Source of the DNA: Salinimicrobium sediminis
Lineage (GTDB): Bacteria; Bacteroidota; Bacteroidia; Flavobacteriales; Flavobacteriaceae
Reading direction: 5' to 3'
Assembly (NCBI RefSeq): GCF_900215295.1
Contig: NZ_OCMF01000005.1
Coordinates: 1-64,000, forward strand
DNA length: 64,000 nt
Shown here: positions 1-64,000 of the stretch, piece by piece
How the letters are laid out: each line of letters opens with the position of its first letter
Numbering within the stretch: the stretch's first letter is position 1
The notes under the pieces: generated by a model
Told to the model about the DNA's origin: nothing
Seen by the model: only the letters and a program-made list of their open reading frames with translations
Database searches by the model: none
Position numbers and translations under genes: made by a program

Positions 1-76
<76 letters not shown>

Positions 77-89
<13 letters not shown>

Positions 90-404
90 TTTTTTTAGAA
101 GACCCTTACAGCAATGTAAGGGTCTTTTTTTGTTTCAATTATTGGCATTGGAGAGTCCCGAGTCGCTGTCGCTCTCGGGATCAATTCCCACTTCTTAAAA
201 GCCCGCGCCCTGCAGGCTTGTCTTTAAAGGTGGTCATTAATATGTCGCCGCCTTTTATATAGAAGACCCTTACAGCAATGTAAGGGTCTTTTTTTGTTTT
301 AAATAATTTTGAATTGAGAGTCCCGAGTCGCTGTCGCTCTCGGGATCCATTCCCACTTCTTAAAAGCCCGCGCCCTGCAGGCTTGTCTTTAAAGGTGGTC
401 ATTG
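77..404 (+). repeat. 164-bp tandem duplication including 5S tail and terminator
   Basis: Two near-identical units, 77-240 and 241-404, each start with the last 13 bases of the 5S gene (TATGTCGCCGCC), carry the same terminator hairpin (101-131 and 265-296), then a second hairpin with arms TCCCGAG/CTCGGGA (155-180 and 319-344), then the same GC-rich tail ending GGTGGTCATT. A third, diverged and shortened unit follows at about 430-500, with its own terminator. The units differ by a few substitutions, so the duplication is not brand new. Confidence 0.9.
101..131 (+). terminator. Intrinsic terminator of the rRNA operon
   Basis: Stem GACCCTTACA / TGTAAGGGTC with loop GCAA, followed by a run of seven T. 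It begins about 12 bases after the 5S 3' end. Confidence 0.9.
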
Positions 405-440
405 ATAGACTGTCCTGAGCGAAGTCGAAGGATCGCCGCC

Positions 441-458
441 CTGCCTGCCGGCAGGCAG
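441..458. repeat. Perfect 18-bp palindrome in the third 5S-tail unit
   Basis: CTGCCTGCCGGCAGGCAG is its own reverse complement. It lies between a degenerate 5S tail (431-440) and the third terminator. A near copy with an asymmetric centre is at 597-615. Probably a dispersed palindromic repeat unit rather than an operator, since no gene starts here. Confidence 0.75.
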
Positions 459-470
459 CCTTTCTTTAGA

Positions 471-500
471 AGCCTCAACAGCAATTTTGAGGCTTTTTTT
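471..500 (+). terminator. Third terminator hairpin behind the rRNA operon
   Basis: Stem AGCCTCAA / TTGAGGCT, loop CAGCAATT-like, then seven T. The shared CAGCAAT loop shows it is a diverged homologue of the hairpins at 101 and 265, with arms that have changed together. Confidence 0.8.
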
Positions 501-701
501 ATGGAATAAATCCAGCCCCGCCTTCGGTCACCCCTGCTTAAAAAGGAGGGGAGTTCTTAAACGAGAAGCTGAATGAGAATCGAATCTCAGCTCCCCTGCC
601 TGCGGCAGGCAGGCCTCCCTCTTAGGGAGGGGTGTCCGCAGGACGGGGAGGGTTAGGTTTCTACAGATGTTGCTCTCAAAAAGGAACCCTGAATCCCGAA
701 T

Positions 702-734
702 AACCCTTTCAGGGTTCCAAACCCTGAAAGGGTT
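702..734. repeat. Perfect inverted repeat with nested half-palindromes
   Basis: Arms AACCCTTTCAGGGTT (702-716) and AACCCTGAAAGGGTT (720-734) are exact reverse complements around a 3-base spacer. Each arm is itself a small hairpin (AACCCT TTC AGGGTT), so it can form either one long stem or two short ones. There is no T-run to make it a terminator. Confidence 0.85.
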
Positions 735-865
735 GCCTTGAAGTAAGCTTAAAATTCTTCCATGAAATAATAATCCGTGACGCGCCACCCTGTCTCCGCC
801 TCCCGGCGAATCCATCCCTGCTCAGAAAGGAAGAGAACAAGAAACCAGGAGACATTTGTAAAAAG

Positions 866-1047
866 CGCTGGCGCGGATTTATAATCCGTGCTGTTCACGT
901 ATTAATTCAGAAACATTCCCTTTCACTTAGCCTTCTGAGAGAGTTGGATCAGGAAAAGTTAAGTTGTTCTTTAAACCTGTATAGATCGACAGATAAGTCT
1001 TCCGAAATAATTCTCTTTATTAATAGATGCTGGCGCGGACTAACATC
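866..1047. repeat. REP-like GCGCGG hairpins (two copies)
   Basis: GCTGGCGCGGATT...AATCCGTG at 868-890 (arms CGGATT/AATCCG, 874-888) and AGATGCTGGCGCGGACTAACATCT at about 1026-1047 share the core GCTGGCGCGGA. A third AATCCGTG lies near 770. The pattern resembles REP elements mobilised by RAYT-type transposases in Bacteroidota; no transposase gene is in the window. Confidence 0.5.
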
Positions 1048-1062
1048 TGGAACCTCTATCCT

Positions 1063-1090
1063 CGAACTTTAAACTTTGAGTCTTAAACGC
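1063..1090. repeat. Heptad array (period 7), 4 units
   Basis: CGAACTT TAAACTT TGAGTCT TAAACGC: four consecutive seven-base words sharing a common layout. It ends 5 bases before the stop codon of the - strand DUF4249 gene. Member of the heptad family described in the findings. Confidence 0.55.
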
Positions 1091-1095
1091 CCGGT

Positions 1096-1890
1096 CTACT
1101 CCACTTCGTAGGTCAGCATATTTTTTTCGGATAATCTAAAATACCCAAAGGCAAAATTTTCCGGATTGGTGGTGTTAACGATATTTCCTCTTACTATACT
1201 CGGCTGGGTTTGGAAAGGACCTCCGCCTGTTCCGCTTTGGGAGCGGAGAATATACATGTATTCGTAAAAGCCTTCAGAAATTCCCTCTATCTGAAAACCT
1301 ACCATGTCTCCCGGTTCTGCATCTTCATCACTAAAGAACGCAAAAGTCTGGTTGCCGTCTGTGAATTCATCCTCATAGATCTGCAGAGAGATCTTTTCGT
1401 TGATGTAACGGAACAGGTAATAATTTTCCACACCTGCAGGATCCCGGTAAAACAGTTTAAATTCCACTTCGTCCCCCGAAAATCCGCCCAGGCTTTGCTC
1501 TACGTAACCCAAAGGTGGTGCCGGCACAAACTGTGCTGTAGCAACATAAACTTCGTCCTCATAGGTGATCACCAATTGATAATCTACATTTAAGACCGGT
1601 GGAATATTTTCGTTGGTGAAAACCCCATCTGTCACTTCATTAAAAACATATTCTTCTCCCGTAGCTGTTAAAATTGTAACGGTGGCTCCCGTTGCTGCAG
1701 GTATTTTATCTTCGAAATATGCTGTAGTGGTCGTCAGCCTTATCACCTGTTTATTTTCCTCCTGTTCGTTATTCCAAAGCAGGGAAGCTTCAACAACAAG
1801 TCTCGGTGCAGACTCTTCCAGATCAACGTCTACAACTTCCTCACAGGAGATTAGACTCAACAGCATCAGCAATAAGCATATTCTTTTCAT
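1096..1890 (-). CDS. DUF4249 family outer-membrane lipoprotein
   Basis: 264 residues. A lipoprotein signal ends in LISC with the lipidated cysteine at residue 16. The body is beta-rich and begins with the DUF4249 hallmark of acidic residues then SAPRLVVEASL, a family found almost only in Bacteroidota and encoded beside CarboxypepD_reg/TonB-dependent receptors. The receptor gene lies 3 bases upstream, so the two are co-transcribed. Likely role: surface or periplasmic partner of the receptor, perhaps in substrate capture; the substrate cannot be read from sequence. The length is at the short end for the family, but the start and end look intact. Confidence 0.88.
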   Translation of the reverse strand: MKRICLLLMLLSLISCEEVVDVDLEESAPRLVVEASLLWNNEQEENKQVIRLTTTTAYFEDKIPAATGATVTILTATGEEYVFNEVTDGVFTNENIPPVLNVDYQLVITYEDEVYVATAQFVPAPPLGYVEQSLGGFSGDEVEFKLFYRDPAGVENYYLFRYINEKISLQIYEDEFTDGNQTFAFFSDEDAEPGDMVGFQIEGISEGFYEYMYILRSQSGTGGGPFQTQPSIVRGNIVNTTNPENFAFGYFRLSEKNMLTYEVE

Positions 1891-1893
1891 CTG

Positions 1894-4260
1894 CTAAAAT
1901 TTAAAGTTATAAGTGATCGAAGGAACTATTCCAAAAAGAGATAATCTCACAGCTTCATTTATACCTGTATCTTCATTTTCTCTGAAGCTAAGTGAAACGG
2001 CATTCTTTCTTGCATATACATTATAGATACCGAAGTTCCAGGAGGAAATGTATCCTGATCTTCTGTTAGGTTTTGGGGTATAAGTGGCAGAAATATCCAG
2101 ACGATGATAATCCGGTAACCTGTTACTGTTGCGTAAACCATAGACCGGAATAGTTAAACTCTCGAATTGATATTGCCCTGAAGGATAGGTGGTAGGCAAA
2201 CCTGTTTGATAGACAAAATTGGCGTTAAAATCCCATTTTTGGCTCAGTTCATAGGAGCCGGTTATGGAAAGGTCATGAGGTTTGTCATAAGCAGTGGCAT
2301 ACCATTGTGAATCATTGATTCCCGGTTCTTCAGCAGTTCTGCCGGGAGTCCGTTGTTCAGATTTTGTCCAGGTATAGGCAAGCCAGCCGGTAAATCTTCC
2401 GGAATTCTTTTTCAGTAACACCTCTGCGCCATAAGCACGAGCCTCACCGGGAAGGATCACCTGTTCAATTGCATCATTTGCTATTAAATTGGCGCCATCT
2501 ATATAGTCTAACCTATTTTCTAGAGCTTTATAAAAACCTTCAACTTCTAATGAATAAGAGTTCCCGGAAAAGGTTTTATAAAATCCCGCCGCCACCTGAT
2601 CCAGTGACTGCGGCTCAATGTAACGTCCGCTTGGTGCCCAGACATCCAGCGGAGTAGGAGAACTTGTGTTCGTAATGAGGTGCAGATACTGGGTCATTCG
2701 GTTATAGCTTAGCTTTACAGACATATCTTCAGAAATAATATATGCCAGAGCCAATCTTGGTTCCAGGTTCCCAAAAGAACGTTCTACCTTAGCCTTTTCT
2801 AAATTTTTTGTACCTATAGGGTCTATGGTTTCATAGATCCCGAACCTGCTGTTGAAAGTTACAGGCCCCTCTTCGGGATAAAGATTGAGCTCCTCCTGTC
2901 CCAGCCTTAAAAAACTGCTGTATCTAAGACCATATTCTGCGGAAATTTTTTCGGAAATATTATGCTCGACCGAAATGTAAGCAGCAGATTCAAAAGCATA
3001 TTTCTTGATAAGTTTAGAAGAGATAATACCTGAAGAAGATGAACTGGGTTCGATCTCTCCGGGATTGAATTCGTACCATGTAGTATGAATTCCATAATCC
3101 AGGTTCAGGTTTTCATTAAGATAATGGTCCAGGTCGTATTTAAAATTGAAATTTTTGATCCCACTATTCCAGTTGAATCCTACAAAATCCAGGGTGAGGC
3201 CATAGTAATAATCGCTGTAGATAAGGGAAAGATTGCTGAAGATATTATCCTTTAGTACATGGTTCCACCGTAGGTTGAAAACAGAATTACCATAGATATT
3301 GTCAAAACTGTCACTCAGTTTAAAAACATCCCTTCCAAAATAGCCTGAAAAAAGTATTGTGTTTTTAGGATCCAGTCTAAAGGTGAGTTTCGTATTGAGG
3401 TCATAGAAGTACGCCGAATTCTCATTATCTGTAAGCTTCAGGAAAAGATGGGCATAGGAGCTTCGGCCTCCCACCAGGAAAGAACTTTTATCCTTTTTAA
3501 TAGGTCCCTGGGCTAAAAGTCGGCTGGAGATTAATCCTATTCCGCCGTTAGCTTCAAATTCCCGGCTGTTTCCGTCTTTCTGATAGATATCCAGTACAGA
3601 GGAAACCCTTCCTCCGTAATTCGACGGAATTCCGCCTTTGTAAAGCTTAAGATTCTTAATGGCATCAGGATTGAAAACAGAAAATAATCCGAAGAGATGG
3701 CTGGCATTATATACGGTGGCTTCATCGAGCAGGATAAGATTTTGATCTGCTGCACCGCCTCGAACATTGAATCCCGAAGATGCCTCGCCCGCATTGGAAA
3801 CTCCGGGTAATAAAAGGAGAGATTTTATTACGTCAACTTCCCCAAATACCACGGGCAGCTTTTGAATGGTTGCGATCTCAAGTTTATTAACGCTCATTTC
3901 GGGCCGGGAAATATTCAGTCTTTCAATGTCTTCAGTAATTACGACCTCTTGCAGGTCCTGCGCAGCGGCTGATAGATCAAAATTGAGTTGCAGATTTCCG
4001 TCGACAGTGATCTGCTGACTTACAGTTTGGTATCCCAAATATGAAATCTCGATGGTATGAGTTCCTTCAGGAAGTTTAATGGAATAAAAGCCGTATTCAT
4101 TACTCACTGTGCCTCTTTGGAGTTCAGGAATCAGAATGTTTACACCGGCGAGAGTTTCGTTATTTTCGGCATCTTTAATAACTCCATTCACCACATAATT
4201 TTCCTGAGCACTTAAGTCATAAATAGTGAATAGAACGAAAAGGAGAAAAAATTTCTTCAA
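1894..4260 (-). CDS. TonB-dependent receptor with carboxypeptidase-like N-terminal domain
   Basis: 788 residues. A signal peptide (about 1-18, ending LSAQ) is followed by a CarboxypepD_reg-like beta-sandwich (about 22-105; GVIKDAENNETLAGVNI), a plug domain (about 120-240; FNVRGGAADQNLILLDEA) and a 22-strand outer-membrane barrel finishing with a terminal aromatic residue (NFKF), as expected for BamA recognition. It imports a ligand across the outer membrane using TonB/ExbBD energy. Pairing with a DUF4249 lipoprotein rather than SusD suggests a non-polysaccharide ligand (for example a peptide or metal complex), but this is inference. First gene of a two-gene operon. Confidence 0.93.
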   Translation of the reverse strand: MKKFFLLFVLFTIYDLSAQENYVVNGVIKDAENNETLAGVNILIPELQRGTVSNEYGFYSIKLPEGTHTIEISYLGYQTVSQQITVDGNLQLNFDLSAAAQDLQEVVITEDIERLNISRPEMSVNKLEIATIQKLPVVFGEVDVIKSLLLLPGVSNAGEASSGFNVRGGAADQNLILLDEATVYNASHLFGLFSVFNPDAIKNLKLYKGGIPSNYGGRVSSVLDIYQKDGNSREFEANGGIGLISSRLLAQGPIKKDKSSFLVGGRSSYAHLFLKLTDNENSAYFYDLNTKLTFRLDPKNTILFSGYFGRDVFKLSDSFDNIYGNSVFNLRWNHVLKDNIFSNLSLIYSDYYYGLTLDFVGFNWNSGIKNFNFKYDLDHYLNENLNLDYGIHTTWYEFNPGEIEPSSSSSGIISSKLIKKYAFESAAYISVEHNISEKISAEYGLRYSSFLRLGQEELNLYPEEGPVTFNSRFGIYETIDPIGTKNLEKAKVERSFGNLEPRLALAYIISEDMSVKLSYNRMTQYLHLITNTSSPTPLDVWAPSGRYIEPQSLDQVAAGFYKTFSGNSYSLEVEGFYKALENRLDYIDGANLIANDAIEQVILPGEARAYGAEVLLKKNSGRFTGWLAYTWTKSEQRTPGRTAEEPGINDSQWYATAYDKPHDLSITGSYELSQKWDFNANFVYQTGLPTTYPSGQYQFESLTIPVYGLRNSNRLPDYHRLDISATYTPKPNRRSGYISSWNFGIYNVYARKNAVSLSFRENEDTGINEAVRLSLFGIVPSITYNFKF

Positions 4261-4292
4261 AGTAAGGGTTTTAAAAATGCCATTTTTGGCAC

Positions 4293-4514
4293 CTAATCAA
4301 ATAAGGCTTTCATCACAGTTCTTATTCCCTTAAACATTAGAAAAACAGCGGCAGCCATTGCTAACAGGGCAAAGATCATCACCGGAATGAACCAAACGTT
4401 CTCCTGATTCTTAAAGGAACTAAAGAGAACAACCGGACCAATAAATGAAAGAGGTAAAGCCCCTGCCAGGTATTTCAACCCTTTGAACAACATGTCTTTG
4501 TCAGTGTGTTTCAT
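4293..4514 (-). CDS. Small two-helix membrane protein, DUF6095-like
   Basis: 73 residues from ATG at 4514; an upstream TTG at 4523 is in frame but lies inside the probable promoter. A short charged N-terminus (MKHTDKDMLFKGLKYLAG) is followed by two membrane helices (about 13-33 and 40-62). It resembles the DUF6095 family of flavobacterial membrane proteins, of unknown function. It stands alone between the TonB receptor and the carotenoid regulator; the 32-base gap to the receptor gene would allow read-through into it. Confidence 0.75.
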   Translation of the reverse strand: MKHTDKDMLFKGLKYLAGALPLSFIGPVVLFSSFKNQENVWFIPVMIFALLAMAAAVFLMFKGIRTVMKALFD

Positions 4515-4520
4515 GGGAAT

Positions 4521-4528
4521 CAAAGATA
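4521..4528 (-). promoter_or_regulatory. Candidate -7 box (TATCTTTG) for the DUF6095-like gene
   Basis: Read on the - strand the bases are TATCTTTG, an exact TAnnTTTG. It ends only 6 bases before the ATG at 4514, which would give a leaderless or nearly leaderless mRNA. Confidence 0.45.
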
Positions 4529-4709
4529 CTTAATCAGGTGAAATTTGCTGTTGTCTAACTTCAAATTTGAAAATTAAACTTAGCTTTCCTCCCTCTTTTC
4601 ATCTATTAAATTTCTTATATTTAATTCTTTTCCAGTTTTTTGAGTATTAAGACTTTAAAAAAAGTTGAGCAATATTAGTTTGAAATTAACTTTTTTCAAA
4701 ACTTTTATT

Positions 4710-4737
4710 GTTTAAGTTTGTATAAATTATTTTAAAC
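4710..4737 (+). promoter_or_regulatory. Promoter and possible operator of the carotenoid operon
   Basis: TAAGTTTG at 4713-4720 matches the Bacteroidota -7 consensus TAnnTTTG and is 19 bases before the GTG start. It is embedded in an inverted repeat GTTTAA (4710-4715) / TTAAAC (4732-4737). Overlap of the inverted repeat with the -7 box would suit repression by the MerR/CarH-type regulator encoded immediately downstream. No convincing -33 TTG was found at normal spacing. Confidence 0.45.
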
Positions 4738-4738
4738 A

Positions 4739-5635
4739 GTGGATAACTTTACTATAAGTCAGCTTTCCCAGTTTTCAGGGATCAAACCTCATACTATTCG
4801 TATATGGGAGCAGCGATATCATGCTCTTACTCCACATCGTTCTAAGGGGAATACCCGTTACTACGATGGAACCCAGTTGCGAAGGCTTCTAAATATCGTT
4901 AGTCTTTCGGGAACGGGAGTAAAACTTTCCCGTCTTGGAGCTATGAGTGACGAGGAACTTTTCCAAATGATAAGGGAGCATAGTGAAAGCGCTGCTGAAA
5001 ATAAGGATTATGCCTATTTCGTAAATCAATTGATCTCTGCCGGGATGAACTTTGACGAGTTCAACTTCGAAAAGATATTTTCTCACTGTCTGCTAAGATT
5101 TGGGATGTTAAAAACTTACGTTGAAGTAATTCACCCGTTGCTTAGCAGAATTGGCCTAATGTGGTCTGCAGACGAGATTCCCCCCGCACATGAACATTAT
5201 ATTTCCAATCTCTTAAGACAAAAGATCTCTACCGCTATTGATTCACATCCCGTAGAAAAAGCAGAAAAAGAAACCTGGCTGCTCTTTCTGCCCGAAGATG
5301 AATTTCACGAGTTAGGCTTGTTGTTCTCCAATTACTATTTGAGAAGTAAAGGAAAGAAAGTGATCTACCTTGGAGCGAATGTTCCACTTAGTTCTGTAGA
5401 ACGAACTCTGGAAGAAGTCGATGTTCAGTACTTGCTTGTCTTTATGGTAAGAAATGATCTGCCGGAGAATATCAAAAATTATCTCGATGAACTTGCAGCT
5501 GTGGTGGGTAAGAGAAAAGTACTTGTCACAGGTGGGGCAATTAATGCTGCAGGCCCAATAGAAAATAAATCCATTCTTCAAATAACTTCTGTAGAAGATC
5601 TTGACGGGGAGTTGGAACAAACTTATACAGGTTGA
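4739..5635 (+). CDS. MerR-family regulator with CarH-type cobalamin photoreceptor domain
   Basis: 298 residues from a GTG start. Residues 3-70 are a MerR winged helix (TISQLSQFSGIKPHTIRIWE). The C-terminal half has a cobalamin-binding fold: a helical cap with W142-x9-E152-H153 and a Rossmann-like part with E188-x-H190-x-x-G193. These match the W-x9-EH and ExHxxG signatures of CarH/CarA/LitR, where the Trp and Glu-His shape the adenosylcobalamin pocket and the later His is the lower cobalt ligand. In known CarH the dark tetramer represses and light breaks it up. It heads the carotenoid operon, 1 base before crtI, so it probably represses its own operon in the dark. Photosensing is inferred; DNA-binding is near certain. 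Confidence 0.88.
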   Translation: MDNFTISQLSQFSGIKPHTIRIWEQRYHALTPHRSKGNTRYYDGTQLRRLLNIVSLSGTGVKLSRLGAMSDEELFQMIREHSESAAENKDYAYFVNQLISAGMNFDEFNFEKIFSHCLLRFGMLKTYVEVIHPLLSRIGLMWSADEIPPAHEHYISNLLRQKISTAIDSHPVEKAEKETWLLFLPEDEFHELGLLFSNYYLRSKGKKVIYLGANVPLSSVERTLEEVDVQYLLVFMVRNDLPENIKNYLDELAAVVGKRKVLVTGGAINAAGPIENKSILQITSVEDLDGELEQTYTG

Positions 5636-5636
5636 T

Positions 5637-7133
5637 ATGTCTAAGATAGCAGTTATAGGAGCAGGCTTTTCGGGCTTAAGTGCAGCAGCATATTTAGGGG
5701 CTGCGGGTCACGAGGTGCATGTTTTTGAAAAGAACAGTACTGCCGGTGGCCGTGCCAGGCAACTACATACCCAGGAGGGTTATACTTTTGATATGGGCCC
5801 TAGCTGGTACTGGATGCCCGATGTTTTCGAGAAATTTTTCGGAGACTTTGGCTTCAATGTTTCTGACCTTTACCAACTTGACCTTTTGGACCCCTCTTTT
5901 GAAGTTGTTTTCCCCCGAAATGAAAAAATGAGTATCCCTGAAAATTACGGGGAACTCCGGAAGCTTTTTGAAGAGACCGAATCCGGAAGTGCTGCAAAGC
6001 TTGATAAGTTCATGGAAGAGGCACAGTATAAATATGAGCAGGGGATGGAAAGGCTGGTATATATGCCGGGAATTTCTATCGGGGAATTTATGGACATTGA
6101 TCTTATCAAAGGTGCATTAAGGCTGCAGGTCTTTTCATCTTTCAGCAAGCATGTACGAAAATATTTTTCCAATCCTAAGTTGATCTCACTTATGGAGTTT
6201 CCGGTCCTGTTTTTAGGCGCCATGCCGCAGGATACTCCGGCGCTGTATAGCCTGATGAATTATGCCGGACTAAAACTCGGCACCTGGTATCCCCAGGGCG
6301 GCTTTGGTAGTGTGATCACTGCTATGGTTAACGTGGCAAAAAAGCAGGGAGTGAGCCTGCATTATGACGCTCCGGTGCAGGAGATCTTAACTTCAGGCAA
6401 ATCAATAAGGGGAATAAAAGTGTATAACGAAGAGATTTCCTTTGATGCCGTTGTTGCTGCGGCAGATTATCAACATGTGGAGGAGAAATTGCTTCCGCAG
6501 GAATTCAGGAATTACGGTGGGAAATTTTGGGAGAAAAAGACATTTGCACCCTCCAGTCTCATATATTACCTGGGAATTTCAGAAAGGATTCCCGAGCTGG
6601 AACACCATACTTTGTTCTTTGATGAAGACCTGTTCGATCATTCCGTAGAAATTTATAAGAAACCTCAATGGCCAAAGAAACCCCTGTTCTACGTTTGCTG
6701 CCCGTCCAGTACAGATGCTTCTGTAGCGCCTGCAGGTCATGAAAATCTTTTTTTACTCATGCCTTTGGCACCGGGACTAAAAGATGAAGAAGCAACCCGG
6801 GAGAAGTTTTTCAAGATCATGATCAAACGTTTGGAAAAACAAATTGGTAGAAGTATTTCTCACAAAATCGACTATAAAAAGAGCTATTGTGTGTCTGATT
6901 TTATTTCAGATTACAACTCCTATAAAGGCAACGCTTACGGGCTTGCCAATACCCTGCAGCAAACTGCGATCCTCAAACCGAGTATAAGAAATAGGAAGCT
7001 GAAGAACCTTTTTTACGCGGGACAACTCACTGTTCCGGGGCCGGGGGTGCCGCCTTCCTTGATTTCAGGAAAAATTGCAGCCGAGCAGGTTTTAAAAGAA
7101 CTTAAAAAGAAAAAATATGAAGTCACTGTTTGA
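5637..7133 (+). CDS. crtI: Phytoene desaturase CrtI
   Basis: 498 residues starting at the ATG 1 base after the regulator's stop; an upstream in-frame start (5601) would lie inside the regulator gene and add a non-conserved leader. N-terminal FAD site IAVIGAGFSG (residues 4-13) and C-terminal bacterial-type signature LFYAGQLTVPGPGVPPSL are both present, and length is normal for CrtI. It carries out stepwise dehydrogenation of 15-cis-phytoene to all-trans-lycopene at the inner membrane, using FAD. It overlaps crtB by 17 bases, indicating translational coupling. Confidence 0.95.
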   Translation: MSKIAVIGAGFSGLSAAAYLGAAGHEVHVFEKNSTAGGRARQLHTQEGYTFDMGPSWYWMPDVFEKFFGDFGFNVSDLYQLDLLDPSFEVVFPRNEKMSIPENYGELRKLFEETESGSAAKLDKFMEEAQYKYEQGMERLVYMPGISIGEFMDIDLIKGALRLQVFSSFSKHVRKYFSNPKLISLMEFPVLFLGAMPQDTPALYSLMNYAGLKLGTWYPQGGFGSVITAMVNVAKKQGVSLHYDAPVQEILTSGKSIRGIKVYNEEISFDAVVAAADYQHVEEKLLPQEFRNYGGKFWEKKTFAPSSLIYYLGISERIPELEHHTLFFDEDLFDHSVEIYKKPQWPKKPLFYVCCPSSTDASVAPAGHENLFLLMPLAPGLKDEEATREKFFKIMIKRLEKQIGRSISHKIDYKKSYCVSDFISDYNSYKGNAYGLANTLQQTAILKPSIRNRKLKNLFYAGQLTVPGPGVPPSLISGKIAAEQVLKELKKKKYEVTV

Positions 7134-7953
7134 TAATTTATCGGTGAAGGTGAGTAAGCTTACCACCCAATCCTACAGCACCAGTTTTTCCCTTGGGATA
7201 TATTTTCTACATGACCGGCTGCGGGATCCAATCTATTCGGTTTATGGGTTTGTTAGAGTGGCCGATGAGATCGTGGATAGTTTCGAGGGTTATGATCAGG
7301 AGTACCTGCTCAGGAAATTTAGGGAAGATACCTATGAAGCTTTAGATCAAAAGATCTCTGCGAATCCTATTCTCAATTCCTTCCAACAGGTGGTGCATGA
7401 ATATGAGATCGACCGGGAGCTTATAGATACTTTTTTGGCGAGTATGGAAATGGACCTTCAAAAAGTGGATTATAATGACGAAAAATATCAGCAGTATATT
7501 CTGGGTTCTGCAGAAGTGGTAGGCCTAATGTGCCTGCACATCTTTACTGAAGGAGACAAACAACAGTTTGAGGAGTTGAAACCTTACGCGATGAAACTTG
7601 GTGCAGCCTTTCAAAAAGTGAATTTTTTAAGGGATCTAAAAGATGATTACCATGTATTGGGGAGAACATATTTTCCCGGCGTGGACATGGAATATTTCTC
7701 ACAGGAAGCAAAATTGCAGATAGAACAGGAGATCGAAGAAGATTTCAGGATTGCCCTTGAAGGAATTAAAATGCTGCCTGCGTCTTCAAAAGGCGGTGTA
7801 TATTTGGCATATGTTTATTATCAATCCCTGTTCAAGAAGATCAAGAGACTTCCTGCCACAAGAATTTTATCGGGCAGAATAAGGATCAACAACGGCCGAA
7901 AAGTGGGATTGATGATCAACAGTCTGGTAGAATGTAAAATGAGAATGGTTTGA
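7117..7953 (+). CDS. crtB: Phytoene synthase CrtB
   Basis: 278 residues. Squalene/phytoene synthase fold with both Asp-rich Mg-diphosphate motifs: D50-EIV-D54 within VRVADEIVD and D173-LKD-D177 within NFLRDLKDDY. It condenses two geranylgeranyl diphosphates head-to-head into phytoene, the first committed carotenoid step. Its start lies inside the end of crtI, and its stop TGA shares a base with the next ATG, so it is mid-operon. No geranylgeranyl diphosphate synthase (crtE) is in the window; the substrate must come from elsewhere in the genome. Confidence 0.95.
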   Translation: MKSLFDNLSVKVSKLTTQSYSTSFSLGIYFLHDRLRDPIYSVYGFVRVADEIVDSFEGYDQEYLLRKFREDTYEALDQKISANPILNSFQQVVHEYEIDRELIDTFLASMEMDLQKVDYNDEKYQQYILGSAEVVGLMCLHIFTEGDKQQFEELKPYAMKLGAAFQKVNFLRDLKDDYHVLGRTYFPGVDMEYFSQEAKLQIEQEIEEDFRIALEGIKMLPASSKGGVYLAYVYYQSLFKKIKRLPATRILSGRIRINNGRKVGLMINSLVECKMRMV

Positions 7954-8444
7954 TGAAGTTTATTTTGACCGTGGTTTTTATCATGATGGCAGGTTTTTCT
8001 CAACATCCGGAAATTTCAGAAGTGAGGAGCCTCTATAAAGAAGCCGCCGAAGAAGAGAAAGCAGCAGAAAAACTTCTTAAGGTGACTGCTGCATTAAAGG
8101 ATAAAGAGCCACTAATGCATGGATATTATGGGGTGGCGCAGATGATGATGGCTAAACATGTGGGCAATCCTTTTAAAAAGCTTTCTTATTTCAATAAAGG
8201 TAAAGATTACTTTTCTGAAGCCATTGAGGCCGATCCCAAAAATGTAGAGCTAAGATTTCTGAGGTTCACAGTACAGGCAGAGACGCCCGGATTTTTGAAC
8301 TATAAGCAAAATCTCGGCGAGGATAAAAGAATCCTGCTCTCCCGAACCTCTGTTCTTAAAGACGAAGAGCTTCGGCAAATGATCCTGGCTTACCTTTTAT
8401 CTTCAAAGGAGCTAAGCGCTTCCGAAAAGAAAAATCTTAAATAA
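7953..8444 (+). CDS. Unknown exported helical protein in the carotenoid operon
   Basis: 163 residues; ATG at 7953 overlaps the crtB stop as ATGA. A signal peptide (about 1-17, MKFILTVVFIMMAGFSQ) precedes an all-helical body resembling a single TPR-like region (YFSEAIEADPKNVELRFLRF, about 88-107). I do not recognise a named family. Its position between crtB and crtZ with overlap on one side and a 43-base gap on the other makes it part of the operon. An accessory role in carotenoid assembly, membrane insertion or export is possible but unproven. Confidence 0.8.
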   Translation: MKFILTVVFIMMAGFSQHPEISEVRSLYKEAAEEEKAAEKLLKVTAALKDKEPLMHGYYGVAQMMMAKHVGNPFKKLSYFNKGKDYFSEAIEADPKNVELRFLRFTVQAETPGFLNYKQNLGEDKRILLSRTSVLKDEELRQMILAYLLSSKELSASEKKNLK

Positions 8445-8487
8445 TTAATTGCTTTTCAGTAAATTAGAGGAGAGTAAAAATAAGACT

Positions 8488-8955
8488 ATGGAAACAATAG
8501 CATTAAATTTTTTTATTGTACTCGCGGCTTTCCTTGCCATGGAAGGTGTCGCGTGGTTTACTCATAAATACATTATGCATGGGCTGCTGTGGACGTTGCA
8601 TAAAGACCACCATAAAAAGGAATCTTCGGGCTTCTTTGAACACAATGATTTTTTCTTTTTGATCTTTGCGATCCCCGGCATCATCTCCCTGTATTTCGGG
8701 GTGGAAGCAGGCTATAATTACCTTTTTTGGATAGGTTTTGGAATTACCCTTTATGGAACCGCCTATTTCTTCGTTCATGATATTTTCATTCATCAGCGGT
8801 TCAAGGTACTCCGTAAGATCGATAATTCTTATTTTAAGGCCATTAGGCGGGCACATAAAATGCACCACAAGCATATCAATAAAGAGGACGGGGAATGCTT
8901 CGGAATGCTGTGGGTCCCCATGAAATATTTCCAGGAACAACGTAAAAGAGCCTGA
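8488..8955 (+). CDS. crtZ: Beta-carotene hydroxylase CrtZ
   Basis: 155 residues from ATG at 8488; the open frame extends to 8449, but METIALNFF is the conserved N-terminus. It is a four-helix integral membrane non-haem di-iron hydroxylase with the full histidine set: H26/H31, H38-xx-H41-H42, H97/H102 and H123/H126/H127. It adds 3-hydroxyls to the beta rings of beta-carotene, giving cryptoxanthin then zeaxanthin. The stop TGA overlaps the crtY ATG by one base. Confidence 0.93.
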   Translation: METIALNFFIVLAAFLAMEGVAWFTHKYIMHGLLWTLHKDHHKKESSGFFEHNDFFFLIFAIPGIISLYFGVEAGYNYLFWIGFGITLYGTAYFFVHDIFIHQRFKVLRKIDNSYFKAIRRAHKMHHKHINKEDGECFGMLWVPMKYFQEQRKRA

Positions 8956-9677
8956 TGCAATACACGTACCTGCTGGTTAATTTTTTTACGATCATCATTC
9001 CGTTTTTATTTTCATTTCATCCTAAACTGAAGTTTCATAAAACCTGGAGTGCCTTCTTTCCTGCGGTTTTTATTGCGGGATTCATTTTTGTGGTGTGGGA
9101 TATGTATTTCACACACCTGGGGGTTTGGGGCTTCAATGAAAGATATCTCACAGGAGTAGAGATCGGAAACCTGCCCATGGAAGAAGTATTGTTCTTCTTC
9201 TGTATTCCCTATGCCTGCGTGTTCACCTTTCATTGCCTTAACCTTTTCATGCCCGAGGTGGGGAATCCAAAAACGCAAAAAATCATCACCCTTACTTTAG
9301 TAGCCTTTTTGCTGATCCTAGGTTTGCTGAATTTCAACAGAAGCTATACTGCGGCTACTTTTATCAGCTTTTCCCTGGTGCTGCTTTTTGCTGAATTTAT
9401 CCTGAAGATCAACTGGCTCTCCCGATTTTATGTGGTGTATGCCGTGCTCCTGATTCCTTTCTTTTTTGTGAATGGCGTCCTTACCGGAAGTTGGATCGAA
9501 GAGGAGGTGGTGTGGTATAATGCTGCGGAATTTATGAACTTTAGGATAGGGACCATTCCTGTGGAAGATGCATTTTACGGAGCTATGCTGATCCTGCTGA
9601 ACCTCTTGATCTACCGGTATCTTCTTAACCGGAAAACAATGTCGCAGAAGATCACCCGAAAAGCCCATGCCTTATGA
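8955..9677 (+). CDS. crtY: Lycopene beta-cyclase, fused CrtYc-CrtYd type
   Basis: 240 residues, six to seven membrane helices and two homologous halves. Each half has the family's acidic signature: P74-MEE in GNLPMEEVLFF and P202-VED in GTIPVEDAFYG, with VWDMYFTHLGVWGFNERY ahead of the first. This is the CarR/CrtYcd-type membrane cyclase, unrelated to the soluble FAD-dependent CrtY of Pantoea. It cyclises both lycopene ends to beta-carotene. Overlaps neighbours by 1 base (crtZ) and 4 bases (next gene). The symbol crtY (or crtYcd) is by function. Confidence 0.92.
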   Translation: MQYTYLLVNFFTIIIPFLFSFHPKLKFHKTWSAFFPAVFIAGFIFVVWDMYFTHLGVWGFNERYLTGVEIGNLPMEEVLFFFCIPYACVFTFHCLNLFMPEVGNPKTQKIITLTLVAFLLILGLLNFNRSYTAATFISFSLVLLFAEFILKINWLSRFYVVYAVLLIPFFFVNGVLTGSWIEEEVVWYNAAEFMNFRIGTIPVEDAFYGAMLILLNLLIYRYLLNRKTMSQKITRKAHAL

Positions 9678-10441
9678 AAAAGTCATTACAGATACTGAAC
9701 CTCGTCGCATTTATCCTGGTAGTAATTTTCAATTATTTTTCTAATACCGGTGCCATCAATGGCGAAACCATGGGATCTGTTTCGGCCGATTATCAGAATC
9801 TTTTTACGCCCGCAGGGTATGCATTTTCTATATGGGGTTTGATCTATTTTGCGCTTGCCGCCTTTGTAATATTCCAAATCGGAAACTCCAGGGGCAGGGA
9901 AGAAGCCTCTAAAATAGGATGGTGGTTTGTGATTTCCTGTGCGCTTAATATTGCATGGATCTTTGCCTGGTTGAATCACTTTGTAGGTCTTTCGGTGTTG
10001 ATCATGGTGTTGCTGCTGTTTTCTTTGATCATGATTGTATTTAAAACAAGAATGGAATTGGATGATGCGCCACTTTCGATCATTGCTTTTGTGTGGTGGC
10101 CGTTCTCATTCTATTCCGGTTGGATCACTGTGGCTCTTATTGCGAATATTGCTGCCTGGTTGACATCTTTGGGTTGGGATGGCTTTGGGATTTCTGAAGT
10201 TATCTGGACTCTTCTTATGATTGGGGCTGCCCTGGCTATAAACCTGATCATTACCTGGACACGGAATATGAGGGAATTTGCTCTCGTGGGAGCATGGGGT
10301 TTGGTGGCTGTTGGAATAGCTAATAAAGGGGAGCATGAAGTGATATTTTTAACCGCCGTAATCGCCGCGGCAATCCTTGTGATAAGCAGCGGAGTACATG
10401 GGTTCAAAAACAGAGAAACTTCCCCATGGAAGCAGCTTTAG
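9674..10441 (+). CDS. TspO/MBR-like tryptophan-rich membrane protein
   Basis: 255 residues with about eight hydrophobic helices and many Trp residues. FTPAGYAFSIWGLIYF (about 45-60) resembles the P-x-W loop of TspO/MBR proteins, which bind porphyrins and influence photooxidative responses and, in Rhodobacter, carotenoid gene expression. It is longer than classical five-helix TspO (about 155 residues), so this is a related, extended branch. The ATGA overlap with crtY and 16-base overlap with the photolyase gene place it inside the operon. Role in light or tetrapyrrole sensing is inferred from the family and context. Confidence 0.75.
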   Translation: MKKSLQILNLVAFILVVIFNYFSNTGAINGETMGSVSADYQNLFTPAGYAFSIWGLIYFALAAFVIFQIGNSRGREEASKIGWWFVISCALNIAWIFAWLNHFVGLSVLIMVLLLFSLIMIVFKTRMELDDAPLSIIAFVWWPFSFYSGWITVALIANIAAWLTSLGWDGFGISEVIWTLLMIGAALAINLIITWTRNMREFALVGAWGLVAVGIANKGEHEVIFLTAVIAAAILVISSGVHGFKNRETSPWKQL

Positions 10442-11736
10442 AGACAGGAATCGCGGTATGCTGGCTGCGCAGGGATCTTCGCCTTGATGATAATAGTGCG
10501 CTGTACCATGCCCTCAAAAGCGGCCGACAGGTTTTATTATTATTCATTTTTGATCCTGAAATCTTAGAAACTCTTCCCGATAAAAGTGACCGCAGGGTTG
10601 CCTTTATTCACAGACAGCTGCAAAAGATCAATGAGAAAATCAGCCAGTATGGTTCTTCGTTGTTAGTACTGCATGAGTTGCCAAAAGAAGCATTTTTGAA
10701 GCTGCTTTCCAATTATGCTGTAAAAGATGTTTTCACGAACCACGATTATGAACCCTATGCCCGAAAAAGAGATAAGGAAGTAGCCGATGTTTTAGCTGAA
10801 AACGGAGTGAAATTTCACACATATAAAGATCAGGTGATCTTTGAGAAGAATGAGGTGATGAAGCCCGATGGATCTCCTTACACTGTTTTCACTCCCTATT
10901 CCCGGGTATGGAAAAACCGGCTACACAGTGAGGGAGTTCCAGGTTTTCCTTCGGAAGAGCATATGGAACACCTGCTTAAAATGCAAAAAAGAAACCTGCC
11001 TTCCCTGGAAGAGATGGGATTTCAATCTGTAGAAGATCATGTTCCTGAAGCCGATCTTTCTGAAGCGCTCATCCGGAACTATTCCGAAACCCGGAACTTA
11101 CCTGCCATTAGCGGCACCAGTATGGTGGGAGTCCATCTGCGCTTCGGAACCATAAGCGTGAGGCAGCTGGTGAAAAAGGCGCTAAAATGGAGCGAGGTAT
11201 GGCTGAATGAATTGATCTGGAGGGAATTTTTTATGATGATCCTGTGGCATTTTCCGCAGGTGGAGCATCAAAACTTCCGCAGCAAATATGACAGGATCCC
11301 GTGGCGGAATAATGAGCGGGAATTTGAGTTGTGGACAAAAGGAGAAACCGGGTATCCGCTGGTGGATGCAGGAATGCGCCAGCTAGACGAGACCGGCTGG
11401 ATGCACAACAGAGTTCGAATGCTGGTTGCCGGATTCCTCTGCAAGCATCTGCTTATCGATTGGCGCTGGGGAGAAGCTTACTTCGCCGAAAAGCTCCTGG
11501 ACTACGAACTGGCCTCCAACAACGGAAACTGGCAATGGGCCGCCGGAACCGGCTGTGATGCCACGCCTTATTTCCGAATTTTTAATCCCGATACGCAGCT
11601 AAAGAAATTCGATCCAAAACTTGAATATGTGAAGACCTGGATCCCCGATTTTAGAGCTGGATATCTTGATCCTATTGTGGATCACCAATTTGCCAGAGCG
11701 AGGGCTTTGGAAACCTATAAGAAAGCGCTGAATTAA
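10426..11736 (+). CDS. phr: Deoxyribodipyrimidine photolyase (cryptochrome/photolyase family)
   Basis: 436 residues. N-terminal alpha/beta antenna domain (WLRRDLRLDDNSAL, 13-26) and C-terminal FAD domain with LNELIWREFF, GYPLVDAGMRQL, MHNRVRM and the flavin-site stretch LASNNGNWQWAAGTGCDA. Motifs agree with class I CPD photolyases, which use blue light and FADH- to split pyrimidine dimers. It is the last gene of the light operon and overlaps the TspO-like gene. Co-transcription with carotenoid genes under a light-sensor is consistent with a photoprotection regulon. A (6-4) or DASH assignment is less likely given the motifs. Confidence 0.93.
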   Translation: MEAALETGIAVCWLRRDLRLDDNSALYHALKSGRQVLLLFIFDPEILETLPDKSDRRVAFIHRQLQKINEKISQYGSSLLVLHELPKEAFLKLLSNYAVKDVFTNHDYEPYARKRDKEVADVLAENGVKFHTYKDQVIFEKNEVMKPDGSPYTVFTPYSRVWKNRLHSEGVPGFPSEEHMEHLLKMQKRNLPSLEEMGFQSVEDHVPEADLSEALIRNYSETRNLPAISGTSMVGVHLRFGTISVRQLVKKALKWSEVWLNELIWREFFMMILWHFPQVEHQNFRSKYDRIPWRNNEREFELWTKGETGYPLVDAGMRQLDETGWMHNRVRMLVAGFLCKHLLIDWRWGEAYFAEKLLDYELASNNGNWQWAAGTGCDATPYFRIFNPDTQLKKFDPKLEYVKTWIPDFRAGYLDPIVDHQFARARALETYKKALN

Positions 11737-11742
11737 AAAAAT

Positions 11743-11861
11743 CCAAGCACCAAGCACCAAGCACCAAGCACCAAGCACCAAGCACCAAGCACCAAATTCC
11801 AAATTCCAAATTCCAAATTCCAAATTCCAAATTCCAAATTCCAAATTCCAAATTCCAAATT
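11743..11861. repeat. Two adjoining heptanucleotide arrays: 7 x CCAAGCA then 10 x CCAAATT
   Basis: Seven exact CCAAGCA units (11743-11791) pass without a phase change into ten exact CCAAATT units (11792-11861). Both words share CCAA at the same position and the same period. The array begins 7 bases after the photolyase stop codon. No spacer separates the units. The open frame of 88 codons on the - strand here (11599-11865) is an artefact of the repeat, because 7-base units read all three frames in turn. Confidence 0.95.
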
Positions 11862-11910
11862 TCAATTTTTTTTAAATGGGAATCCAGGTCCTCTCTTCGG
11901 TTGTTCGAAA

Positions 11911-12449
11911 AATGTCATCCTGAGCTCCCGACGCAGGAGCGAATGGTCGAAGGGCATTTATGTTGTGAGTTTACTTTTGTAACAAACCCGATTTTGACCA
12001 AATTTTCAGACCTATCGTTAGTGAAAATTGCTCAACCTGACAATATTGAAAAAGTCTTGTCTCTTGATTCTTGCCTCTTGATTCTCCAAAAATGTCACCC
12101 TGAGCTCGCGACGGAGGAGCGATGGTCGAAGGGTCTTCATGTTCTGATGCTTAATCCTTCAAAAAAAAGGGTTTCGACCAAATTTTCATACCTATCGGTA
12201 TCGAAAATTGCTCAACCTGACAATATTGAAAAGGTCTTGTCTCTTAATTCTTGCCTCTTGGTTCAAAAGAATTTCACCCTGAGCTCGCGACGGAGGGGCG
12301 ACGGTCGAAAGGTCTTCATGTTCTGATGCTTAATCCTTCAATAAAAAGGGTTTCGACCAAATTTTCATGCCTATCGGCTTCGAAATTGCTCAACTTGACA
12401 ATATTGAAAAAGTCTTGTCTCCTGATTCTTGCCTCTTGGATCTAACAAA
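11911..12449. repeat. Triplicated ~180-bp intergenic repeat
   Basis: Three head-to-tail units start at 11911, 12091 and 12270 (AATGTCA/AATTTCA...CCTGAGCTC). Each has the GAGCTC..GCGAC..GGAG..GGTCGAAGG element, a hairpin around AATTTTC...GAAAATT (in unit 2 about 12181-12208), then GCTCAACCTGACAATATTGAAAA and a closing heptad run (CTTGTCT CTTGATT CTTGCCT CTTGATT at 12056-12083 in unit 1). The short + strand open frames here are repeat-derived and not genes. The region separates the light operon from the convergent DUF58 gene. Confidence 0.88.
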
Positions 12450-12454
12450 AAGAA

Positions 12455-13786
12455 CTACAAAATTCCCCTCTTTTTGATCTCCAGGTATTTGTTGATGGTG
12501 TTGACAGTAAGATCTTCGGGCTTGGTGAGAATTGTTTGGATGCCGTGCTTCTGAAGTTCCTTTGCCATTAATCTTTTGTCATAGCTGAATTGTTCAGCAA
12601 TTGTCTGGTCAAAGATCTCCCCGACTTTTTCAGCATCGGCCCCGATAAAACTTTCCAGTTCTGTGTTCTCAAAAAAGATGACCACAAGCAGATGTTTTCT
12701 GGCCAGGGCGAGCAGGTAAGGTAGCTGCCGGTGAAGCGCGCTTAAATGTTCGAAATTTGTGTAGAGTAACAGCAGACTTCGTTGCGGCAATCTACGGTTG
12801 GCGTGAGTGTACAGCAATCCAAAGTCCGAATCATTGAAGCGGGTATTGACGTTGTATAAGGTCTCTAAAAGGAGATTTAGGTGTGTCTTTTTTGAACTGG
12901 CAGGAATCACTTTTTCCATTTTATTGGAAAAAGTTATGAGTCCGGCTTTATCTTTTTTCTTTAGGGCAATGTTGGAAAAGGCCAGTGCTGAATTTACCGC
13001 ATAATCCAGCAGCTTGAGGTGATTAAAAGGCATTTTCATGGTACGGCCGGTATCTATCACTGAATATACCGGCTGTGACCGCTCATCCTGGTATTGGTTT
13101 ACCATTAGATCACCCTGTTTGGCCGTAGCTTTCCAGTTGATGCTGCGTACATCATCTCCCAGTACATAATCCCGTATTTGCTCAAATTCCATGGTATGGC
13201 CAATCTTCCTGATCTTTTTCAACCCCGGTTGCGCGATCTTTCGGTCGATGGCCATGAAATCGTACTTCTTCATCTGGATGAACGATGGATATACCTTTAC
13301 CATCTGTTCTTTCTGAAATCTTTGTCTGCGTTTCACCAGCTTCAGGGGAGTGGAGGCAAAGACATTTAGATTTCCGAAGTAATATTCACCACGTTCAACC
13401 GGGCGGAGGGAATAGTTAAAGGTAGAAGCGCTTTGTTGCGCAATTTGAAGCCTATGCAAAAAATCCCTTTTTTGAAACTGCACCGGGATCTCATCTATGA
13501 TCTCCACATAGGATTTAAAACCATAATGATTCTGAAGCATCACCTGCACCCGGTTCTCATCGCTGTTGGAGAATTTTTCCGGCAGGATCCTTTCCGCAGT
13601 GATTCCGCGGCTTTTAAAGAGAGCAATAACATCAACCAGAACAATCAGGAGAAATATGATTGTGAGCAACCACAGGATAGGGTACAGCCATTCAAACCAG
13701 TATGAAAACAGGAATCCTGCCGCCAGGGTGAAGGTGACGACAAAGAAGCGTTGGTGCAGATATAGTGATTTGAAGAACCGGAGCAA
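12455..13786 (-). CDS. DUF58 (BatA-type von Willebrand-like) membrane protein
   Basis: 443 residues. Two N-terminal membrane helices (about 14-50) are followed by a cytoplasmic or periplasmic DUF58 region: GDDVRSINWKATAKQGDLMV (about 205-224) and a modified metal-site loop YSVIDTGRTM. It is last in an operon with a MoxR ATPase, a pairing seen across bacteria and thought to form a chaperone or envelope stress module; the biochemical role is unknown. The MoxR stop is 1 base upstream of its start. C-terminus ends KRGIL. Confidence 0.88.
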   Translation of the reverse strand: MLRFFKSLYLHQRFFVVTFTLAAGFLFSYWFEWLYPILWLLTIIFLLIVLVDVIALFKSRGITAERILPEKFSNSDENRVQVMLQNHYGFKSYVEIIDEIPVQFQKRDFLHRLQIAQQSASTFNYSLRPVERGEYYFGNLNVFASTPLKLVKRRQRFQKEQMVKVYPSFIQMKKYDFMAIDRKIAQPGLKKIRKIGHTMEFEQIRDYVLGDDVRSINWKATAKQGDLMVNQYQDERSQPVYSVIDTGRTMKMPFNHLKLLDYAVNSALAFSNIALKKKDKAGLITFSNKMEKVIPASSKKTHLNLLLETLYNVNTRFNDSDFGLLYTHANRRLPQRSLLLLYTNFEHLSALHRQLPYLLALARKHLLVVIFFENTELESFIGADAEKVGEIFDQTIAEQFSYDKRLMAKELQKHGIQTILTKPEDLTVNTINKYLEIKKRGIL

Positions 13787-13787
13787 A

Positions 13788-14786
13788 TTATCTTGGGATT
13801 TCTACAGAATGAGTGATCATTTCAATGACACTTGCAGTGGTGCTGCCTTCCATTTCTCTTTCGGGAGAGAGAATGATTCGGTGACCCAGCACAGGTTCCA
13901 GTACTTTTTTAATGTCTTCGGGAATTACAAAATCCCTGCCTTCCACGGCTGCAACTGCCTTGGAAGCATTCATGATTGCAATAGAGGCACGCGGGGAAGC
14001 TCCCAGGTACAAATGCGGATGGTTTCGCGTCTTACTTACAATTTCGGCTATATATTTCAACAGTTTTTGCTCTATTCTTATACTTTGGATCTGCGATCGC
14101 AGTGCCTGAAGTTTTTCAGGATCCAGTACAGCTTCAATTTTGGTTTGAGGAGCCGCTCCCTGCCGCTCATGGTGCGTTTGCAGGATCATCAATTCCTCAT
14201 CCATTTGAGGATAGTCCACATTGATCTTGAAGAGGAATCGGTCCAACTGAGCCTCCGGAAGGGCATAGGTTCCTTCCTGCTCAATAGGGTTTTGCGTGGC
14301 AATCACCATGAATGGTGGCTGCATGCGGTGTTGTTTTCCATCAATAGTGATCTGCCTTTCTTCCATAACTTCAAAAAGTGCAGCCTGGGTTTTGGCAGGC
14401 GCACGATTGATCTCGTCGATTAAAACAATATTCGAAAAAATTGGCCCCGGCTTAAACTCAAAGTCGGAAGTTTTTGCATTGAGCACAGAAGTCCCCAACA
14501 CATCACTCGGCATAAGGTCGGGTGTGAACTGGATGCGGCTAAAATCTGTCCTGAGTGTTTTGGCGAATAATTTGGCCGTGATGGTTTTAGCCACGCCGGG
14601 AACACCTTCAATGAGGACATGACCATCTGCAAGAAGTCCAACGATCAACAATTCGATAAATTTCTCCTGTCCAATGATGATCTTTGAAAGTTGCGCCTTG
14701 AGACTTTCTACCGAAGACTTTAGATCCTCCAGCGGAATCCTGTTCTCAAATGTGATCTCTTCGTTTCTTATTTCTTCGTTTTCCAT
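13788..14786 (-). CDS. MoxR-family AAA+ ATPase
   Basis: 332 residues. Walker A GVPGVAKT (61-68), Walker B IVLIDEINRAP, and the sensor-1 stretch ATQNPIEQEG are intact; C-terminal lid present. MoxR ATPases act as chaperones for cofactor insertion or for VWA-domain partners; here the likely partner is the adjacent DUF58 protein. Sits 0-1 bases from both neighbours, so translation is probably coupled. The N-terminus is charged (MENEEIRNEEITFEN), and no membrane segment is present, so it is cytoplasmic. Confidence 0.93.
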   Translation of the reverse strand: MENEEIRNEEITFENRIPLEDLKSSVESLKAQLSKIIIGQEKFIELLIVGLLADGHVLIEGVPGVAKTITAKLFAKTLRTDFSRIQFTPDLMPSDVLGTSVLNAKTSDFEFKPGPIFSNIVLIDEINRAPAKTQAALFEVMEERQITIDGKQHRMQPPFMVIATQNPIEQEGTYALPEAQLDRFLFKINVDYPQMDEELMILQTHHERQGAAPQTKIEAVLDPEKLQALRSQIQSIRIEQKLLKYIAEIVSKTRNHPHLYLGASPRASIAIMNASKAVAAVEGRDFVIPEDIKKVLEPVLGHRIILSPEREMEGSTTASVIEMITHSVEIPR

Positions 14787-15980
14787 TTACTTATTTTTAA
14801 AAGCTTTGATAGCTTTATTCAGCTGCAGTAGTTCCTCTTTTGAAACGGACTCTGCTTTCTCAAACCGGGCCATGTACTGCCATAATTTTTGTGTGTCTTC
14901 AACAGTATTTTCACTCAGCGCTGCCAGGCGCCGGTAAAAATCATCATTGATTTCCTGTGTGGAGATCCTATAGTGGGATCTCACATATTCCAAAAATAAA
15001 CTAATCTTTTTGGAAACTATACTTTTAAAATCGCCCCTGTCAAGGTAGAGCCCGGCGATAGTGCGGGTGAAATCCAGTGTTTGATTCTTTAGTGGTTCTA
15101 TGACAGGAATGCTTCTTTGTTTGCGTTTGCCTTCAAAAATGATAAATAACACACTGCCTATCAGCAGGAAGTAATATGCCCAGCGGAGAGGTTTGTTGTT
15201 GAGGATCAAATAAAGGGGGGAGGTATAAAAAGATTTGCCCGATTTATAATAGTGGTCCCAAAAAAGGGTTTTTTGAGCAGGAATATAAGCTAAAGCACGT
15301 TCTGCATATGCTGCATTATCCCCATTCAATAAAAAATAATTGCTGAAGGCTTTTGGCATTAGATGCAGGTATACCATGCCTTTACCCACAGTATCTCTTA
15401 TAAAGTTCATTTGAGGTTGAGAAACGGTATCTGTTTGCAGCTGGGTCACCCCCAGCACATCCCGAGACAGGGTATCATTTTCAGAAAATACTACCTGGTA
15501 GGTTTCCTTATCGAATATAAAAGGATTTTTCTGCTGCAGGTCAGGATGGATGAAGTTGAGCCGGGGTTTTGAGGAGATCCCATCCTGTGGCACGAGGATC
15601 TCGGTTTTCAGGTTAAAAGTATCCAGCAGGTTTTCGCTGAAGTTTTCAGCAATAAAGAAAGCAGTATTCCCTTTTTCCACCCACTTTAGGATTCTTTTAA
15701 GTTCATTCTGGTCTATTTGCAGGTTGTTGTTCAGAAAAAAGTAGGTGCCGGTAAGTGTGGTATCCTCGAGAAATTCAAATGGAGGAACATTCACTCCTTT
15801 AAGATCGAGGTCCTGTTCTTTAAGATTTTCAAACAGCACTTTTGTACCCAGGGGAATATGATCTGCCGCCGAATAGCTGGGGAACCAGTTTACCTCCCGG
15901 GGTTCATTTGCCTCGAGCCAGGTGAGCATTACCAGCATCACCACCAAGAGTCCGAGGGTGATCTTATAGGCTTTGCTCAT
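14787..15980 (-). CDS. DUF4350 membrane protein
   Basis: 397 residues. An N-terminal helix (about 6-22) anchors a DUF4350 domain (about 35-240), a class-I glutamine-amidotransferase-like fold (NWFPSYSAADHIPLGTKVLFENL). A second helix (about 263-283; YYFLLIGSVLFIIF) precedes a cytoplasmic helical tail. The family is a standing member of DUF58/MoxR/DUF4129 operons. No catalytic triad can be recognised by eye. The gene abuts moxR (no gap) and overlaps the DUF4129 gene by 17 bases. Confidence 0.85.
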   Translation of the reverse strand: MSKAYKITLGLLVVMLVMLTWLEANEPREVNWFPSYSAADHIPLGTKVLFENLKEQDLDLKGVNVPPFEFLEDTTLTGTYFFLNNNLQIDQNELKRILKWVEKGNTAFFIAENFSENLLDTFNLKTEILVPQDGISSKPRLNFIHPDLQQKNPFIFDKETYQVVFSENDTLSRDVLGVTQLQTDTVSQPQMNFIRDTVGKGMVYLHLMPKAFSNYFLLNGDNAAYAERALAYIPAQKTLFWDHYYKSGKSFYTSPLYLILNNKPLRWAYYFLLIGSVLFIIFEGKRKQRSIPVIEPLKNQTLDFTRTIAGLYLDRGDFKSIVSKKISLFLEYVRSHYRISTQEINDDFYRRLAALSENTVEDTQKLWQYMARFEKAESVSKEELLQLNKAIKAFKNK

Positions 15981-16710
15981 GTTGGGGCTGTATTAAAAGT
16001 TCAACTTTTTCAAATTCATTTTTGATCTTCAGGTAATTTTCTGCCTTGGTTTCGAAATTACCGTACCACACAAAATCATAGATGCGATTCACCCGTTTGA
16101 ACCGGGCTTTTAAAGCAGGATCACCGATTTCCTGTACATATTCCTCGTCGGTCTTTGCGCTGTCGTAGATCACCAGCTCCTGCCGGGACAATTGCTGAAG
16201 CACATAAAGAAAATGATAACGTACTGCAAGCCTGTAATTTTCCTTTGAAACCGCTTTTTCTATCAGTTTTTTGATATCACGGGTCCTGATGATCTTTTCC
16301 TCTTCATCAAAATGGATCTCCGGTTTTGCAGGATCACCAAAAAAGTAATTTCCGGGGTTGATCTTTGCAAATAGGTAGAGCAAAAACACCAGCAACAAAC
16401 CCAGCAGCAAATAGGGCAGGATATCCAGGAAAATAGCCAGCAGCAGGGGAGCTTCATAATCACCAAAAAGCCAGTTCATGAACCTGTTCCACTGCAACCT
16501 AATATATCGCTTGAATTTGGTCCACCAGTTATCTTCGGCTGTAGCTTCAGTATAATCAAAATCAGGATCCTGCCTGAATCTTTCGAGGGTTTCTTCGGAA
16601 AAATCAAGGGGAACAACTTCAGTTTCCGCAGTTTGCGCGAGCAGCTTTGCCTCTCCGGGAATTCCGAAGCAACTAAAGCTTAAACACAAAAAGAGGAAGA
16701 ATTTTGTCAT
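15964..16710 (-). CDS. DUF4129 membrane protein
   Basis: 248 residues. Signal peptide (1-18, ends CFGIPGEA), periplasmic segment, one strong membrane helix (about 90-118; LLLAIFLDILPYLLLGLLLVFLLYLF), and a C-terminal cytosolic DUF4129 region (about 165-240; YRLAVRYHFLYVLQQL). In other bacteria this domain is fused to transglutaminase-like proteins or encoded next to DUF58/MoxR genes. Function unknown. Overlaps DUF4350 by 17 bases and follows the membrane protein gene by 2 bases. Confidence 0.85.
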   Translation of the reverse strand: MTKFFLFLCLSFSCFGIPGEAKLLAQTAETEVVPLDFSEETLERFRQDPDFDYTEATAEDNWWTKFKRYIRLQWNRFMNWLFGDYEAPLLLAIFLDILPYLLLGLLLVFLLYLFAKINPGNYFFGDPAKPEIHFDEEEKIIRTRDIKKLIEKAVSKENYRLAVRYHFLYVLQQLSRQELVIYDSAKTDEEYVQEIGDPALKARFKRVNRIYDFVWYGNFETKAENYLKIKNEFEKVELLIQPQHEQSL

Positions 16711-16712
16711 TT

Positions 16713-17579
16713 TTAAGACCCTAAATTTGAAATGCGCTCATAGGAGCCTGTGGCATTTTTCTTTTCATCCAGGTGATGATAAATAAAAGCCGAAGCCACA
16801 ATCAAAATGACCGAAAGCAGGTACTGGAACAGGGAAGAGATCACGTTAAAAAACACATACACCCAATCAATAAGTTCCGCAGGATTTGCAGCGCTTCCCT
16901 GCTGAGATATGGTAAAAGCTTTGATGAACATGTAGATCATCATTGGAAACTGAAAGATCATTCCAATTAGATACACCAGTAGGGTTAAAACAAAAAGTGT
17001 GAAAAATGTGCTCCACCAGTTGTCTTTGATGAGGCTGAAGGCATAACTTATAGAATCTGCAATAGAAGTGCGGGCAAAGACCAGCATCGCCGGAGCCAGG
17101 CTTAGCGGTACCCATACATATATCCCCGGAAGCACACACAATAAAAGACCAAAAATGGTAATGATACCTGACACAATCATGATGGCAAGCATGCTTCCAA
17201 AGTCATTTTTGACCCCCTGAAAAACTTCGGTATTATCCACCATGCCCGAATTCCGGATATAGCTTTTAATGTAATTAAGTACCGTTCCATACAATAATAC
17301 ATAGAAAGCCAGGAGGGAAGAAAACAGGATGAACAGGGCAATAAAGTACATTTCTACATCTATATCTTCATTATCGCCAAAAAAGGGATTTTGGAGAATA
17401 TCCATTCCCAGATAGGAATAATAACCTATGGCAAACAGCAGGATCACAAACACGGGTCCTGTAATCTTAAAAATGGCTTTAAAAAGGGGCTTAAAGTTTT
17501 GTCGGAGGAATTTAAAGGTATCGGTAATAATATCACCCAGCTCGCGCTGTTTTTTAAATTCGATGGTCTTCTTTGACAT
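16713..17579 (-). CDS. Multi-spanning membrane protein of the DUF58/SpoIIM operon
   Basis: 288 residues with about six hydrophobic helices (roughly 38-60, 85-110, 130-165, 185-215, 245-270). It begins with a conserved-looking amphipathic lead (ELGDIITDTFKFLRQNFKPLF) resembling the glycerophosphoryl diester phosphodiesterase membrane-domain/DUF975-like group. No enzymatic domain. Overlaps the SpoIIM-like gene by 26 bases. Function unknown; probably part of the same envelope module. Confidence 0.78.
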   Translation of the reverse strand: MSKKTIEFKKQRELGDIITDTFKFLRQNFKPLFKAIFKITGPVFVILLFAIGYYSYLGMDILQNPFFGDNEDIDVEMYFIALFILFSSLLAFYVLLYGTVLNYIKSYIRNSGMVDNTEVFQGVKNDFGSMLAIMIVSGIITIFGLLLCVLPGIYVWVPLSLAPAMLVFARTSIADSISYAFSLIKDNWWSTFFTLFVLTLLVYLIGMIFQFPMMIYMFIKAFTISQQGSAANPAELIDWVYVFFNVISSLFQYLLSVILIVASAFIYHHLDEKKNATGSYERISNLGS

Positions 17580-18534
17580 GGTTAGAGGTTCGGTTTAGAT
17601 ATATGGGGTAAAATACGTAGTAAAAAAGGATGAGTGCTAAAGAAAGCGATATGATGATGATTGCCAGCCAGTCCGGCATTTCAGTTTGTCGGGTGACAAA
17701 ACCTTCCAGAAATCCTGCGACGATGAAAAAGGGAACAGTGCTGATTACAATTTTTAACCCTGCCTTAACCCCTTGTACAAAAGAAGTAAGCCTGGTATAA
17801 GTTCCCGGGAAAAGAATGCCTTTCCCGACCACCAGTCCCGCACAGGCAGCCACTATGATCACAGAGATCTCGATGGTACCATGGATCCATATGGTCCTCA
17901 CAGATTCCCACAGCAGGCCCTGTTCGTAAAAAAAATACTGAAAGGAGCCAAGCATGATCGCATTTTGCATAACGATGTACAACGTACCAAGTCCGGCAAA
18001 AATTCCGAAGACAAAGGCCATTAATGCCACCCTTACATTATTGATGGTGATGCCGAGGAACATTTCCATTTCTCCCATTTTTTTGTAGACAGCCATGGGA
18101 TCATCGTTGGCTATATTTTCCAGGGTCATGTTTATGTAAGCATCTCCCAAAATTGATCTTACAAAAGCCCCGTCGCTGGCTGCGGAAAAACTTCCGGCAG
18201 CTACAAATATCACGAATACAAGAAATGCCAACAGCAATTGCTTCTGGTAACGGTAAAATTCCCCCGGAAATTCTTCAGTGAAAAATGTGATAAAGCGGTT
18301 ACGGGATTCTTTTTTATTGCGGTAGATCTTTTGATGCGCTCTTGAAGCCAGGCCGTTGAGATAAAGTAAGGTGTTGCTGTTAGGGTAAAAAGTCTGGGCG
18401 TAACTAAGATGGTCTGTCACTTCAAGGTAGAGGACCGAAAGTTCATTTGGATCTACGTGAGCATTATTTTGAAGGGCACTCTCAAATCTCTGCCAATTAT
18501 TCTTATTTTGCTTCACGAAAGCAGCCTCACGCAT
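17554..18534 (-). CDS. Stage II sporulation protein M-like membrane protein
   Basis: 326 residues from ATG at 18534; the frame is open to 18618, but that extension runs across the divergent gene's promoter. N-terminal cytosolic helices (MREAAFVKQNKNNWQRFE) are followed by about six membrane helices typical of SpoIIM/DUF95 proteins (for example ALMAFVFGIFAGLGTLYI). In non-sporulating bacteria SpoIIM homologues sit beside RDD, DUF58 and MoxR genes, as here. First gene of the six-gene - strand operon; divergent from the RDD gene 36 bases away. Confidence 0.85.
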   Translation of the reverse strand: MREAAFVKQNKNNWQRFESALQNNAHVDPNELSVLYLEVTDHLSYAQTFYPNSNTLLYLNGLASRAHQKIYRNKKESRNRFITFFTEEFPGEFYRYQKQLLLAFLVFVIFVAAGSFSAASDGAFVRSILGDAYINMTLENIANDDPMAVYKKMGEMEMFLGITINNVRVALMAFVFGIFAGLGTLYIVMQNAIMLGSFQYFFYEQGLLWESVRTIWIHGTIEISVIIVAACAGLVVGKGILFPGTYTRLTSFVQGVKAGLKIVISTVPFFIVAGFLEGFVTRQTEMPDWLAIIIISLSLALILFYYVFYPIYLNRTSNHVKEDHRI

Positions 18535-18543
18535 TCTCTGTAG

Positions 18544-18551
18544 TAAGTTTG
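18544..18551 (+). promoter_or_regulatory. Candidate -7 box (TAAGTTTG) for the RDD gene
   Basis: Exact TAnnTTTG 20 bases before the RDD start codon. With only 36 bases between the two divergent start codons, the rest of this promoter must lie inside the SpoIIM-like coding region. Confidence 0.5.
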
Positions 18552-18570
18552 TCTCAAAGAAACGTATTAA

Positions 18571-19284
18571 ATGGATAATTTTCAAATTGAAACTGCTCAA
18601 AATATAAGCATTACACAAAACGTAGCAGGAGTGGGGGAGCGCATTCTTGCATACCTCATCGATTTGGTCATTATGATCATTTATGTGGTGTTTTCGTTAT
18701 TGATGCTGGCAGGGCTTGACGTCCCGGGAGACCAGGAGTGGTTATTTGTTACAGTGATCTTCCTGCCACTGTTATTGTATTTTCTACTCTGGGAAACTTT
18801 GTGGAACGGGCGATCGCCGGGAAAGGCGGCTTTGGATCTAAGAGTTGTAAAGCTGGATGGTTCAAAACCGGCATTCTCGAATTATTTAGTTCGCTGGCTT
18901 CTTAGGATTGTAGATATAAGTATCACCAGCGGTAGTGTTGCCGTAGTTACGATCCTCCTAACCGGGAGAGGACAAAGATTGGGGGATCTTGCAGCCGGGA
19001 CAACCGTTATTTCAGAAAAATCACGGGTTGGACTGGACCGCACAGTACTAGTCAATGTTCCTGAAGATTACAAACCTCAATACCCGCAGGTGACCATGTT
19101 GAGCGACCTGGATGTGCAGGAAATCAAAGAGATCTACCGTGAATCACTTGAGAATTCCAATTATCGGGTCATAGCAAAATTATCCAGTAAAGTTTCTGAT
19201 CTACTGCAGGTAACACCCGAAGAAAAACCGCTTCAGTTCATCAAAACAGTACTTAAGGATTACAGCTATTATACGCAGCAGTAG
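18571..19284 (+). CDS. RDD family membrane protein
   Basis: 237 residues. RDD-type start after a short lead: GVGERILAYLIDLVIMIIYV (about 21-40) with the Arg/Asp signature, followed by three membrane helices and the second conserved stretch GRSPGKAALDLRVV. A soluble C-terminal tail of about 85 residues follows (VLVNVPEDYKPQYPQV onward). RDD proteins may be transporters; some act in Na+/H+ exchange. Divergent partner of the SpoIIM/DUF58 operon, which is its usual context. Ends convergently 0 bases from the cyclophilin stop. Confidence 0.88.
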   Translation: MDNFQIETAQNISITQNVAGVGERILAYLIDLVIMIIYVVFSLLMLAGLDVPGDQEWLFVTVIFLPLLLYFLLWETLWNGRSPGKAALDLRVVKLDGSKPAFSNYLVRWLLRIVDISITSGSVAVVTILLTGRGQRLGDLAAGTTVISEKSRVGLDRTVLVNVPEDYKPQYPQVTMLSDLDVQEIKEIYRESLENSNYRVIAKLSSKVSDLLQVTPEEKPLQFIKTVLKDYSYYTQQ

Positions 19285-20028
19285 TTACTCCAGAACCTCC
19301 ATTTCAATGTGAATATTGGTAAGGGGCCATTCACTTTGATCAACAGGCACTTTGTTGATCCTGTCAACTACATCCATCCCTGAGATCACCCGACCGAACA
19401 CGGTGTGGTCATTGTCCAAATGATGTGCTCCGCGTTCACTCTGTACAATAAAAAATTCATAGGGAGAAGAAGCCTTACTCACGTTTTGCTCTGCATATTT
19501 TGCTGCAGAAAGTGCGCCTCTCACATGTTTATGTCCCGCATCAAATTCGCTGGGAATAAGGTAGTCTCCAATCTTGAAGCGTTTTTTATTGGTGTCGGGA
19601 GTATCTGAATTTCCTCCCTGGATCACGAACCCATCTGCTACCCTGTGAAAAAAGGTGCCATCGTAATAGTCATTATTCACCATGTACAGGAAATTCGCCC
19701 TATGCAGGGGAGTGTCACGGTAAAGTTCCACATCAATGTTTCCAAAACGGGTTTTTATCCGCACCCGGTTTTCATCATGTTCTTCATGGTATTTCATCAT
19801 GAAAGGAATAAATTCTTCCTGCACAATAGCAGGTCCTTCTCTTTCAGGAGTTTTTTTTTCGGCTTCAAGCACTTTTTCAACCTTGGTATTGTCTCTTGTA
19901 ACAGTATCCGGCTGCACTGTTTCTTTGACTTCAGGCTCTGCTAAGGTGCTGTTTTGTGAGGGAGTTTTTTTATCTTCACAACTTGCTAATATGGCTGCTG
20001 CACAAATTATCAGGAAATAAGATCTCAT
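19285..20028 (-). CDS. Cyclophilin-type peptidylprolyl isomerase lipoprotein
   Basis: 247 residues. Lipobox LASC with cysteine 17, then a Pro/Glu/Lys-rich linker of about 60 residues and a cyclophilin domain (about 85-245). Catalytic-site pattern TFFHRV (Arg) and FVIQGGNSD are present; C-terminal FGRVISGMDVVDRI is typical. It catalyses prolyl cis-trans isomerisation and probably folds periplasmic or outer-membrane proteins. Its ATG overlaps the divergent NUDIX ATG (see findings). Confidence 0.9.
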   Translation of the reverse strand: MRSYFLIICAAAILASCEDKKTPSQNSTLAEPEVKETVQPDTVTRDNTKVEKVLEAEKKTPEREGPAIVQEEFIPFMMKYHEEHDENRVRIKTRFGNIDVELYRDTPLHRANFLYMVNNDYYDGTFFHRVADGFVIQGGNSDTPDTNKKRFKIGDYLIPSEFDAGHKHVRGALSAAKYAEQNVSKASSPYEFFIVQSERGAHHLDNDHTVFGRVISGMDVVDRINKVPVDQSEWPLTNIHIEMEVLE

Positions 20029-20668
20029 GAATTTTCAGAATTTTCTCAATATAAGTCCGAAATTAAGGAAAATAAAACTTCCCGGAGAAGAGGCGCACTT
20101 CAAATTGGCACCAATGCTGCGGCTGCAGGAGCTGGAAAACCTCAAAATTGAGGAGAAAAATTCCAAGAAAGCGGCGGTAATGGCTGTATTTTATCCGGGA
20201 CAACAGGAGGAAACAAAATTTGTGCTCATCCTGAGAAAAACTTATCAGGGAGTGCATTCCAATCAGGTGGGATTTCCGGGGGGAAGAGTGGAACCCGAAG
20301 ACAGAGACCTTGCACACACAGCGTTAAGAGAAACCGAAGAGGAAGTAGGGATTCCACAACATGAAGTGGAAGTGATCAAAGAATTAACGAGATTATATAT
20401 TCCTCCAAGTAATTTCTGGGTGCATCCTTTCATGGGAATTATGAAAAGGACCCCTATACTTATTCCGCAGGAGGAGGAAGTCGAATCTGTATTGGAGATC
20501 AATCTTTTAGATTTTCTCAATGACTCCTGTCTTACCAGGGAAACCCTAAGCACTTCTTACGCCAAAGAAATTGAAGTGCCGGCTTTTGTACTTGGGGGAC
20601 ATATTGTTTGGGGTGCCACAGCAATGATGTTGAGTGAAATGAAAGACATTCTGGAGCAGGCGCTGTAA
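20027..20668 (+). CDS. NUDIX hydrolase, CoA pyrophosphatase type
   Basis: 213 residues. Nudix box at 85-109 (GGRVEPED...ALRETEEEVG), preceded by HSNQVGFPGG, the UPF0035 signature of CoA diphosphatases. It likely splits CoA or oxidised CoA into phosphopantetheine and 3',5'-ADP. The N-terminal 30 residues resemble other flavobacterial members, supporting the first ATG even though it overlaps the start codon of the divergent gene. Cytoplasmic. Confidence 0.88.
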   Translation: MNFQNFLNISPKLRKIKLPGEEAHFKLAPMLRLQELENLKIEEKNSKKAAVMAVFYPGQQEETKFVLILRKTYQGVHSNQVGFPGGRVEPEDRDLAHTALRETEEEVGIPQHEVEVIKELTRLYIPPSNFWVHPFMGIMKRTPILIPQEEEVESVLEINLLDFLNDSCLTRETLSTSYAKEIEVPAFVLGGHIVWGATAMMLSEMKDILEQAL

Positions 20669-20680
20669 GTTTTAAATAAG

Positions 20681-20688
20681 TATCTTTG
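20681..20688 (+). promoter_or_regulatory. Candidate -7 box (TATCTTTG) for the acyltransferase gene
   Basis: Exact TAnnTTTG 27 bases before the ATG at 20715 and 13 bases after the NUDIX stop, so the acyltransferase gene may have its own promoter. Confidence 0.5.
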
Positions 20689-20714
20689 TTCTTCTTTAAA
20701 ATGTAAGGGAACAA

Positions 20715-21530
20715 ATGGGGATATTGAAAAAGAATCCTTTTGGACATTATCTTTTTATAAAAAAATGGCTCATCCGCATTTTTGGAGTGCTATCCCACCG
20801 CAGGTACCGGGGCTTCAATGAACTCAAAATCGAAGGTTCAGAAATTATTAAAAATCTTCCTGATAATAACGTACTCTTTGTTTCCAATCACCAAACCTAT
20901 TTTGCTGATGTTACGGCCATGTTCCACGTCTTTAACGCGGCCTTAAGCGGAAGGGTGGATTCGATAAAAAATGTAGGATATCTATGGCAGCCTAAGCTAA
21001 ATATTTATTACGTTGCTGCCAAGGAAACCATGAACGCCGGCTTCCTCACCCGAATGATGGCCTATGCAGGAGCGGTCTCGGTGGAAAGGACCTGGCGGGA
21101 AAAAGGCAAAGAAGTGCAGCGGGAGGTGAACCCCGATGATCATAAGAATATTGGGATTGCCTTAAAGGATGGTTGGGTAATTACTTTTCCGCAGGGAACG
21201 ACCAAGCCTTTTAAACCTATAAGAAAGGGAACAGCGCACATTATCAAACAATACAAGCCGGTAGTTATTCCTATTGTTATTGATGGGTTTAGAAGATCGT
21301 TTGATAAAAAGGGACTCAGGATCAGAAAAAAAGGAATTTTACAATCCTTTCAGATCAAGGAGCCTCTGGTAATTGATTACGAAAATGAAAGCGTGGAGGA
21401 GATCGTGGAAAAGCTGGAGTATGCCATTGAACAACACCCTTCTTTCCTTAAAGTGATTCCAAGAGAAGCTCTTGAAGTCATGGAAGAACTCAATAAGACC
21501 AGAACCTGGGATTATGAGGGAGAATATTAA
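20715..21530 (+). CDS. PlsC-like lysophospholipid acyltransferase
   Basis: 271 residues. Acyltransferase motif I is SNHQTYFAD (H59, D65) and motif III is FPQGTT (Q160 in place of the usual Glu). The H-to-D spacing is five residues rather than the classic four, so this is a diverged branch, apparently shared by other flavobacteria. Expected reaction: acyl transfer from acyl-ACP or acyl-CoA to lysophosphatidate or a related lyso- or amino lipid. Membrane-associated by its basic, hydrophobic N-terminus (FIKKWLIRIFGVL). Single gene. Confidence 0.8.
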   Translation: MGILKKNPFGHYLFIKKWLIRIFGVLSHRRYRGFNELKIEGSEIIKNLPDNNVLFVSNHQTYFADVTAMFHVFNAALSGRVDSIKNVGYLWQPKLNIYYVAAKETMNAGFLTRMMAYAGAVSVERTWREKGKEVQREVNPDDHKNIGIALKDGWVITFPQGTTKPFKPIRKGTAHIIKQYKPVVIPIVIDGFRRSFDKKGLRIRKKGILQSFQIKEPLVIDYENESVEEIVEKLEYAIEQHPSFLKVIPREALEVMEELNKTRTWDYEGEY

Positions 21531-21543
21531 TCTATGTAAAGAG

Positions 21544-21624
21544 GTCAGGCAACAGTAATCAGTCTTGAGCAGTAAGAATGATGAATAGGTGATGATAGAA
21601 AAATTGCAACCCGCAACCCATCTA
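21544..21624. repeat. Degenerate heptad array running into a stop codon
   Basis: GTCAGGC AACAGTA ATCAGTC TTGAGCA GTAAGAA (21544-21578) share AG at positions 4-5. A second run TTGCAAC CCGCAAC CCATCTA (21604-21624) ends exactly with CTA, the reverse of the TAG stop of the - strand gene at 21622. Confidence 0.45.
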
Positions 21625-22260
21625 CATTTCAAGCCTTTTCAACTCCCTATAGTTACGTTTTAGTCTACCCAATAAAATTCCGTAGACCAACCTGTAGAAA
21701 AGCCATAGAGCAAGCAAAATAATTGCCAGGATCACACATCCTGCAACAGCTAATTTTACCCAATCCATAGTATCAAAAGTATATTTTGAAACGTCCTGCA
21801 CCTCCTGGGTGATCTGGTGATTTTGGATAGTAAACCAGGTAATAACGATAGAATACACCCCGGTGGAAATGAGGATATAAGCGATATAGGTCTTCACCGT
21901 TTTACGTGTTCTTATGATATTTTGCATAAGAGTGGCAGCATCATCTGTACTCGAAATGCGTCTGTAATTCCTGTAAAAACAGTAAATAAAGTAGAAGGTG
22001 ATAAGGTAGCTTGCAATGTAAAAATAAATAGTGATCTCCTTTAAATGCAGTTGTTCCATTTGTGCCCAGTAATTGGCATCGGCCATGTAGATGCTCAAGA
22101 GGCTGGACAGCAAAAGTTCTACAATGCTTATCACAAAGATCCATTTAACGATAGAAGAAGATCTCTTCCATATCATTTTATAGATATCATCATAGGAAAG
22201 CCTGGGAAGATTTTCTTCCTGCTTTTTCCAGTTCTGTTTTAAAAATTCTAATTCATCCAT
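21622..22260 (-). CDS. Four-helix membrane protein after ECF sigma gene (possible anti-sigma)
   Basis: 212 residues. A cytosolic N-terminal part (MDELEFLKQNWKKQEENLP, 1-37) is followed by four membrane helices (about 38-60, 72-94, 118-142, 165-200). The gene starts 7 bases after the sigma gene ends, so it is co-transcribed. A cytosolic domain tethered to the membrane beside an ECF sigma gene suggests an anti-sigma factor, but no zinc-binding ZAS motif (HxxxCxxC) is present. Family not recognised. Confidence 0.75.
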   Translation of the reverse strand: MDELEFLKQNWKKQEENLPRLSYDDIYKMIWKRSSSIVKWIFVISIVELLLSSLLSIYMADANYWAQMEQLHLKEITIYFYIASYLITFYFIYCFYRNYRRISSTDDAATLMQNIIRTRKTVKTYIAYILISTGVYSIVITWFTIQNHQITQEVQDVSKYTFDTMDWVKLAVAGCVILAIILLALWLFYRLVYGILLGRLKRNYRELKRLEM

Positions 22261-22267
22261 GGGGTCT

Positions 22268-22762
22268 TTACGGATTTAAAATATTCTTGAGGGTTTTCTT
22301 GATCCTGTTCATCTTCACACGGGCATTAACTTCAGAAATCCCCAGGGTATCTGAAATTTCTTTATATGACTGGTCTTCCAGATATAGGAATACCAGTGCT
22401 TTATCAATATCATTTAATTCTTTAACGGCTTTATACATGAGTTGTAACTGTTGTTCCACCTCATCGTCGTAAACTTCTGCTTTTATTTTAAAACTTACCT
22501 CATCAAAATCCTGGGTATGGAGGTCTTTTTTCGATTTTCTATATAAGGTAATGGCAGTGTTTAGAGCAACTCTGTACATCCAGGTGCTAAATTTGGAATC
22601 TCCCCTGAATTTTGGATAAGCTTTCCAAAGTTGTATAGTTACTTCCTGAAACAGGTCATTATGAGCCTCCCGGTCATTGGTATACATACGGCAGATCTTG
22701 TGCACAATATTCTGGTGCTTTTCAAGATTACTTACAAACTCATGTTCCAGGTTATTCTTCAT
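22268..22762 (-). CDS. ECF-type RNA polymerase sigma factor
   Basis: 164 residues. Region 2 is at about 10-75 (NDLFQEVTIQLWKAYPKFRG..FSTWMYRVALNTA), region 4 at about 105-160 (LVFLYLEDQSYKEISDTLGISEVNARVKMNRIK). Regions 1.1 and 3 are absent, as in ECF sigmas. It heads a two-gene operon with the membrane protein that likely controls it. Target regulon unknown. Confidence 0.93.
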   Translation of the reverse strand: MKNNLEHEFVSNLEKHQNIVHKICRMYTNDREAHNDLFQEVTIQLWKAYPKFRGDSKFSTWMYRVALNTAITLYRKSKKDLHTQDFDEVSFKIKAEVYDDEVEQQLQLMYKAVKELNDIDKALVFLYLEDQSYKEISDTLGISEVNARVKMNRIKKTLKNILNP

Positions 22763-22853
22763 GTATAGATAATGGTAAGTAGCGAATTTACCCTTCTTGT
22801 TACAAATCGGGGGAAAGATTTATTTAATCTTCTTTTTTCTTTAGGGAAAGCTA

Positions 22854-22861
22854 TAACTTTG
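22854..22861 (+). promoter_or_regulatory. Candidate -7 box (TAACTTTG) for ndh
   Basis: Exact TAnnTTTG 20 bases before the ndh ATG. The 118-base gap to the divergent sigma gene leaves space for both promoters. Confidence 0.5.
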
Positions 22862-22880
22862 AGAGAAAGGCTAAAATTCT

Positions 22881-24191
22881 ATGAACATTCCAATTTCAGA
22901 ATATCCGCGAGTTGTGATCGTAGGTGGAGGTTTTGCGGGTATTTCCCTTGCCAAACATCTTGTAAAGGAAAAATTGCAGGTTGTGCTTATGGACCGGCAC
23001 AACTACCATACTTTTCAGCCGCTTTTGTACCAGGTATCTACTTCCGGACTAGAACCCGATTCCATTGCCTATCCTCTGCGGAAGATCACCCGCCATAGTA
23101 CCGAGGGTTATTTTAGACTTGCAGAAGTGAAACGTATCATTCCTGAAGAAAATAAGATCCAAACCTCTATTGGAGAACTGGCTTATGATTATCTGGTGCT
23201 CGCTACAGGCTCCCGCACCAATTTCTTCGGAAATAAAAGCATTGAAAAGAATGCAATGTGGATGAAAACCATTCCGCAGGCCTTAAACATCAGGAGTCTT
23301 ATTTTAGAAAACCTGGAACAGGCGGTAATTACCGAAGATCCTGAAAAAAGAAAGACGCTGCTCAATTTTGTTATTGCGGGGGCAGGACCTACAGGAGTGG
23401 AATTATGTGGGGCGATCGCCGAAGTACGAAATCACATCGTGCCGAAAGACTTTAGAGATCTTGATCCTGCGGAAATGGAGATCCACCTGGTGGAAGGACT
23501 GGATAGAGTGCTGCCACCAATGAGTGAAAAAGCTTCAGAAAAAGCAGAGAAATTCCTGAAGGAACTGGGCGTACAGATTCATTTAAATACGATGGTGCAA
23601 GAATATGACGGACTGAAGGTAACTACGAATCAGGAGGATCTTACTTTTTATACCTCCACCTTTATTTGGGCTGCGGGAGTCTCGGGCGCACCGGTAGCAG
23701 GATTAAATGCTTCCGCTCTCGTGGAGCGGGCAGACCGTTATGAGGTCAATGTATTTAACCAGGTAAAAGGATATGAAAACATTTTTGCCATTGGTGATAT
23801 AGCTGTCATGAGAAGCGAAGAATATCCCAAAGGACATCCTATGGTGGCTCAACCCGCAATACAGCAGGGGAGACATCTGGCAAAAAATCTAAAACGCATT
23901 TTTAATAAAGAGCAAATGCTGCCCTTTGAGTACAATGATAAAGGAACTATGGCTACTGTGGGGAGGAATAAAGCCGTGGTGGATCTCGGAAAATTAAAAT
24001 TTGGAGGATTTTTTGCCTGGTTCATCTGGATGTTCATCCATTTGTACTTTTTAGTAGGTTTCAGGAACAGGTTGATCACCTTTTTTAACTGGGTGTACAA
24101 TTATGTGAATTTTGATAAAGCTGCAAGATTGATCATCAGGCCCTTTAAAAGCAACAAGGAAAATCTCGAGGTAGATCAAAAAAAGGTATAA
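22881..24191 (+). CDS. ndh: Type II NADH dehydrogenase (NDH-2)
   Basis: 436 residues. FAD-binding motif VVIVGGGFAG (residues 11-20) and NADH-binding motif NFVIAGAGPTGVELCGAIAE, then AIGDIAVM for FAD. C-terminal hydrophobic and amphipathic helices (GGFFAWFIWMFIHLYFLVGF) anchor it on the inner face of the inner membrane. It oxidises NADH and reduces quinone (menaquinone in this group) without pumping ions. Monocistronic, followed by a bidirectional terminator. Confidence 0.93.
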   Translation: MNIPISEYPRVVIVGGGFAGISLAKHLVKEKLQVVLMDRHNYHTFQPLLYQVSTSGLEPDSIAYPLRKITRHSTEGYFRLAEVKRIIPEENKIQTSIGELAYDYLVLATGSRTNFFGNKSIEKNAMWMKTIPQALNIRSLILENLEQAVITEDPEKRKTLLNFVIAGAGPTGVELCGAIAEVRNHIVPKDFRDLDPAEMEIHLVEGLDRVLPPMSEKASEKAEKFLKELGVQIHLNTMVQEYDGLKVTTNQEDLTFYTSTFIWAAGVSGAPVAGLNASALVERADRYEVNVFNQVKGYENIFAIGDIAVMRSEEYPKGHPMVAQPAIQQGRHLAKNLKRIFNKEQMLPFEYNDKGTMATVGRNKAVVDLGKLKFGGFFAWFIWMFIHLYFLVGFRNRLITFFNWVYNYVNFDKAARLIIRPFKSNKENLEVDQKKV

Positions 24192-24195
24192 AAAA

Positions 24196-24230
24196 AGGCT
24201 GCTGAAAACCATCTTTTCAGCAGCCTTTGA
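24196..24230. terminator. Bidirectional terminator between ndh and the carbonic anhydrase gene
   Basis: Stem GGCTGCTGAAAA / TTTTCAGCAGCC, preceded by an A-run and followed by TTT, serving two convergent genes. Confidence 0.85.
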
Positions 24231-24246
24231 CTTTATATTCTGTTTT

Positions 24247-25017
24247 CTACAGAAATTTTACTGTTCCGTTGGAAACGTCATAGAACGCACCCAGGATCTT
24301 GATATCGCCGTTGTTTTCCAATTCAGCAATTATTGGACTTTTCTCCCTCATCTCTTCAATGGTGTGTCTTACATTATTTTTGATCACTGCATTGACGTAG
24401 TCTTCATTTTTAATGCTTCTTTGATCTTCCGGAAATCCATCGGTGATTGCTATTGCGGGTTCTATATGATCCAGTAAAGCTGTGATATTCCCAAGTTTAA
24501 CTCCTTCAATAGCCGATTTTACTGCACCGCAATTCTTATGTCCTAACACCACCAATACTTTTGATCCGGCTACCTTGGTAGCGTATTCCATGCTTCCCAG
24601 CATTTCCGTATCTGCAAAATTTCCTGCAATTCGTCCAACGAAAAGATCTCCTAGCCCCTGATCGAATATTTCTTCGACGGGTACACGGCTGTCAATACAG
24701 GAGAGCACCATTCCTTTTGGATTCTGAGCTTCACCGGTTTGAGCTATTCTGGTTTGCCTGTCCCTTAAAGTAAGGCTGTCCTTAATATATCTTGTATTTC
24801 CTTCATGAAATTCTGCCACAACATCATCAGGTGTCAAGGCATCTCTTTCTTCCGCAGTAAGGACGCGGTCAACGTGTTGTTCCTGTTCATTGTTGTTAAT
24901 TGTTACTTCTGTGTCCTGGGTTTCCTCCACTGGTTCATTCGATTCCCCGGTTTCTCCACATGAGGTGAAAAGGAGGGCGGTAAGAAATATGTAAGTTAAA
25001 AGATTCAGCTTTTTCAT
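24247..25017 (-). CDS. Periplasmic beta-carbonic anhydrase lipoprotein
   Basis: 256 residues from ATG at 25017, chosen because a lipoprotein signal follows (LLFTSC, cysteine 20); the frame is open to 25110. An acidic linker leads to a beta-class carbonic anhydrase domain with zinc ligands C107, H160, C163 and the D109/R111 dyad (SCIDSR, GHKNCGAV). It interconverts CO2 and bicarbonate. Lipidation places it on the periplasmic side or outer membrane, which is less common for beta-class enzymes and may serve bicarbonate supply or pH control. Confidence 0.93.
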   Translation of the reverse strand: MKKLNLLTYIFLTALLFTSCGETGESNEPVEETQDTEVTINNNEQEQHVDRVLTAEERDALTPDDVVAEFHEGNTRYIKDSLTLRDRQTRIAQTGEAQNPKGMVLSCIDSRVPVEEIFDQGLGDLFVGRIAGNFADTEMLGSMEYATKVAGSKVLVVLGHKNCGAVKSAIEGVKLGNITALLDHIEPAIAITDGFPEDQRSIKNEDYVNAVIKNNVRHTIEEMREKSPIIAELENNGDIKILGAFYDVSNGTVKFL

Positions 25018-25111
25018 TGTTTTCTTTTTTATTGATTTACAATAAAATAACTTACTAAAAACATCAAGGAATCTCTGTTTAAGCCTTGCAAAAAGTGACT
25101 TAAACTTCAAT

Positions 25112-25138
25112 AAAAAAAGCGGCTATTAGCCGCTTTTT
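25112..25138 (-). terminator. Terminator after sodC
   Basis: Stem AAAAAGCGGCT / AGCCGCTTTTT with 3-base loop ATT; the T-run on the - strand suits the sodC gene ending at 25162. Confidence 0.85.
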
Positions 25139-25161
25139 GTTAAATTTTCCTATTTCGGAAA

Positions 25162-25764
25162 CTATTCTACGATCTCTGCACAACCTACACGAGAACCTGC
25201 GTCTCCACTAGGTTGAGAAGTGAAATCATCTTCTCCGTCATGCACTATGACAGATTTTCCTAAAATATTCATTTTTTCATCTTCACAACCAATACACCAT
25301 TTATCTGTAGTGAAGGTTATACTTCCGGTACCTTCTGAATTGACATCAAAATTACCAATGTCTCCCCTGTGATAGCCGTTGCTGTCTCCCCACTTTCCGT
25401 GGTCCTCAAAGGTTGGATTCCAGTGACCTCCTGCCGAAGAACCATCATCTGCCGAGCAGTCTGCATTTTCATGAATGTGAATTCCGTGCATTCCTTCTTT
25501 AAGTCCGGATACTTCAGCTGTCATGGTTACTTTTCCATTCTCCTGAGTAAAAACTACCGTTCCTGAAACGTTGCTCCCGCTTCTTGGCTCGATTTGAAGT
25601 GTAAGTTCTTTATTTTCACTAGTGTCATCAGCTCCTGCTTCTTCCTCATTCTGAGTCAGATTAGTGTGCTCATCCACCCTTTCATCAGCTGTTTGATTTT
25701 CATTTTTACAACCGGTAAATACAAGGGCGGCAGAGAAAAGTATTGATAATCCTATTCGTTTCAT
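25162..25764 (-). CDS. sodC: Cu/Zn superoxide dismutase lipoprotein
   Basis: 200 residues. Lipobox ending at cysteine 19, then an acidic linker to about residue 50 and a SodC domain. Metal ligands seen: H96 and H98 (HIHEN), H114 (GGHWNP, bridging), H122, H132 and D135 (YHRGD), H175 (VIVHDGEDD); cysteines at 103 and 195 may form the structural disulfide. It converts superoxide to peroxide and oxygen outside the cytoplasm. Neighbouring carbonic anhydrase is also a periplasmic lipoprotein but has its own promoter region. Confidence 0.94.
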   Translation of the reverse strand: MKRIGLSILFSAALVFTGCKNENQTADERVDEHTNLTQNEEEAGADDTSENKELTLQIEPRSGSNVSGTVVFTQENGKVTMTAEVSGLKEGMHGIHIHENADCSADDGSSAGGHWNPTFEDHGKWGDSNGYHRGDIGNFDVNSEGTGSITFTTDKWCIGCEDEKMNILGKSVIVHDGEDDFTSQPSGDAGSRVGCAEIVE

Positions 25765-25879
25765 ATGGTTAGTTTAAATTGTTAACAAATCTAAATTATA
25801 CCAAAAGGCTTCTACAGCCAAAATATTAAGGAGAGCTTAACAATTTCGGATTCGGTTAAACTACTACTCCCGGAATCAA

Positions 25880-27097
25880 TTAGAGCGTGTTTTCCAGCTT
25901 TGTTTCTATGGTGGATTTGGATGAAAGTGATTTATGTACCGGACATTTATCTGCGATTTCAAGCAACCTTTGTTGTTGCTTTTCATCAAGGTTTCCCCTC
26001 AACACAATCACTCTTTCAAAATGGTCAATTTTAGCACTGCTGCTTTCGCAATTTTCACAGTCTTCGGCGTGAATTTTATGATGATCTACATGAGTTTCCA
26101 CATTTTCAAGATGCCATTTTTTTCGGCGGGCATACATTTGAATGGTCATTGAGGTACAGGCTGCCAATCCTGCCGAAAGATAGTCATAAGGAGAGGGTCC
26201 TAAGTCTTCGCCACCAAAAGAAACAGGTTCATCTGCTATAAAATAATGTCTGCCGGCCCTCATTTGAGTGGTAAAACCCTCTTTTCCAAGATTAGCCGCA
26301 ACCTCATATTCTGTAACCAGTTCTTCGTCTTCAGGGATCTTTAAATAGCGTGAAGCCCAGGAAGCTATTAGGTTTCCCGCATAAATTGAATCTTCTTTAT
26401 TTGTAAGGAGGTGATCTGCCCCATCCAGAGAAACAAAGCTTTTGGGATGCTTAACGCTCCTGTAAAGATCTTCGGCGTTACTTACTTCTACAATTTTGTC
26501 TTGTGGAGAATGCATGAATAAAAACGCCTTTTTTAAGCCCCTCGCAAATTCACTTAAGTTGTGGGTATTTATATCTTCCAGAAAATCCTTTTTTATGGTA
26601 AAATTTCTACCTCCCACATTCACCTCTGCCACACCTTTTTCCCGGATCTCCTCAAGATTAGATCTAAGCAAATGTTTCACATGTACAGGGGAGGAAGGAG
26701 CACCAATGGTCACTACAGCTTTAACCTGGGGCAATTGTGCAGCAGCAAAAATTACAGCGGCGCCACCCAGGGAATGCCCGATTAAAAGGGTAGGAGCGGA
26801 ATATTTTTCTTCCAGGTATTTTGCAGCCGACATAAGGTCTTCCACATTTCCTGAAAAAGTAGTGTCGGCGAAATCCCCGTCGCTTTCTCCAAGACCGGCA
26901 AAATCAAAGCGTAAAACTCCATAGCCATTTTTTGAGAGGGCCCTGGAGATATTCTTTACTGCAAAATAGTTCTTGTTGCAGGTAAAACAATGGGCAAAAA
27001 GCACAAAGCTGTGAGGCTGTTTATTTAGGGGAAGTTCCAGATATCCGGAAAGTTCAATACCTTCGGAATTCTTAAAGGCGATTTTGTTATTGTTCAT
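25880..27097 (-). CDS. Alpha/beta hydrolase fused to OsmC peroxiredoxin
   Basis: 405 residues. Residues 1-250 form an alpha/beta hydrolase with nucleophile S109 (GHSLGG), probable D201 (SPQDKI) and H230 (GADHLL). Residues about 265-405 are an OsmC/Ohr domain with the two reactive cysteines C315 (GLAACTSMT) and C385 (KCPVHKS). The OsmC half should reduce organic hydroperoxides; the hydrolase half may release the oxidised acyl chain from an ester, giving a two-step detoxifier. The fusion is familiar in Flavobacteriia; the order of action is inference. Confidence 0.9.
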   Translation of the reverse strand: MNNNKIAFKNSEGIELSGYLELPLNKQPHSFVLFAHCFTCNKNYFAVKNISRALSKNGYGVLRFDFAGLGESDGDFADTTFSGNVEDLMSAAKYLEEKYSAPTLLIGHSLGGAAVIFAAAQLPQVKAVVTIGAPSSPVHVKHLLRSNLEEIREKGVAEVNVGGRNFTIKKDFLEDINTHNLSEFARGLKKAFLFMHSPQDKIVEVSNAEDLYRSVKHPKSFVSLDGADHLLTNKEDSIYAGNLIASWASRYLKIPEDEELVTEYEVAANLGKEGFTTQMRAGRHYFIADEPVSFGGEDLGPSPYDYLSAGLAACTSMTIQMYARRKKWHLENVETHVDHHKIHAEDCENCESSSAKIDHFERVIVLRGNLDEKQQQRLLEIADKCPVHKSLSSKSTIETKLENTL

Positions 27098-27117
27098 TGG
27101 AGTGGGTGTAATTAAAA

Positions 27118-27228
27118 AAGGCTATTCAAAAAGCATTATTTTGATTCTGTTCAAAAACCTGGGAGATCTTAAGTGGCTCTTCCATAATTTCTGAAGCTCA
27201 GAATTAATATTGCTTTTTAAATAGCCTT
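27118..27228 (-). ncRNA. Candidate 111-nt structured element (stem-loop) in intergenic DNA
   Basis: Arms AAGGCTATTCAAAAAGCA (27118-27135) and TGCTTTTTAAATAGCCTT (27211-27228) pair over 18 bases with one mismatch. The stem partly continues inward, and the loop holds a perfect small hairpin TTCTGA-AGC-TCAGAA. On the - strand the outer stem is followed by a six-T run. It lies between the PRC-barrel stop and the hydrolase-OsmC start. It could be a 3'UTR-derived small RNA, a leader RNA or a small non-autonomous mobile element. Confidence 0.4.
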
Positions 27229-27245
27229 AGTAAAACTTCTAAGGA

Positions 27246-28082
27246 TTATGAGTTTCTGTCTCTGTCCCTGTTTCGGAATCTTTCGTAATCAAATTCTCCT
27301 CTATCATAGAAGGAATCATTATCGGCTATACGACCGGTGTTTCTTTCGGAGTGGGTACCGCTTTCACGCCCTGTAAGGCTGTCACGATCACGATCTGTAT
27401 CTCTGTTTGCAGATCTGCCGGCGATGTGTTCACTATCATCATGTGACAAATCTCTGTCTCTGTCCCTGTTACGATCGGCTTCCTGCATTCTTCTTCTCTC
27501 TTCGTCAAGAGAAGTTTCTCTGCGGGTGGTACCGGTATGAGTTCCGGTAATGTCGGAATCTGTTCTTCCTGTTCCTACATTGCGGTCTCTGTCAAAATCA
27601 CTTCTGTCCCTGTCATTGTCATTTCTATCTCTGTCAAAGTCTCTGTTATAAGACTCAAGAACGACAACTTCATAATCCCGGTCTACATCATATCCTTTTT
27701 CCATTCGCTTGGTCTCGGCAAAGGTCTGGTGATTTAGCCTGTCTGAATAAACATATTTTTCGTCCAGATTTAACCTTGCCATCCCGATAGGTAGAATAAG
27801 ATGATTCTCGCCGTCTTTGTTGATAAACTCATGAACTTCTGAAGATGACTTTCCGTATGGATCGTGGTTTGCATCAATTATAGATTTATCTACCTCTATA
27901 TCCAAATATAAAACTCTCTTTTTCTCCTTACTTACCAGTAGATTATCAACTTTTCCAATGGTGCGGTTATCCACATCTTTTACTGTCCATCCCCTTACAT
28001 CGGGATCATCGCTGTCTACCTTAAAATCTGAAAGTTCATTCAGGTAATACAAATGCTTTCTATGTTCTTTTCTATCTGTCAT
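27246..28082 (-). CDS. PRC-barrel protein with long disordered Asp/Arg-rich tail
   Basis: 278 residues. Residues about 25-75 are a PRC-barrel (DVRGWTVKDVDNRTIGKVDNLLV), and there is a second barrel-like part up to about 150. From about residue 150 onward the chain is low-complexity, dominated by D, R, N, S and T with many DRDR blocks, and presumably disordered. PRC-barrel proteins of this type are stress-associated in flavobacteria. The gene lies 24 bases after the single-helix membrane protein gene, probably in one operon. No catalytic role is evident. Confidence 0.85.
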   Translation of the reverse strand: MTDRKEHRKHLYYLNELSDFKVDSDDPDVRGWTVKDVDNRTIGKVDNLLVSKEKKRVLYLDIEVDKSIIDANHDPYGKSSSEVHEFINKDGENHLILPIGMARLNLDEKYVYSDRLNHQTFAETKRMEKGYDVDRDYEVVVLESYNRDFDRDRNDNDRDRSDFDRDRNVGTGRTDSDITGTHTGTTRRETSLDEERRRMQEADRNRDRDRDLSHDDSEHIAGRSANRDTDRDRDSLTGRESGTHSERNTGRIADNDSFYDRGEFDYERFRNRDRDRNS

Positions 28083-28106
28083 AATTCTCCTGTTTTTTTA
28101 TTTTGA

Positions 28107-28739
28107 TTAGCTCATTTTTTCCAAGACATCACCTGCCTCATCAAAAAACTTTTTTATCTGGTCCTTTTGGTCCAGAGTTGGTGTAGTTGCATTAATATTT
28201 TGCGCAGCCGTTTTAACTTCGGTTACGTCCTGCGATAGATTAGGAAATTTGTCTTTCTGCATCTTTTCCATCACTTCGGCCAACTTAGTTCCTACAGATT
28301 TGATCCTGTTTGCGTGATTTAAAGCCATAGGATCTTGCTGAATTGCCTGGGCATCTGCTCTCACAGCCTGCATATCGGCACTAATGTCATAATTGATTTC
28401 GTCAGCTTTGGCCTGTACGGCGTTCATAAGTTCGATGATCGCATTGTTGGTATATTGATGATCAATACCCATTTTCTCATCATTGTCGATGTAGGCTAGA
28501 TAGCCTTGCACACCTTGTTCAGTGGTACCCAGAGTGTCGTTTTCTGTTTCCCAGGTGGTGGTGTCGGTTTCATCCTCCCATACTGTTCCTTCTTCAACCT
28601 GTTCGGTAGTGGTATCATCCATGTCGTCATCATTGTCGTCATCAGCAAATACTAAAAAGTATAAGAGTGCAAGAATAACGAGAGCCAGGATAATCCACGG
28701 CCAAATTGGTTTTTTCTTTTCGATCTTAATCTCTGCCAT
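28107..28739 (-). CDS. Single-pass membrane protein with acidic linker, unknown function
   Basis: 210 residues. Basic N-terminus then one membrane helix (about 13-31, WIILALVILALLYFLVF), a strongly acidic linker (DDDNDDDMDDTTTEQVEE, 33-50) and a helical C-terminal domain (about 95-210). Orientation N-in, with the helical domain in the periplasm. No family recognised. First gene of a likely operon with the PRC-barrel protein; both look like components of a general stress response. Confidence 0.75.
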   Translation of the reverse strand: MAEIKIEKKKPIWPWIILALVILALLYFLVFADDDNDDDMDDTTTEQVEEGTVWEDETDTTTWETENDTLGTTEQGVQGYLAYIDNDEKMGIDHQYTNNAIIELMNAVQAKADEINYDISADMQAVRADAQAIQQDPMALNHANRIKSVGTKLAEVMEKMQKDKFPNLSQDVTEVKTAAQNINATTPTLDQKDQIKKFFDEAGDVLEKMS

Positions 28740-28896
28740 AATTTTTCTTATTTATTAGTTAGATTATTGACTTTCTAAATTACTCATTTTGAGCCCTATT
28801 TTATTTAAAGCCAGCCTAAACTAATGTTAATTGTGCACTAAAAGGACCAAAAGATTGCAGTTATTCCATCGATTCCCGGAAGTCTTCTTAAATAAT

Positions 28897-29772
28897 TTAA
28901 GGAATTGCAATTTTCATTTTTACTGAAGCGATCTTTGCCCGCACTTCTTTTACATCCCCACGGTATTCTCCATCAATTTGAAAAGGAATATTTTTACTGC
29001 TGGTAATTCTTGCCTCAACTGCAGGAATGATCTCTAAAAAATCTTCGCTAATTTCGACGTCTTCCCTAAAGGTTTGTAGAATTTGAGGAATATTGAATTC
29101 CTTGAAGATGAGGATTTCAAATTTCCCATCATTGTACTTTCCATGTGGATTAATTGTCGCACCGGTTCCATATTTGCGAGCGTTGGCAACAGCAATAAGC
29201 ACAGCCGTACGTTTGAATATTTTTCCATTGGTCTCGATTTCAAATTCAAAGGGGAAATCGCTGTTTATGAGAGTAGGAATACTCTGGATGAGATATCCAA
29301 GTTTACCTCTAATGTTTCCCTCGTGGTAGTTTTTGATCAGGGCAGCATTTAGGCCAATGTCGCTAATGTGTAGACAAAATTCCCCGTTAATCAAGATAAC
29401 ATCAAATTGGGTGTATTTTCCCCCCAGGGCAACTTTCGTAAGCTCAGAAATATCCGCAGGCAGGTCCAGGTTTTCCGCAAGGCCGTTGGCCGAACCTGCC
29501 GGGAAAATTCCAATAACAATATTTTCTGATTGTGTAACTTCAGCGATGAGCTTAATAGTGCCGTCTCCACCCACCGATAAAATACGTTGAGGGGCATAAG
29601 TTTTTACTACATCTTTTAAAGCTTTTTTGTCATTATGACCTGAGGTTTCAAAAAGTCTGAAATCTAATCCTCTTCGACGGACCTCTTCTTCTACTTCTTC
29701 AATAAATACAGATTTGTCTCTGCCTCCCGAAATAGGATTGACAACCATTAAAACCCTATTAAAATCCTTCAT
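28897..29772 (-). CDS. Diacylglycerol/lipid kinase family protein
   Basis: 291 residues from ATG at 29772; upstream in-frame start 29814 gives a non-conserved leader. DAGK catalytic motifs LMVVNPISGG (residues 7-16), LSVGGDGTIKLI and FPAGSANGLAENL are intact, then the beta-sandwich domain with YGTGATINPHG. It is of the YegS/DgkB type, phosphorylating diacylglycerol or another lipid alcohol with ATP. It is divergent from the App1-type phosphatase gene, 64 bases away, whose substrate may be its product. Confidence 0.88.
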   Translation of the reverse strand: MKDFNRVLMVVNPISGGRDKSVFIEEVEEEVRRRGLDFRLFETSGHNDKKALKDVVKTYAPQRILSVGGDGTIKLIAEVTQSENIVIGIFPAGSANGLAENLDLPADISELTKVALGGKYTQFDVILINGEFCLHISDIGLNAALIKNYHEGNIRGKLGYLIQSIPTLINSDFPFEFEIETNGKIFKRTAVLIAVANARKYGTGATINPHGKYNDGKFEILIFKEFNIPQILQTFREDVEISEDFLEIIPAVEARITSSKNIPFQIDGEYRGDVKEVRAKIASVKMKIAIP

Positions 29773-29836
29773 TGTATTGAGCTTGTTGCTAAAAATAGCT
29801 ATTTTACAGAGCACAGGCAGTTAAAATATCTTTAAT

Positions 29837-30799
29837 ATGAAAATGGACATTAAGTTGTACAGGGGCTATGTCAATGACCAGGAGCTGGTTGTCTTTGGAC
29901 ATGTATTTAATTCCTGGGCTCCCGATAAATACGAGATTGATCGCCGTGGATACAGACATGCAAAATCCGTGTATAAAATGTTCACTATTGATCCAGTCAA
30001 AAATGCTACCGTCCAACTGCGCTTTAAAGATCTTGAAGTAGTTACCAAGACTCTGGATGACGGCTACTTCAGGTTTAATATTCCTTATAACAGATTTCTC
30101 GATAGCGGCTGGCATCCTTATTCGGTTTCGTGTAAATTAAACGGAAAAGGAATGGTAGAAAGGGGAGAATTGCTCAAACCTTTCAAAAGTAAACTCGGGA
30201 TTATTTCAGATATTGACGACACCTTTTTAATTTCACATACCCACAATTTTTTTAAAAAGCTCTACGTCATCCTTACCAAGAATATTGATAACCGTGAAAT
30301 TTTTGATGATGTAGTGCCGCATTACCAGGCTTTAAGTCGGGCAGGGCAGGAGGAGGGACAATTCAATTCCTTTTTTTATGTTTCGAGCAGTGAATGGAAT
30401 CTCTATGAATTTATCTTACAGTTTGCAAGAAAACACGAACTTCCCAAAGCTATTATTAAACTTAAGGACATAAAAACCGGGCTGGGAGATTTTCTATTTA
30501 CAGGCCGGGGGGGTCACGACCACAAATTTATAAAGATCAAAGACATTATTTCCTTTTATCCCCAGTTAAGATATGTACTAATGGGGGACGATTCTCAACA
30601 TGATCCCTTTTTGTATGAACGCATCGTCAAAATGTTTCCCGTCAATATTAAAGCTGTTTATATTCGTCAAACCAGCCGAAGACAAAAGGAGAAAGTTATA
30701 GAGGTGCTTGAAAATCTTGAAGACCTGGGGATCGCCACCTGTTACTTTCAGGACAGCGGAACAGCAATTGGGCACTCAAAAAAAATAGGGATCGTTTAG
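29837..30799 (+). CDS. App1-family (DUF2183) phosphatase
   Basis: 320 residues. N-terminal beta domain (about 1-115) then a HAD-like catalytic domain with D125-I-D127-D-T129 (ISDIDDT), a Ser/Thr motif in YVSSSEWNLYEF and the acidic loop LMGDDSQHDPFLY, as in yeast App1 phosphatidate phosphatase. Likely dephosphorylates phosphatidate or a related phospholipid. No membrane helix, so cytosolic or peripheral. Its own promoter region contains TATCTTTA at about 29826. A weak hairpin GGGATC/GATCCC follows at 30787-30806. Confidence 0.85.
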   Translation: MKMDIKLYRGYVNDQELVVFGHVFNSWAPDKYEIDRRGYRHAKSVYKMFTIDPVKNATVQLRFKDLEVVTKTLDDGYFRFNIPYNRFLDSGWHPYSVSCKLNGKGMVERGELLKPFKSKLGIISDIDDTFLISHTHNFFKKLYVILTKNIDNREIFDDVVPHYQALSRAGQEEGQFNSFFYVSSSEWNLYEFILQFARKHELPKAIIKLKDIKTGLGDFLFTGRGGHDHKFIKIKDIISFYPQLRYVLMGDDSQHDPFLYERIVKMFPVNIKAVYIRQTSRRQKEKVIEVLENLEDLGIATCYFQDSGTAIGHSKKIGIV

Positions 30800-30834
30800 A
30801 TCCCCATTTTATTTAATCCTTCGGATGAAAAATT

Positions 30835-32196
30835 TTATTCTCTAAAAGTTCCTGAAGGGAATACTACTACACTTTCATTGCCATTCTTTCCTACAGTGGA
30901 AACCCCAAAAAAGGAATTATCTATCACTATTCCTTTTAAAGTAAATTGATCAACATCTCCAACATACCTGGAGTGTTCCCATTGAGGAGCAGTAGTGTCT
31001 CTCCAGTAGATCTTATATCCTGCTACGTTTTCTCCTGAAACTTTTTCCCATTTTAGTTTTGCTGAAGGTTCCACGATACCTCCAATTTCTACCTTTTTAG
31101 GAGCGGGAGGAGCCCAGGCAAGACTTGCCATATTTATTGCGTTTACTGCAGTTAATTTGGCAGCATAATCAAAACTCACATGTTCTACAACATCTCCATA
31201 CGCTATTCCGTTTTCGGTACGAATATCCTGGTGCTGCTGATCATAGTTTTCATGTGCTTCCATGATCCTTATACCCGCAAAACCTAAATCGTTGAAGGGT
31301 CGGTGATGCCCGCCTCTTCCAAACCTATCCAGCCTGTAAACCATCATTGGGTTCATTTCCGGCATGTAGGTTTCCGTTGTTTTATGCACATAACGTGCAA
31401 GTTGCCTCGATATGCCGTCAACTTCACCTCCATAAAACCTTCTCATGTTTCTTTCTCTCTCAGTTTCAGTAGGAGGTACCGGTTCAGAAAATATCCTGAA
31501 GGTCCTGTTGTCAATAACTCCATCAACACCTTTGATGTTTCCTATCATGTCGTTATTGAAGACCCCTATAATTTCCCAGCCTTTTTCCTTAGCCATTTTT
31601 GCGAAACCCTGACCTCCAAAAAGGCCCTGTTCCTCGCCCGATAATCCCAGGTAAATAATACTGCTTTCAAAATCATAATTTGAAAGCACCCTGGCGGCTT
31701 CCATAACTCCGGCCATTCCGCTGGCGTTATCGTTTGCTCCCGGCGCATCGGTTTCAAAATCCATTGTGTTACTGGCGCGGGAATCTATATCGCCGCTCAT
31801 GATGATGTAACGGTTTGGATACTTTGTACCTTTTTGAATGGCAGCAACATTCACGATCCATGCTTCTTTCGGAATCCTGTTCCCATCATCTGGGGTCACG
31901 AAATCCTTCTGGTAAAAAACATCAAGACAGTCATCACAATTTTTGGAAATACGGTCAAAATCAGCTTTTATGAATCTTCTGGCAGCACCTATTCCCCTGG
32001 TATTTGAAACAGTGTCACTAAAGGTGTTACGGGTGCCGAATCCGGCAAGGGTTCGAATGTCCGCTTCAATACTATCGGCAGAAACTGATGCTATGATGTC
32101 GTAAATTCTTAGATCAACTTGTGGTGGAGCAGCTTCCTGAGCTACACTATTAAAACCTAAAAAGAATAAAGTGGCGAAAAGGGTATTTTTAATCAT
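30835..32196 (-). CDS. M28-family metallopeptidase with C-terminal fibronectin III-like domain
   Basis: 453 residues. Signal peptide 1-20 (NSVAQ), M28 Zn-peptidase domain (about 100-350) and a Fn3-like domain (about 360-453, with LKWEKVSGENVAGYKIYWRD). Zn-site residues: D156 (PGANDNASG), E188/E189 (SGEEQGLFG), D in FNNDMIGN and H in GRGGHHRPFND. The usual first ligand His is replaced: MSGDIDS has D136 where most M28 enzymes have H. It is an exported aminopeptidase or a relative; activity with this ligand set is uncertain. Confidence 0.88.
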   Translation of the reverse strand: MIKNTLFATLFFLGFNSVAQEAAPPQVDLRIYDIIASVSADSIEADIRTLAGFGTRNTFSDTVSNTRGIGAARRFIKADFDRISKNCDDCLDVFYQKDFVTPDDGNRIPKEAWIVNVAAIQKGTKYPNRYIIMSGDIDSRASNTMDFETDAPGANDNASGMAGVMEAARVLSNYDFESSIIYLGLSGEEQGLFGGQGFAKMAKEKGWEIIGVFNNDMIGNIKGVDGVIDNRTFRIFSEPVPPTETERERNMRRFYGGEVDGISRQLARYVHKTTETYMPEMNPMMVYRLDRFGRGGHHRPFNDLGFAGIRIMEAHENYDQQHQDIRTENGIAYGDVVEHVSFDYAAKLTAVNAINMASLAWAPPAPKKVEIGGIVEPSAKLKWEKVSGENVAGYKIYWRDTTAPQWEHSRYVGDVDQFTLKGIVIDNSFFGVSTVGKNGNESVVVFPSGTFRE

Positions 32197-32250
32197 GTTT
32201 TCTGTTTAAATTTCTTTTGCTGTACAAAATACTAAATTAAAGGCAAAAAA

Positions 32251-32272
32251 AAAGCTGCAGGAACTGCAGCTT
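32251..32272 (-). terminator. Terminator after the YtxH-like gene
   Basis: Stem AAGCTGCAG / CTGCAGCTT with a 3-base loop and a nine-T run on the - strand, 22 bases past the stop. Confidence 0.88.
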
Positions 32273-32293
32273 AATATTTCATAAATGAGTCAA

Positions 32294-32560
32294 TTAATAG
32301 ATGATCTTATCATCACCATCAAGGTTGGATTCCAATTGTTTGGATTTCCCCCTCATTTTGGATTTAACTGAATCATATCTGTGAGAAAGGTTATCAGCCA
32401 GGTCATTGTACTTGTTTTTGGCTCCGTACATGTACTCATTGCTTTTTTCTGAAATACTCTTACGTGTGTCCGCTCCTTTTTTAGGGGCGAAAAGTATTCC
32501 TGCTATAGCGCCGATTGCGGCACCTGAAAGTATTCCTGCTAAAATTTTGCCTGTTTTCAT
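32294..32560 (-). CDS. YtxH-domain small membrane protein
   Basis: 88 residues. A Gly/Ala-rich membrane helix (about 5-26; ILAGILSGAAIGAIAGILFAP) is followed directly by KKGADTRKSISEKSNEY, the YtxH signature, and a charged amphipathic tail. YtxH proteins are general stress proteins of unknown mechanism. Monocistronic, with a strong terminator. Fits with neighbouring stress genes (trehalose, PRC-barrel). Confidence 0.9.
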   Translation of the reverse strand: MKTGKILAGILSGAAIGAIAGILFAPKKGADTRKSISEKSNEYMYGAKNKYNDLADNLSHRYDSVKSKMRGKSKQLESNLDGDDKIIY

Positions 32561-32705
32561 GTTGATTTGTTTTCTTTTTGAACAATAGTTAAATATCTTG
32601 CTAAGATACTTCTAATTAAAGGTGTTGTAAGGTTATCCTTAGTTAAGTTTGCTATAAAAATCCTTAATTTTTTAGCTGATTTTTAACAAGATTTTCCTGA
32701 AATCT

Positions 32706-34922
32706 TCAGCGGGTAAGGCTAACAAATTGGTCTATTAATTCCCTTACCTCATCTACATTATCCACGAAATATTTCGCTTCGGTTTTGTTCATGCCCACTT
32801 TAACAGTGACGGTTTGATCGGGAAGTTCTGTAAACAGAAATTCATCGGTCCAGTCGTCTCCAATAGCGAAAATAAAATCATATTTTTCCACCAGTAGTTT
32901 GTTGGCGGCCTTTCCTTTGTTTACGCCGCTGTTTTTAATCTCCAGTACTTTGTTTCCCTGTAAAACACTTAGACCATGGTTGGAGATCATATCTTTCAAT
33001 ACTGCCGAAAGTTCGTTGGCTCTAACATCTCCTAATTCAGGATTGGCTTTTCTGTAGTGCCAGGCCAGGGAATAATTCTTCTCTTCGATGAAGGTGCCTG
33101 GAGTTCTGTCAACATAGGTTTCCAACACAGGCCGCACACTGGTCATCCAGCTATTGTTAAGATTTTCTGTGAGCTGCCATTCCTCCCGCACCGGTCGGTT
33201 CCACACCCCGTGTTCGGCAATAAGTTCAACAGGAACATTTTTCCACCAGGTCCCCAGAGTTTCTTTGTCTCTACCGCTAATAAGAACCACTCTGGTATTT
33301 TTTTGTTCTCCCAGTCGTGAAATGAGTTGGATCAAATCAGGATCGGGCATGGCTTCTTCTGGTTTATCGACAAATTTTCTTAGGGTGCCGTCGTAATCCA
33401 GGAAAAGGATCCTTCTTTGTGCAGCACTGTACTTGTCAAAAAGGTCTTTTTTAATATTTTCTGTCAATTCAATGGCCTTAAAAGCCTTTTTGGAATCCTT
33501 GGTATTATCAAGGCTTTTCATGAAATCTTTAGCCCATTTTTCGACATTATATCTTTTTAATCTTTTTTGAAGCAGTTTATTTCGCCTTATCTGTTCCTCT
33601 TCGGGCATTTCAAGGGCGAGTTTAATCGTATCAACTATTTGTTCAAAATTATTAGGATTGATGATCAAGGCCTCATTTAATTCGTGTGCTGCACCTGCCA
33701 TTTCGCTCAGTATCAAAACTCCGGTTTGATCGGTTCTGGTCGCGATGTATTCTTTGGCCACCAGGTTCATTCCGTCCCGTGTTGGGGTAATAAGGGCAAC
33801 ATTACTGGAGGTGTAAAGATCTATGAGATTGTCAAAAGGCATAGAGCGATAAAAGTACCAGATAGGTGTCCAGTTGATTGTTGCGAATTTACCATTGATG
33901 CGGCCCACCAGTTCATCGATCTCTTTTTTGAGAAGCTGGTATTGCGGTACATTGGTCCTGGAAGGTACAGCCAGCATGATCAATCTTACCTTTTCCTGAT
34001 ATTCAGGATATTTTTCCAGAAAATATCCAAAGGCCCTAATTCTGTTTGCTATTCCCTTGGTATAATCCAACCGGTCTATAGAAAGTATAAGTTTAGTGTT
34101 TCGGGTAACATATTTATGATAATCCAGCTTCTTCTGAATATCACTATTTTCACTTCGCGGCTGCGCCTTATGATCTTTTGCTGCTTTCCTGAATTTTTTA
34201 TAGTCTATCCCCATTGGGAAAGAGTCTGATCTCACCACCCGGTTTCCGACATTCACACTGTTGAAGTTGATATCAAGCCTAAGAATACGATTTACAGACC
34301 TTAAGAAATGCCTTTCATAATCGTAGGTGTGGAAGCCAATAAGATCTGCACCCAACATTCCTTTTAGCACCTCCTCCCTCCAGGGCAGAGTCCGGAAAAC
34401 TTCCGAAGAAGGGAAAGGAATGTGATTAAAAAAGCCAATGGTTACTTTTGGTTTTTTCCTGCGAATGTAATCGGGGAGGAGTAGGAGCTGATAGTCATGC
34501 ACCCATACTACGTCATCATCATTAAGTCGTTCTACAACTGCTTCAGCATATTTTTCATTGACCTGTTTATATGCTTCCCAATGTTCATTGTGAAACTCGG
34601 TATATTCCATAAAATAGTGAAACAGCGGCCAAATGGTCCTGTTGCTAAAGCCATAGTAGAATTTCTCGATCTCTTCAGAAGTTAAGGAAACCGGTACACA
34701 TCTTTGCTTTTTGACCTCCGCTTCGACTTCATCTTCCAGCTCCGCGGGGATATCTTCTTCAGCAATACCTGTCCAGCCAATCCAGATGCTGTCACCTTCC
34801 TGGTGGAAACTTTTAAGACCGGTGGCAAGGCCACCTACACTGGGAGTTACTTCTACTTTATTATTTTCGGAAATATTTATTTGTAAGGGTAGGCGATTAG
34901 AGATAATTATTGTTTTACCCAT
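32706..34922 (-). CDS. Fused trehalose-6-phosphate synthase / trehalose-phosphatase
   Basis: 738 residues. Residues 1-470 are a GT20 synthase: GGLATGLKS (30-38), VHDYQLLLLP (141-150), RLDYTKG (284-290) and RDGMNLVAKEY (382-392). Residues 500-738 are a HAD phosphatase with D509-Y-D511-G-T and GDDWTDEFLF. The two steps, UDP-glucose plus glucose-6-phosphate to trehalose-6-phosphate and then trehalose, are done by one cytosolic protein. This corresponds to OtsA plus OtsB. It is divergent from a GH15 gene, a common partner in flavobacteria. Confidence 0.95.
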   Translation of the reverse strand: MGKTIIISNRLPLQINISENNKVEVTPSVGGLATGLKSFHQEGDSIWIGWTGIAEEDIPAELEDEVEAEVKKQRCVPVSLTSEEIEKFYYGFSNRTIWPLFHYFMEYTEFHNEHWEAYKQVNEKYAEAVVERLNDDDVVWVHDYQLLLLPDYIRRKKPKVTIGFFNHIPFPSSEVFRTLPWREEVLKGMLGADLIGFHTYDYERHFLRSVNRILRLDINFNSVNVGNRVVRSDSFPMGIDYKKFRKAAKDHKAQPRSENSDIQKKLDYHKYVTRNTKLILSIDRLDYTKGIANRIRAFGYFLEKYPEYQEKVRLIMLAVPSRTNVPQYQLLKKEIDELVGRINGKFATINWTPIWYFYRSMPFDNLIDLYTSSNVALITPTRDGMNLVAKEYIATRTDQTGVLILSEMAGAAHELNEALIINPNNFEQIVDTIKLALEMPEEEQIRRNKLLQKRLKRYNVEKWAKDFMKSLDNTKDSKKAFKAIELTENIKKDLFDKYSAAQRRILFLDYDGTLRKFVDKPEEAMPDPDLIQLISRLGEQKNTRVVLISGRDKETLGTWWKNVPVELIAEHGVWNRPVREEWQLTENLNNSWMTSVRPVLETYVDRTPGTFIEEKNYSLAWHYRKANPELGDVRANELSAVLKDMISNHGLSVLQGNKVLEIKNSGVNKGKAANKLLVEKYDFIFAIGDDWTDEFLFTELPDQTVTVKVGMNKTEAKYFVDNVDEVRELIDQFVSLTR

Positions 34923-34959
34923 AATGTTTTTTCAGCACGTTCTATCTAATTCATTTTCC

Positions 34960-34978
34960 TTAAATTTCCGAAATTTAA
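34960..34978. promoter_or_regulatory. 19-bp palindrome between trehalose and GH15 genes
   Basis: TTAAATTTC-C-GAAATTTAA is a perfect palindrome around one central base, located in the 95-base divergent gap, 38 bases before the synthase start and 40 bases before the GH15 start. A central position and near-equal spacing suit a shared operator. Confidence 0.5.
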
Positions 34979-35017
34979 AAGAAGCACCCTACCATTTTAA
35001 AAGAACTTTAAGACTAC

Positions 35018-36835
35018 ATGAAGACATTAGATTACGGGTTGATCGGCAACTGCCACAGTGCTGCATTAATCTCAAAATCGGGCTCCCTTGACTGGTGTTG
35101 TTTGCCCAATTTTAACTCCGCCTCGGTCTTTGCCAAATTGCTAGATTCCAACAAGGGAGGACATTTCTCCTTTGAGGTTGACGATACATATACGATTTCT
35201 CAAAAATACCTCTGGAAGACTAATATTCTGTGTACCACTTTTGCTTCGGAAGCTCATGCCTTCCAGGTAATTGATTTTATGCCACGGTATCGTGAGGAGA
35301 ATGGATCTTTCTACATGCCTCCCGATATTGTTAGGTTCGTTTATCTTCTGAAGGGGAATCCGAAGATGAAAGTGCATTACAGGCCGAAACTGGATTATGC
35401 ACGGGAAGAGACTTTTACCGAAAATCACCGTTACTACCTGAAGAGTTTTACCAAAAAAGGAAAATATGATTCTCTATACTTGTATACAAGCCTTGGATTG
35501 GATGAGGTCCTGAATGGGGAAGAAATCACCCTTTCCAAAAATGAGTATTTTCTTGTAGGTTATCATGAGAAGCTTAGGGAGCAGAATCTTGAGAGGGCAT
35601 ATTTGAAATTTCAGCGCACCAAAACCTATTGGATGAACTGGAGTGAATCCACCACCAAATTCCCTTACTACGATGAGCAAATAAATCGCAGTGCTCTTGT
35701 CCTTAAGGGACTTAGCTATCAAAAAACAGGGGCTGTGCTTGCTGCAGTGACGACTTCTTTGCCCGAAACCGTGGGAGAGGTACGTAACTGGGATTATCGC
35801 TTTTGCTGGATAAGGGACGCATCCATGGTAATTAAGGTGATGAATAGCCTGGGGCATAAAGAATCTGCAGAAAGCTTTTTACAGTTCATCATCAATCTTA
35901 TCCCCGAAAAAGATGAGAAATTGCAGATCATGTATGGTATCAATGGAGAAAAAGAACTTACAGAGCAATTTTTGGATCACCTGGAAGGCTATGAGGGTTC
36001 CAAACCTGTACGTATAGGAAATGCCGCGTACATCCAAAAGCAGAATGACATCTATGGAATTCTCATGGAGGTCATTTATCAACAGTTCCTGCAATTTGAA
36101 ACCACCCTTGAAAATAGTGAAGAGCTGTGGACCATCGTCCGCGGAATTGTGCGTATCGTAGAAGAACACTGGAAACAACCGGATAAGGGAATATGGGAAT
36201 TCAGGACAGAAGAGCGCCATTTTACTTTTTCCAAGTTGCTTTGCTGGGTTGCCGTTGACAGAGCCGTAAAAATTGGGGAGATCCTTCGAAACGGGATCAA
36301 TGATCAAAAATGGACAAACCTTAGACAGGAGATCCATGACGATATTTACCAAAATGGCTGGAATGAGGAAATGCAGGCTTATACCCAGTCGTATGGTTCA
36401 AAAGATCTTGATGCCTCCACCTTGCTCATGGAAACCTATGGGTTTATAAAAGCTAAGGATCCCCGGTTTGTAAGTACCGTAAAAGCGACTGAACGAGAGC
36501 TGTGTTATAACGGTCTCCTTTTCAGGTACAGGAACCAGGATGATTTTGGAATTCCTTCTTCCTCTTTTACTATATGTACCTTTTGGTTTATCAATAGCCT
36601 GTACAAAATAGGAGAAAGGGAAAAAGCGATGAAGATGTTCGATGAGCTGCTTTCTTATAGTAATCACCTTGGATTATTTAGTGAAGACCTGGATTTTGAG
36701 ACCAAACGCCTGTTAGGGAATTTCCCGCAGGCTTATTCTCACCTGGCATTGATAGAAACTGCTATGAATTTTTCCCAGGGACTTTCTACCGAAGCGCGTC
36801 TGAAGGTTCTTTTGAGTGAGGAAGATCTTCTTTAA
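35018..36835 (+). CDS. Glycoside hydrolase family 15 protein (trehalase- or glucoamylase-like)
   Basis: 605 residues, no signal peptide, so cytosolic. N-terminal beta-sandwich domain (DYGLIGNCHSAALISKSGSLDWCCLP, about 5-30 marks the start of the family) and an (alpha/alpha)6 barrel with EVRNWDYRFCWIRDASM (about 255-272), a GH15 hallmark of the subsite -1 Trp/Arg/Asp. The placement back-to-back with trehalose synthesis suggests trehalose hydrolysis, as known for GH15 trehalases in other bacteria; glucoamylase activity is the alternative. The 3' end overlaps the convergent MscS gene by 50 bases. Confidence 0.88.
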   Translation: MKTLDYGLIGNCHSAALISKSGSLDWCCLPNFNSASVFAKLLDSNKGGHFSFEVDDTYTISQKYLWKTNILCTTFASEAHAFQVIDFMPRYREENGSFYMPPDIVRFVYLLKGNPKMKVHYRPKLDYAREETFTENHRYYLKSFTKKGKYDSLYLYTSLGLDEVLNGEEITLSKNEYFLVGYHEKLREQNLERAYLKFQRTKTYWMNWSESTTKFPYYDEQINRSALVLKGLSYQKTGAVLAAVTTSLPETVGEVRNWDYRFCWIRDASMVIKVMNSLGHKESAESFLQFIINLIPEKDEKLQIMYGINGEKELTEQFLDHLEGYEGSKPVRIGNAAYIQKQNDIYGILMEVIYQQFLQFETTLENSEELWTIVRGIVRIVEEHWKQPDKGIWEFRTEERHFTFSKLLCWVAVDRAVKIGEILRNGINDQKWTNLRQEIHDDIYQNGWNEEMQAYTQSYGSKDLDASTLLMETYGFIKAKDPRFVSTVKATERELCYNGLLFRYRNQDDFGIPSSSFTICTFWFINSLYKIGEREKAMKMFDELLSYSNHLGLFSEDLDFETKRLLGNFPQAYSHLALIETAMNFSQGLSTEARLKVLLSEEDLL

Positions 36836-37850
36836 TTTCCAAACGAGTACGTGGTAAACTGTCAGGGTAATTCTCTTTAATGTATTTAATGAGATTTTCC
36901 CTGGCATACACCCGTAGATCCCAGGCAGTAGGTGCATCCTGCGCACTCATTAAGGCTCTCAATTCCATAGTTTTTTCGGTCATGTTGGTCACCTGGATCA
37001 CGTTGACCTTTCTATCCCATAATTCTGTTGCATTAAGGAGGCTGGTAAGTTCTTCCCTGAGTTTTTCAATGGGTAGATCGAAATCGGTGTAGATGTAAAC
37101 TGTACCCAGGATGTCTGAAGAATTGCGGGTCCAGTTTTGAAAAGGTTTTTCTATAAAATAGGTCGTAGGCAAAACAAGGCGGCGCTTATCCCATATTTGA
37201 ACCACTACATAAGTAAGTTTTATTTCCTCGATGCGTCCCCATTCTCCTTCAACGATCACTACGTCATCAAGCCGAATAGGTTGTGCTATGGCGATCTGGA
37301 TTCCGGCAAAGATGGTCCCGAAAACCTTTTGGGCGGAAAGTCCCAGAATTATACCGGCAATTCCCGCAGAGGTGAGGATGCTCACCCCAATTTCTTCTAC
37401 CCCGTCAAAGGTGAGCAGTGCTATTCCCAAACCAAAGAGCACTACTACGAAGATGGCTATTCTTTCAATAATATTGAATTGAGTGTAAAATTTCCGTGCC
37501 CGGAGATTGTTGGTCTCGCTGACATCAAACTGTCTTAAAAATTTATTTTTTGCGATCCTAATGGCAACTATAATAAACCAGGTAAAGCTAAAGATCAGTA
37601 AAATGGAACGCACATGTTGTAAGAAATTTACCTGCTCTTCATCTGTAATGATTTCCCGGTTAATAAGCCCGGCCTGAATGGCCACTGCCAAAAAAAGAGT
37701 GATCATAGGAATCTTTAATCTGCTGGCTATGTTGTGAGGAAGTATGTTGCGCTGATCTTTACCTAACTTTTTAAGTAAAAAATGCAATAAAAAATAAAGA
37801 ACAAATAAACCCGCCAGAAAAATTAGAATATTTCTTGTGGAATCTTCCAT
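36786..37850 (-). CDS. MscS-type small-conductance mechanosensitive channel
   Basis: 354 residues. Four to five membrane helices; the pore-lining helix is Gly/Ala-rich (GVSILTSAGIAGIILGLSAQKVFGTIFAGIQIA, about 155-190) and is followed by the beta domain RLDDVVIVEGEWGRIEEI. It releases solutes on hypo-osmotic shock, which fits with the trehalose genes next door. The last 17 codons overlap the end of the GH15 gene on the other strand. No paired gene in its own direction. Confidence 0.92.
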   Translation of the reverse strand: MEDSTRNILIFLAGLFVLYFLLHFLLKKLGKDQRNILPHNIASRLKIPMITLFLAVAIQAGLINREIITDEEQVNFLQHVRSILLIFSFTWFIIVAIRIAKNKFLRQFDVSETNNLRARKFYTQFNIIERIAIFVVVLFGLGIALLTFDGVEEIGVSILTSAGIAGIILGLSAQKVFGTIFAGIQIAIAQPIRLDDVVIVEGEWGRIEEIKLTYVVVQIWDKRRLVLPTTYFIEKPFQNWTRNSSDILGTVYIYTDFDLPIEKLREELTSLLNATELWDRKVNVIQVTNMTEKTMELRALMSAQDAPTAWDLRVYARENLIKYIKENYPDSLPRTRLEIKEDLPHSKEPSDALR

Positions 37851-37920
37851 GTGTCTTTTTCATTTTTCATAAGCTAAAAAATGCCTGGCACTTAAGCTGT
37901 TAAAGAAATAACAAAAGAAA

Positions 37921-37942
37921 AAGGCCGCCCCAGGGCGACCTT
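37921..37942 (-). terminator. Terminator of the beta-oxidation operon
   Basis: On the - strand AAGGTCGCCC / GGGCGGCCTT with a short TG loop is followed by TTTTTCTTTT, 29 bases beyond the acyl-CoA dehydrogenase stop. Confidence 0.85.
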
Positions 37943-37970
37943 CAACAGATTTAATGATGCAAATTAAATT

Positions 37971-39791
37971 TTAGAACGGGTAGCGGTTTTCGGCAATTAC
38001 CTTTTGTGCGATGGTGTTGCGAAGTTCCACTACGTTGGGTTGATTTTCATATTTTGTAAATCGTTTCAAGCCCATCAACATCATTCTTTGCTCATCACCT
38101 TCGGCAAAAGAAACAATTCCTTCTTTAGCTCTGGTGTTGATGATGTCAACAGCGTGATATAGATATAACTTTGCCATAGCGATTTGTTCTTTCTGAGTAT
38201 CTGCCCCAAAACGTTTAGCATTCTTTTCAACCCTAAGAATTCCTGATTCGGCCATGTAGATCTCAATTAAGATATCTGCTGAAGCTAAAAGCAACTGCTG
38301 ATGATCCTCCAGTTGAGGCCCGAATTTTTGAACTGCGCTTCCGGCAACCATAAGAAATACCTTTTTCAGCTTTTTGATCATTTCCTTTTCTTCGGCAAGA
38401 AGTTCAGAAAAATCTGGTTTGTCAAAAGAAGGAATTCCGGTAAGTTCTTCTCCAACTTTAGTTGCAGGTCCTAACAGATCAACATGGCCTTTCATGGCTT
38501 TCTTAACCAGCATTCCCACGCAAAGCATGCGGTTGATCTCATTGGTTCCTTCGTAGATCCTGGTAATACGCGCATCTCTCCATGCAGATTCCATTGGAGC
38601 ATCTGCAGAGAATCCCATTCCTCCAAAGATCTGAATTCCTTCATCTGTGCAATTCTGAAGATCTTCAGAAGCTGCTACTTTTAAAATGGAACATTCAATA
38701 GCATATTCTTCCACACCTTTTAGTTCGGCTTCCTGATGAGAATTCCCTTCTTCCTGGCGAATAGAGATCCTGTCTTCAATATCTTTTGCAGCCCTGTAAG
38801 AAGCCGCTTCTCCTACATAAGCTGAAGCCGCCATTTCTGCTAATTTAGACTGAACGGCACCAAAATTGGCGATTGGAGTTTTAAACTGAACCCTCTCATT
38901 AGCATACTTTACTGCGGAAGTAATGGTGCGTCTTTGGGCATCCAAACAGGCACCTGCCAGTTTAATCCTTCCCACGTTAAGAGCATTCATGGCAATTTTA
39001 AAACCATTTCCCCTTTCAGAAAGCATATTCTCCACAGGGACTTTAGTGTCATTAAAGAAAACCTGTCGGGTAGAGGAGGAGTGGATTCCAAGTTTCTTTT
39101 CCTCTTCTCCCAATGAAATTCCGTTGGGATTTTCAGGATCATATTCAACGATGAATCCGGTGATATTCTTATCGTCTTCAATTCTTGCAAAAACGATCAT
39201 CATATTGCAAAATCCGGCGTTGGAGATCCACATTTTTTGTCCGGTAATACTGTAGTATTTTCCGTCTTCAGAAAGAACAGCTTTGGTCTTTCCGGAGTTG
39301 GCGTCACTACCTGCTCCGGGTTCTGTAAGCGCGTAAGCTCCAAACCACTCTCCGGTGGATAACTTGGGAAGATATTTCTTTTTCTGTTCCTCGGTTCCGT
39401 AAAGGGTGATGGGTAAAGTCCCAATACCTGAATGTGCACCAAAAGCTGTAGAGAACGATCCCGTAGCTCCCGAGATATAATCAACCACAAGCATGGTAGT
39501 AACAAAGCCCATCCCGAGTCCATCATATTCTTCGGGAACCGAAACTCCCAAAAAGCCCATTTCTCCGGCTTTTTTCATGAGTTCTTCGGTTAGCTCATAA
39601 TTCTTTTTCTCGAATTCCTCCCTCTTCGGCATGATCTCACGATCCACGAAATCCTGAACGCTTTCACGCATCATTTTTTGCTCATCGGAAAAATCTTCCG
39701 GGGTAAAAACATCTTCCGCCTTTGTTTCTTTTACCAGAAACTGCCCCCCGCGCAGGAGGTCTTTTTTGTTGCTATCTGCTTGTGTGCTCAT
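37971..39791 (-). CDS. Acyl-CoA dehydrogenase, long (VLCAD-like) form
   Basis: 606 residues. Standard ACAD core (about 20-430): AYALTEPGAGSDANSGKTKA binds FAD/substrate, KMWISNAGF, and IFGGMGFSADAPMESAWRDARITRIYEGTNEINRML near the C-terminal core. A C-terminal extension of about 170 residues as in mitochondrial VLCAD/ACAD9. Catalyses the first beta-oxidation step, FAD-dependent dehydrogenation of long-chain acyl-CoA. Last gene of the MarR-controlled fatty-acid operon. Its start is 5 bases from a heptad array on the upstream side. Confidence 0.94.
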   Translation of the reverse strand: MSTQADSNKKDLLRGGQFLVKETKAEDVFTPEDFSDEQKMMRESVQDFVDREIMPKREEFEKKNYELTEELMKKAGEMGFLGVSVPEEYDGLGMGFVTTMLVVDYISGATGSFSTAFGAHSGIGTLPITLYGTEEQKKKYLPKLSTGEWFGAYALTEPGAGSDANSGKTKAVLSEDGKYYSITGQKMWISNAGFCNMMIVFARIEDDKNITGFIVEYDPENPNGISLGEEEKKLGIHSSSTRQVFFNDTKVPVENMLSERGNGFKIAMNALNVGRIKLAGACLDAQRRTITSAVKYANERVQFKTPIANFGAVQSKLAEMAASAYVGEAASYRAAKDIEDRISIRQEEGNSHQEAELKGVEEYAIECSILKVAASEDLQNCTDEGIQIFGGMGFSADAPMESAWRDARITRIYEGTNEINRMLCVGMLVKKAMKGHVDLLGPATKVGEELTGIPSFDKPDFSELLAEEKEMIKKLKKVFLMVAGSAVQKFGPQLEDHQQLLLASADILIEIYMAESGILRVEKNAKRFGADTQKEQIAMAKLYLYHAVDIINTRAKEGIVSFAEGDEQRMMLMGLKRFTKYENQPNVVELRNTIAQKVIAENRYPF

Positions 39792-39796
39792 TTTTG

Positions 39797-39888
39797 TAGT
39801 ATTTAGTATTGAGTAGTGAGTATTGAGATCTATCTCAGGTCTTCACTGTATTTTAACCTTAAACTTTAAATCTTGAACCTTGAACTAA
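39797..39888. repeat. Two heptad arrays filling the acyl-CoA dehydrogenase/thiolase gap
   Basis: TAGTATT TAGTATT GAGTAGT GAGTATT GAGATCT (39797-39831) and TAACCTT AAACTTT AAATCTT GAACCTT GAACTAA (39854-39888). The last word contains the thiolase stop codon (CTA at 39885-39887, TAG on the - strand). Nearly all of the 93-base gap is heptad sequence. Confidence 0.7.
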
Positions 39889-41078
39889 GAGAGGAACTCG
39901 AAAACTCCCGCTGCTCCCTGTCCTGTTCCTACACACATGGTGACCATGCCGTATTTGTTCTGCAGGTTACGTTTTCTCATTTCATCAAGAAGCTGCACGG
40001 TTAATTTTCCTCCGGTACAACCCAGGGGGTGACCCATTGAAATTGCACCACCATTTGGATTCATCCTGTTCATATCCAATCCCAGTTCGTTGATAACGGC
40101 TATAGATTGAGAAGCAAAAGCTTCATTAAGTTCGATAAGCTCCAGGTCCTGAATGGAAATTCCGGCTTGTTTTGCAGCCTTTGGAATTGCATAGACAGGT
40201 CCGATTCCCATGATCCTTGGTTCTACACCAACTGCGGAATAACTTACCAGTCTTGCGACTGGTTCAAGATTCAGTTCCTTCACCATTTCTTCGCTCATTA
40301 CAATTACAAAAGCAGCTCCATCGCTCATTTGTGAAGAGTTTCCGGCAGTTACGCTACCACCTTCTGCGAACACAGGACGCAGTTTAGCCAAAACTTCCTT
40401 AGAAGTGTCTGCCCGCGGACCTTCATCCTTATTTATCGTATAGGAACGGGTCTTTTTCTTTCCATCCTCATCGACATAGGTCTGGTCAATGGTAATAGGA
40501 ACTATCTGATCCTGGAAGCGATCTTCTTTTTGAGCCTTTAGCGCCTTCTGGTGAGAATTGAAGGCAAATTCATCCTGTGCTTCCCGGGAAACGTTATATT
40601 TTTCGGCTACTGCTTCAGCGGTAAGGCCCATTCCCCAGTAGTAATCTTCCCGACCTGCTTTTGCCAGTTCATAATTAGGTACAGGTTTATAACCTCCCAT
40701 TGGAATATAGCTCATGCTTTCGGCTCCCCCTGCAATAATGCAATTTGCCATTCCGCTTTGGATCTTGGCTGTTGCTATAGCAATGGTCTCCAATCCAGAC
40801 GCACAATAACGGTTAACGGTCATCCCCGGAACATCTTTAATGTCGAGTCCCATCAGCGAGATAAAGCGACCCACATTAAGGCCCTGCTCGGCTTCCGGCA
40901 TTGCGTTACCCACAATGACGTCATCTATTCTTTTTTTATCAAAGTCGGGCAGCTTATCCATCATAAACTGGATAGTTTCTGCCGCTAAGTCATCTGGCCT
41001 TTTAAATCTGAATACCCCCCGCGGGGCTTTTCCCACTGCAGTTCGGTATCCTTTTACGATGTAAGCTGTCTTGTTCAT
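39885..41078 (-). CDS. fadA: Acetyl-CoA C-acyltransferase (3-ketoacyl-CoA thiolase)
   Basis: 397 residues. Nucleophile Cys in NRYCASGLE (about residue 92), catalytic His in GGAISMGHPLGCTG (about 353) and second Cys in MVTMCVGTGQG (about 383). Thiolytic cleavage of 3-ketoacyl-CoA releases acetyl-CoA in the last beta-oxidation step. It is followed by the acyl-CoA dehydrogenase gene and preceded by the four-helix-bundle gene and the multifunctional enzyme. The symbol is by function. Confidence 0.93.
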   Translation of the reverse strand: MNKTAYIVKGYRTAVGKAPRGVFRFKRPDDLAAETIQFMMDKLPDFDKKRIDDVIVGNAMPEAEQGLNVGRFISLMGLDIKDVPGMTVNRYCASGLETIAIATAKIQSGMANCIIAGGAESMSYIPMGGYKPVPNYELAKAGREDYYWGMGLTAEAVAEKYNVSREAQDEFAFNSHQKALKAQKEDRFQDQIVPITIDQTYVDEDGKKKTRSYTINKDEGPRADTSKEVLAKLRPVFAEGGSVTAGNSSQMSDGAAFVIVMSEEMVKELNLEPVARLVSYSAVGVEPRIMGIGPVYAIPKAAKQAGISIQDLELIELNEAFASQSIAVINELGLDMNRMNPNGGAISMGHPLGCTGGKLTVQLLDEMRKRNLQNKYGMVTMCVGTGQGAAGVFEFLS

Positions 41079-41102
41079 AGTTCTTAATATTAATATGAAA
41101 AC

Positions 41103-41137
41103 GAGAGTCTGGAAACTAGAGCCTAGAGTCTAGACTC
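41103..41137. repeat. Heptad array downstream of the four-helix-bundle gene
   Basis: GAGAGTC TGGAAAC TAGAGCC TAGAGTC TAGACTC: five words of seven bases. The last two bases belong to the stop codon of the gene at 41136. Confidence 0.7.
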
Positions 41138-41498
41138 AATCATTTCCAAGGTTATCCATAAAGGAACCTATCATTTTCTGTATTTGTAAAATCTTATTTT
41201 CCAGTTCTTCAAATCTTTCTTTAGAAAGAAAATTTTCATTGTAGGCGACGATCAATTGTGTCTCCCATTCAAAAGCCGATCCCAGGCTGTTTTCCAAAAA
41301 CTTTTTAAAATGCCTGTCGGTACTTTTGCTGGAGCCTTCAGCTATGTTAGAAGGAATAGAAACGGCACAACGGTTTAACTGACTTATCAAATTGAATCTT
41401 TCACTGGCAGGAAATGTTCGCGTAAGCTTATAACTTTCCCCAACGAGTGAAATCCCTTCATTCCAAATTTTTAATTTTTTAAAGTTATGTCGTCCCAT
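41136..41498 (-). CDS. Four-helix-bundle protein (23S rRNA intervening-sequence/S23 family)
   Basis: 120 residues from ATG at 41498 (the frame is open to a GTG at 41507). FKKLKIWNEGISLVGESYKL, the central LISQLNRCAVSIPSNIAEGSSK and the long C-terminal helices match the S23/TIGR02436 four-helix-bundle family, first found in intervening sequences of 23S rRNA genes and now known as stand-alone genes in Bacteroidota. Role unknown; basic N-terminus suggests nucleic acid contact. It sits within the beta-oxidation operon, with heptad arrays on both sides, so looks like a late insertion. Confidence 0.85.
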   Translation of the reverse strand: MGRHNFKKLKIWNEGISLVGESYKLTRTFPASERFNLISQLNRCAVSIPSNIAEGSSKSTDRHFKKFLENSLGSAFEWETQLIVAYNENFLSKERFEELENKILQIQKMIGSFMDNLGND

Positions 41499-41506
41499 TT
41501 TCTTCA

Positions 41507-41541
41507 CAGTCTAGTTTCTAGACTCTAGACTCTAGTTTCTT
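41507..41541. repeat. Heptad array upstream of the four-helix-bundle gene
   Basis: CAGTCTA GTTTCTA GACTCTA GACTCTA GTTTCTT: five words. The stop codon of the multifunctional beta-oxidation gene (CTA at 41532-41534) is inside the fourth word. Confidence 0.7.
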
Positions 41542-43937
41542 AAAGGCTTCCCCTTCTGCAACATATGCTGCAATCTTTCCAAAGTTTTTCTTTCCCCGGT
41601 AAGTGATAAGAAAGCTTCTCTTTCAAGATCAAGCAAATATTGTTCGCTAACATATGAGTTTTCAGAAAGATCACCTCCGGCCATCACGTAGGCAAGTTTG
41701 TTTGCGATCTTCTTATCGTGTTCGCTGATGTATTTCCCTGCGAGCATTTGATCTGTTCCCACGTAAAAAGCTCCCAGTGCCTGACGACCGAGAACCTTAA
41801 TGTCTGTTCTCATGATAGGTTTAGTATATCCGTTCTCAGCCATAAGCAAGGCGTGCTGTTTCGCTATAGCCAGTTGGCGGTCGGGATTTACTACCACAAT
41901 ATCTTTTCCTTTTTGCAGGATGTTGAGGTCGTATGCCTCATAAGCCGAAGTAGATACTTTCGCCATTCCTATGGTAAGGAAGTGCTCGCGAAGGCGATTC
42001 AGTTCCACGTCATCTTTCTGAAAAGTATCTGCGGCACGAAGTGTCATTTCTTTGGATCCACCTCCACCGGGGATAACTCCAACTCCAAATTCTACCAGTC
42101 CAATATAGGTTTCGGCTGCAGCGACTACTTTATCGGCGTGTAGGGAAAGTTCGCATCCACCTCCAAGTGTCATGGCATGAGGTGCCGCAACGGTGGGAAT
42201 TGAGGAGTAGCGCATTCTCATCATGGTGTCCTGGAAATACTTCACAGCCATGTTCAGCTCATCGTATTCCTGCTCTACCGCCATCATAAAGATCATCCCG
42301 ATATTGGCACCAACAGAAAAGTTCTTTCCGGTGTTGGCCACTACCAGTCCCTGATATTCTTTTTCAGCAAGATCAATGGCCTTGTTTAATCCGTCAAGGA
42401 CATCGCCACCGATGGAGTTCATCTTGCTGCGGAATTCCACATTCAAAATTCCGTCGCCAAGATCTTCAACTACAACCCCACTGTTGCTAAAAACTTTTTT
42501 AGATTCCCTGATGTTGTCAAGGATAATAAATGCATCCTGTCCCGGAATCTTCTTGTATTCCTTCGCCGGAATGTCGTAATACCACGTATTTCCGTCTTTG
42601 ACTGTATAGAAGCTTTTGAATCCTTTCTCAAGCATCTCATTGACCCAGGCCGCTGGTTTACGACCTTCGGCTTTCATGATTTCCAGCCCTTTTTCCACGC
42701 CAATGGCATCCCAGATCTGGAAAGGCCCGTGTTCCCAACCATATCCAGCTTTCATGGCATCATCGATCTTGTAAAGTTCGTCGGTGATCTCGGGAATACG
42801 ATTGGAAGAATAGGCAAGAATAGCTGCAAAATTCTTTCTGTAGAATTCTCCGGCTTTGTCTTTGCCATTGACAAGAACTTTAAAACGATCTTCTACCTTG
42901 TCAATCGTTTTCGTAAGTTCAAGAGTAGCAAAATTTGCTTTTTTCTGAGGTCTGTATTCCAAAGTTTTCAGGTCAAGAGAATGGATCTCACTGGAACCAT
43001 CGTCTTTCTTGATTTTTTTGTAAAAACCCTGCCCGCTTTTGCTTCCAAACCATTCATTCTCCACCATGGTTCCTATATAATCGGGCATGGCAAACAGATC
43101 ATGCTCCTCATCTGTAGGAACTCCTTTGTGTAAACCTTCAGCAACGTGGCTTAAGGTGTCAAGACCTACAAGATCTACAGTGCGAAAAGTGGCAGATTTT
43201 TGCCTTCCTATTACCGGCCCGGTTAACTTGTCTACTTCCTCTACACTTAGATCCAGGTCCCGTACCATATGAAAGAGGCTCATAATGCTGTAGGTCCCAA
43301 TCCGGTTTCCAATGAATGCGGGAGTATCTTTTGCAACTACTGAAGTTTTTCCAAGGAATTTTTCACCATACTCATTCAGGAATTCAAGAACTTCTTCAGA
43401 AGTCTTAGGGCCCGGAATGATCTCAAAAAGTCTTAAATATCTCGGCGGATTAAAGAAATGCGTTCCGCAGAAATGTTTCTGAAAATCTTCACTTCGGCCT
43501 TCGCTCATTTGCTGAATTGGAATGCCCGAAGTATTTGAAGTGATCAAAGTTCCCGCTTTACGGTGTTTTTCAAGATTGTCAAAGACCTGCTTTTTGATAT
43601 CCAGCCTTTCCACAACCACTTCCATGATCCAGTCAACTTCAGAAACCTTAGAAATATCATCTTCCAGGTTTCCGGTTTTAATACGACTGGCAAAGTCTTT
43701 ATGATAGATAGGAGAGGGTTTGGACTTGAGGGCATCCTGTAGTGCAGTGTTTACAATACGATTTCTCACCTGCTTGTCCTGCAAGGTGAGTCCCTGCTTC
43801 TTTTCCTTTTCGGTCAATTCCCTTGGAACAATATCCAGCAGTAAAACCTCCACACCAATATTGGCAAAGTGGCAGGCAATCCCGCTTCCCATAATTCCCG
43901 AACCTATAATTGCAACTTTGTTGATTCGTCTTTTCAT
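41532..43937 (-). CDS. 3-hydroxyacyl-CoA dehydrogenase / enoyl-CoA hydratase fusion
   Basis: 801 residues. N-terminal NAD-binding domain (VAIIGSGIMGSGIACHFA, residues 8-25) and C-terminal dehydrogenase domains (to about 400), then a crotonase domain (about 500-720; GKNFSVGANIGMIFM, and VGVIPGGGGSKEM for the catalytic region). The domain order is the reverse of E. coli FadB/FadJ. It hydrates enoyl-CoA and oxidises the 3-hydroxyacyl-CoA. Follows the marR gene by 41 bases in the same operon. Confidence 0.93.
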   Translation of the reverse strand: MKRRINKVAIIGSGIMGSGIACHFANIGVEVLLLDIVPRELTEKEKKQGLTLQDKQVRNRIVNTALQDALKSKPSPIYHKDFASRIKTGNLEDDISKVSEVDWIMEVVVERLDIKKQVFDNLEKHRKAGTLITSNTSGIPIQQMSEGRSEDFQKHFCGTHFFNPPRYLRLFEIIPGPKTSEEVLEFLNEYGEKFLGKTSVVAKDTPAFIGNRIGTYSIMSLFHMVRDLDLSVEEVDKLTGPVIGRQKSATFRTVDLVGLDTLSHVAEGLHKGVPTDEEHDLFAMPDYIGTMVENEWFGSKSGQGFYKKIKKDDGSSEIHSLDLKTLEYRPQKKANFATLELTKTIDKVEDRFKVLVNGKDKAGEFYRKNFAAILAYSSNRIPEITDELYKIDDAMKAGYGWEHGPFQIWDAIGVEKGLEIMKAEGRKPAAWVNEMLEKGFKSFYTVKDGNTWYYDIPAKEYKKIPGQDAFIILDNIRESKKVFSNSGVVVEDLGDGILNVEFRSKMNSIGGDVLDGLNKAIDLAEKEYQGLVVANTGKNFSVGANIGMIFMMAVEQEYDELNMAVKYFQDTMMRMRYSSIPTVAAPHAMTLGGGCELSLHADKVVAAAETYIGLVEFGVGVIPGGGGSKEMTLRAADTFQKDDVELNRLREHFLTIGMAKVSTSAYEAYDLNILQKGKDIVVVNPDRQLAIAKQHALLMAENGYTKPIMRTDIKVLGRQALGAFYVGTDQMLAGKYISEHDKKIANKLAYVMAGGDLSENSYVSEQYLLDLEREAFLSLTGERKTLERLQHMLQKGKPLRN

Positions 43938-43978
43938 GTTATTCTTATTTTTTAATCGACCACCAAAGCAGTCTTTAT

Positions 43979-44416
43979 TTATTCGATATAAATTTTTCGC
44001 GACGCAATGAGATCCATGATCTTTGATGCCACCTCAATAAATTTCTCCAGATCTTCCTCCGGAATTTCCTTTCTCACTGCCTGGTCAAATGTGAGCACTA
44101 CCTTTTTGGAATAGTCTCGCATCTCCTTCCCAAACTCGGTGAGATAAATAAGTACGCTCCTGCCATCATCAGGATTTTTTTTACGCATGATGAGCCCTTT
44201 GTCTTCCATTGTCTTAAGAGTCCTGGAAAGACTGGTGGCTTCCATGCCCATTTTAGGACCCAAAGAAGTGGAGGGGGTGCCATTTTCAGGGTCGATGCTT
44301 AAAAGGGCAAAGCCTGTAGCCATAGTACTTCCTTCTTTGCTGGCTTCTTCATTGTACATTTTGGCAATGGCCATCCAGGTTGCGCGAAGGACGTAATCAA
44401 TGGTCTTTTCTTTCAT
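43979..44416 (-). CDS. MarR-family transcriptional regulator of the beta-oxidation operon
   Basis: 145 residues. Winged helix at about 35-105: MGMEATSLSRTLKTMEDKGLIMRKKNPDDGRSVLIYLTEFG, with the Asp-x-Arg wing typical of MarR proteins. It heads the operon of fatty acid degradation genes, so likely a local repressor released by acyl-CoA or fatty acid. A perfect palindrome lies upstream (44444-44455). Ligand identity is inferred from context alone. Confidence 0.9.
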   Translation of the reverse strand: MKEKTIDYVLRATWMAIAKMYNEEASKEGSTMATGFALLSIDPENGTPSTSLGPKMGMEATSLSRTLKTMEDKGLIMRKKNPDDGRSVLIYLTEFGKEMRDYSKKVVLTFDQAVRKEIPEEDLEKFIEVASKIMDLIASRKIYIE

Positions 44417-44423
44417 AGAATTC

Positions 44424-44455
44424 CAAAGTTAAGAAAATTTTATTATGCGCGCATA
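44424..44455 (-). promoter_or_regulatory. Promoter and palindromic operator of the MarR/beta-oxidation operon
   Basis: On the - strand TAACTTTG (44424-44431) matches TAnnTTTG, 8 bases before the marR ATG. Upstream TATGCGCGCATA (44444-44455) is a perfect 12-bp palindrome between the -7 box and a TTTG at 25 bases distance. A MarR dimer bound here would block RNA polymerase. Confidence 0.55.
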
Positions 44456-44572
44456 GCAAATAAGCAAATTCTTTACTGTTTTTACAGGCTCTCTTAAATT
44501 TATTGGAAAAACACAAAAAAACTCCGGAAAAAGAGGAGTTTAACAACAAAATTAATAGTATGGCTGAAGGGC

Positions 44573-45325
44573 CTATTTGTGCGGAACTTTCATTTTTTCG
44601 CTCAGCCGAAACCAGGAATCATGGAGGAAGAGCTTTATTTCGGCGTCATTTTTTTGCTCCACAAGACGCTGAAGTTCTTCTCTTTCCAACATAAAATCAA
44701 TGAGTAAAGCTATTTCTCCGCTGCTTAAATCCATAAATTCTTCCATGTATTCCTTATAATGCACCTCTAAAAAAGCTGTCTTTCTTTGCATTTTTTCCAC
44801 TTCAATATTGCGTTTCAGCTTTTTTGTACGACCATTGATCGCGTTTAAAATAGGGTCGATCTCTAAGGATCCTCCTAAAATTGACAGGAGGTGAATGGGT
44901 TTGAAATCTCCGGCGGTCCTTAATCTCCTTTCATTCATGGACAGCTTCTCTATTTTTTTCGGAATAATACCCAGACTCACTACGTTTATTTCTGAATTTT
45001 CATTCAGCATAACTTCCTTCAATTCTTCAGATCTTTCAATCATCTCCAAAACCAATGGAGACTTCTGAAGATCTTCAGCCTTTAAAAATTTTATGAGATC
45101 CTCCATCCCCACATGCGACAGGACCAGAGTATCACCTACTTTCATGTTCAGCTGAAAAATCCCTTTCTCACCCGAAACTGAAAATTTGCCTGAAGAAACA
45201 TTTTTTATATGAACATTCCGGAGCAGGGAATCCTTGCTCATCACCATCCCCTGTAGGGAGTTACGCTCCTGAGCGTGGAGATTGAGGAAAAATAAAAAGA
45301 AAAATATTGGAATGTATTTTTTCAC
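44573..45325 (-). CDS. Carboxypeptidase-like regulatory domain protein, exported
   Basis: 250 residues. Signal peptide 1-18 (FFLNLHAQ), then a CarboxypepD_reg-like beta-sandwich at about 22-100 (LQGMVMSKDSLLRNVHIKNVSSGKF) and a charged helical C-terminal half. This type is widespread in Bacteroidota periplasm; it lacks a plug or barrel, so is not a TonB receptor. Function unknown. Single gene, opposite to manA, with 120 bases between starts. Confidence 0.85.
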   Translation of the reverse strand: MKKYIPIFFFLFFLNLHAQERNSLQGMVMSKDSLLRNVHIKNVSSGKFSVSGEKGIFQLNMKVGDTLVLSHVGMEDLIKFLKAEDLQKSPLVLEMIERSEELKEVMLNENSEINVVSLGIIPKKIEKLSMNERRLRTAGDFKPIHLLSILGGSLEIDPILNAINGRTKKLKRNIEVEKMQRKTAFLEVHYKEYMEEFMDLSSGEIALLIDFMLEREELQRLVEQKNDAEIKLFLHDSWFRLSEKMKVPHK

Positions 45326-45440
45326 GCTGCAACCCGATAATCAAAGCCAAAATAGGATTAATAAATCAATCCCTTTTTAAAAATGACATTTTTGATCCTA
45401 TAAATTGCGTCGGAGAATTTAAGGAGCATAAGCCATTGCT

Positions 45441-45448
45441 TATCTTTG
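45441..45448 (+). promoter_or_regulatory. Candidate -7 box (TATCTTTG) for manA
   Basis: Exact TAnnTTTG, 19 bases before the ATG at 45467. It coincides with the in-frame TTG at 45446, which makes that codon an unlikely start. Confidence 0.55.
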
Positions 45449-45466
45449 CCCACTAAAGAAGATGGA

Positions 45467-46438
45467 ATGCTTAATTATCCTATCCGTTTCGAACCTATTC
45501 TGAAAGAAAAGATTTGGGGAGGTAACAAACTAAGGAACATACTTAATAAGGACTCCAATAGAGAAGATCTTGGTGAGAGCTGGGAGATTTCCGGTCTCAA
45601 AGGTGACATTTCTGTAGTAGCTAATGGACCTTTAAAGGGGAAGACTTTAAATGATCTTTTAGTTGAGTATAAGGAACGGCTTTTAGGGGAGAAGAACTTT
45701 AAAAAGTTTAGTACTAAATTTCCGCTTTTGATCAAGTTCATAGATGCAAAGACCGAACTTTCTGTGCAACTGCATCCAAATGATGAGATTGCCAGGAAAC
45801 GCCACAATTCCTTCGGAAAGACCGAAATGTGGTACATCATGCAGGCCGATGAAGGGGCAGAGATCAATATAGGTTTCAAAAAGAGCACTTCCGAAGCCGA
45901 ATACCTGGAGCACCTAAATTCCGGAAAGATCACCAATCTGCTGAACTTCGAAAAAGTGAAAAAAGGAGACTCCTTTTTTATCAACCCCGGGAAAGTCCAC
46001 GCTATTGGCGCCGGAGTACTTTTGGCTGAAATTCAACAAACTTCGGATATTACCTACCGCATTTTTGACTGGGGCAGGATCGATTCAGAAGGGAAATCGC
46101 GCGAACTGCATACTGATCTTGCTCTGGACGCGATTGATTTTGAGAGAAAGGAAGATTTCAGAAATAAATATTCCCGGATTAAAAATCATTCGACGAACAT
46201 TGCCACCAGTGAATACTTCACCACCAATTTCCTGCCGGTGAATGGTAATATAGTGAAAGATTACTCTCATCTTGACTCCTTCGTCATCTACATGTGTGTG
46301 AGTGGAGAAGCTGAGGTAACGGTTGGCGAAAATTCTGAAAAAATCATACAGGGGCAAACCCTGCTCATCCCGGCTGAAAACAATCAGGTGCAAATTACTT
46401 CTGAAGGCGCAGAGCTGCTGGAGATCTTTGTGGTTTAA
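45467..46438 (+). CDS. manA: Mannose-6-phosphate isomerase, class I
   Basis: 323 residues from ATG at 45467, immediately after the promoter. N-terminal PIRFEPILKEKIWGG, Zn ligands in SVQLHPND, the Glu in KTEMWYI and the His in NPGKVHAIGAG; a cupin C-terminal part follows. It interconverts mannose-6-phosphate and fructose-6-phosphate. It is the short type common in Firmicutes and Bacteroidota. Cytosolic. No operon partner. Confidence 0.92.
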   Translation: MLNYPIRFEPILKEKIWGGNKLRNILNKDSNREDLGESWEISGLKGDISVVANGPLKGKTLNDLLVEYKERLLGEKNFKKFSTKFPLLIKFIDAKTELSVQLHPNDEIARKRHNSFGKTEMWYIMQADEGAEINIGFKKSTSEAEYLEHLNSGKITNLLNFEKVKKGDSFFINPGKVHAIGAGVLLAEIQQTSDITYRIFDWGRIDSEGKSRELHTDLALDAIDFERKEDFRNKYSRIKNHSTNIATSEYFTTNFLPVNGNIVKDYSHLDSFVIYMCVSGEAEVTVGENSEKIIQGQTLLIPAENNQVQITSEGAELLEIFVV

Positions 46439-46462
46439 AAACCGGAAAAATGAATAATTCCT

Positions 46463-47461
46463 TTATGTCATTTTTAGGACGTCTTCAATTCTCTCAAGTT
46501 CTTCCTTAGAAAATTTCAAATTTTTAAGTGCTCCAATATTATTTTCTAGTTGCGACACTTTACTGGCCCCAATGAGTACAGAGGTTACTCTTTCATCTTT
46601 TAAAAGCCACGCAATTGCCATTTGCGCCAGGCTTTGGTCTCTTTCCTGCGCAATGGTATTCAGTTCTTTAATTTGGTCCAGCAGTTGAGGTGTTAACTTG
46701 TTCCTGTCTAAATATCCGCCTTCTATTGCGGCTCTCGAGTCGGCAGGGATTCCTCCCAAATACTTTGAGGTCAAAATGCCCTGTTCAAGAGGTGAAAAAA
46801 CTATACTGCCTAGACCTTCTTTTTCGAGAGTATCCATAAGCCCGTCTTCCACCCAGCGATCAAGCATGTTATAGCGCGGCTGATGAATAAGAAAAGGCGT
46901 GCCGAGACGGCGCAGGATCTCTGCGGCTTTGGCAGTTTGATCGGCAGAATATTGGGAGACTCCAACATACAAAGCCTTTCCCTGTCTCACGATCTGGTCC
47001 AGAGCCCCCATGGTTTCCTCAAGGGGTGTTTCCGGGTCTGGCCGGTGGTGGTAAAAAATATCAACATAATCCAGCCCCATTCTTTTTAAAGATTGATCAA
47101 GGCTGGCAATAAGGTACTTACGGGAGCCAAAATTTCCGTAAGGCCCCGGCCACATATCCCATCCGGCTTTAGTGGAGATTATAAGCTCATCCCGATAATT
47201 TCTGAAATCTTCGTTGAAGATCTTTCCGAAGTTTTCTTCAGCCGAACCGAAAGGAGGTCCATAATTATTCGCAAGATCAAAATGGGTTATTCCATGGTCA
47301 AACGCAGTGCGGAGCAGCTGCCTTGAGTTTTCAAAGCTGGTGGTATTTCCAAAGTTGTGCCACAGCCCCAGGGAAAGTAGGGGGAGTTTAATCCCACTCC
47401 TTCCGCAGCGGCGGTAATTAATTTTCTCATAGCGATCTTTGGCAGCGGTATATGATTCCAT
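46463..47461 (-). CDS. Aldo/keto reductase (YghZ/L-glyceraldehyde-3-phosphate reductase type)
   Basis: 332 residues. TIM barrel with catalytic Tyr in DLANNYGPP and the Lys/His of the family in STKAGW and YHHRPD; NADPH site VLIGASKVSQLENN near the C-terminus. N-terminal YRRCGRSGIKLPLLSLGLWHNFG is a hallmark of the YghZ group. Reduces aldehydes such as methylglyoxal with NADPH. Start is 3 bases after the end of the esterase gene, so both are transcribed together. Confidence 0.9.
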   Translation of the reverse strand: MESYTAAKDRYEKINYRRCGRSGIKLPLLSLGLWHNFGNTTSFENSRQLLRTAFDHGITHFDLANNYGPPFGSAEENFGKIFNEDFRNYRDELIISTKAGWDMWPGPYGNFGSRKYLIASLDQSLKRMGLDYVDIFYHHRPDPETPLEETMGALDQIVRQGKALYVGVSQYSADQTAKAAEILRRLGTPFLIHQPRYNMLDRWVEDGLMDTLEKEGLGSIVFSPLEQGILTSKYLGGIPADSRAAIEGGYLDRNKLTPQLLDQIKELNTIAQERDQSLAQMAIAWLLKDERVTSVLIGASKVSQLENNIGALKNLKFSKEELERIEDVLKMT

Positions 47462-47464
47462 AGT

Positions 47465-48547
47465 TTATTCTTTGTTCAGCATTTTACGGTAAAAAGGTAC
47501 AAGTTGTTCGGCCATCAACTTATGGTCTTCTGCACTTGGATGTCCGGAACAGCCACGGGCATAGGTCTTCTTAAATTCAAAGATCTCTATAGGCTTATCG
47601 GCTAACTGCGCCTTAATTTCATGAAGTATCTCTATCAACTCTTTACTGTCTTCCTCCCGGGTCATGGGACTGGAAATAAGAGCTACTTTAGTTTCAGGAT
47701 AAATTTTAAAAATGCGTTCTATGAATGTGATATAATTCTCTTTAAATGGATCTTCACTAAAGGGCATTCTTAACTTTTCACCATCACCTAAAGAAAAATC
47801 ATTAGTTCCAAGAGCAATACTCACCACCTGGGGAGGATCTTCTTTGTTGATGATCACTCTTTTCCCGTGATTACCATCAAGGTGCAGGTAAGGATAAACA
47901 TCGGGCAGTGCCGGTTTGTCCTCATCATTCCAGTTGCGGTAAATTCCCATTCCCGACACACAATTTATCTCATAGTCTATCCCAAGCTCCCTTGCGACCC
48001 GTGGGCCGTAAGACGTATAGGCACTATGCTGATCGAACCATTCTCCTTCTTCACAATTGATTTCAGTTGTATCTGCACCCATACCACAGGTAATGGAATC
48101 CCCAATAAATTCGATCTTTGCCCGCTGCTGTTCGGAAATCTTTTCAATCTTATTTGCGCGAATTCCGCTAAAAATGAGAATGCCATTGGCTGCTTCAGTT
48201 TCTTTGAAAATGGTTATGGTATTTGCTGAATCTTTCCTGGGGAGAGCGAATTTTAGAGTGTCTTTGGTAATACGGAAACGTCCTTTGTATTCCTCGTTTA
48301 ATTCTACCGCCACATAATGGTAGCTACCTTCCTTGCTTTTCAGGAAAACAGTTACGGTATCTCCATACACTTTGGTTTTAACTGAAGCTCCAGAGGCAAT
48401 AAGCTCTTTTCCTTCTCCCGAAGTTAAGGTGCGTCCCATGTAGGTGAACCGCTCGTCACCGGCTTCAAAATATTGATCTTGAGGAGTTTTTTCTGCTTTG
48501 CAGCTAAGCAACAGCAATGAAAGAAGGAAAAAAACAATGAAGCGCAT
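47465..48547 (-). CDS. CE2-like carbohydrate esterase (SGNH hydrolase) lipoprotein
   Basis: 360 residues. Lipobox ending in C16, a jelly-roll N-terminal domain (about 30-140), and a SGNH hydrolase domain with nucleophile S151 (IGDSITCGMG), oxyanion Asn in ALGTNDF and H336 (SGHPSAEDH). The arrangement is that of carbohydrate esterase family 2, which removes acetyl groups from xylan or glucomannan. Cell-surface or periplasmic. First of a two-gene operon with the aldo/keto reductase. Confidence 0.88.
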   Translation of the reverse strand: MRFIVFFLLSLLLLSCKAEKTPQDQYFEAGDERFTYMGRTLTSGEGKELIASGASVKTKVYGDTVTVFLKSKEGSYHYVAVELNEEYKGRFRITKDTLKFALPRKDSANTITIFKETEAANGILIFSGIRANKIEKISEQQRAKIEFIGDSITCGMGADTTEINCEEGEWFDQHSAYTSYGPRVARELGIDYEINCVSGMGIYRNWNDEDKPALPDVYPYLHLDGNHGKRVIINKEDPPQVVSIALGTNDFSLGDGEKLRMPFSEDPFKENYITFIERIFKIYPETKVALISSPMTREEDSKELIEILHEIKAQLADKPIEIFEFKKTYARGCSGHPSAEDHKLMAEQLVPFYRKMLNKE

Positions 48548-48634
48548 TTTTTACATTTTAGAAGCACCTAAATTTAAGCTTTTCCTGCAGATCCTCTTTT
48601 GCAGAGTTTATCAAATTTGGAATATTTTATTAAA

Positions 48635-48663
48635 AAGAAAATCCGGCACAAAGGCCGGATTTT
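48635..48663 (-). terminator. Terminator of the acyl-CoA ligase gene
   Basis: Stem GAAAATCCGGC / GCCGGATTTTC with loop ACAAAG; TTTTT follows on the - strand. Confidence 0.88.
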
Positions 48664-48681
48664 CTGTAATTCTTTATGATT

Positions 48682-50457
48682 TTATCTCTCATAAATTCCG
48701 TCGTAAAGCTTCTGGTAAAGTTTAATGATGTTACGACGTTTTAACTTCATGGTAGGAGTAAGATGTTCTCCTTCAATACTCCAGACATCCGGGGTTAGCT
48801 CAAACTTCTTGATCTTTTCCCAGCTTCCGAATTTTTGGTTGTAGAAATCTACTTCTTCCTGAATTCTTGCTCTTACACGGTCATTATTAATAAGATCTTC
48901 ATTTGTTGGTCCTAATTCAACATGTTTTCTCTTTGCCCACTCCCGTACAAATTCAAAATCGGGTTGAATAAGCGCTGCAGGCATTTTTTCGCCTTCCCCT
49001 ACGACCATCATTTCTGCAATAAATCTGGATTGCTTCATCTGGTTCTCGATAAGTTGCGGGGCAACATATTTTCCCCCCGAAGTTTTGAACATTTCCTTTT
49101 TACGATCTGTGATCTTCAGGAAACCGTCGCTGTCAAGTTCTCCAATATCTCCGGTATGGAAATAGCCATCTTCATTGATAGCTTCTTTCGTTTTTTCGGG
49201 CTCTTTATAGTAACCTTGCATTACGTTGGGACCCTTGCACAGAATTTCCCCGTCTTCGGCGATCTTCACTTCAACATCTTTGAGAACCCTGCCCACTGTA
49301 CCAATTTTAAAGCCACCATTACGCTGATCATTTACGGCTATCACTGGAGAGGTTTCGGTTAAACCATAACCTTCCATCACCGGGATTCCCGCTGCGGCAA
49401 AAACACGTGCAAGCCTTGGTTGCAGCGCTGCACTTCCCGAGACAATTAGTTCAATACGGCCGCCCAAACCTTCTTTCCATTTTGAAAAAACCAGTTTCCG
49501 GGCAATAGAAAGTTTAGTTTCATACCACCAGCCATTTTTTCCGTAGGGTTCATATTCCAAACCTAGTTCAACCGACCAGAAGAATAATTTTTGCTTGATC
49601 CCACCTACAGTAGAACCTTTTGCGATGATCTTATCATATACCTTTTCCAGTAAACGCGGTACTGCAGAGATCACATGAGGTTTCACCTCCTTAAGGTTGT
49701 CACTAATCTTATCGATAGATTCAGCAAAATGTATTGAAACGCTGTAATACTGGTAGAGATACAGGATCATGCGCTCAAATATGTGGCAAACAGGAAGAAA
49801 ACTTAAGGCAGTATAAGTCCCAAATTCAAAAGGAACCCTGTCTGAACTCAGCAAAACATCACTTACGATGTTTTTATGGCTCAGCATTACTCCTTTTGGT
49901 CTTCCCGTAGTTCCTGATGTATAGATAAGGGTTGCAAGGTCATCCTCTTTTACAGCCTTTTTTCTGGCTTCTACCTCTTCCTGATTAGATTTATCTTCTC
50001 CCATCTTATGAATCTCTTTCCAGTTTTCGGCACCGGGAATCTCGTCAAAAGTGTAGATGCCTTTAAGCTGGGTATTGCCTCTAACTTTTGTGAGTTTGTC
50101 AAGGATCTCCTTATCTGAAACAAAGCAATAGATCGATTCACTGTGGTTGATCACGTATTCATAATCTTCTTCAGAAACTGTGGGGTATATAGGCACATTT
50201 TGTGCTCCCAGCTGGAGAATTCCGATATCAAGAACATTCCATTCTGTCCTGTTACTGGTTGAGATCACCGCAATTTTATCATTTGGCTGTATCCCCAGTC
50301 GCAGTAATCCCCGACTTACAGCATTAGCCTGATCTATATATTGCTGGGAGGAAAGCGCTTCCCATTTTCCGTTGTATTTAGTAACCAGGGATTTTTCCTG
50401 GGGCGCATTTTCCAACTGGAAGTATGGAAAGTCAAAAAGTCTTTTTATTTCAATCAT
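48682..50457 (-). CDS. fadD: Long-chain fatty acid-CoA ligase (AMP-forming)
   Basis: 591 residues from ATG at 50457; in-frame upstream codons (to 50502) would add a non-conserved leader. P-loop TLIYTSGTTGRPKGVMLSH, adenylate motifs YGLTETSPV and HTGDIGELDSDGFLKITDRKKE, and the catalytic Lys region near LTPTMKLKRRN. It activates fatty acids for the beta-oxidation genes 4 kb away or for lipid synthesis. Cytosolic or peripheral membrane. Gene symbol by function; the FACL/ACSL-like type is most similar. Confidence 0.92.
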   Translation of the reverse strand: MIEIKRLFDFPYFQLENAPQEKSLVTKYNGKWEALSSQQYIDQANAVSRGLLRLGIQPNDKIAVISTSNRTEWNVLDIGILQLGAQNVPIYPTVSEEDYEYVINHSESIYCFVSDKEILDKLTKVRGNTQLKGIYTFDEIPGAENWKEIHKMGEDKSNQEEVEARKKAVKEDDLATLIYTSGTTGRPKGVMLSHKNIVSDVLLSSDRVPFEFGTYTALSFLPVCHIFERMILYLYQYYSVSIHFAESIDKISDNLKEVKPHVISAVPRLLEKVYDKIIAKGSTVGGIKQKLFFWSVELGLEYEPYGKNGWWYETKLSIARKLVFSKWKEGLGGRIELIVSGSAALQPRLARVFAAAGIPVMEGYGLTETSPVIAVNDQRNGGFKIGTVGRVLKDVEVKIAEDGEILCKGPNVMQGYYKEPEKTKEAINEDGYFHTGDIGELDSDGFLKITDRKKEMFKTSGGKYVAPQLIENQMKQSRFIAEMMVVGEGEKMPAALIQPDFEFVREWAKRKHVELGPTNEDLINNDRVRARIQEEVDFYNQKFGSWEKIKKFELTPDVWSIEGEHLTPTMKLKRRNIIKLYQKLYDGIYER

Positions 50458-50987
50458 TATTGATTTATTACAATAGTTCTTGCAAAATAGCAAAAGAAGC
50501 AACTATTTCAAACTATTTTTTAAGACCCTGTCACAAAACACTCACTTTTAATAAATTAATGCCTTCGTGCACAGTTTCTTCGGTCCTCTGGAAATTTGTC
50601 AGGAAGAGGAGGGGAGAGCCTTCATTGTTCGTCAATAAGCCTGCTTTTAATCCTTTGTCTTTACTTCAAAAGCATATTCTTCATCCTTTAAGTCAATTCC
50701 TATGGCAGCACCTTTGATGCCGTCGGAAGAAATCCTGCTGCAAGACTTCTCTCCTTCAGCTCCAGTTAAAAGGTTGAAAAGAGGCAATTTTTTAGAATAA
50801 TTTGCTGAAAATGAGTGTTTTTCCCTATTTATTTTGCTAAAAATAAAAACTACTTTTAATTCGCCAGTAAATTTATAGGCCTTGCCTCCCAATATTTAGA
50901 TACTCTCTAAGTCAGGAATCCTTCCTGCCTAGGAGTTTTTGTGCGTGTAATTAACCATTCAATAAATATTAATTAAACCATTCAGTT
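50458..50987. other. 530-bp region with no confident gene
   Basis: It carries the presumed promoters of the acyl-CoA ligase (-) and lipoprotein (+) genes and one marginal open frame on the - strand (see next entry). Two partial repeats, TTAACCATTCAATAAAT and TTAAACCATTCAGTT, lie just before the + strand ATG at 50988. No RNA gene or mobile element was recognised. Confidence 0.6.
50647..50892 (-). CDS. Marginal 81-residue open frame (possible gene remnant)
   Basis: ORF of 81 residues ending DLKDEEYAFEVKTKD. The composition of the C-terminal half is protein-like (acidic/basic mix), but there is no signal peptide, promoter or recognised family. It may be a real small gene or the 3' remnant of a decayed one. 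Confidence 0.25.
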   Translation of the reverse strand: MGGKAYKFTGELKVVFIFSKINREKHSFSANYSKKLPLFNLLTGAEGEKSCSRISSDGIKGAAIGIDLKDEEYAFEVKTKD

Positions 50988-52592
50988 ATGAAAAAAATGA
51001 ACGTTTATCTATTGGGATTGACAATTCTAACCTTCGTATTTTCTTCCTGTAGTAAGGAAGAGAATAAAATTGACCCCGAAACCGATTTTGCTACCCTGAC
51101 CTTTAGTGCCATTGTAGAAGATCTTACTAACAAAGAAACCAGTAAACAATCAACTGCCGATATTCCAATTTGTACCGATGACACTCCTGCCTATGTAGAG
51201 ATCATTCTAATGCAGGAGGATTCAGAAATTGTAGGTTCTGCGGGTGATCCATTTAGAATAGATCTCGTTGCCGGGCAATTATTTACACAAGAAGTTCCGG
51301 AACTTCAACTAACCCCGGGTAATTATACTCTGGAATATTTTGCGGTGTACAATTCAGCAGGAGATCCTATCTGGCTTGCTCCTACGGAGGGAAGCATTCT
51401 TTCTGAATTTGTAGACAACGCCCTGCCCTACAACATTAGTCTCGGGGCAGGAGTGAAAAAATATGTGGATGTTTCTGTTCTTTGTTATGATGATCGTAAC
51501 GTCAACGAATATGGTTACGGATTCTTTGATTTTGAAACAACGGAGACATTTGAATACTGCTTCTTCGCCAATTACTGTGATGAGAATGGACGCCATTATC
51601 CTGCCCGTTATTCTGTAGACATTACAATAGATGGAGAGCCTGTTGTCACCGGAGTGATCAATACTACAGGAACTAACGAAGACGGAGATTGGTATGCAGA
51701 TCCTTTATGCCTCCACTTACCTGACCTTCCGGAATTTGATGACGATGAAGAGTACCTGGATTATACTGTTACCTTGCTTGACTGGGAAGGTGTATATGAT
51801 GCAGAAGAAATGACCATTACCGGCAGCCTTAGCCGAAATGACATAATGGAAAATTTTAATGGTGATGCAGGAATAGATTACGAGCACTTGAGATTTGGAT
51901 GTGAAGATGGAAATGGGGAACTTCCGGATGGGATTCCGAGTTTTGATGCCGCCGCATTTTCAGATCCAACAAATATCACCAATCCATACTACGGTCCTCC
52001 TTCCGATGCTATCTATGAATATGAAGTGTATGAAGTGGAAGATGGAGAATGGGGTGATGAACCTGAAGAAACCGTTTTGATCGAGCGTAGAACTTCAACC
52101 AAGGAAGTAATGGGAATCACTACCGTAATCCAGCATGATGTAGTGTTTGTTGACGGTGTAATTATTGAAGATACAGACGACTGGCTGGCCCAGGATGATG
52201 ACGGCAACCTCTGGTATATGGGTGAGTATTCAGAAAGTTACGATGAACTGGGTAATTTTTTAGGAACTGAAGGGTCATGGGAAGCCGGAGTAGACGGGGC
52301 CCTTCCCGGCTACTGGTTGCCTGGAAATCCTGTTGTTGGACAATTCTATTACCAGGAATATTATGCAGGCGAGGCAGAAGATTATGCTGAAGTCATTGCA
52401 CTAGGAGAAACAGTTGAGGTGAACGGGATAATTTATGAAAATGTCATGATCACCCGCGATGTTAATCCTTTCGAACCTGAAGTGTATGAATTGAAATATT
52501 ATGCTCACGGCACCGGGTTAATCATGGAGGAAGCTTATGAAGAAGGCGAGCTGGTAGAAGTAGTTATCCTTATTGGTATCATGATGGAATAG
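50988..52592 (+). CDS. Two-part lipoprotein with widespread C-terminal domain
   Basis: 534 residues. Lipobox ends in C21 (SSCSKEEN). The N-terminal half (about 30-310) is a Bacteroidota-style beta-rich region with paired cysteines. The C-terminal part (about 335-534) has LWYMGEYSESYDELGNF, EGSWEAGVDGALPGYWLPGNP and YYAGEAEDYAEVIALGETV, which I recall from secreted proteins of actinobacteria and archaea as a separate domain of unknown function. Highly acidic overall. Surface or periplasmic; function unknown. Followed by a strong terminator. Confidence 0.8.
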   Translation: MKKMNVYLLGLTILTFVFSSCSKEENKIDPETDFATLTFSAIVEDLTNKETSKQSTADIPICTDDTPAYVEIILMQEDSEIVGSAGDPFRIDLVAGQLFTQEVPELQLTPGNYTLEYFAVYNSAGDPIWLAPTEGSILSEFVDNALPYNISLGAGVKKYVDVSVLCYDDRNVNEYGYGFFDFETTETFEYCFFANYCDENGRHYPARYSVDITIDGEPVVTGVINTTGTNEDGDWYADPLCLHLPDLPEFDDDEEYLDYTVTLLDWEGVYDAEEMTITGSLSRNDIMENFNGDAGIDYEHLRFGCEDGNGELPDGIPSFDAAAFSDPTNITNPYYGPPSDAIYEYEVYEVEDGEWGDEPEETVLIERRTSTKEVMGITTVIQHDVVFVDGVIIEDTDDWLAQDDDGNLWYMGEYSESYDELGNFLGTEGSWEAGVDGALPGYWLPGNPVVGQFYYQEYYAGEAEDYAEVIALGETVEVNGIIYENVMITRDVNPFEPEVYELKYYAHGTGLIMEEAYEEGELVEVVILIGIMME

Positions 52593-52613
52593 AAATTAAA
52601 AGTTCACCTATAC

Positions 52614-52646
52614 AAAAAAAAGCTCCCGGTTTTTCGGGAGCTTTCT
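52614..52646. terminator. Terminator after the two-part lipoprotein
   Basis: Stem AAGCTCCCG / CGGGAGCTT with loop of T bases, A-run before and T-run after. It closely resembles the purL terminator at 52811 (AGCTCCTG/CAGGAGCT), as if copied from it. Confidence 0.85.
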
Positions 52647-52663
52647 TTTGTAAAGAATTACTG

Positions 52664-52778
52664 TTACTCGTGTTTCTCTGCCCAATTTCTGGCGTTCACC
52701 GAGAATTCTATCCATGAAAGATGTTATATCGGTTCTTTCTCATAGGGTGAACTGTATTTCCCCACACCGACAACCAAA
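52664..52778 (-). pseudogene. Decayed partial duplicate of the purL 3' end
   Basis: On the - strand, 52717-52664 can be read SWIEFSVNARNWAEKHE then TAA, matching the true PurL end WIQAFVNAKEWLEKKK. Then 52778-52719 matches the true gene at 53088-53147, the KFSFPYEKDRYNI coding segment (GATGTTATATCGGT..CTTTCTCATA). About 170 bases between the two segments are missing in the copy, which also has frameshifts. It lies between two similar terminators. A broken tandem copy is the simplest reading. Confidence 0.8.
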
Positions 52779-52810
52779 AGTTTCTGGGTATAGACTAAAA
52801 AAGGTCAATA

Positions 52811-52836
52811 AAAAAGCTCCTGTAAAAACAGGAGCT
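52811..52836 (-). terminator. Terminator of purL
   Basis: Stem AAGCTCCTG / CAGGAGCTT with T/A loop, followed by TTTTTT on the - strand, 25 bases beyond the purL stop. Confidence 0.88.
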
Positions 52837-52860
52837 TCAAAAATGTCATTTTTAAAGGTA

Positions 52861-55800
52861 TTATTTTTTCTTCTCCAGCCACTCTTTTGCATTCACAAAA
52901 GCTTGTATCCACGGAGTGATCTCATCATTTCTGTCTTTTGGGTAATGTGCCCAGTTCCAGGGGAAGGTGGATCTTTCCAGGTGAGGCATCATGGCAAGGT
53001 GACGCCCGTCATCACTTACTATCATTGCCGTGTTGTGGTGTGACCCGTTAGGGTTGGCGGGATATTCCTCATATCCATATTCACCGATGATGTTATATCG
53101 GTCTTTCTCATAAGGGAAACTGAATTTTCCTTCGCCGTGCGCAGCCCAGATTCCCAGGCGGGTGCCGGAAAGCGAATGCATCATTACCGAATCATTATCT
53201 GCAATCTCCATAGAAGTGAAATTACATTCGAATTTATGAGATTCGTTATGCAGCATTTTTGGCTTCTCTTCATGATCTGGATGTAAAAGGCCTAATTCTA
53301 TGAACAGCTGGCAACCATTACAAACTCCGAGGGAAAGCGTATTTTCTCTCGCAAAGAAGTTATCCAAAGCTGCTTTGGCTTTCTCATTATACAGGAAGGC
53401 TCCTGCCCAGCCTTTGGCGCTTCCTAAAACATCTGAATTCGAGAATCCTCCCACTGCGGCTATAAACTGAATATCTTCCAGCGTCTCCCTTCCCGAAATA
53501 AGATCGGTCATGTGCACATCTTTTACATCAAAACCTGCAAGATCCATAGCATAGGCCATCTCTCTTTCAGAATTCGATCCCTTTTCACGAATGATCGCTG
53601 CCTTAATCCGCGGCTCCCCACCTTTGGAGGGGCCGGGGGAGGCAGGTAACTTTCCTGTGAATCCTTCCGGGAACCTGAACTGCAGTGGTTGTTTTGCATA
53701 ATTGCGGTAGCGCTCGGCGGCGTTATCCCTTCCGCTTTGTTTCTGGTCGAGCAGAAAAGAAGTTTTTGCCCAGGTATCGCGCAGCTTCGGAATATCGAAC
53801 TTCAAAGTTTCTTCCCCGTTCTTTATTTTTAGGGTCTTGCCTTCAGTTACTTTTCCGATCTTGAAGAATTCGACTCCTTTTTCCTTCAACATGTCTTCTA
53901 CAGAAGAATCTTTCCCCTGAAATACAATTCCACAGTTCTCCGAAAAAAGCAATTTTACGCTGTCCTTTTCTTTCAGCTTTGTAAGATTAAATTCGGCAGC
54001 AAGATTCACATCCGCAAAACACATTTCCAGCAAGGTGGTAATAAGCCCACCCGAAGCTACATCATGTCCTGCCAGAATGAGGTCCTGTTTGATCAACTTC
54101 TGAATCGCATTGAAAGCGGTAGCAAATTTCTGATCATCCTTAATTGTTGGAGCCTGAGCACCCACGCGGTTAAGGATCTGTCCAAAAGAGGAACCTCCTA
54201 ATTTAAATTCATCCTGTGAGAGGTTTATATAATAAATTGCGCCTCCGTCCTTTTGCAAAACAGGTTCAACAACCTTTATGATATTGTCACAGTGCCCCGC
54301 GGCCGAGATGATGACCGTTCCGGGCGCCAGTACGTTGCCATCTTCATAACGCTGTTTCATAGAAAGTGAATCCTTTCCCGTCGGCACATTAATTCCGAGG
54401 GAAATTGCAAAGTCTGACACTCCCTGCACAGCTTCGTAAAGCCTGGCATCTTCACCTTCATTATTACATGGCCACATCCAGTTCGCAGATAAAGAAACCG
54501 ATTTCAAGCCTTTTTCAAGGGGAGCCCAAACGATGTTGGAAAGGGCTTCGGCAATGGAATTCTTTGAACCCGCAACAGGATCGATCAACGCCGAAACAGG
54601 GGAGTGGCCAATTGAAGTTGCCACACCTTCTTTTCCTTTGTAATCGAGGGCCATCACGCCTACGTTATTCAGTGGTAACTGAAGGGGACCGGCGGTTTGT
54701 TGTTTAGCCACCCTTCCGGTTACGCAGCGGTCAACTTTATTGGTAAGCCAGTCTTTGGAACCCACAGCTTCCAGTTGCAGTACCTGCTCCAGGTATTTCT
54801 GAAAGTTTTTCGGGTTATATTCAACTTCGGAATAATTTCGCTCGATGGTCTTGTCCTTCATCACCATTTTTGGTGAACTTCCAAACATATCTCCCAGCGC
54901 GAGATCCATTGGTTTAGCGCCTGTTTTCTGACTCTCAAAGGTGAATTTCCTGTCTTCGGTTACTTCACCTACGGCGTAGAGCGGTGTTCTCTCGCGTTCG
55001 GCGATCCTTTTCATTTGCTGCAGGTTCTCTTCAGAAATGATCAATCCCATACGTTCCTGGGACTCGTTTCCAATGATCTCCTTTGCCGAAAGCGTGGGAT
55101 CTCCAACAGGCAATTTGTCAAGATCGATATGTCCACCGGTATCTTCCACTAATTCGCTGAGACAGTTTAAATGGCCTCCTGCACCATGATCATGAATGGA
55201 TACAATGGTGTTCTCATCTGCCTCCACCATTGCACGAATGGTATTTGCAGCGCGTTTTTGCATTTCGGGATTGGAACGTTGGATCGCGTTTAGTTCGATC
55301 CCGCTGCTGAATTCTCCAGTGTCTGCAGAAGAAACCGCTGCACCGCCCATTCCAATCCTGTAATTCTCACCTCCTAAAACAACGATCTGATCTCCCTTTT
55401 TTGGAGCTCCTTTGATGGCCTGGTCTGCTTTTCCATAACCAATTCCGCCGGCAAGCATGATCACTTTATCGTAACCCAAAGCTCTCCGGTTTTCCGAATG
55501 TTCGAAAGTGAACACCGATCCTGCAATAAGCGGCTGCCCGAATTTATTACCAAAATCTGAAGCCCCGTTAGAAGCTTTGATCAATATATCCATCGGAGTT
55601 TGGTAAAGCCATGGCCTTGCAGGAAAAGCTTTTTCCCACTCGCGGTTTTCTTCCAGCCTTGAATAAGAGGTCATGTAAACAGCGGTTCCTGCAAGGGGCA
55701 GCGAACCTTTTCCCCCCGCAAGCCTGTCACGGATCTCGCCACCGCTTCCGGTTGCAGCCCCGTTAAAAGGCTCTACTGTTGTAGGGAAATTATGGGTTTC

Positions 55801-56538
55801 GGCCTTTAAAGAGATGACCGATTCAAATTCTTTTTTCTGATAATAATCGGGTTTGTCTGCCGATTTTGGCGCAAACTGCTCCACCCTTGGACCTTTTATA
55901 AAAGCCACGTTATCTTTATATGCTGATACGATCTCGTTAGGATTTTCTTCAGAAGTTTTCCTGATGAGCTTAAAAAGGGAGACAGGTTTTTCCTTTCCGT
56001 CGATCTCGAAAACTCCATTAAAGATCTTATGGCGACAATGTTCGGAATTTACCTGAGAGAATCCGAATACTTCAGAATCGGTAAGCTTTCTCCCAATCCT
56101 TTTAGAAAGATCTTCAAGATATTTTACCTCTTCATCATTAAGGGCTAATCCCTCTTTGTTGTTGTAGGCAGCTATATTATCGACTTCTTTTACAGGTTCG
56201 GGTTCTATGTTGATGGTAAAGATATTTTGATCCAGACCTTTATACTTCTGGGAAAGCATAGGATCAAAATCATGATAATGCTCATCAACTTTGTAAAATT
56301 CTTCAATACGGCGAATGCCTTCAATACCCATATTCTGGGTAATCTCCACGGCATTTGTACTCCAGGGAGTGATCATGGCAGCACGCGGACCAACAAAAAA
56401 ATCTGCCAGGGCAGATTTTTCTAAATATTGTGCGTCTCCAAAAAGCCAGTCAAGTTTAGCGATATTTTCGGCCGAAAGTGCCTTATGCGTATCGACCGCA
56501 TATACTTTATTGGGGTAATTTCCGAAGAATAAGATCAT
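52861..56538 (-). CDS. purL: Phosphoribosylformylglycinamidine synthase (PurL, single-chain)
   Basis: 1225 residues, large type with synthetase and glutaminase in one chain. Synthetase motifs include SLKAETHNFPTTVEPFNGAATGSGGEIRD, PTGKDSLSMKQRY and AGHDVASGGLI; the glutaminase has nucleophile Cys in GVCNGCQLF and His/Glu in MMPHLERS. It converts FGAR plus glutamine and ATP to FGAM, step 4 of purine synthesis. Between the two parts the chain has a Pro/Gly/Ser-rich insert (PASPGPSKGGEPR) coded by a dispersed DNA repeat (53613-53646). Upstream promoter box at 56564. Confidence 0.96.
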   Translation of the reverse strand: MILFFGNYPNKVYAVDTHKALSAENIAKLDWLFGDAQYLEKSALADFFVGPRAAMITPWSTNAVEITQNMGIEGIRRIEEFYKVDEHYHDFDPMLSQKYKGLDQNIFTINIEPEPVKEVDNIAAYNNKEGLALNDEEVKYLEDLSKRIGRKLTDSEVFGFSQVNSEHCRHKIFNGVFEIDGKEKPVSLFKLIRKTSEENPNEIVSAYKDNVAFIKGPRVEQFAPKSADKPDYYQKKEFESVISLKAETHNFPTTVEPFNGAATGSGGEIRDRLAGGKGSLPLAGTAVYMTSYSRLEENREWEKAFPARPWLYQTPMDILIKASNGASDFGNKFGQPLIAGSVFTFEHSENRRALGYDKVIMLAGGIGYGKADQAIKGAPKKGDQIVVLGGENYRIGMGGAAVSSADTGEFSSGIELNAIQRSNPEMQKRAANTIRAMVEADENTIVSIHDHGAGGHLNCLSELVEDTGGHIDLDKLPVGDPTLSAKEIIGNESQERMGLIISEENLQQMKRIAERERTPLYAVGEVTEDRKFTFESQKTGAKPMDLALGDMFGSSPKMVMKDKTIERNYSEVEYNPKNFQKYLEQVLQLEAVGSKDWLTNKVDRCVTGRVAKQQTAGPLQLPLNNVGVMALDYKGKEGVATSIGHSPVSALIDPVAGSKNSIAEALSNIVWAPLEKGLKSVSLSANWMWPCNNEGEDARLYEAVQGVSDFAISLGINVPTGKDSLSMKQRYEDGNVLAPGTVIISAAGHCDNIIKVVEPVLQKDGGAIYYINLSQDEFKLGGSSFGQILNRVGAQAPTIKDDQKFATAFNAIQKLIKQDLILAGHDVASGGLITTLLEMCFADVNLAAEFNLTKLKEKDSVKLLFSENCGIVFQGKDSSVEDMLKEKGVEFFKIGKVTEGKTLKIKNGEETLKFDIPKLRDTWAKTSFLLDQKQSGRDNAAERYRNYAKQPLQFRFPEGFTGKLPASPGPSKGGEPRIKAAIIREKGSNSEREMAYAMDLAGFDVKDVHMTDLISGRETLEDIQFIAAVGGFSNSDVLGSAKGWAGAFLYNEKAKAALDNFFARENTLSLGVCNGCQLFIELGLLHPDHEEKPKMLHNESHKFECNFTSMEIADNDSVMMHSLSGTRLGIWAAHGEGKFSFPYEKDRYNIIGEYGYEEYPANPNGSHHNTAMIVSDDGRHLAMMPHLERSTFPWNWAHYPKDRNDEITPWIQAFVNAKEWLEKKK
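53613..53646. repeat. Intergenic-type repeat element inside purL coding sequence
   Basis: CTCCCCACCTTTGGAGGGGC followed by GGGGGAGGCAG encodes the peptide PASPGPSKGGEPR in frame. The sequence has an imperfect hairpin and the same composition and style as the CT/GA-rich element near 515-656. It sits at the junction of synthetase and glutaminase parts. Confidence 0.6.
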
Positions 56539-56563
56539 TCTGTGGGTTTTGTGTGTTGTGCCG

Positions 56564-56571
56564 CAAATTTA
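56564..56571 (-). promoter_or_regulatory. Candidate -7 box (TAAATTTG) for purL
   Basis: On the - strand TAAATTTG, an exact TAnnTTTG, 25 bases before the ATG at 56538. Confidence 0.5.
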
Positions 56572-56608
56572 CATTTTTTAATATTTGTTTTCCTGTCCCA
56601 AAAGAAAA

Positions 56609-56644
56609 AAGCCACTAATTCAGCAGACTGAAAAAGTGGCTTTT
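56609..56644 (-). terminator. Terminator after the endonuclease I gene
   Basis: Stem AAGCCACT / AGTGGCTT with an internal second pairing (TTCAG/CTGAA), and a T-run on the - strand. Confidence 0.85.
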
Positions 56645-56664
56645 AATTTTAGATTTTAGAGAAC

Positions 56665-58503
56665 CTATAGCTCGCCAAATCCTGAAACATCTTCATGATC
56701 GGTACTTATCACCCATTCATCTGTAAGGAAAGTAGAGCTGGGAGAAGTTATGGTTGTTTTTCTTCTCATATTCACGTCTTTGGCAAAATCTGCCCCGCCT
56801 TCAACTCCAATCAAGTCTATAATTTCGCCATTTTTTACAAGGGCAACAGGATCATTACCGTTGAAATTCACGATGTCATGGTTGATCTCAATGTCTGCCT
56901 GTAAACCGGCGTAATCTGCACCTTCATTAGCGATTACCAGAACTGCACCTGCTTCAAGAGTTCCCTGAAGCTGGTAAGCGTCACCCCATCTTGCAGGATC
57001 ACCATTTGTCATTTTCTTAAGGGAATATGCCGATAGATCTATAGCTTCAGAAGTTGGGTTACCAATTTCCAGGATCTTATTATATCCAAAACCTTCGGTA
57101 TATTCACTGATGATTAGATCTGTGCTTCCGGTTTCTCCGGTTGCTACTTCTGTGGTAACTTCAACTGCGGCAGAAACTTCAGAAACATTATCGTAAAGAT
57201 CTCTGGCTGCTACAGCAAAGGAGTAAGTCGTAACTGCTGTAAGTCCGGCAACAGTATATTCATTGGTTTCTACAGTTTCGTAGAATTCCCCGTTCATGTA
57301 GATATCATAGCCGGCGATTCCTGCATTATCTGTAGACGCATCCCAGGTTAAAGTAACAGAGGTTACTGCTACATTTGAAACTTTTAGGTTCTGTGGAACA
57401 GATGGAGCTTCTTCATCGGCATTAGTGGTACCTTCAACAGCGGCACTGGCATCAGAAATATTTCCGGCAGCATCTGCTGCGGTAATGGTGAATTCATAAG
57501 TTACTCCGGGATCAAGACCTTCCACGGTAACCGAAGTTGAAGAAACGGCAGTATAATATTCTCCGTCAACATTCACATTATACTTTGCAACCCCTTCATT
57601 ATCTGTCGCAGCTTCCCAGCTTAAGGTTACGGTTTCAAAGGTCACTTCATCTACAGTAACATTTTGAGGTACAGTGGGGGCTTGAGAATCTGGTTCCTCA
57701 GCCTCTCCATCCCAACGATTGTCGGCTTCCGGTCCTTCCCAGATGCGGGTAGCAAGATGTGGATTGTCAATAAATGGATTACGGTTACCCTGTGCATCCT
57801 CGATAACCTCGTTTCTTTGCTTTTCAATAGCAGAAACAGGATCCTCAGCATTCCATTCCAGGAAAAGATCCATACCTCCCATGGTATCAAAAGATTCATC
57901 ATATCTCAGGTTCATGTACATGATGATCCTGGCTACATCGCCTCTCCATTCATCTCCCGGAAAGAATGCTTCTCCTTTTAATGAATATTTTCCTTCTCCA
58001 TCTATATAAGGGTAGTTCCAGCGTAGCGTGTTTACATCTTTATCGGCTACTCTAAGTACATGAAGATCGGCCTCAGCTTCATTTTCCAGATAAGAGCGGG
58101 GATAGATGTGTTCTGTGTTAAAGGTTTGCGGAGAATAGGAATTATTACCTGACTCATATTCTCTTTTGTCCCTGCTTTCCCCGGTGTAAACAAGAATTAC
58201 ATTGTCGGGATTATTAGGATCTTCATCGGCGTCATATAAATAATCATGCCTTTGAGTATATTCAAGGAAAGTTCCATGTTTAGCAATGGTGTGGGCCGCG
58301 AGTTCATCATATAACTCAGCTCCCTCCAGGTTAAAATCCACGCCGGCATAATAGGCGTCAAGAGCTTCAGGAATTTCATAAAAATTTTCAACTACAGGTG
58401 GCTCAGGTTCCGGTTGGGGATTGATAGGATCACCTCCGTCATCAGAACTACAACCTAAAAGGAAAAGCACTGTCAAAAAGGGTAAATAAAAGGTATTCTT
58501 CAT
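56665..58503 (-). CDS. Endonuclease I family lipoprotein with two Fn3 and a lamin-tail domain
   Basis: 612 residues. Lipobox ends in C18 (LLGCSSDD). Endonuclease I domain (about 45-268) with catalytic His in FNTEHIYPRSYL and the Asn/Asp-rich AEADLHVLRVADKDVNTLR; Fn3 domains at about 273-362 and 366-453; lamin-tail domain (LTD) at about 460-590 (DLIISEYTEGFGYNKILEIGNP). It is a secreted or surface nuclease, presumably for using external DNA as phosphate or nitrogen source. No type IX sorting domain at the C-terminus, so anchoring is through the lipid. Confidence 0.92.
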   Translation of the reverse strand: MKNTFYLPFLTVLFLLGCSSDDGGDPINPQPEPEPPVVENFYEIPEALDAYYAGVDFNLEGAELYDELAAHTIAKHGTFLEYTQRHDYLYDADEDPNNPDNVILVYTGESRDKREYESGNNSYSPQTFNTEHIYPRSYLENEAEADLHVLRVADKDVNTLRWNYPYIDGEGKYSLKGEAFFPGDEWRGDVARIIMYMNLRYDESFDTMGGMDLFLEWNAEDPVSAIEKQRNEVIEDAQGNRNPFIDNPHLATRIWEGPEADNRWDGEAEEPDSQAPTVPQNVTVDEVTFETVTLSWEAATDNEGVAKYNVNVDGEYYTAVSSTSVTVEGLDPGVTYEFTITAADAAGNISDASAAVEGTTNADEEAPSVPQNLKVSNVAVTSVTLTWDASTDNAGIAGYDIYMNGEFYETVETNEYTVAGLTAVTTYSFAVAARDLYDNVSEVSAAVEVTTEVATGETGSTDLIISEYTEGFGYNKILEIGNPTSEAIDLSAYSLKKMTNGDPARWGDAYQLQGTLEAGAVLVIANEGADYAGLQADIEINHDIVNFNGNDPVALVKNGEIIDLIGVEGGADFAKDVNMRRKTTITSPSSTFLTDEWVISTDHEDVSGFGEL

Positions 58504-58591
58504 TGTAAAGAAATTATAGATTGAGGAAATATAATGTTTAACTGCAAATCTAAAAGATTATTTAAAAAACGGCTGCGAATTGCTTCTGAAA

Positions 58592-59806
58592 TTATTTTTT
58601 CTCTAATAATGCCATGTAAAAACCATCAAAACCGGTTTCACTGGAAAGGATCTTTTGTTGATCCTTTAAACTGAAATTTTTCCCATCTTCTGAAGCAAGA
58701 AATTTCTCCACCTGTTCCTCGTTTTCTGAAGGTAAGACAGAGCAGGTTGCATATACCAGTTTACCTCCATCTTTTACCATTTTAGAATACTGTTTCAGGA
58801 TCTCCTCCTGGGTCATTTTTATAGTCTCTATAAATTCCGGCTGTAACTTCCATTTTGCATCGGGATTACGGCTAAGGACTCCAAGTCCGCTACAAGGTGC
58901 ATCGATCAAAACCCTGTCTGCACTTCCGTAAAGCTTTTTTACCACTTTGGTAGAATCTATTACGCGGGGTTCAATATTATGAGCACCGGCGCGACGGGCG
59001 CGGCGTTTTAATTCTTTCAATTTATTATCATAGATATCTGTAGCGATCAACTGGCCTTTATTTTCCATCAAGGCAGCCAGGTGCAGAGATTTTCCTCCGG
59101 CCCCCGCACAGGTATCCACCACTCTCATGCCGGGTTGAACTTCAAGGAATTGTGCCACCATTTGTGAAGAGGCATCCTGTACTTCAAAAAATCCATTTTT
59201 AAAAGCTTCTGTTCTAAAAACATTGGTTCTTTCATTGAGCTGAAGTGCATCAGGATAACCTTCTAAAAAGGTAGTTTCTATTCCCTCTTTTTGAAGCTCC
59301 TGTTGTAGTTTTTCCCGCGTGGTCTTAAGGGTATTTGCTCTTAACACCACAGGAGCCTGCTGATTGAGGGCATGAATTTCCTTTTCCCAAACTTCTTCTC
59401 CCAATTCCTTAACTCCCATCTCATCAAGCCAGTCTGGTACTGATTCCCGGTATTTCCTGATCTTGCTTAGTTCATCAAATTTTCCTTTGATGCGGCGGGT
59501 AGGAACAGGCTCGATCTGTTTCCAGTCAGACGGAATTTCAATCCCTCTTAAGGTCGCCCATACTGCAAACAGCCGAAAAAGATTTTCCCTGGAATAAGGT
59601 GCCTTAACTTCAGCAATTTCAGAATAAAGTCTTTTCCAGCGAACTATGTCGTAAGTGGTTTCAGCAATAAAGCTCCGATCCCTTGCTCCCCAACGTTTAT
59701 CTCGTTTCAGGGTTTTTTCGATGACCTTATCGGCATAAGCTCCTTCATTAAAAATTTCACTAAGGGCATCAACGGTAGCAAAGACCAGATTTCTGTACAA
59801 GCGCAT
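58592..59806 (-). CDS. RsmB-type RNA (cytosine-C5) methyltransferase
   Basis: 404 residues. N-terminal NusB-like helical part (1-150), then SAM-binding motif I VVDTCAGAGGKSLHLAA, motif IV DAPCSGLGVLSRNPD and catalytic motif VI YATCSVLPSENEEQ, with both cysteines used in m5C transfer. The target is probably 16S rRNA. The C-terminus ends in FDGFYMALLEKK, a normal family end. Monocistronic; promoter box at 59825. Confidence 0.93.
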   Translation of the reverse strand: MRLYRNLVFATVDALSEIFNEGAYADKVIEKTLKRDKRWGARDRSFIAETTYDIVRWKRLYSEIAEVKAPYSRENLFRLFAVWATLRGIEIPSDWKQIEPVPTRRIKGKFDELSKIRKYRESVPDWLDEMGVKELGEEVWEKEIHALNQQAPVVLRANTLKTTREKLQQELQKEGIETTFLEGYPDALQLNERTNVFRTEAFKNGFFEVQDASSQMVAQFLEVQPGMRVVDTCAGAGGKSLHLAALMENKGQLIATDIYDNKLKELKRRARRAGAHNIEPRVIDSTKVVKKLYGSADRVLIDAPCSGLGVLSRNPDAKWKLQPEFIETIKMTQEEILKQYSKMVKDGGKLVYATCSVLPSENEEQVEKFLASEDGKNFSLKDQQKILSSETGFDGFYMALLEKK

Positions 59807-59824
59807 AAAAATAATTTAAAGGCG

Positions 59825-59832
59825 CAAAGGTA
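59825..59832 (-). promoter_or_regulatory. Candidate -7 box (TACCTTTG) for the rsmB-like gene
   Basis: On the - strand TACCTTTG, an exact TAnnTTTG, 18 bases before the ATG at 59806. On the + strand TATCTTTA at 59857-59864 is a near match for the divergent gene at 59881. Confidence 0.5.
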
Positions 59833-59880
59833 AGGTTTTTAAACTTCGGAAAAATCTATCTTTACCTTCAAATTCCGGAT

Positions 59881-60945
59881 ATGAAGCGAATAAGTTTTTT
59901 GCTGTTAATTTTAATAATCGGGTGTAAATCAGATCCTAAAAAGGAGCAACTGCCACAGGTTTCTGCAGTCGAACGCGGGCCATTTTCTGAAGTGGAAATG
60001 GAGGTGTTGCTTGAGGATTCGGTAAGCATTAGGGCAATTGAGATCATGGGTAACGACGTGGCCTTTGCAGGATCCAACGGGACCTATGGCATTTATAATT
60101 CGGCACAGGACCAGGTGCGGGTGAGCCGGCAGCAGTATGATTCGATCTATCCTGAATTCAGGGCAGTGGCAGGAACTTCTGAAGATTTTTTCATGCTTAG
60201 CGTCGCTAATCCCGCTCTTTTGTTTAAAACCGGCAACGGCGGGCGCATGGAGCTGGTTTATAAGGAGGAGCATGAAAAGGTATTTTACGACGCTATGACC
60301 TTTTGGAATGACGAGGAAGGAATCGCAATGGGAGATCCTGTAGAGAATTGCCTTTCTATCATTATTACCCGGGATGGCGGGAAAAGCTGGGAAAAACTTT
60401 CCTGTGATGTTATTCCGGAAGCTGCTGAAGGCGAAGCTGCATTTGCTGCAAGTAACTCCAATATTGCCGTACAGGGGGAAAAGACCTGGATCCTCTCAGG
60501 AGGAGCGAAATCGAGGATCTATTATTCGCCGGACAAAGGCAAAACATGGGAAGTCTTTGATACCCCGCTGGTGCAGGGGAAGAGTACCCAGGGTGGTTAC
60601 TCCGTGGATTTTTATGATATGCTGCACGGTGTGATCATAGGCGGCGATTATACAGCTCCCGAAGAAAACACTTCTAATAAAGCCGTCACTAAAGATGGCG
60701 GTAAAACCTGGAAACTTATTGCGGAAGGAAAAGACCCCGGATATAAAAGCAGTATTAGATATGTTCCGGACGGCGAAGCAGAAGAAATGGTAGCGGTTGG
60801 TTTTAGCGGAATTTCTTATTCCGCAGACGGCGGGACGAGCTGGAAAGAACTCTCTAAAGAAGGCTTTTACACCCTTAGGTTTTTAAACGATACAACTGCG
60901 TATGCGGCAGGAAAAAACAGGCTGGCCAGGTTGACCTTCAGGTAA
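59881..60945 (+). CDS. YCF48/BNR-repeat beta-propeller lipoprotein
   Basis: 354 residues. Lipobox ends in C15 (LIIGCKSD). Several BNR/Asp-box motifs: TRDGGKSWEKL, SPDKGKTWEVF, TKDGGKTWKLI and SADGGTSWKEL, spaced like YCF48 (photosystem II assembly factor-type) beta propellers. In non-photosynthetic bacteria these are oxidoreductase-like or sialidase-like propellers of unknown function. Exported and lipid-anchored. Single gene. Confidence 0.88.
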   Translation: MKRISFLLLILIIGCKSDPKKEQLPQVSAVERGPFSEVEMEVLLEDSVSIRAIEIMGNDVAFAGSNGTYGIYNSAQDQVRVSRQQYDSIYPEFRAVAGTSEDFFMLSVANPALLFKTGNGGRMELVYKEEHEKVFYDAMTFWNDEEGIAMGDPVENCLSIIITRDGGKSWEKLSCDVIPEAAEGEAAFAASNSNIAVQGEKTWILSGGAKSRIYYSPDKGKTWEVFDTPLVQGKSTQGGYSVDFYDMLHGVIIGGDYTAPEENTSNKAVTKDGGKTWKLIAEGKDPGYKSSIRYVPDGEAEEMVAVGFSGISYSADGGTSWKELSKEGFYTLRFLNDTTAYAAGKNRLARLTFR

Positions 60946-61007
60946 AACAAGAAATCCGGCGCTTTTTACAGCCACCGGATCACTCTAACTAACCAACCAA
61001 AATCTAA

Positions 61008-61451
61008 CTATCGATTATTTTTCGATGCCTGCTGTCTTTCTCTATACTCACGCATCATTTTTTGATTAAACTCATCCTCGACCTTTTTTAGCTGCATGAT
61101 CCTGCGGGCTGTAAAGATCTTTTTCAGGTCGTTGTAATATTTCTTTTTTAGCAGGTAATCTTCCCGCTCAATCTCAACGTATTCTTCCAGTTTTGCATCG
61201 GCATTTTCTTCAGAAAGGCACTCCATATTAGCAACTTCGGCTCTTTCCCGGCGATAGAGGTTTCTTCTTTTCTCTTCATATTCATTGTACACCGGCCAAA
61301 ACTGCTGTGCTTCTTTGGCAGTGAGGTCAAGACCCTCGGTAATGTAAGCTGTTTTTAACGCCCTTATCTTCTCGCGATGTTCATCTCTGTCCTGTGCTAC
61401 AGCATAGAGAGAAGCAAACAGGAAAAAGGCAAGAAAAATTATTTGTTTCAT
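61008..61451 (-). CDS. Periplasmic sensor of ECF sigma type (Spy/CpxP-like)
   Basis: 147 residues from ATG at 61451 (another ATG at 61463 lies in the end of the previous gene). Signal peptide about 1-16 (FASLYAVAQ), then an all-helical body with LTAKEAQQFWPVYNEYEEKRR, which matches the LTxxEAxxFWPxYxxY pattern of small proteins annotated as sensors of ECF-type sigma factors. Likely monitors envelope stress, third gene in a sigma/anti-sigma/sensor operon. Confidence 0.82.
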   Translation of the reverse strand: MKQIIFLAFFLFASLYAVAQDRDEHREKIRALKTAYITEGLDLTAKEAQQFWPVYNEYEEKRRNLYRRERAEVANMECLSEENADAKLEEYVEIEREDYLLKKKYYNDLKKIFTARRIMQLKKVEDEFNQKMMREYRERQQASKNNR

Positions 61452-61452
61452 T

Positions 61453-61959
61453 TTAATCTTCATTAAGTAGGAGTGCGGGCTCTTCTATGTTTTCATTAAG
61501 ATATTCGAGCAACGCTTCTTTGTCAATATTGGGGTTTGCAGAAGCTGTAAAATCATAATTTTCCGGATTATTCTTTGGATCATCATGATCTATAGATTCT
61601 AAAAGGTAATTTTCCACGGCAGTTATATCCAGATCTTCAAAACCGGGATCCTGCGACTGGTTAAATACTACAGAGGTAAGCAATACCGAGAGTACAGCGG
61701 CAATACCCGCCACATAGGATAAGGTACGACGATTGAAAAGAGAAATTACTTTACCTTTTTTAGGAGTCACTTCCAGTTTTTCAAAAACACGACCTTCCAG
61801 TTGCTCAAAATAATTTTCAGGTACTTTAAAAGGTGTTTGTCTGAGCTTATTTTCTTCAAAAAACATTTCTACCATCATACGTTCCTCAAAGTTCCCGAAA
61901 TAATCTTCGGGGACTTTAAAGCCTGATTGTTTGTGATATGGTAACCTGTTCTCTTTCAT
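61453..61959 (-). CDS. Anti-sigma factor-like membrane protein
   Basis: 168 residues. Cytosolic N-terminal half with two repeats of the type FKVPEDYFGNFEERM / FKVPENYFEQLEGRV, one membrane helix (about 80-98, LSYVAGIAAVLSVLLTSVVF), then an acidic periplasmic part (GFEDLDITAVENYLLES). It lies between the ECF sigma gene and the sensor gene, so very likely holds the sigma factor at the membrane. Confidence 0.82.
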   Translation of the reverse strand: MKENRLPYHKQSGFKVPEDYFGNFEERMMVEMFFEENKLRQTPFKVPENYFEQLEGRVFEKLEVTPKKGKVISLFNRRTLSYVAGIAAVLSVLLTSVVFNQSQDPGFEDLDITAVENYLLESIDHDDPKNNPENYDFTASANPNIDKEALLEYLNENIEEPALLLNED

Positions 61960-61991
61960 TTGTTTATTTGACTGAATTTTCTTCTCAAGGT

Positions 61992-62537
61992 TTAAACTTG
62001 TTTTAAATATTCTTCGATTTTTTTGGTTGCATGATGATAGGATGCTTTTAAAGCACCTTCAGATGTTCCCAAGATATCGGAAATTTCTTTGTATTTCAAT
62101 TCCTGGAAATATTTCATATTAAAAACCTGCTGTTGCTTTTCCGGAAGGGCAGCGATGGCTTTCTGAAGTTTTAGCTGGATTTCATCCCCTTCAAAATACA
62201 CGTCATTCTCCAGGTTGTCAATGATTTGCTGTTGAAGCTCTTCTGAACTTATACTCTGCTTTTTTGCCCGGTTATTTAAGTGGCTGATAGCTTCGTTGGT
62301 GGCAATGCGGTACATCCATGAAAATAGCTGACTTTCTCCTTTGAACTTTTCTATGTTCCTGAAGATCTTAATAAAGGTATTCTGCAACACGTCATCGGCA
62401 TCTTCGTGATTTTTAACAATGTTTCTTATTTGCCAGTAAAGACGTTCCTGATAAAGTTTTAAAAGCTCCCTGAATGCCTCATTGCGGGATGCAGGATCCT
62501 GTAGCTGAAGCACTAATTTTTCTTCGGAAGCATTCAC
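61992..62537 (-). CDS. ECF-type RNA polymerase sigma factor
   Basis: 181 residues. Region 2 (about 20-85; DADDVLQNTFIKIFRNIEKFKGESQLFSWMYRIATNEA) and region 4 (about 120-178; QVFNMKYFQELKYKEISDILGTSEGALKASYHHA). First gene of an operon with a membrane anti-sigma and a periplasmic sensor protein. Envelope-stress role likely. Confidence 0.93.
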   Translation of the reverse strand: MNASEEKLVLQLQDPASRNEAFRELLKLYQERLYWQIRNIVKNHEDADDVLQNTFIKIFRNIEKFKGESQLFSWMYRIATNEAISHLNNRAKKQSISSEELQQQIIDNLENDVYFEGDEIQLKLQKAIAALPEKQQQVFNMKYFQELKYKEISDILGTSEGALKASYHHATKKIEEYLKQV

Positions 62538-62703
62538 AATAGTTCTGTGGAATTTTAAAGCCGATAAAGATAAAAGGATTTCCTTAGAAATTACAGAAGT
62601 GATTATGACGCCTTATTCAGGGCAAAACATCGATGAAATACACAAAATTAGGATAAAATACACAAAAAATTTGGTAGTGATGTTTTTTGTAGTATCTTCA
62701 CAT

Positions 62704-62812
62704 TGTGAAAAAGATATCTTTTTTGCTCCAAATGAGAATGTCTTTCCGCCGTTGCCCCAAAGTGGCGTTAAGATCAGGAAAAATGGATGGACCTACTTCA
62801 TCCATTTTTTTC
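62704..62812 (+). ncRNA. Candidate small RNA with own promoter and terminator
   Basis: TTTG at 62670-62673 and TATCTTCA at 62693-62700, 19 bases apart, resemble the -33 and -7 elements (last two bases of the -7 box deviate). A start at about 62704 and the intrinsic terminator at 62779-62812 give a transcript of about 109 nt that includes the palindrome AAAAAGATATCTTTTT and a second stem CGCC/GGCG at about 62747-62767. No known RNA family recognised (not 6S, tmRNA or SRP by eye). Confidence 0.35.
62779..62812 (+). terminator. Strong intrinsic terminator with no upstream protein gene
   Basis: Stem AAAAATGGATG / CATCCATTTTT with loop GACCTACTT and a T-run. No + strand coding sequence ends before it. 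Confidence 0.85.
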
Positions 62813-62963
62813 TTTTACAGCCTTCCCACGAATTTTTAATTTCTTTTGTAGTCTCCTTGTCGAAAAGAAGAATAACTACCACTCATAACTCAATTAATTT
62901 CCGCAGCTCCCGCAGATAAATTTTAAAAACAATATCAGGTGGATCCTCATTAAAATTCCTCTG

Positions 62964-63012
62964 TTCTAAATCGTCCTTCTAATTTCGTACTTCTGACTTC
63001 GTACTTCAAATT
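62964..63012. repeat. Heptad array overlapping the ABC transporter stop codon
   Basis: TTCTAAA TCGTCCT TCTAATT TCGTACT TCTGACT TCGTACT TCAAATT: seven words. The last two bases (63011-63012) belong to the stop codon (TTA, TAA on the - strand). Confidence 0.7.
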
Positions 63013-64000
63013 AGCTTTCGAATGACTGCATTTCTACCAGTTTTTGGTAAACGGATCTTTTGGCTAAAAGTTCTTCGTGTTTTCCCTGTTCCACGATCTC
63101 ACCTTTTTGCATCACTATAATTTTGTCTGCATTTTGAATGGTAGACAACCTGTGGGCTATTACAATGGAAGTTCTGTTTTTCATCATGTTTTCCAGTGCC
63201 TTTTGCACAAGTCTTTCACTTTCGGTATCCAGGGCAGATGTGGCTTCGTCCAGGATCATGATCGGTGGATTTTTAAGAACTGCACGGGCAATGGAAAGGC
63301 GTTGCTTTTGACCGCCGCTTAATTTATTTCCGCTATCCCCGATGTTGGTGTCAAGACCTTGCGGCAGATCTTTAACGAATTCCCAGGCATTGGCGATCTT
63401 TAATGCCTCGATCACCTCATCATCTGAAGCGCCATCTTTACCGAGGCTTACATTGTTCTTAATGGTGTCATTGAAAAGAATCGAATCCTGGGTCACTAAT
63501 CCCATGAGATTGCGCAGGGACTTCTTTGTCATTTGCCTGATGTCGATGCCATCGATTTTTATAGAACCTTCGTTCACATCATAGAACCGGGTGACGAGAT
63601 TGGCTATGGTTGATTTTCCACTGCCCGATTGTCCCACCAGTGCTACCGTAGAACCTTTTGGTACTGTTATGCTGAAATTCTTCAGCACATTTTCGTCTTC
63701 ATACCTAAAGTTGATGTTCTCAATTTCTATTGCCTCTTCAAAATGCTCTTTTTTAACTGCATTTTCAGCATCTGTGATATTGCTTTCAGTTTCAAGCACC
63801 TGGAAGATCCTTTCTGCTGCGGCATCTCCTTTTTTGACGCTGTAGGTAGCCTTGCTTATCTGTTTTGCCGGGGTAAGAATGTTATAGGCTAATCCCATAA
63901 AGGCGATAAAAGTAGCCCCATCTAAAGTTCCCTCTACCAATACCATGTTGCCTCCAAACCAAAGAATGATTACAATAACGAAGATCCCAAGGAATTCACT
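63011..64000 (-). CDS. ABC exporter, MsbA-like (C-terminal part; 5' end outside window)
   Basis: 330 codons are visible without a start; the frame is open to the window edge (first residues SEFLGIFVIVIILWFGGN). End of the membrane domain (GTLDGATFIAFMGLAYNILTPAKQISKATYSVKKGDAAAERI), then the nucleotide-binding domain: Walker A VGQSGSGKST, Q-loop VTQDSILF, signature LSGGQKQRLS, Walker B MILDEATSALD and H-loop IAHRLS. It is a half-size exporter of the MsbA/lipid A type, with multidrug or lipid export possible. Ends immediately against a heptad array. Confidence 0.93.
   Translation of the reverse strand, partial: SEFLGIFVIVIILWFGGNMVLVEGTLDGATFIAFMGLAYNILTPAKQISKATYSVKKGDAAAERIFQVLETESNITDAENAVKKEHFEEAIEIENINFRYEDENVLKNFSITVPKGSTVALVGQSGSGKSTIANLVTRFYDVNEGSIKIDGIDIRQMTKKSLRNLMGLVTQDSILFNDTIKNNVSLGKDGASDDEVIEALKIANAWEFVKDLPQGLDTNIGDSGNKLSGGQKQRLSIARAVLKNPPIMILDEATSALDTESERLVQKALENMMKNRTSIVIAHRLSTIQNADKIIVMQKGEIVEQGKHEELLAKRSVYQKLVEMQSFES

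Follow-up and report, generated by a model that had tools for sequence, protein, structure and literature searches.

A CarH-like regulator heads a carotenoid operon in Salinimicrobium sediminis and may govern a light-protection regulon in Flavobacteriaceae

The window, i.e., the whole stretch of 64,000 nucleotides of the Salinimicrobium sediminis genome that was analysed (contig NZ_OCMF01000005.1, positions 1 to 64,000), contains a carH-like gene at 4739–5635 on the forward strand (GTG start, 298 amino acids; start codons were assigned by rule) and, on the same strand, a run of carotenoid and photolyase genes. The first structural gene encodes a crtI-type phytoene desaturase (5637–7133, ATG start; NCBIfam CrtID, 704 bits with a cut-off of 640), followed by genes for a crtB-type phytoene synthase (7117–7953; SQS_PSY), a 164-amino-acid protein (7950–8444), a crtZ-like hydroxylase (8449–8955; FA_hydroxylase), a lycopene cyclase (8955–9677; Lycopene_cyc and CarR_dom_SF), a TspO/MBR-like membrane protein (9674–10441) and a DNA photolyase (10426–11736). 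These Pfam and NCBIfam matches agree with the initial annotation, which had implied carotenoid and photolyase genes downstream of a light-sensing regulator. The 164-amino-acid ORF had no family match in the Pfam or NCBIfam scans, and the TspO/MBR-like protein scored 19.3 bits, under the cut-off of 24; both are conserved in the operon within the genus, as the order of all eight genes is the same in S. nanhaiense (the nearest named relative found, with a 93% identical regulator) and two congeners. Behind the photolyase gene, a repeat-rich region (11760–12440) has 24 more partial matches (E up to 1e-3) across the genome, and thus probably represents an interspersed repeat rather than a gene.

The carH-like gene is single-copy in its genome, and both the ORF call and the domain matches indicate that the MerR protein originally proposed at this position is real. 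Profile, PDB and fold matches suggest a MerR winged helix (approximately residues 1–70) and a four-helix plus Rossmann cobalamin-binding domain (approximately residues 88–298). MerR_1 (PF13411) scored 49.5 bits (E = 5e-13, cut-off 21.6), indicating that the N-terminal MerR winged-helix domain is present, and B12-binding_2 (PF02607) scored 27.7 bits, above its cut-off of 23; PF02310 scored 20.6 bits, under its cut-off of 32.1. The best NCBIfam model was TransRegCarH with 79.6 bits, which does not reach the CarH equivalog cut-off of 400. The five matches in a PDB sequence search were all to Thermus CarH/LitR (best 3whp, E = 9e-15), though some carry the label "probable transcriptional regulator" and were taken as T. 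thermophilus CarH (TtCarH) from the structure-search results. An AlphaFold2 model built from seven sequences (mean pLDDT 79.6) had TtCarH as its top Foldseek match (E = 1e-14), and comparison of its cobalamin domain with the TtCarH domain 9s06_D (VIA Z 21.2, rmsd 2.9 over 195 residues) indicated a CarH-like fold.

The sensor type itself is already known. The regulator is about 23–25% identical to CarH/LitR of T. thermophilus (PDB 5C8D, 5C8E, 5C8F and 3WHP) and shares with it the domain order, the Wx9EH motif, the lower axial His, GxxxP and the TnnACA half-site, and there, as here, carotenoid and photolyase genes are nearby. The adenosyl cap motif W142-x9-E152-H153 (codons at 5162–5197, forward strand) and the lower axial His motif E188-x-H190-x2-G193 (codons at 5300–5317, forward strand) are present exactly as described in the initial annotation, and the distance between the two His residues is 37, compared with 35 in TtCarH as read from its DNA. 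In an alignment of seven rows, W142, E152, H153, H190 and G193 were invariant, and E188 was replaced by Gln in one row.

We profiled these positions in 97 homologues, comprising the window, six loci of named genomes, one plasmid locus and the 89 best-scoring other genomes, which are not a random sample because the best-scoring rows were chosen. In TtCarH numbering, W131 and E141 were found in all 97, H142 in 93, the Glu of ExH in 96, the axial His (H177) in 96 and the Gly of HxxG in 92; the complete patterns Wx9EH and ExHxxG were detected in 93 and 91, respectively. Other features of TtCarH were not retained. Both H132, the bis-His residue beside the Trp, and D201 of the salt-bridge pair were kept in none of the 97, and Arg is outside the eight commonest residues in the R176 column; the window regulator likewise has no His beside the Trp and no Arg-Asp pair. 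The serine of SxV/T (Ser222) is Phe in the window and Ser in eight of the 97, so this element is absent here. One column earlier, 65 homologues have Ser and 23 have Thr, which may provide a shifted SxV/T equivalent in those proteins, but not in the window, where the residue is Val. The GG that ends the classic B12 motif is one column off in the window; across the homologues the second Gly is kept in 94 of 97, and the first is mostly Leu or Ser. Taken together, the light-sensing core (W131, E141, H142 and H177) is kept and several TtCarH features are absent.

The missing bis-His residue has a parallel in the cobalamin domain of CtMerR from Chloracidobacterium (PDB 8JBS and 8JBT), which also combines a MerR protein with a light-responsive cobalamin domain. 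According to the consulted part of PMC11796333, CtMerR has Arg at the H132 position and changes from tetramer to monomer in light, whereas the H132A variant of TtCarH does not monomerise; the contrast suggests that lack of this residue neither excludes nor proves function. The Gly of the CtMerR GxxH element is Asp in the window and Gly in nine of the 97 homologues.

Regulator homologues (E up to 1e-10) were detected in 241 of 299 sampled Flavobacteriaceae genomes, including that of S. sediminis, and in 86 of 374 genomes of the phylum sample. The window regulator resembles those of other families (L253, L254 and L255; 51–54% identity) more than the type common among the rows listed from its own family (33–41%), and transfer between families is possible judging from these identities. 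In three homologues from the family (L108, L119 and L129) the His of Wx9EH is replaced (EQ, ES and ER) and the axial His is kept, and these loci are natural tests of B12 dependence.

The genome encodes several functions related to the supply and use of B12. It has one cobalamin riboswitch, located at a gene for a BtuB-like receptor (TonB-B12 model, under the cut-off), with adjoining ABC importer genes of which one is a weak BtuF match, and it encodes a PduO-type adenosyltransferase, MetH, two methylmalonyl-CoA mutases and an IcmF-like mutase. A search of the genome for CbiC gave no match. As the genes for import and PduO are present and CbiC was not found, the Salinimicrobium host probably imports B12 and makes adenosylcobalamin (AdoCbl) itself. 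Across the family, PduO-type adenosyltransferases were found in 276 of 299 genomes, and CbiC, used as a single marker gene, in 12, with no match in 287. PduO was found in 236 of the 241 regulator-bearing genomes vs 40 of the 58 without the regulator, a comparison uncorrected for phylogeny and completeness. At three loci (L083, L272 and L274, from genomes G048, G008 and G280), the regulator motifs and the 30-bp site described below are intact and PduO was not found.

The residue losses could also be read as a sign that the protein represses without B12, as do Myxococcus CarA and class II LitR; the cobalamin domain would then be a structural relic and light would act via an antirepressor or a separate photoreceptor. 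The loss of the SxV/T serine, the His beside the Trp and the Arg-Asp pair is in line with this, as are the four of 97 homologues without the Wx9EH His (one of them the plasmid locus from outside the family, L044, which has lost the axial His as well) and the five regulator-bearing genomes without a PduO match, four of which were fetched and all keep the motifs. We consider this explanation unlikely, since the loss that marks CarA is that of the Trp of Wx9EH (PMC9304148, in the excerpts consulted), and here the Trp and Glu are universal among the homologues and the axial His nearly so, and since the gene associates with the adenosyltransferase, with the above reservations on that comparison.

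A predicted operator, the 30-bp inverted repeat TGTTTAA-N16-TTAAACA (4709–4738), ends at the start codon of the carH-like gene, and no second such site occurs in the window. Inside it, at 4713–4720 on the forward strand, is a −7 promoter box, TAAGTTTG, that matches the consensus TAnnTTTG. The relaxed form TGTYYA-N18-TRRACA was detected in 77 of 97 homologous upstream regions (250 bp plus 12 nt of coding sequence each) and an N19 form in 11, with either in 84; the maximum count at any spacing was 2 in 50 shuffles, which were first-order Markov resamplings that ignore phylogeny. The remaining 13 regions had no paired site, and such sites were missing in 15 of 19 loci from other families. The promoter box is at the same offset as in the window in 8 of the 84 regions with a paired site and at offset −6 in 52. 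The inner spacer of the repeat is A/T-rich without conserved sequence, and in the subgroup with most members the start codon region (ATGAACA) itself forms the 3′ half-site, with biased codon usage there (Asn2 is AAC in 55 of 58, Asn3 is AAT in 44 of 50).

The half-site TnnACA is that published for CarH (PMC8156234 and PMC9304148, in the parts consulted), and its arrangement differs from that of TtCarH, whose operator consists of three 11-bp direct repeats. TnnACA half-sites at an inverted distance of 24 bp were detected in 81 of 97 regions (shuffle maximum at any distance, 14), and several site loci are dispersed in the genome. By contrast, 11-bp direct repeats of TnnACA were found in 5 of 97 regions (shuffles averaged 2.6 and reached at most 7), and a tandem nnnnTnnACAn operator was rejected as this spacing is not enriched; in the TtCarH intergenic region, used as a positive case, three TnnACA at 11-bp steps were recovered as published. 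In the excerpts of PMC9304148, on Cystobacter CarH and Myxococcus CarA, a CarH dimer and varied operator designs are described, with inverted repeats noted at the CarA operator; those CarH operators have tandem and degenerate TnnACA direct repeats, unlike the fixed 30-bp inverted pair here. Given the lack of the SxV/T serine and of a direct-repeat operator, and the NCBIfam score under the cut-off, we refer to the protein as CarH-like.

The type of half-site follows the recognition helix of the regulator. Upstream regions of proteins with an RIWE helix (n = 81) had on average 1.30 AAC-type and 0.06 GAC-type half-sites, and those of proteins with RKWE (n = 14) had 0.57 and 3.14, so that sequence counts pair RIWE with AAC-type and RKWE with GAC-type half-sites. 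A direct distance of 52 bp with TRRACA was also enriched (10 of 97 regions, 9 of the 10 being RKWE-type loci). RKWE-type regions (L011, L013, L103, L124 and others) often contain a second GAC-type paired site, with half-sites spaced by 52 bp, and on account of this doubling and spacing the RKWE subgroup may use a double operator.

In the genomes of the family, exact matches to the strict site TGTTTAA-N16-TTAAACA numbered 857 in 299 genomes, compared with 36 for the reversed control. Strict sites were present in 225 of 241 regulator-bearing genomes vs 10 of 58 without the regulator, every one of these 10 being at most 94% complete; among genomes at least 95% complete, the counts were 199 of 214 vs 0 of 17 (Fisher test, P = 2e-17, phylogeny uncorrected). 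The strict site was missing in 16 regulator-bearing genomes, of which the nine fetched were all of the RKWE type. Six genera include a pair of genomes that differ in presence of the regulator. In three of these pairs, both members of which are at least 98% complete, no site was found where the regulator is absent, and the congener had 2, 5 or 4, showing that regulator and sites were lost together; each of the other three has one less complete member, and two are opposite in direction and one is siteless throughout. One of four Pedobacter genomes had no strict site, and the Pedobacter sites away from the carH-like gene (L153 and L154 within genes, L155 between two convergent ones) were judged to be chance matches.

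These patterns bear on whether a different transcription factor acts on the 30-bp repeat and has the carH-like gene among its targets. Such a factor would account for the presence of the site before many operons, and binding by the CarH-like regulator is deduced from sequence. It is very improbable, as the half-site type tracks the recognition helix of the CarH-like protein, the sites track the presence of its gene including the three within-genus losses, and the half-site TnnACA is that of CarH.

Control by the CarH-like regulator is predicted to extend beyond the carotenoid operon. The initial annotation had named this operon as the target; the likely target set includes several operons, and control of the carotenoid operon alone was rejected because the genome has four other strict N16 sites. 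Besides the one before the regulator, there is a site between htpG and TetR-AarF and one at each of three fasciclin loci, whose divergent neighbours are an SRPBCC gene, a MORN-repeat gene and an efflux operon. Three of the six fasciclin genes in the genome have a site, with an estimated chance of 3e-7 assuming 3200 genes and nine flanking genes. A sixth match (C8:1158361, N18) is within a long palindrome that looked terminator-like by eye and was set aside. The two congeners have 3 and 2 strict sites, compared with 5 here, and S. nanhaiense has a single one, at the regulator; one congener retains the htpG/TetR and double-fasciclin sites, and the other has an identical 30-mer before a fasciclin gene.

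More generally, strict sites in family genomes precede crt genes, photolyase islands, fasciclin lipoproteins and TetR-AarF genes. We inspected 62 further sites in 60 stretches of 16 genomes, taken from the first-listed genomes and excluding carH-promoter sites and the listed sites of G254, G260 and G130; two of the 62 were intragenic. Their flanks, named from one Pfam/NCBIfam representative per cluster, included genes for fasciclins (n = 16, one gene with two sites counted twice), TetR (n = 12), a 142-aa family (n = 9), mnmA (n = 8, one twice), GLPGLI (n = 6), crtI (n = 3), htpG (n = 3), DUF2452 (n = 3) and SDR-DUF2867 (n = 2), with another 16 in pairs or singletons, plus SRPBCC, MORN-repeat, CrtW-like and mevalonate-kinase-like genes. 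Members of the 142–149 aa family (e.g., L205:2073-2501, L211:2020-2469 and L243:2059-2487) are located beside photolyases, DUF2805 or FolE in the stretches inspected, and the two members scanned had no Pfam or NCBIfam match. AstaP-like binding of carotenoids by the fasciclins is speculative; a FAS1 homologue from a cyanobacterium failed to bind carotenoids (PMC10147662, in the excerpts consulted), and a fasciclin protein is involved in Azospirillum photooxidative stress under RpoE-ChrR, as cited in the excerpts of PMC10949492.

The main offsets of the TAnnTTTG box relative to the site are −6, +4, +15 and +35, spaced by approximately one or two helical turns. The box was at +15 for crtI (3 of 3), GLPGLI (5 of 6) and fasciclin (7 of 16) and at +35 for the 142-aa family (9 of 9). 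For TetR, a consensus box at −6 or +35 was seen in 5 of 12 orientations (3 of 12 at +35 and 2 of 12 at −6, one in both), no htpG orientation had one at −6 or +35 (0 of 3), and a consensus box was not detected on the divergent mnmA side (0 of 8). At the +15 promoters the −7 box is inside the repeat, somewhat like at classical MerR activators, and the regulator could accordingly be an activator, whose light or B12 state switches on a bound promoter. This is improbable in our view: at the three other offsets the site overlaps the box, lies upstream of it or follows it closely, positions that fit occlusion, and characterised CarH proteins are repressors.

In the consulted parts of PMC8156234 and PMC9304148, these CarH proteins bind their operators in the dark as AdoCbl-bound oligomers and are released after photolysis. 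By the same logic, a site that spans the promoter should give dark repression, relief by light and constitutive expression without B12. We infer AdoCbl binding, direct binding of the regulator to the site, repression, photolysis and the light response on this basis, and put the probability that the protein is a CarH-like, AdoCbl-dependent photoreceptor and repressor, shutting off its own operon and the four other site loci in the dark and releasing them in light, at approximately 0.82. AdoCbl would be formed from imported B12 by the PduO-type adenosyltransferase, and in the dark the AdoCbl-bound regulator would assemble on the 30-bp inverted repeat, over the −7 box and up to its own start codon, with shut-off of carH-crt-tspO-like-phr, the three fasciclin loci and htpG/TetR-AarF. 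Blue or green light would then break the Co-C bond and open the assembly so that the genes are transcribed, and without B12 they would be on in the dark too. The original proposal of a CarH-type B12 light sensor is therefore supported, in that sequence, modelled fold, conservation, B12 genes and the promoter-overlapping operator all fit, with the amendment that the protein represents a divergent branch without the SxV/T serine, the His beside the Trp and the Arg-Asp pair, and with an inverted pair as operator.

Among the matches listed from the open-licence PMC literature, no paper described a CarH operator or regulon in Bacteroidetes/Bacteroidota, the 30-bp inverted-pair site, its promoter phasing or a multi-operon regulon in Flavobacteriaceae, or light/dark expression data for carriers of the carH-like gene. 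The protein was absent from all eight genomes of the order's other family among the matches listed for the phylum sample, a family that perhaps holds Chryseobacterium. Light-induced pigment in a Chryseobacterium of the same order is said to occur without car or lit genes (PMC7064467, in the excerpts consulted); a link to this species, Chryseobacterium lacus, was weighed and set aside given its authors' report. In the consulted part of the paper on the crt cluster of Nonlabens spongiae, the leading gene is described no further than as a regulator of the MerR (or MarR) family.

The best reading of the site and regulator distributions is a light-protection regulon across much of Flavobacteriaceae under a CarH-like repressor. 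We tentatively suggest, as a possibility still short of even odds, that most Flavobacteriaceae have a distinct CarH class, which would bind symmetrically to a 30-bp inverted repeat, adopt its light state without a bis-His switch, and have an altered nucleotide-tail pocket that maybe accepts other cobamides. It would act as a global photoprotection switch for carotenoids, photolyases, fasciclins, TetR-AarF and isoprenoid supply, and the light response would depend on a vitamin from neighbours, since most of these genomes lack the corrin-ring gene. The different operator geometry may be of use for understanding the plasticity of the CarH family and for green-light gene control, and the predicted target list bears on what fasciclin lipoproteins and the 142-aa family do under light stress. 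If true, a vitamin that most sampled genomes seem unable to make de novo would gate pigmentation and photorepair across a large heterotrophic family, and light tolerance would be tied to cross-feeding.
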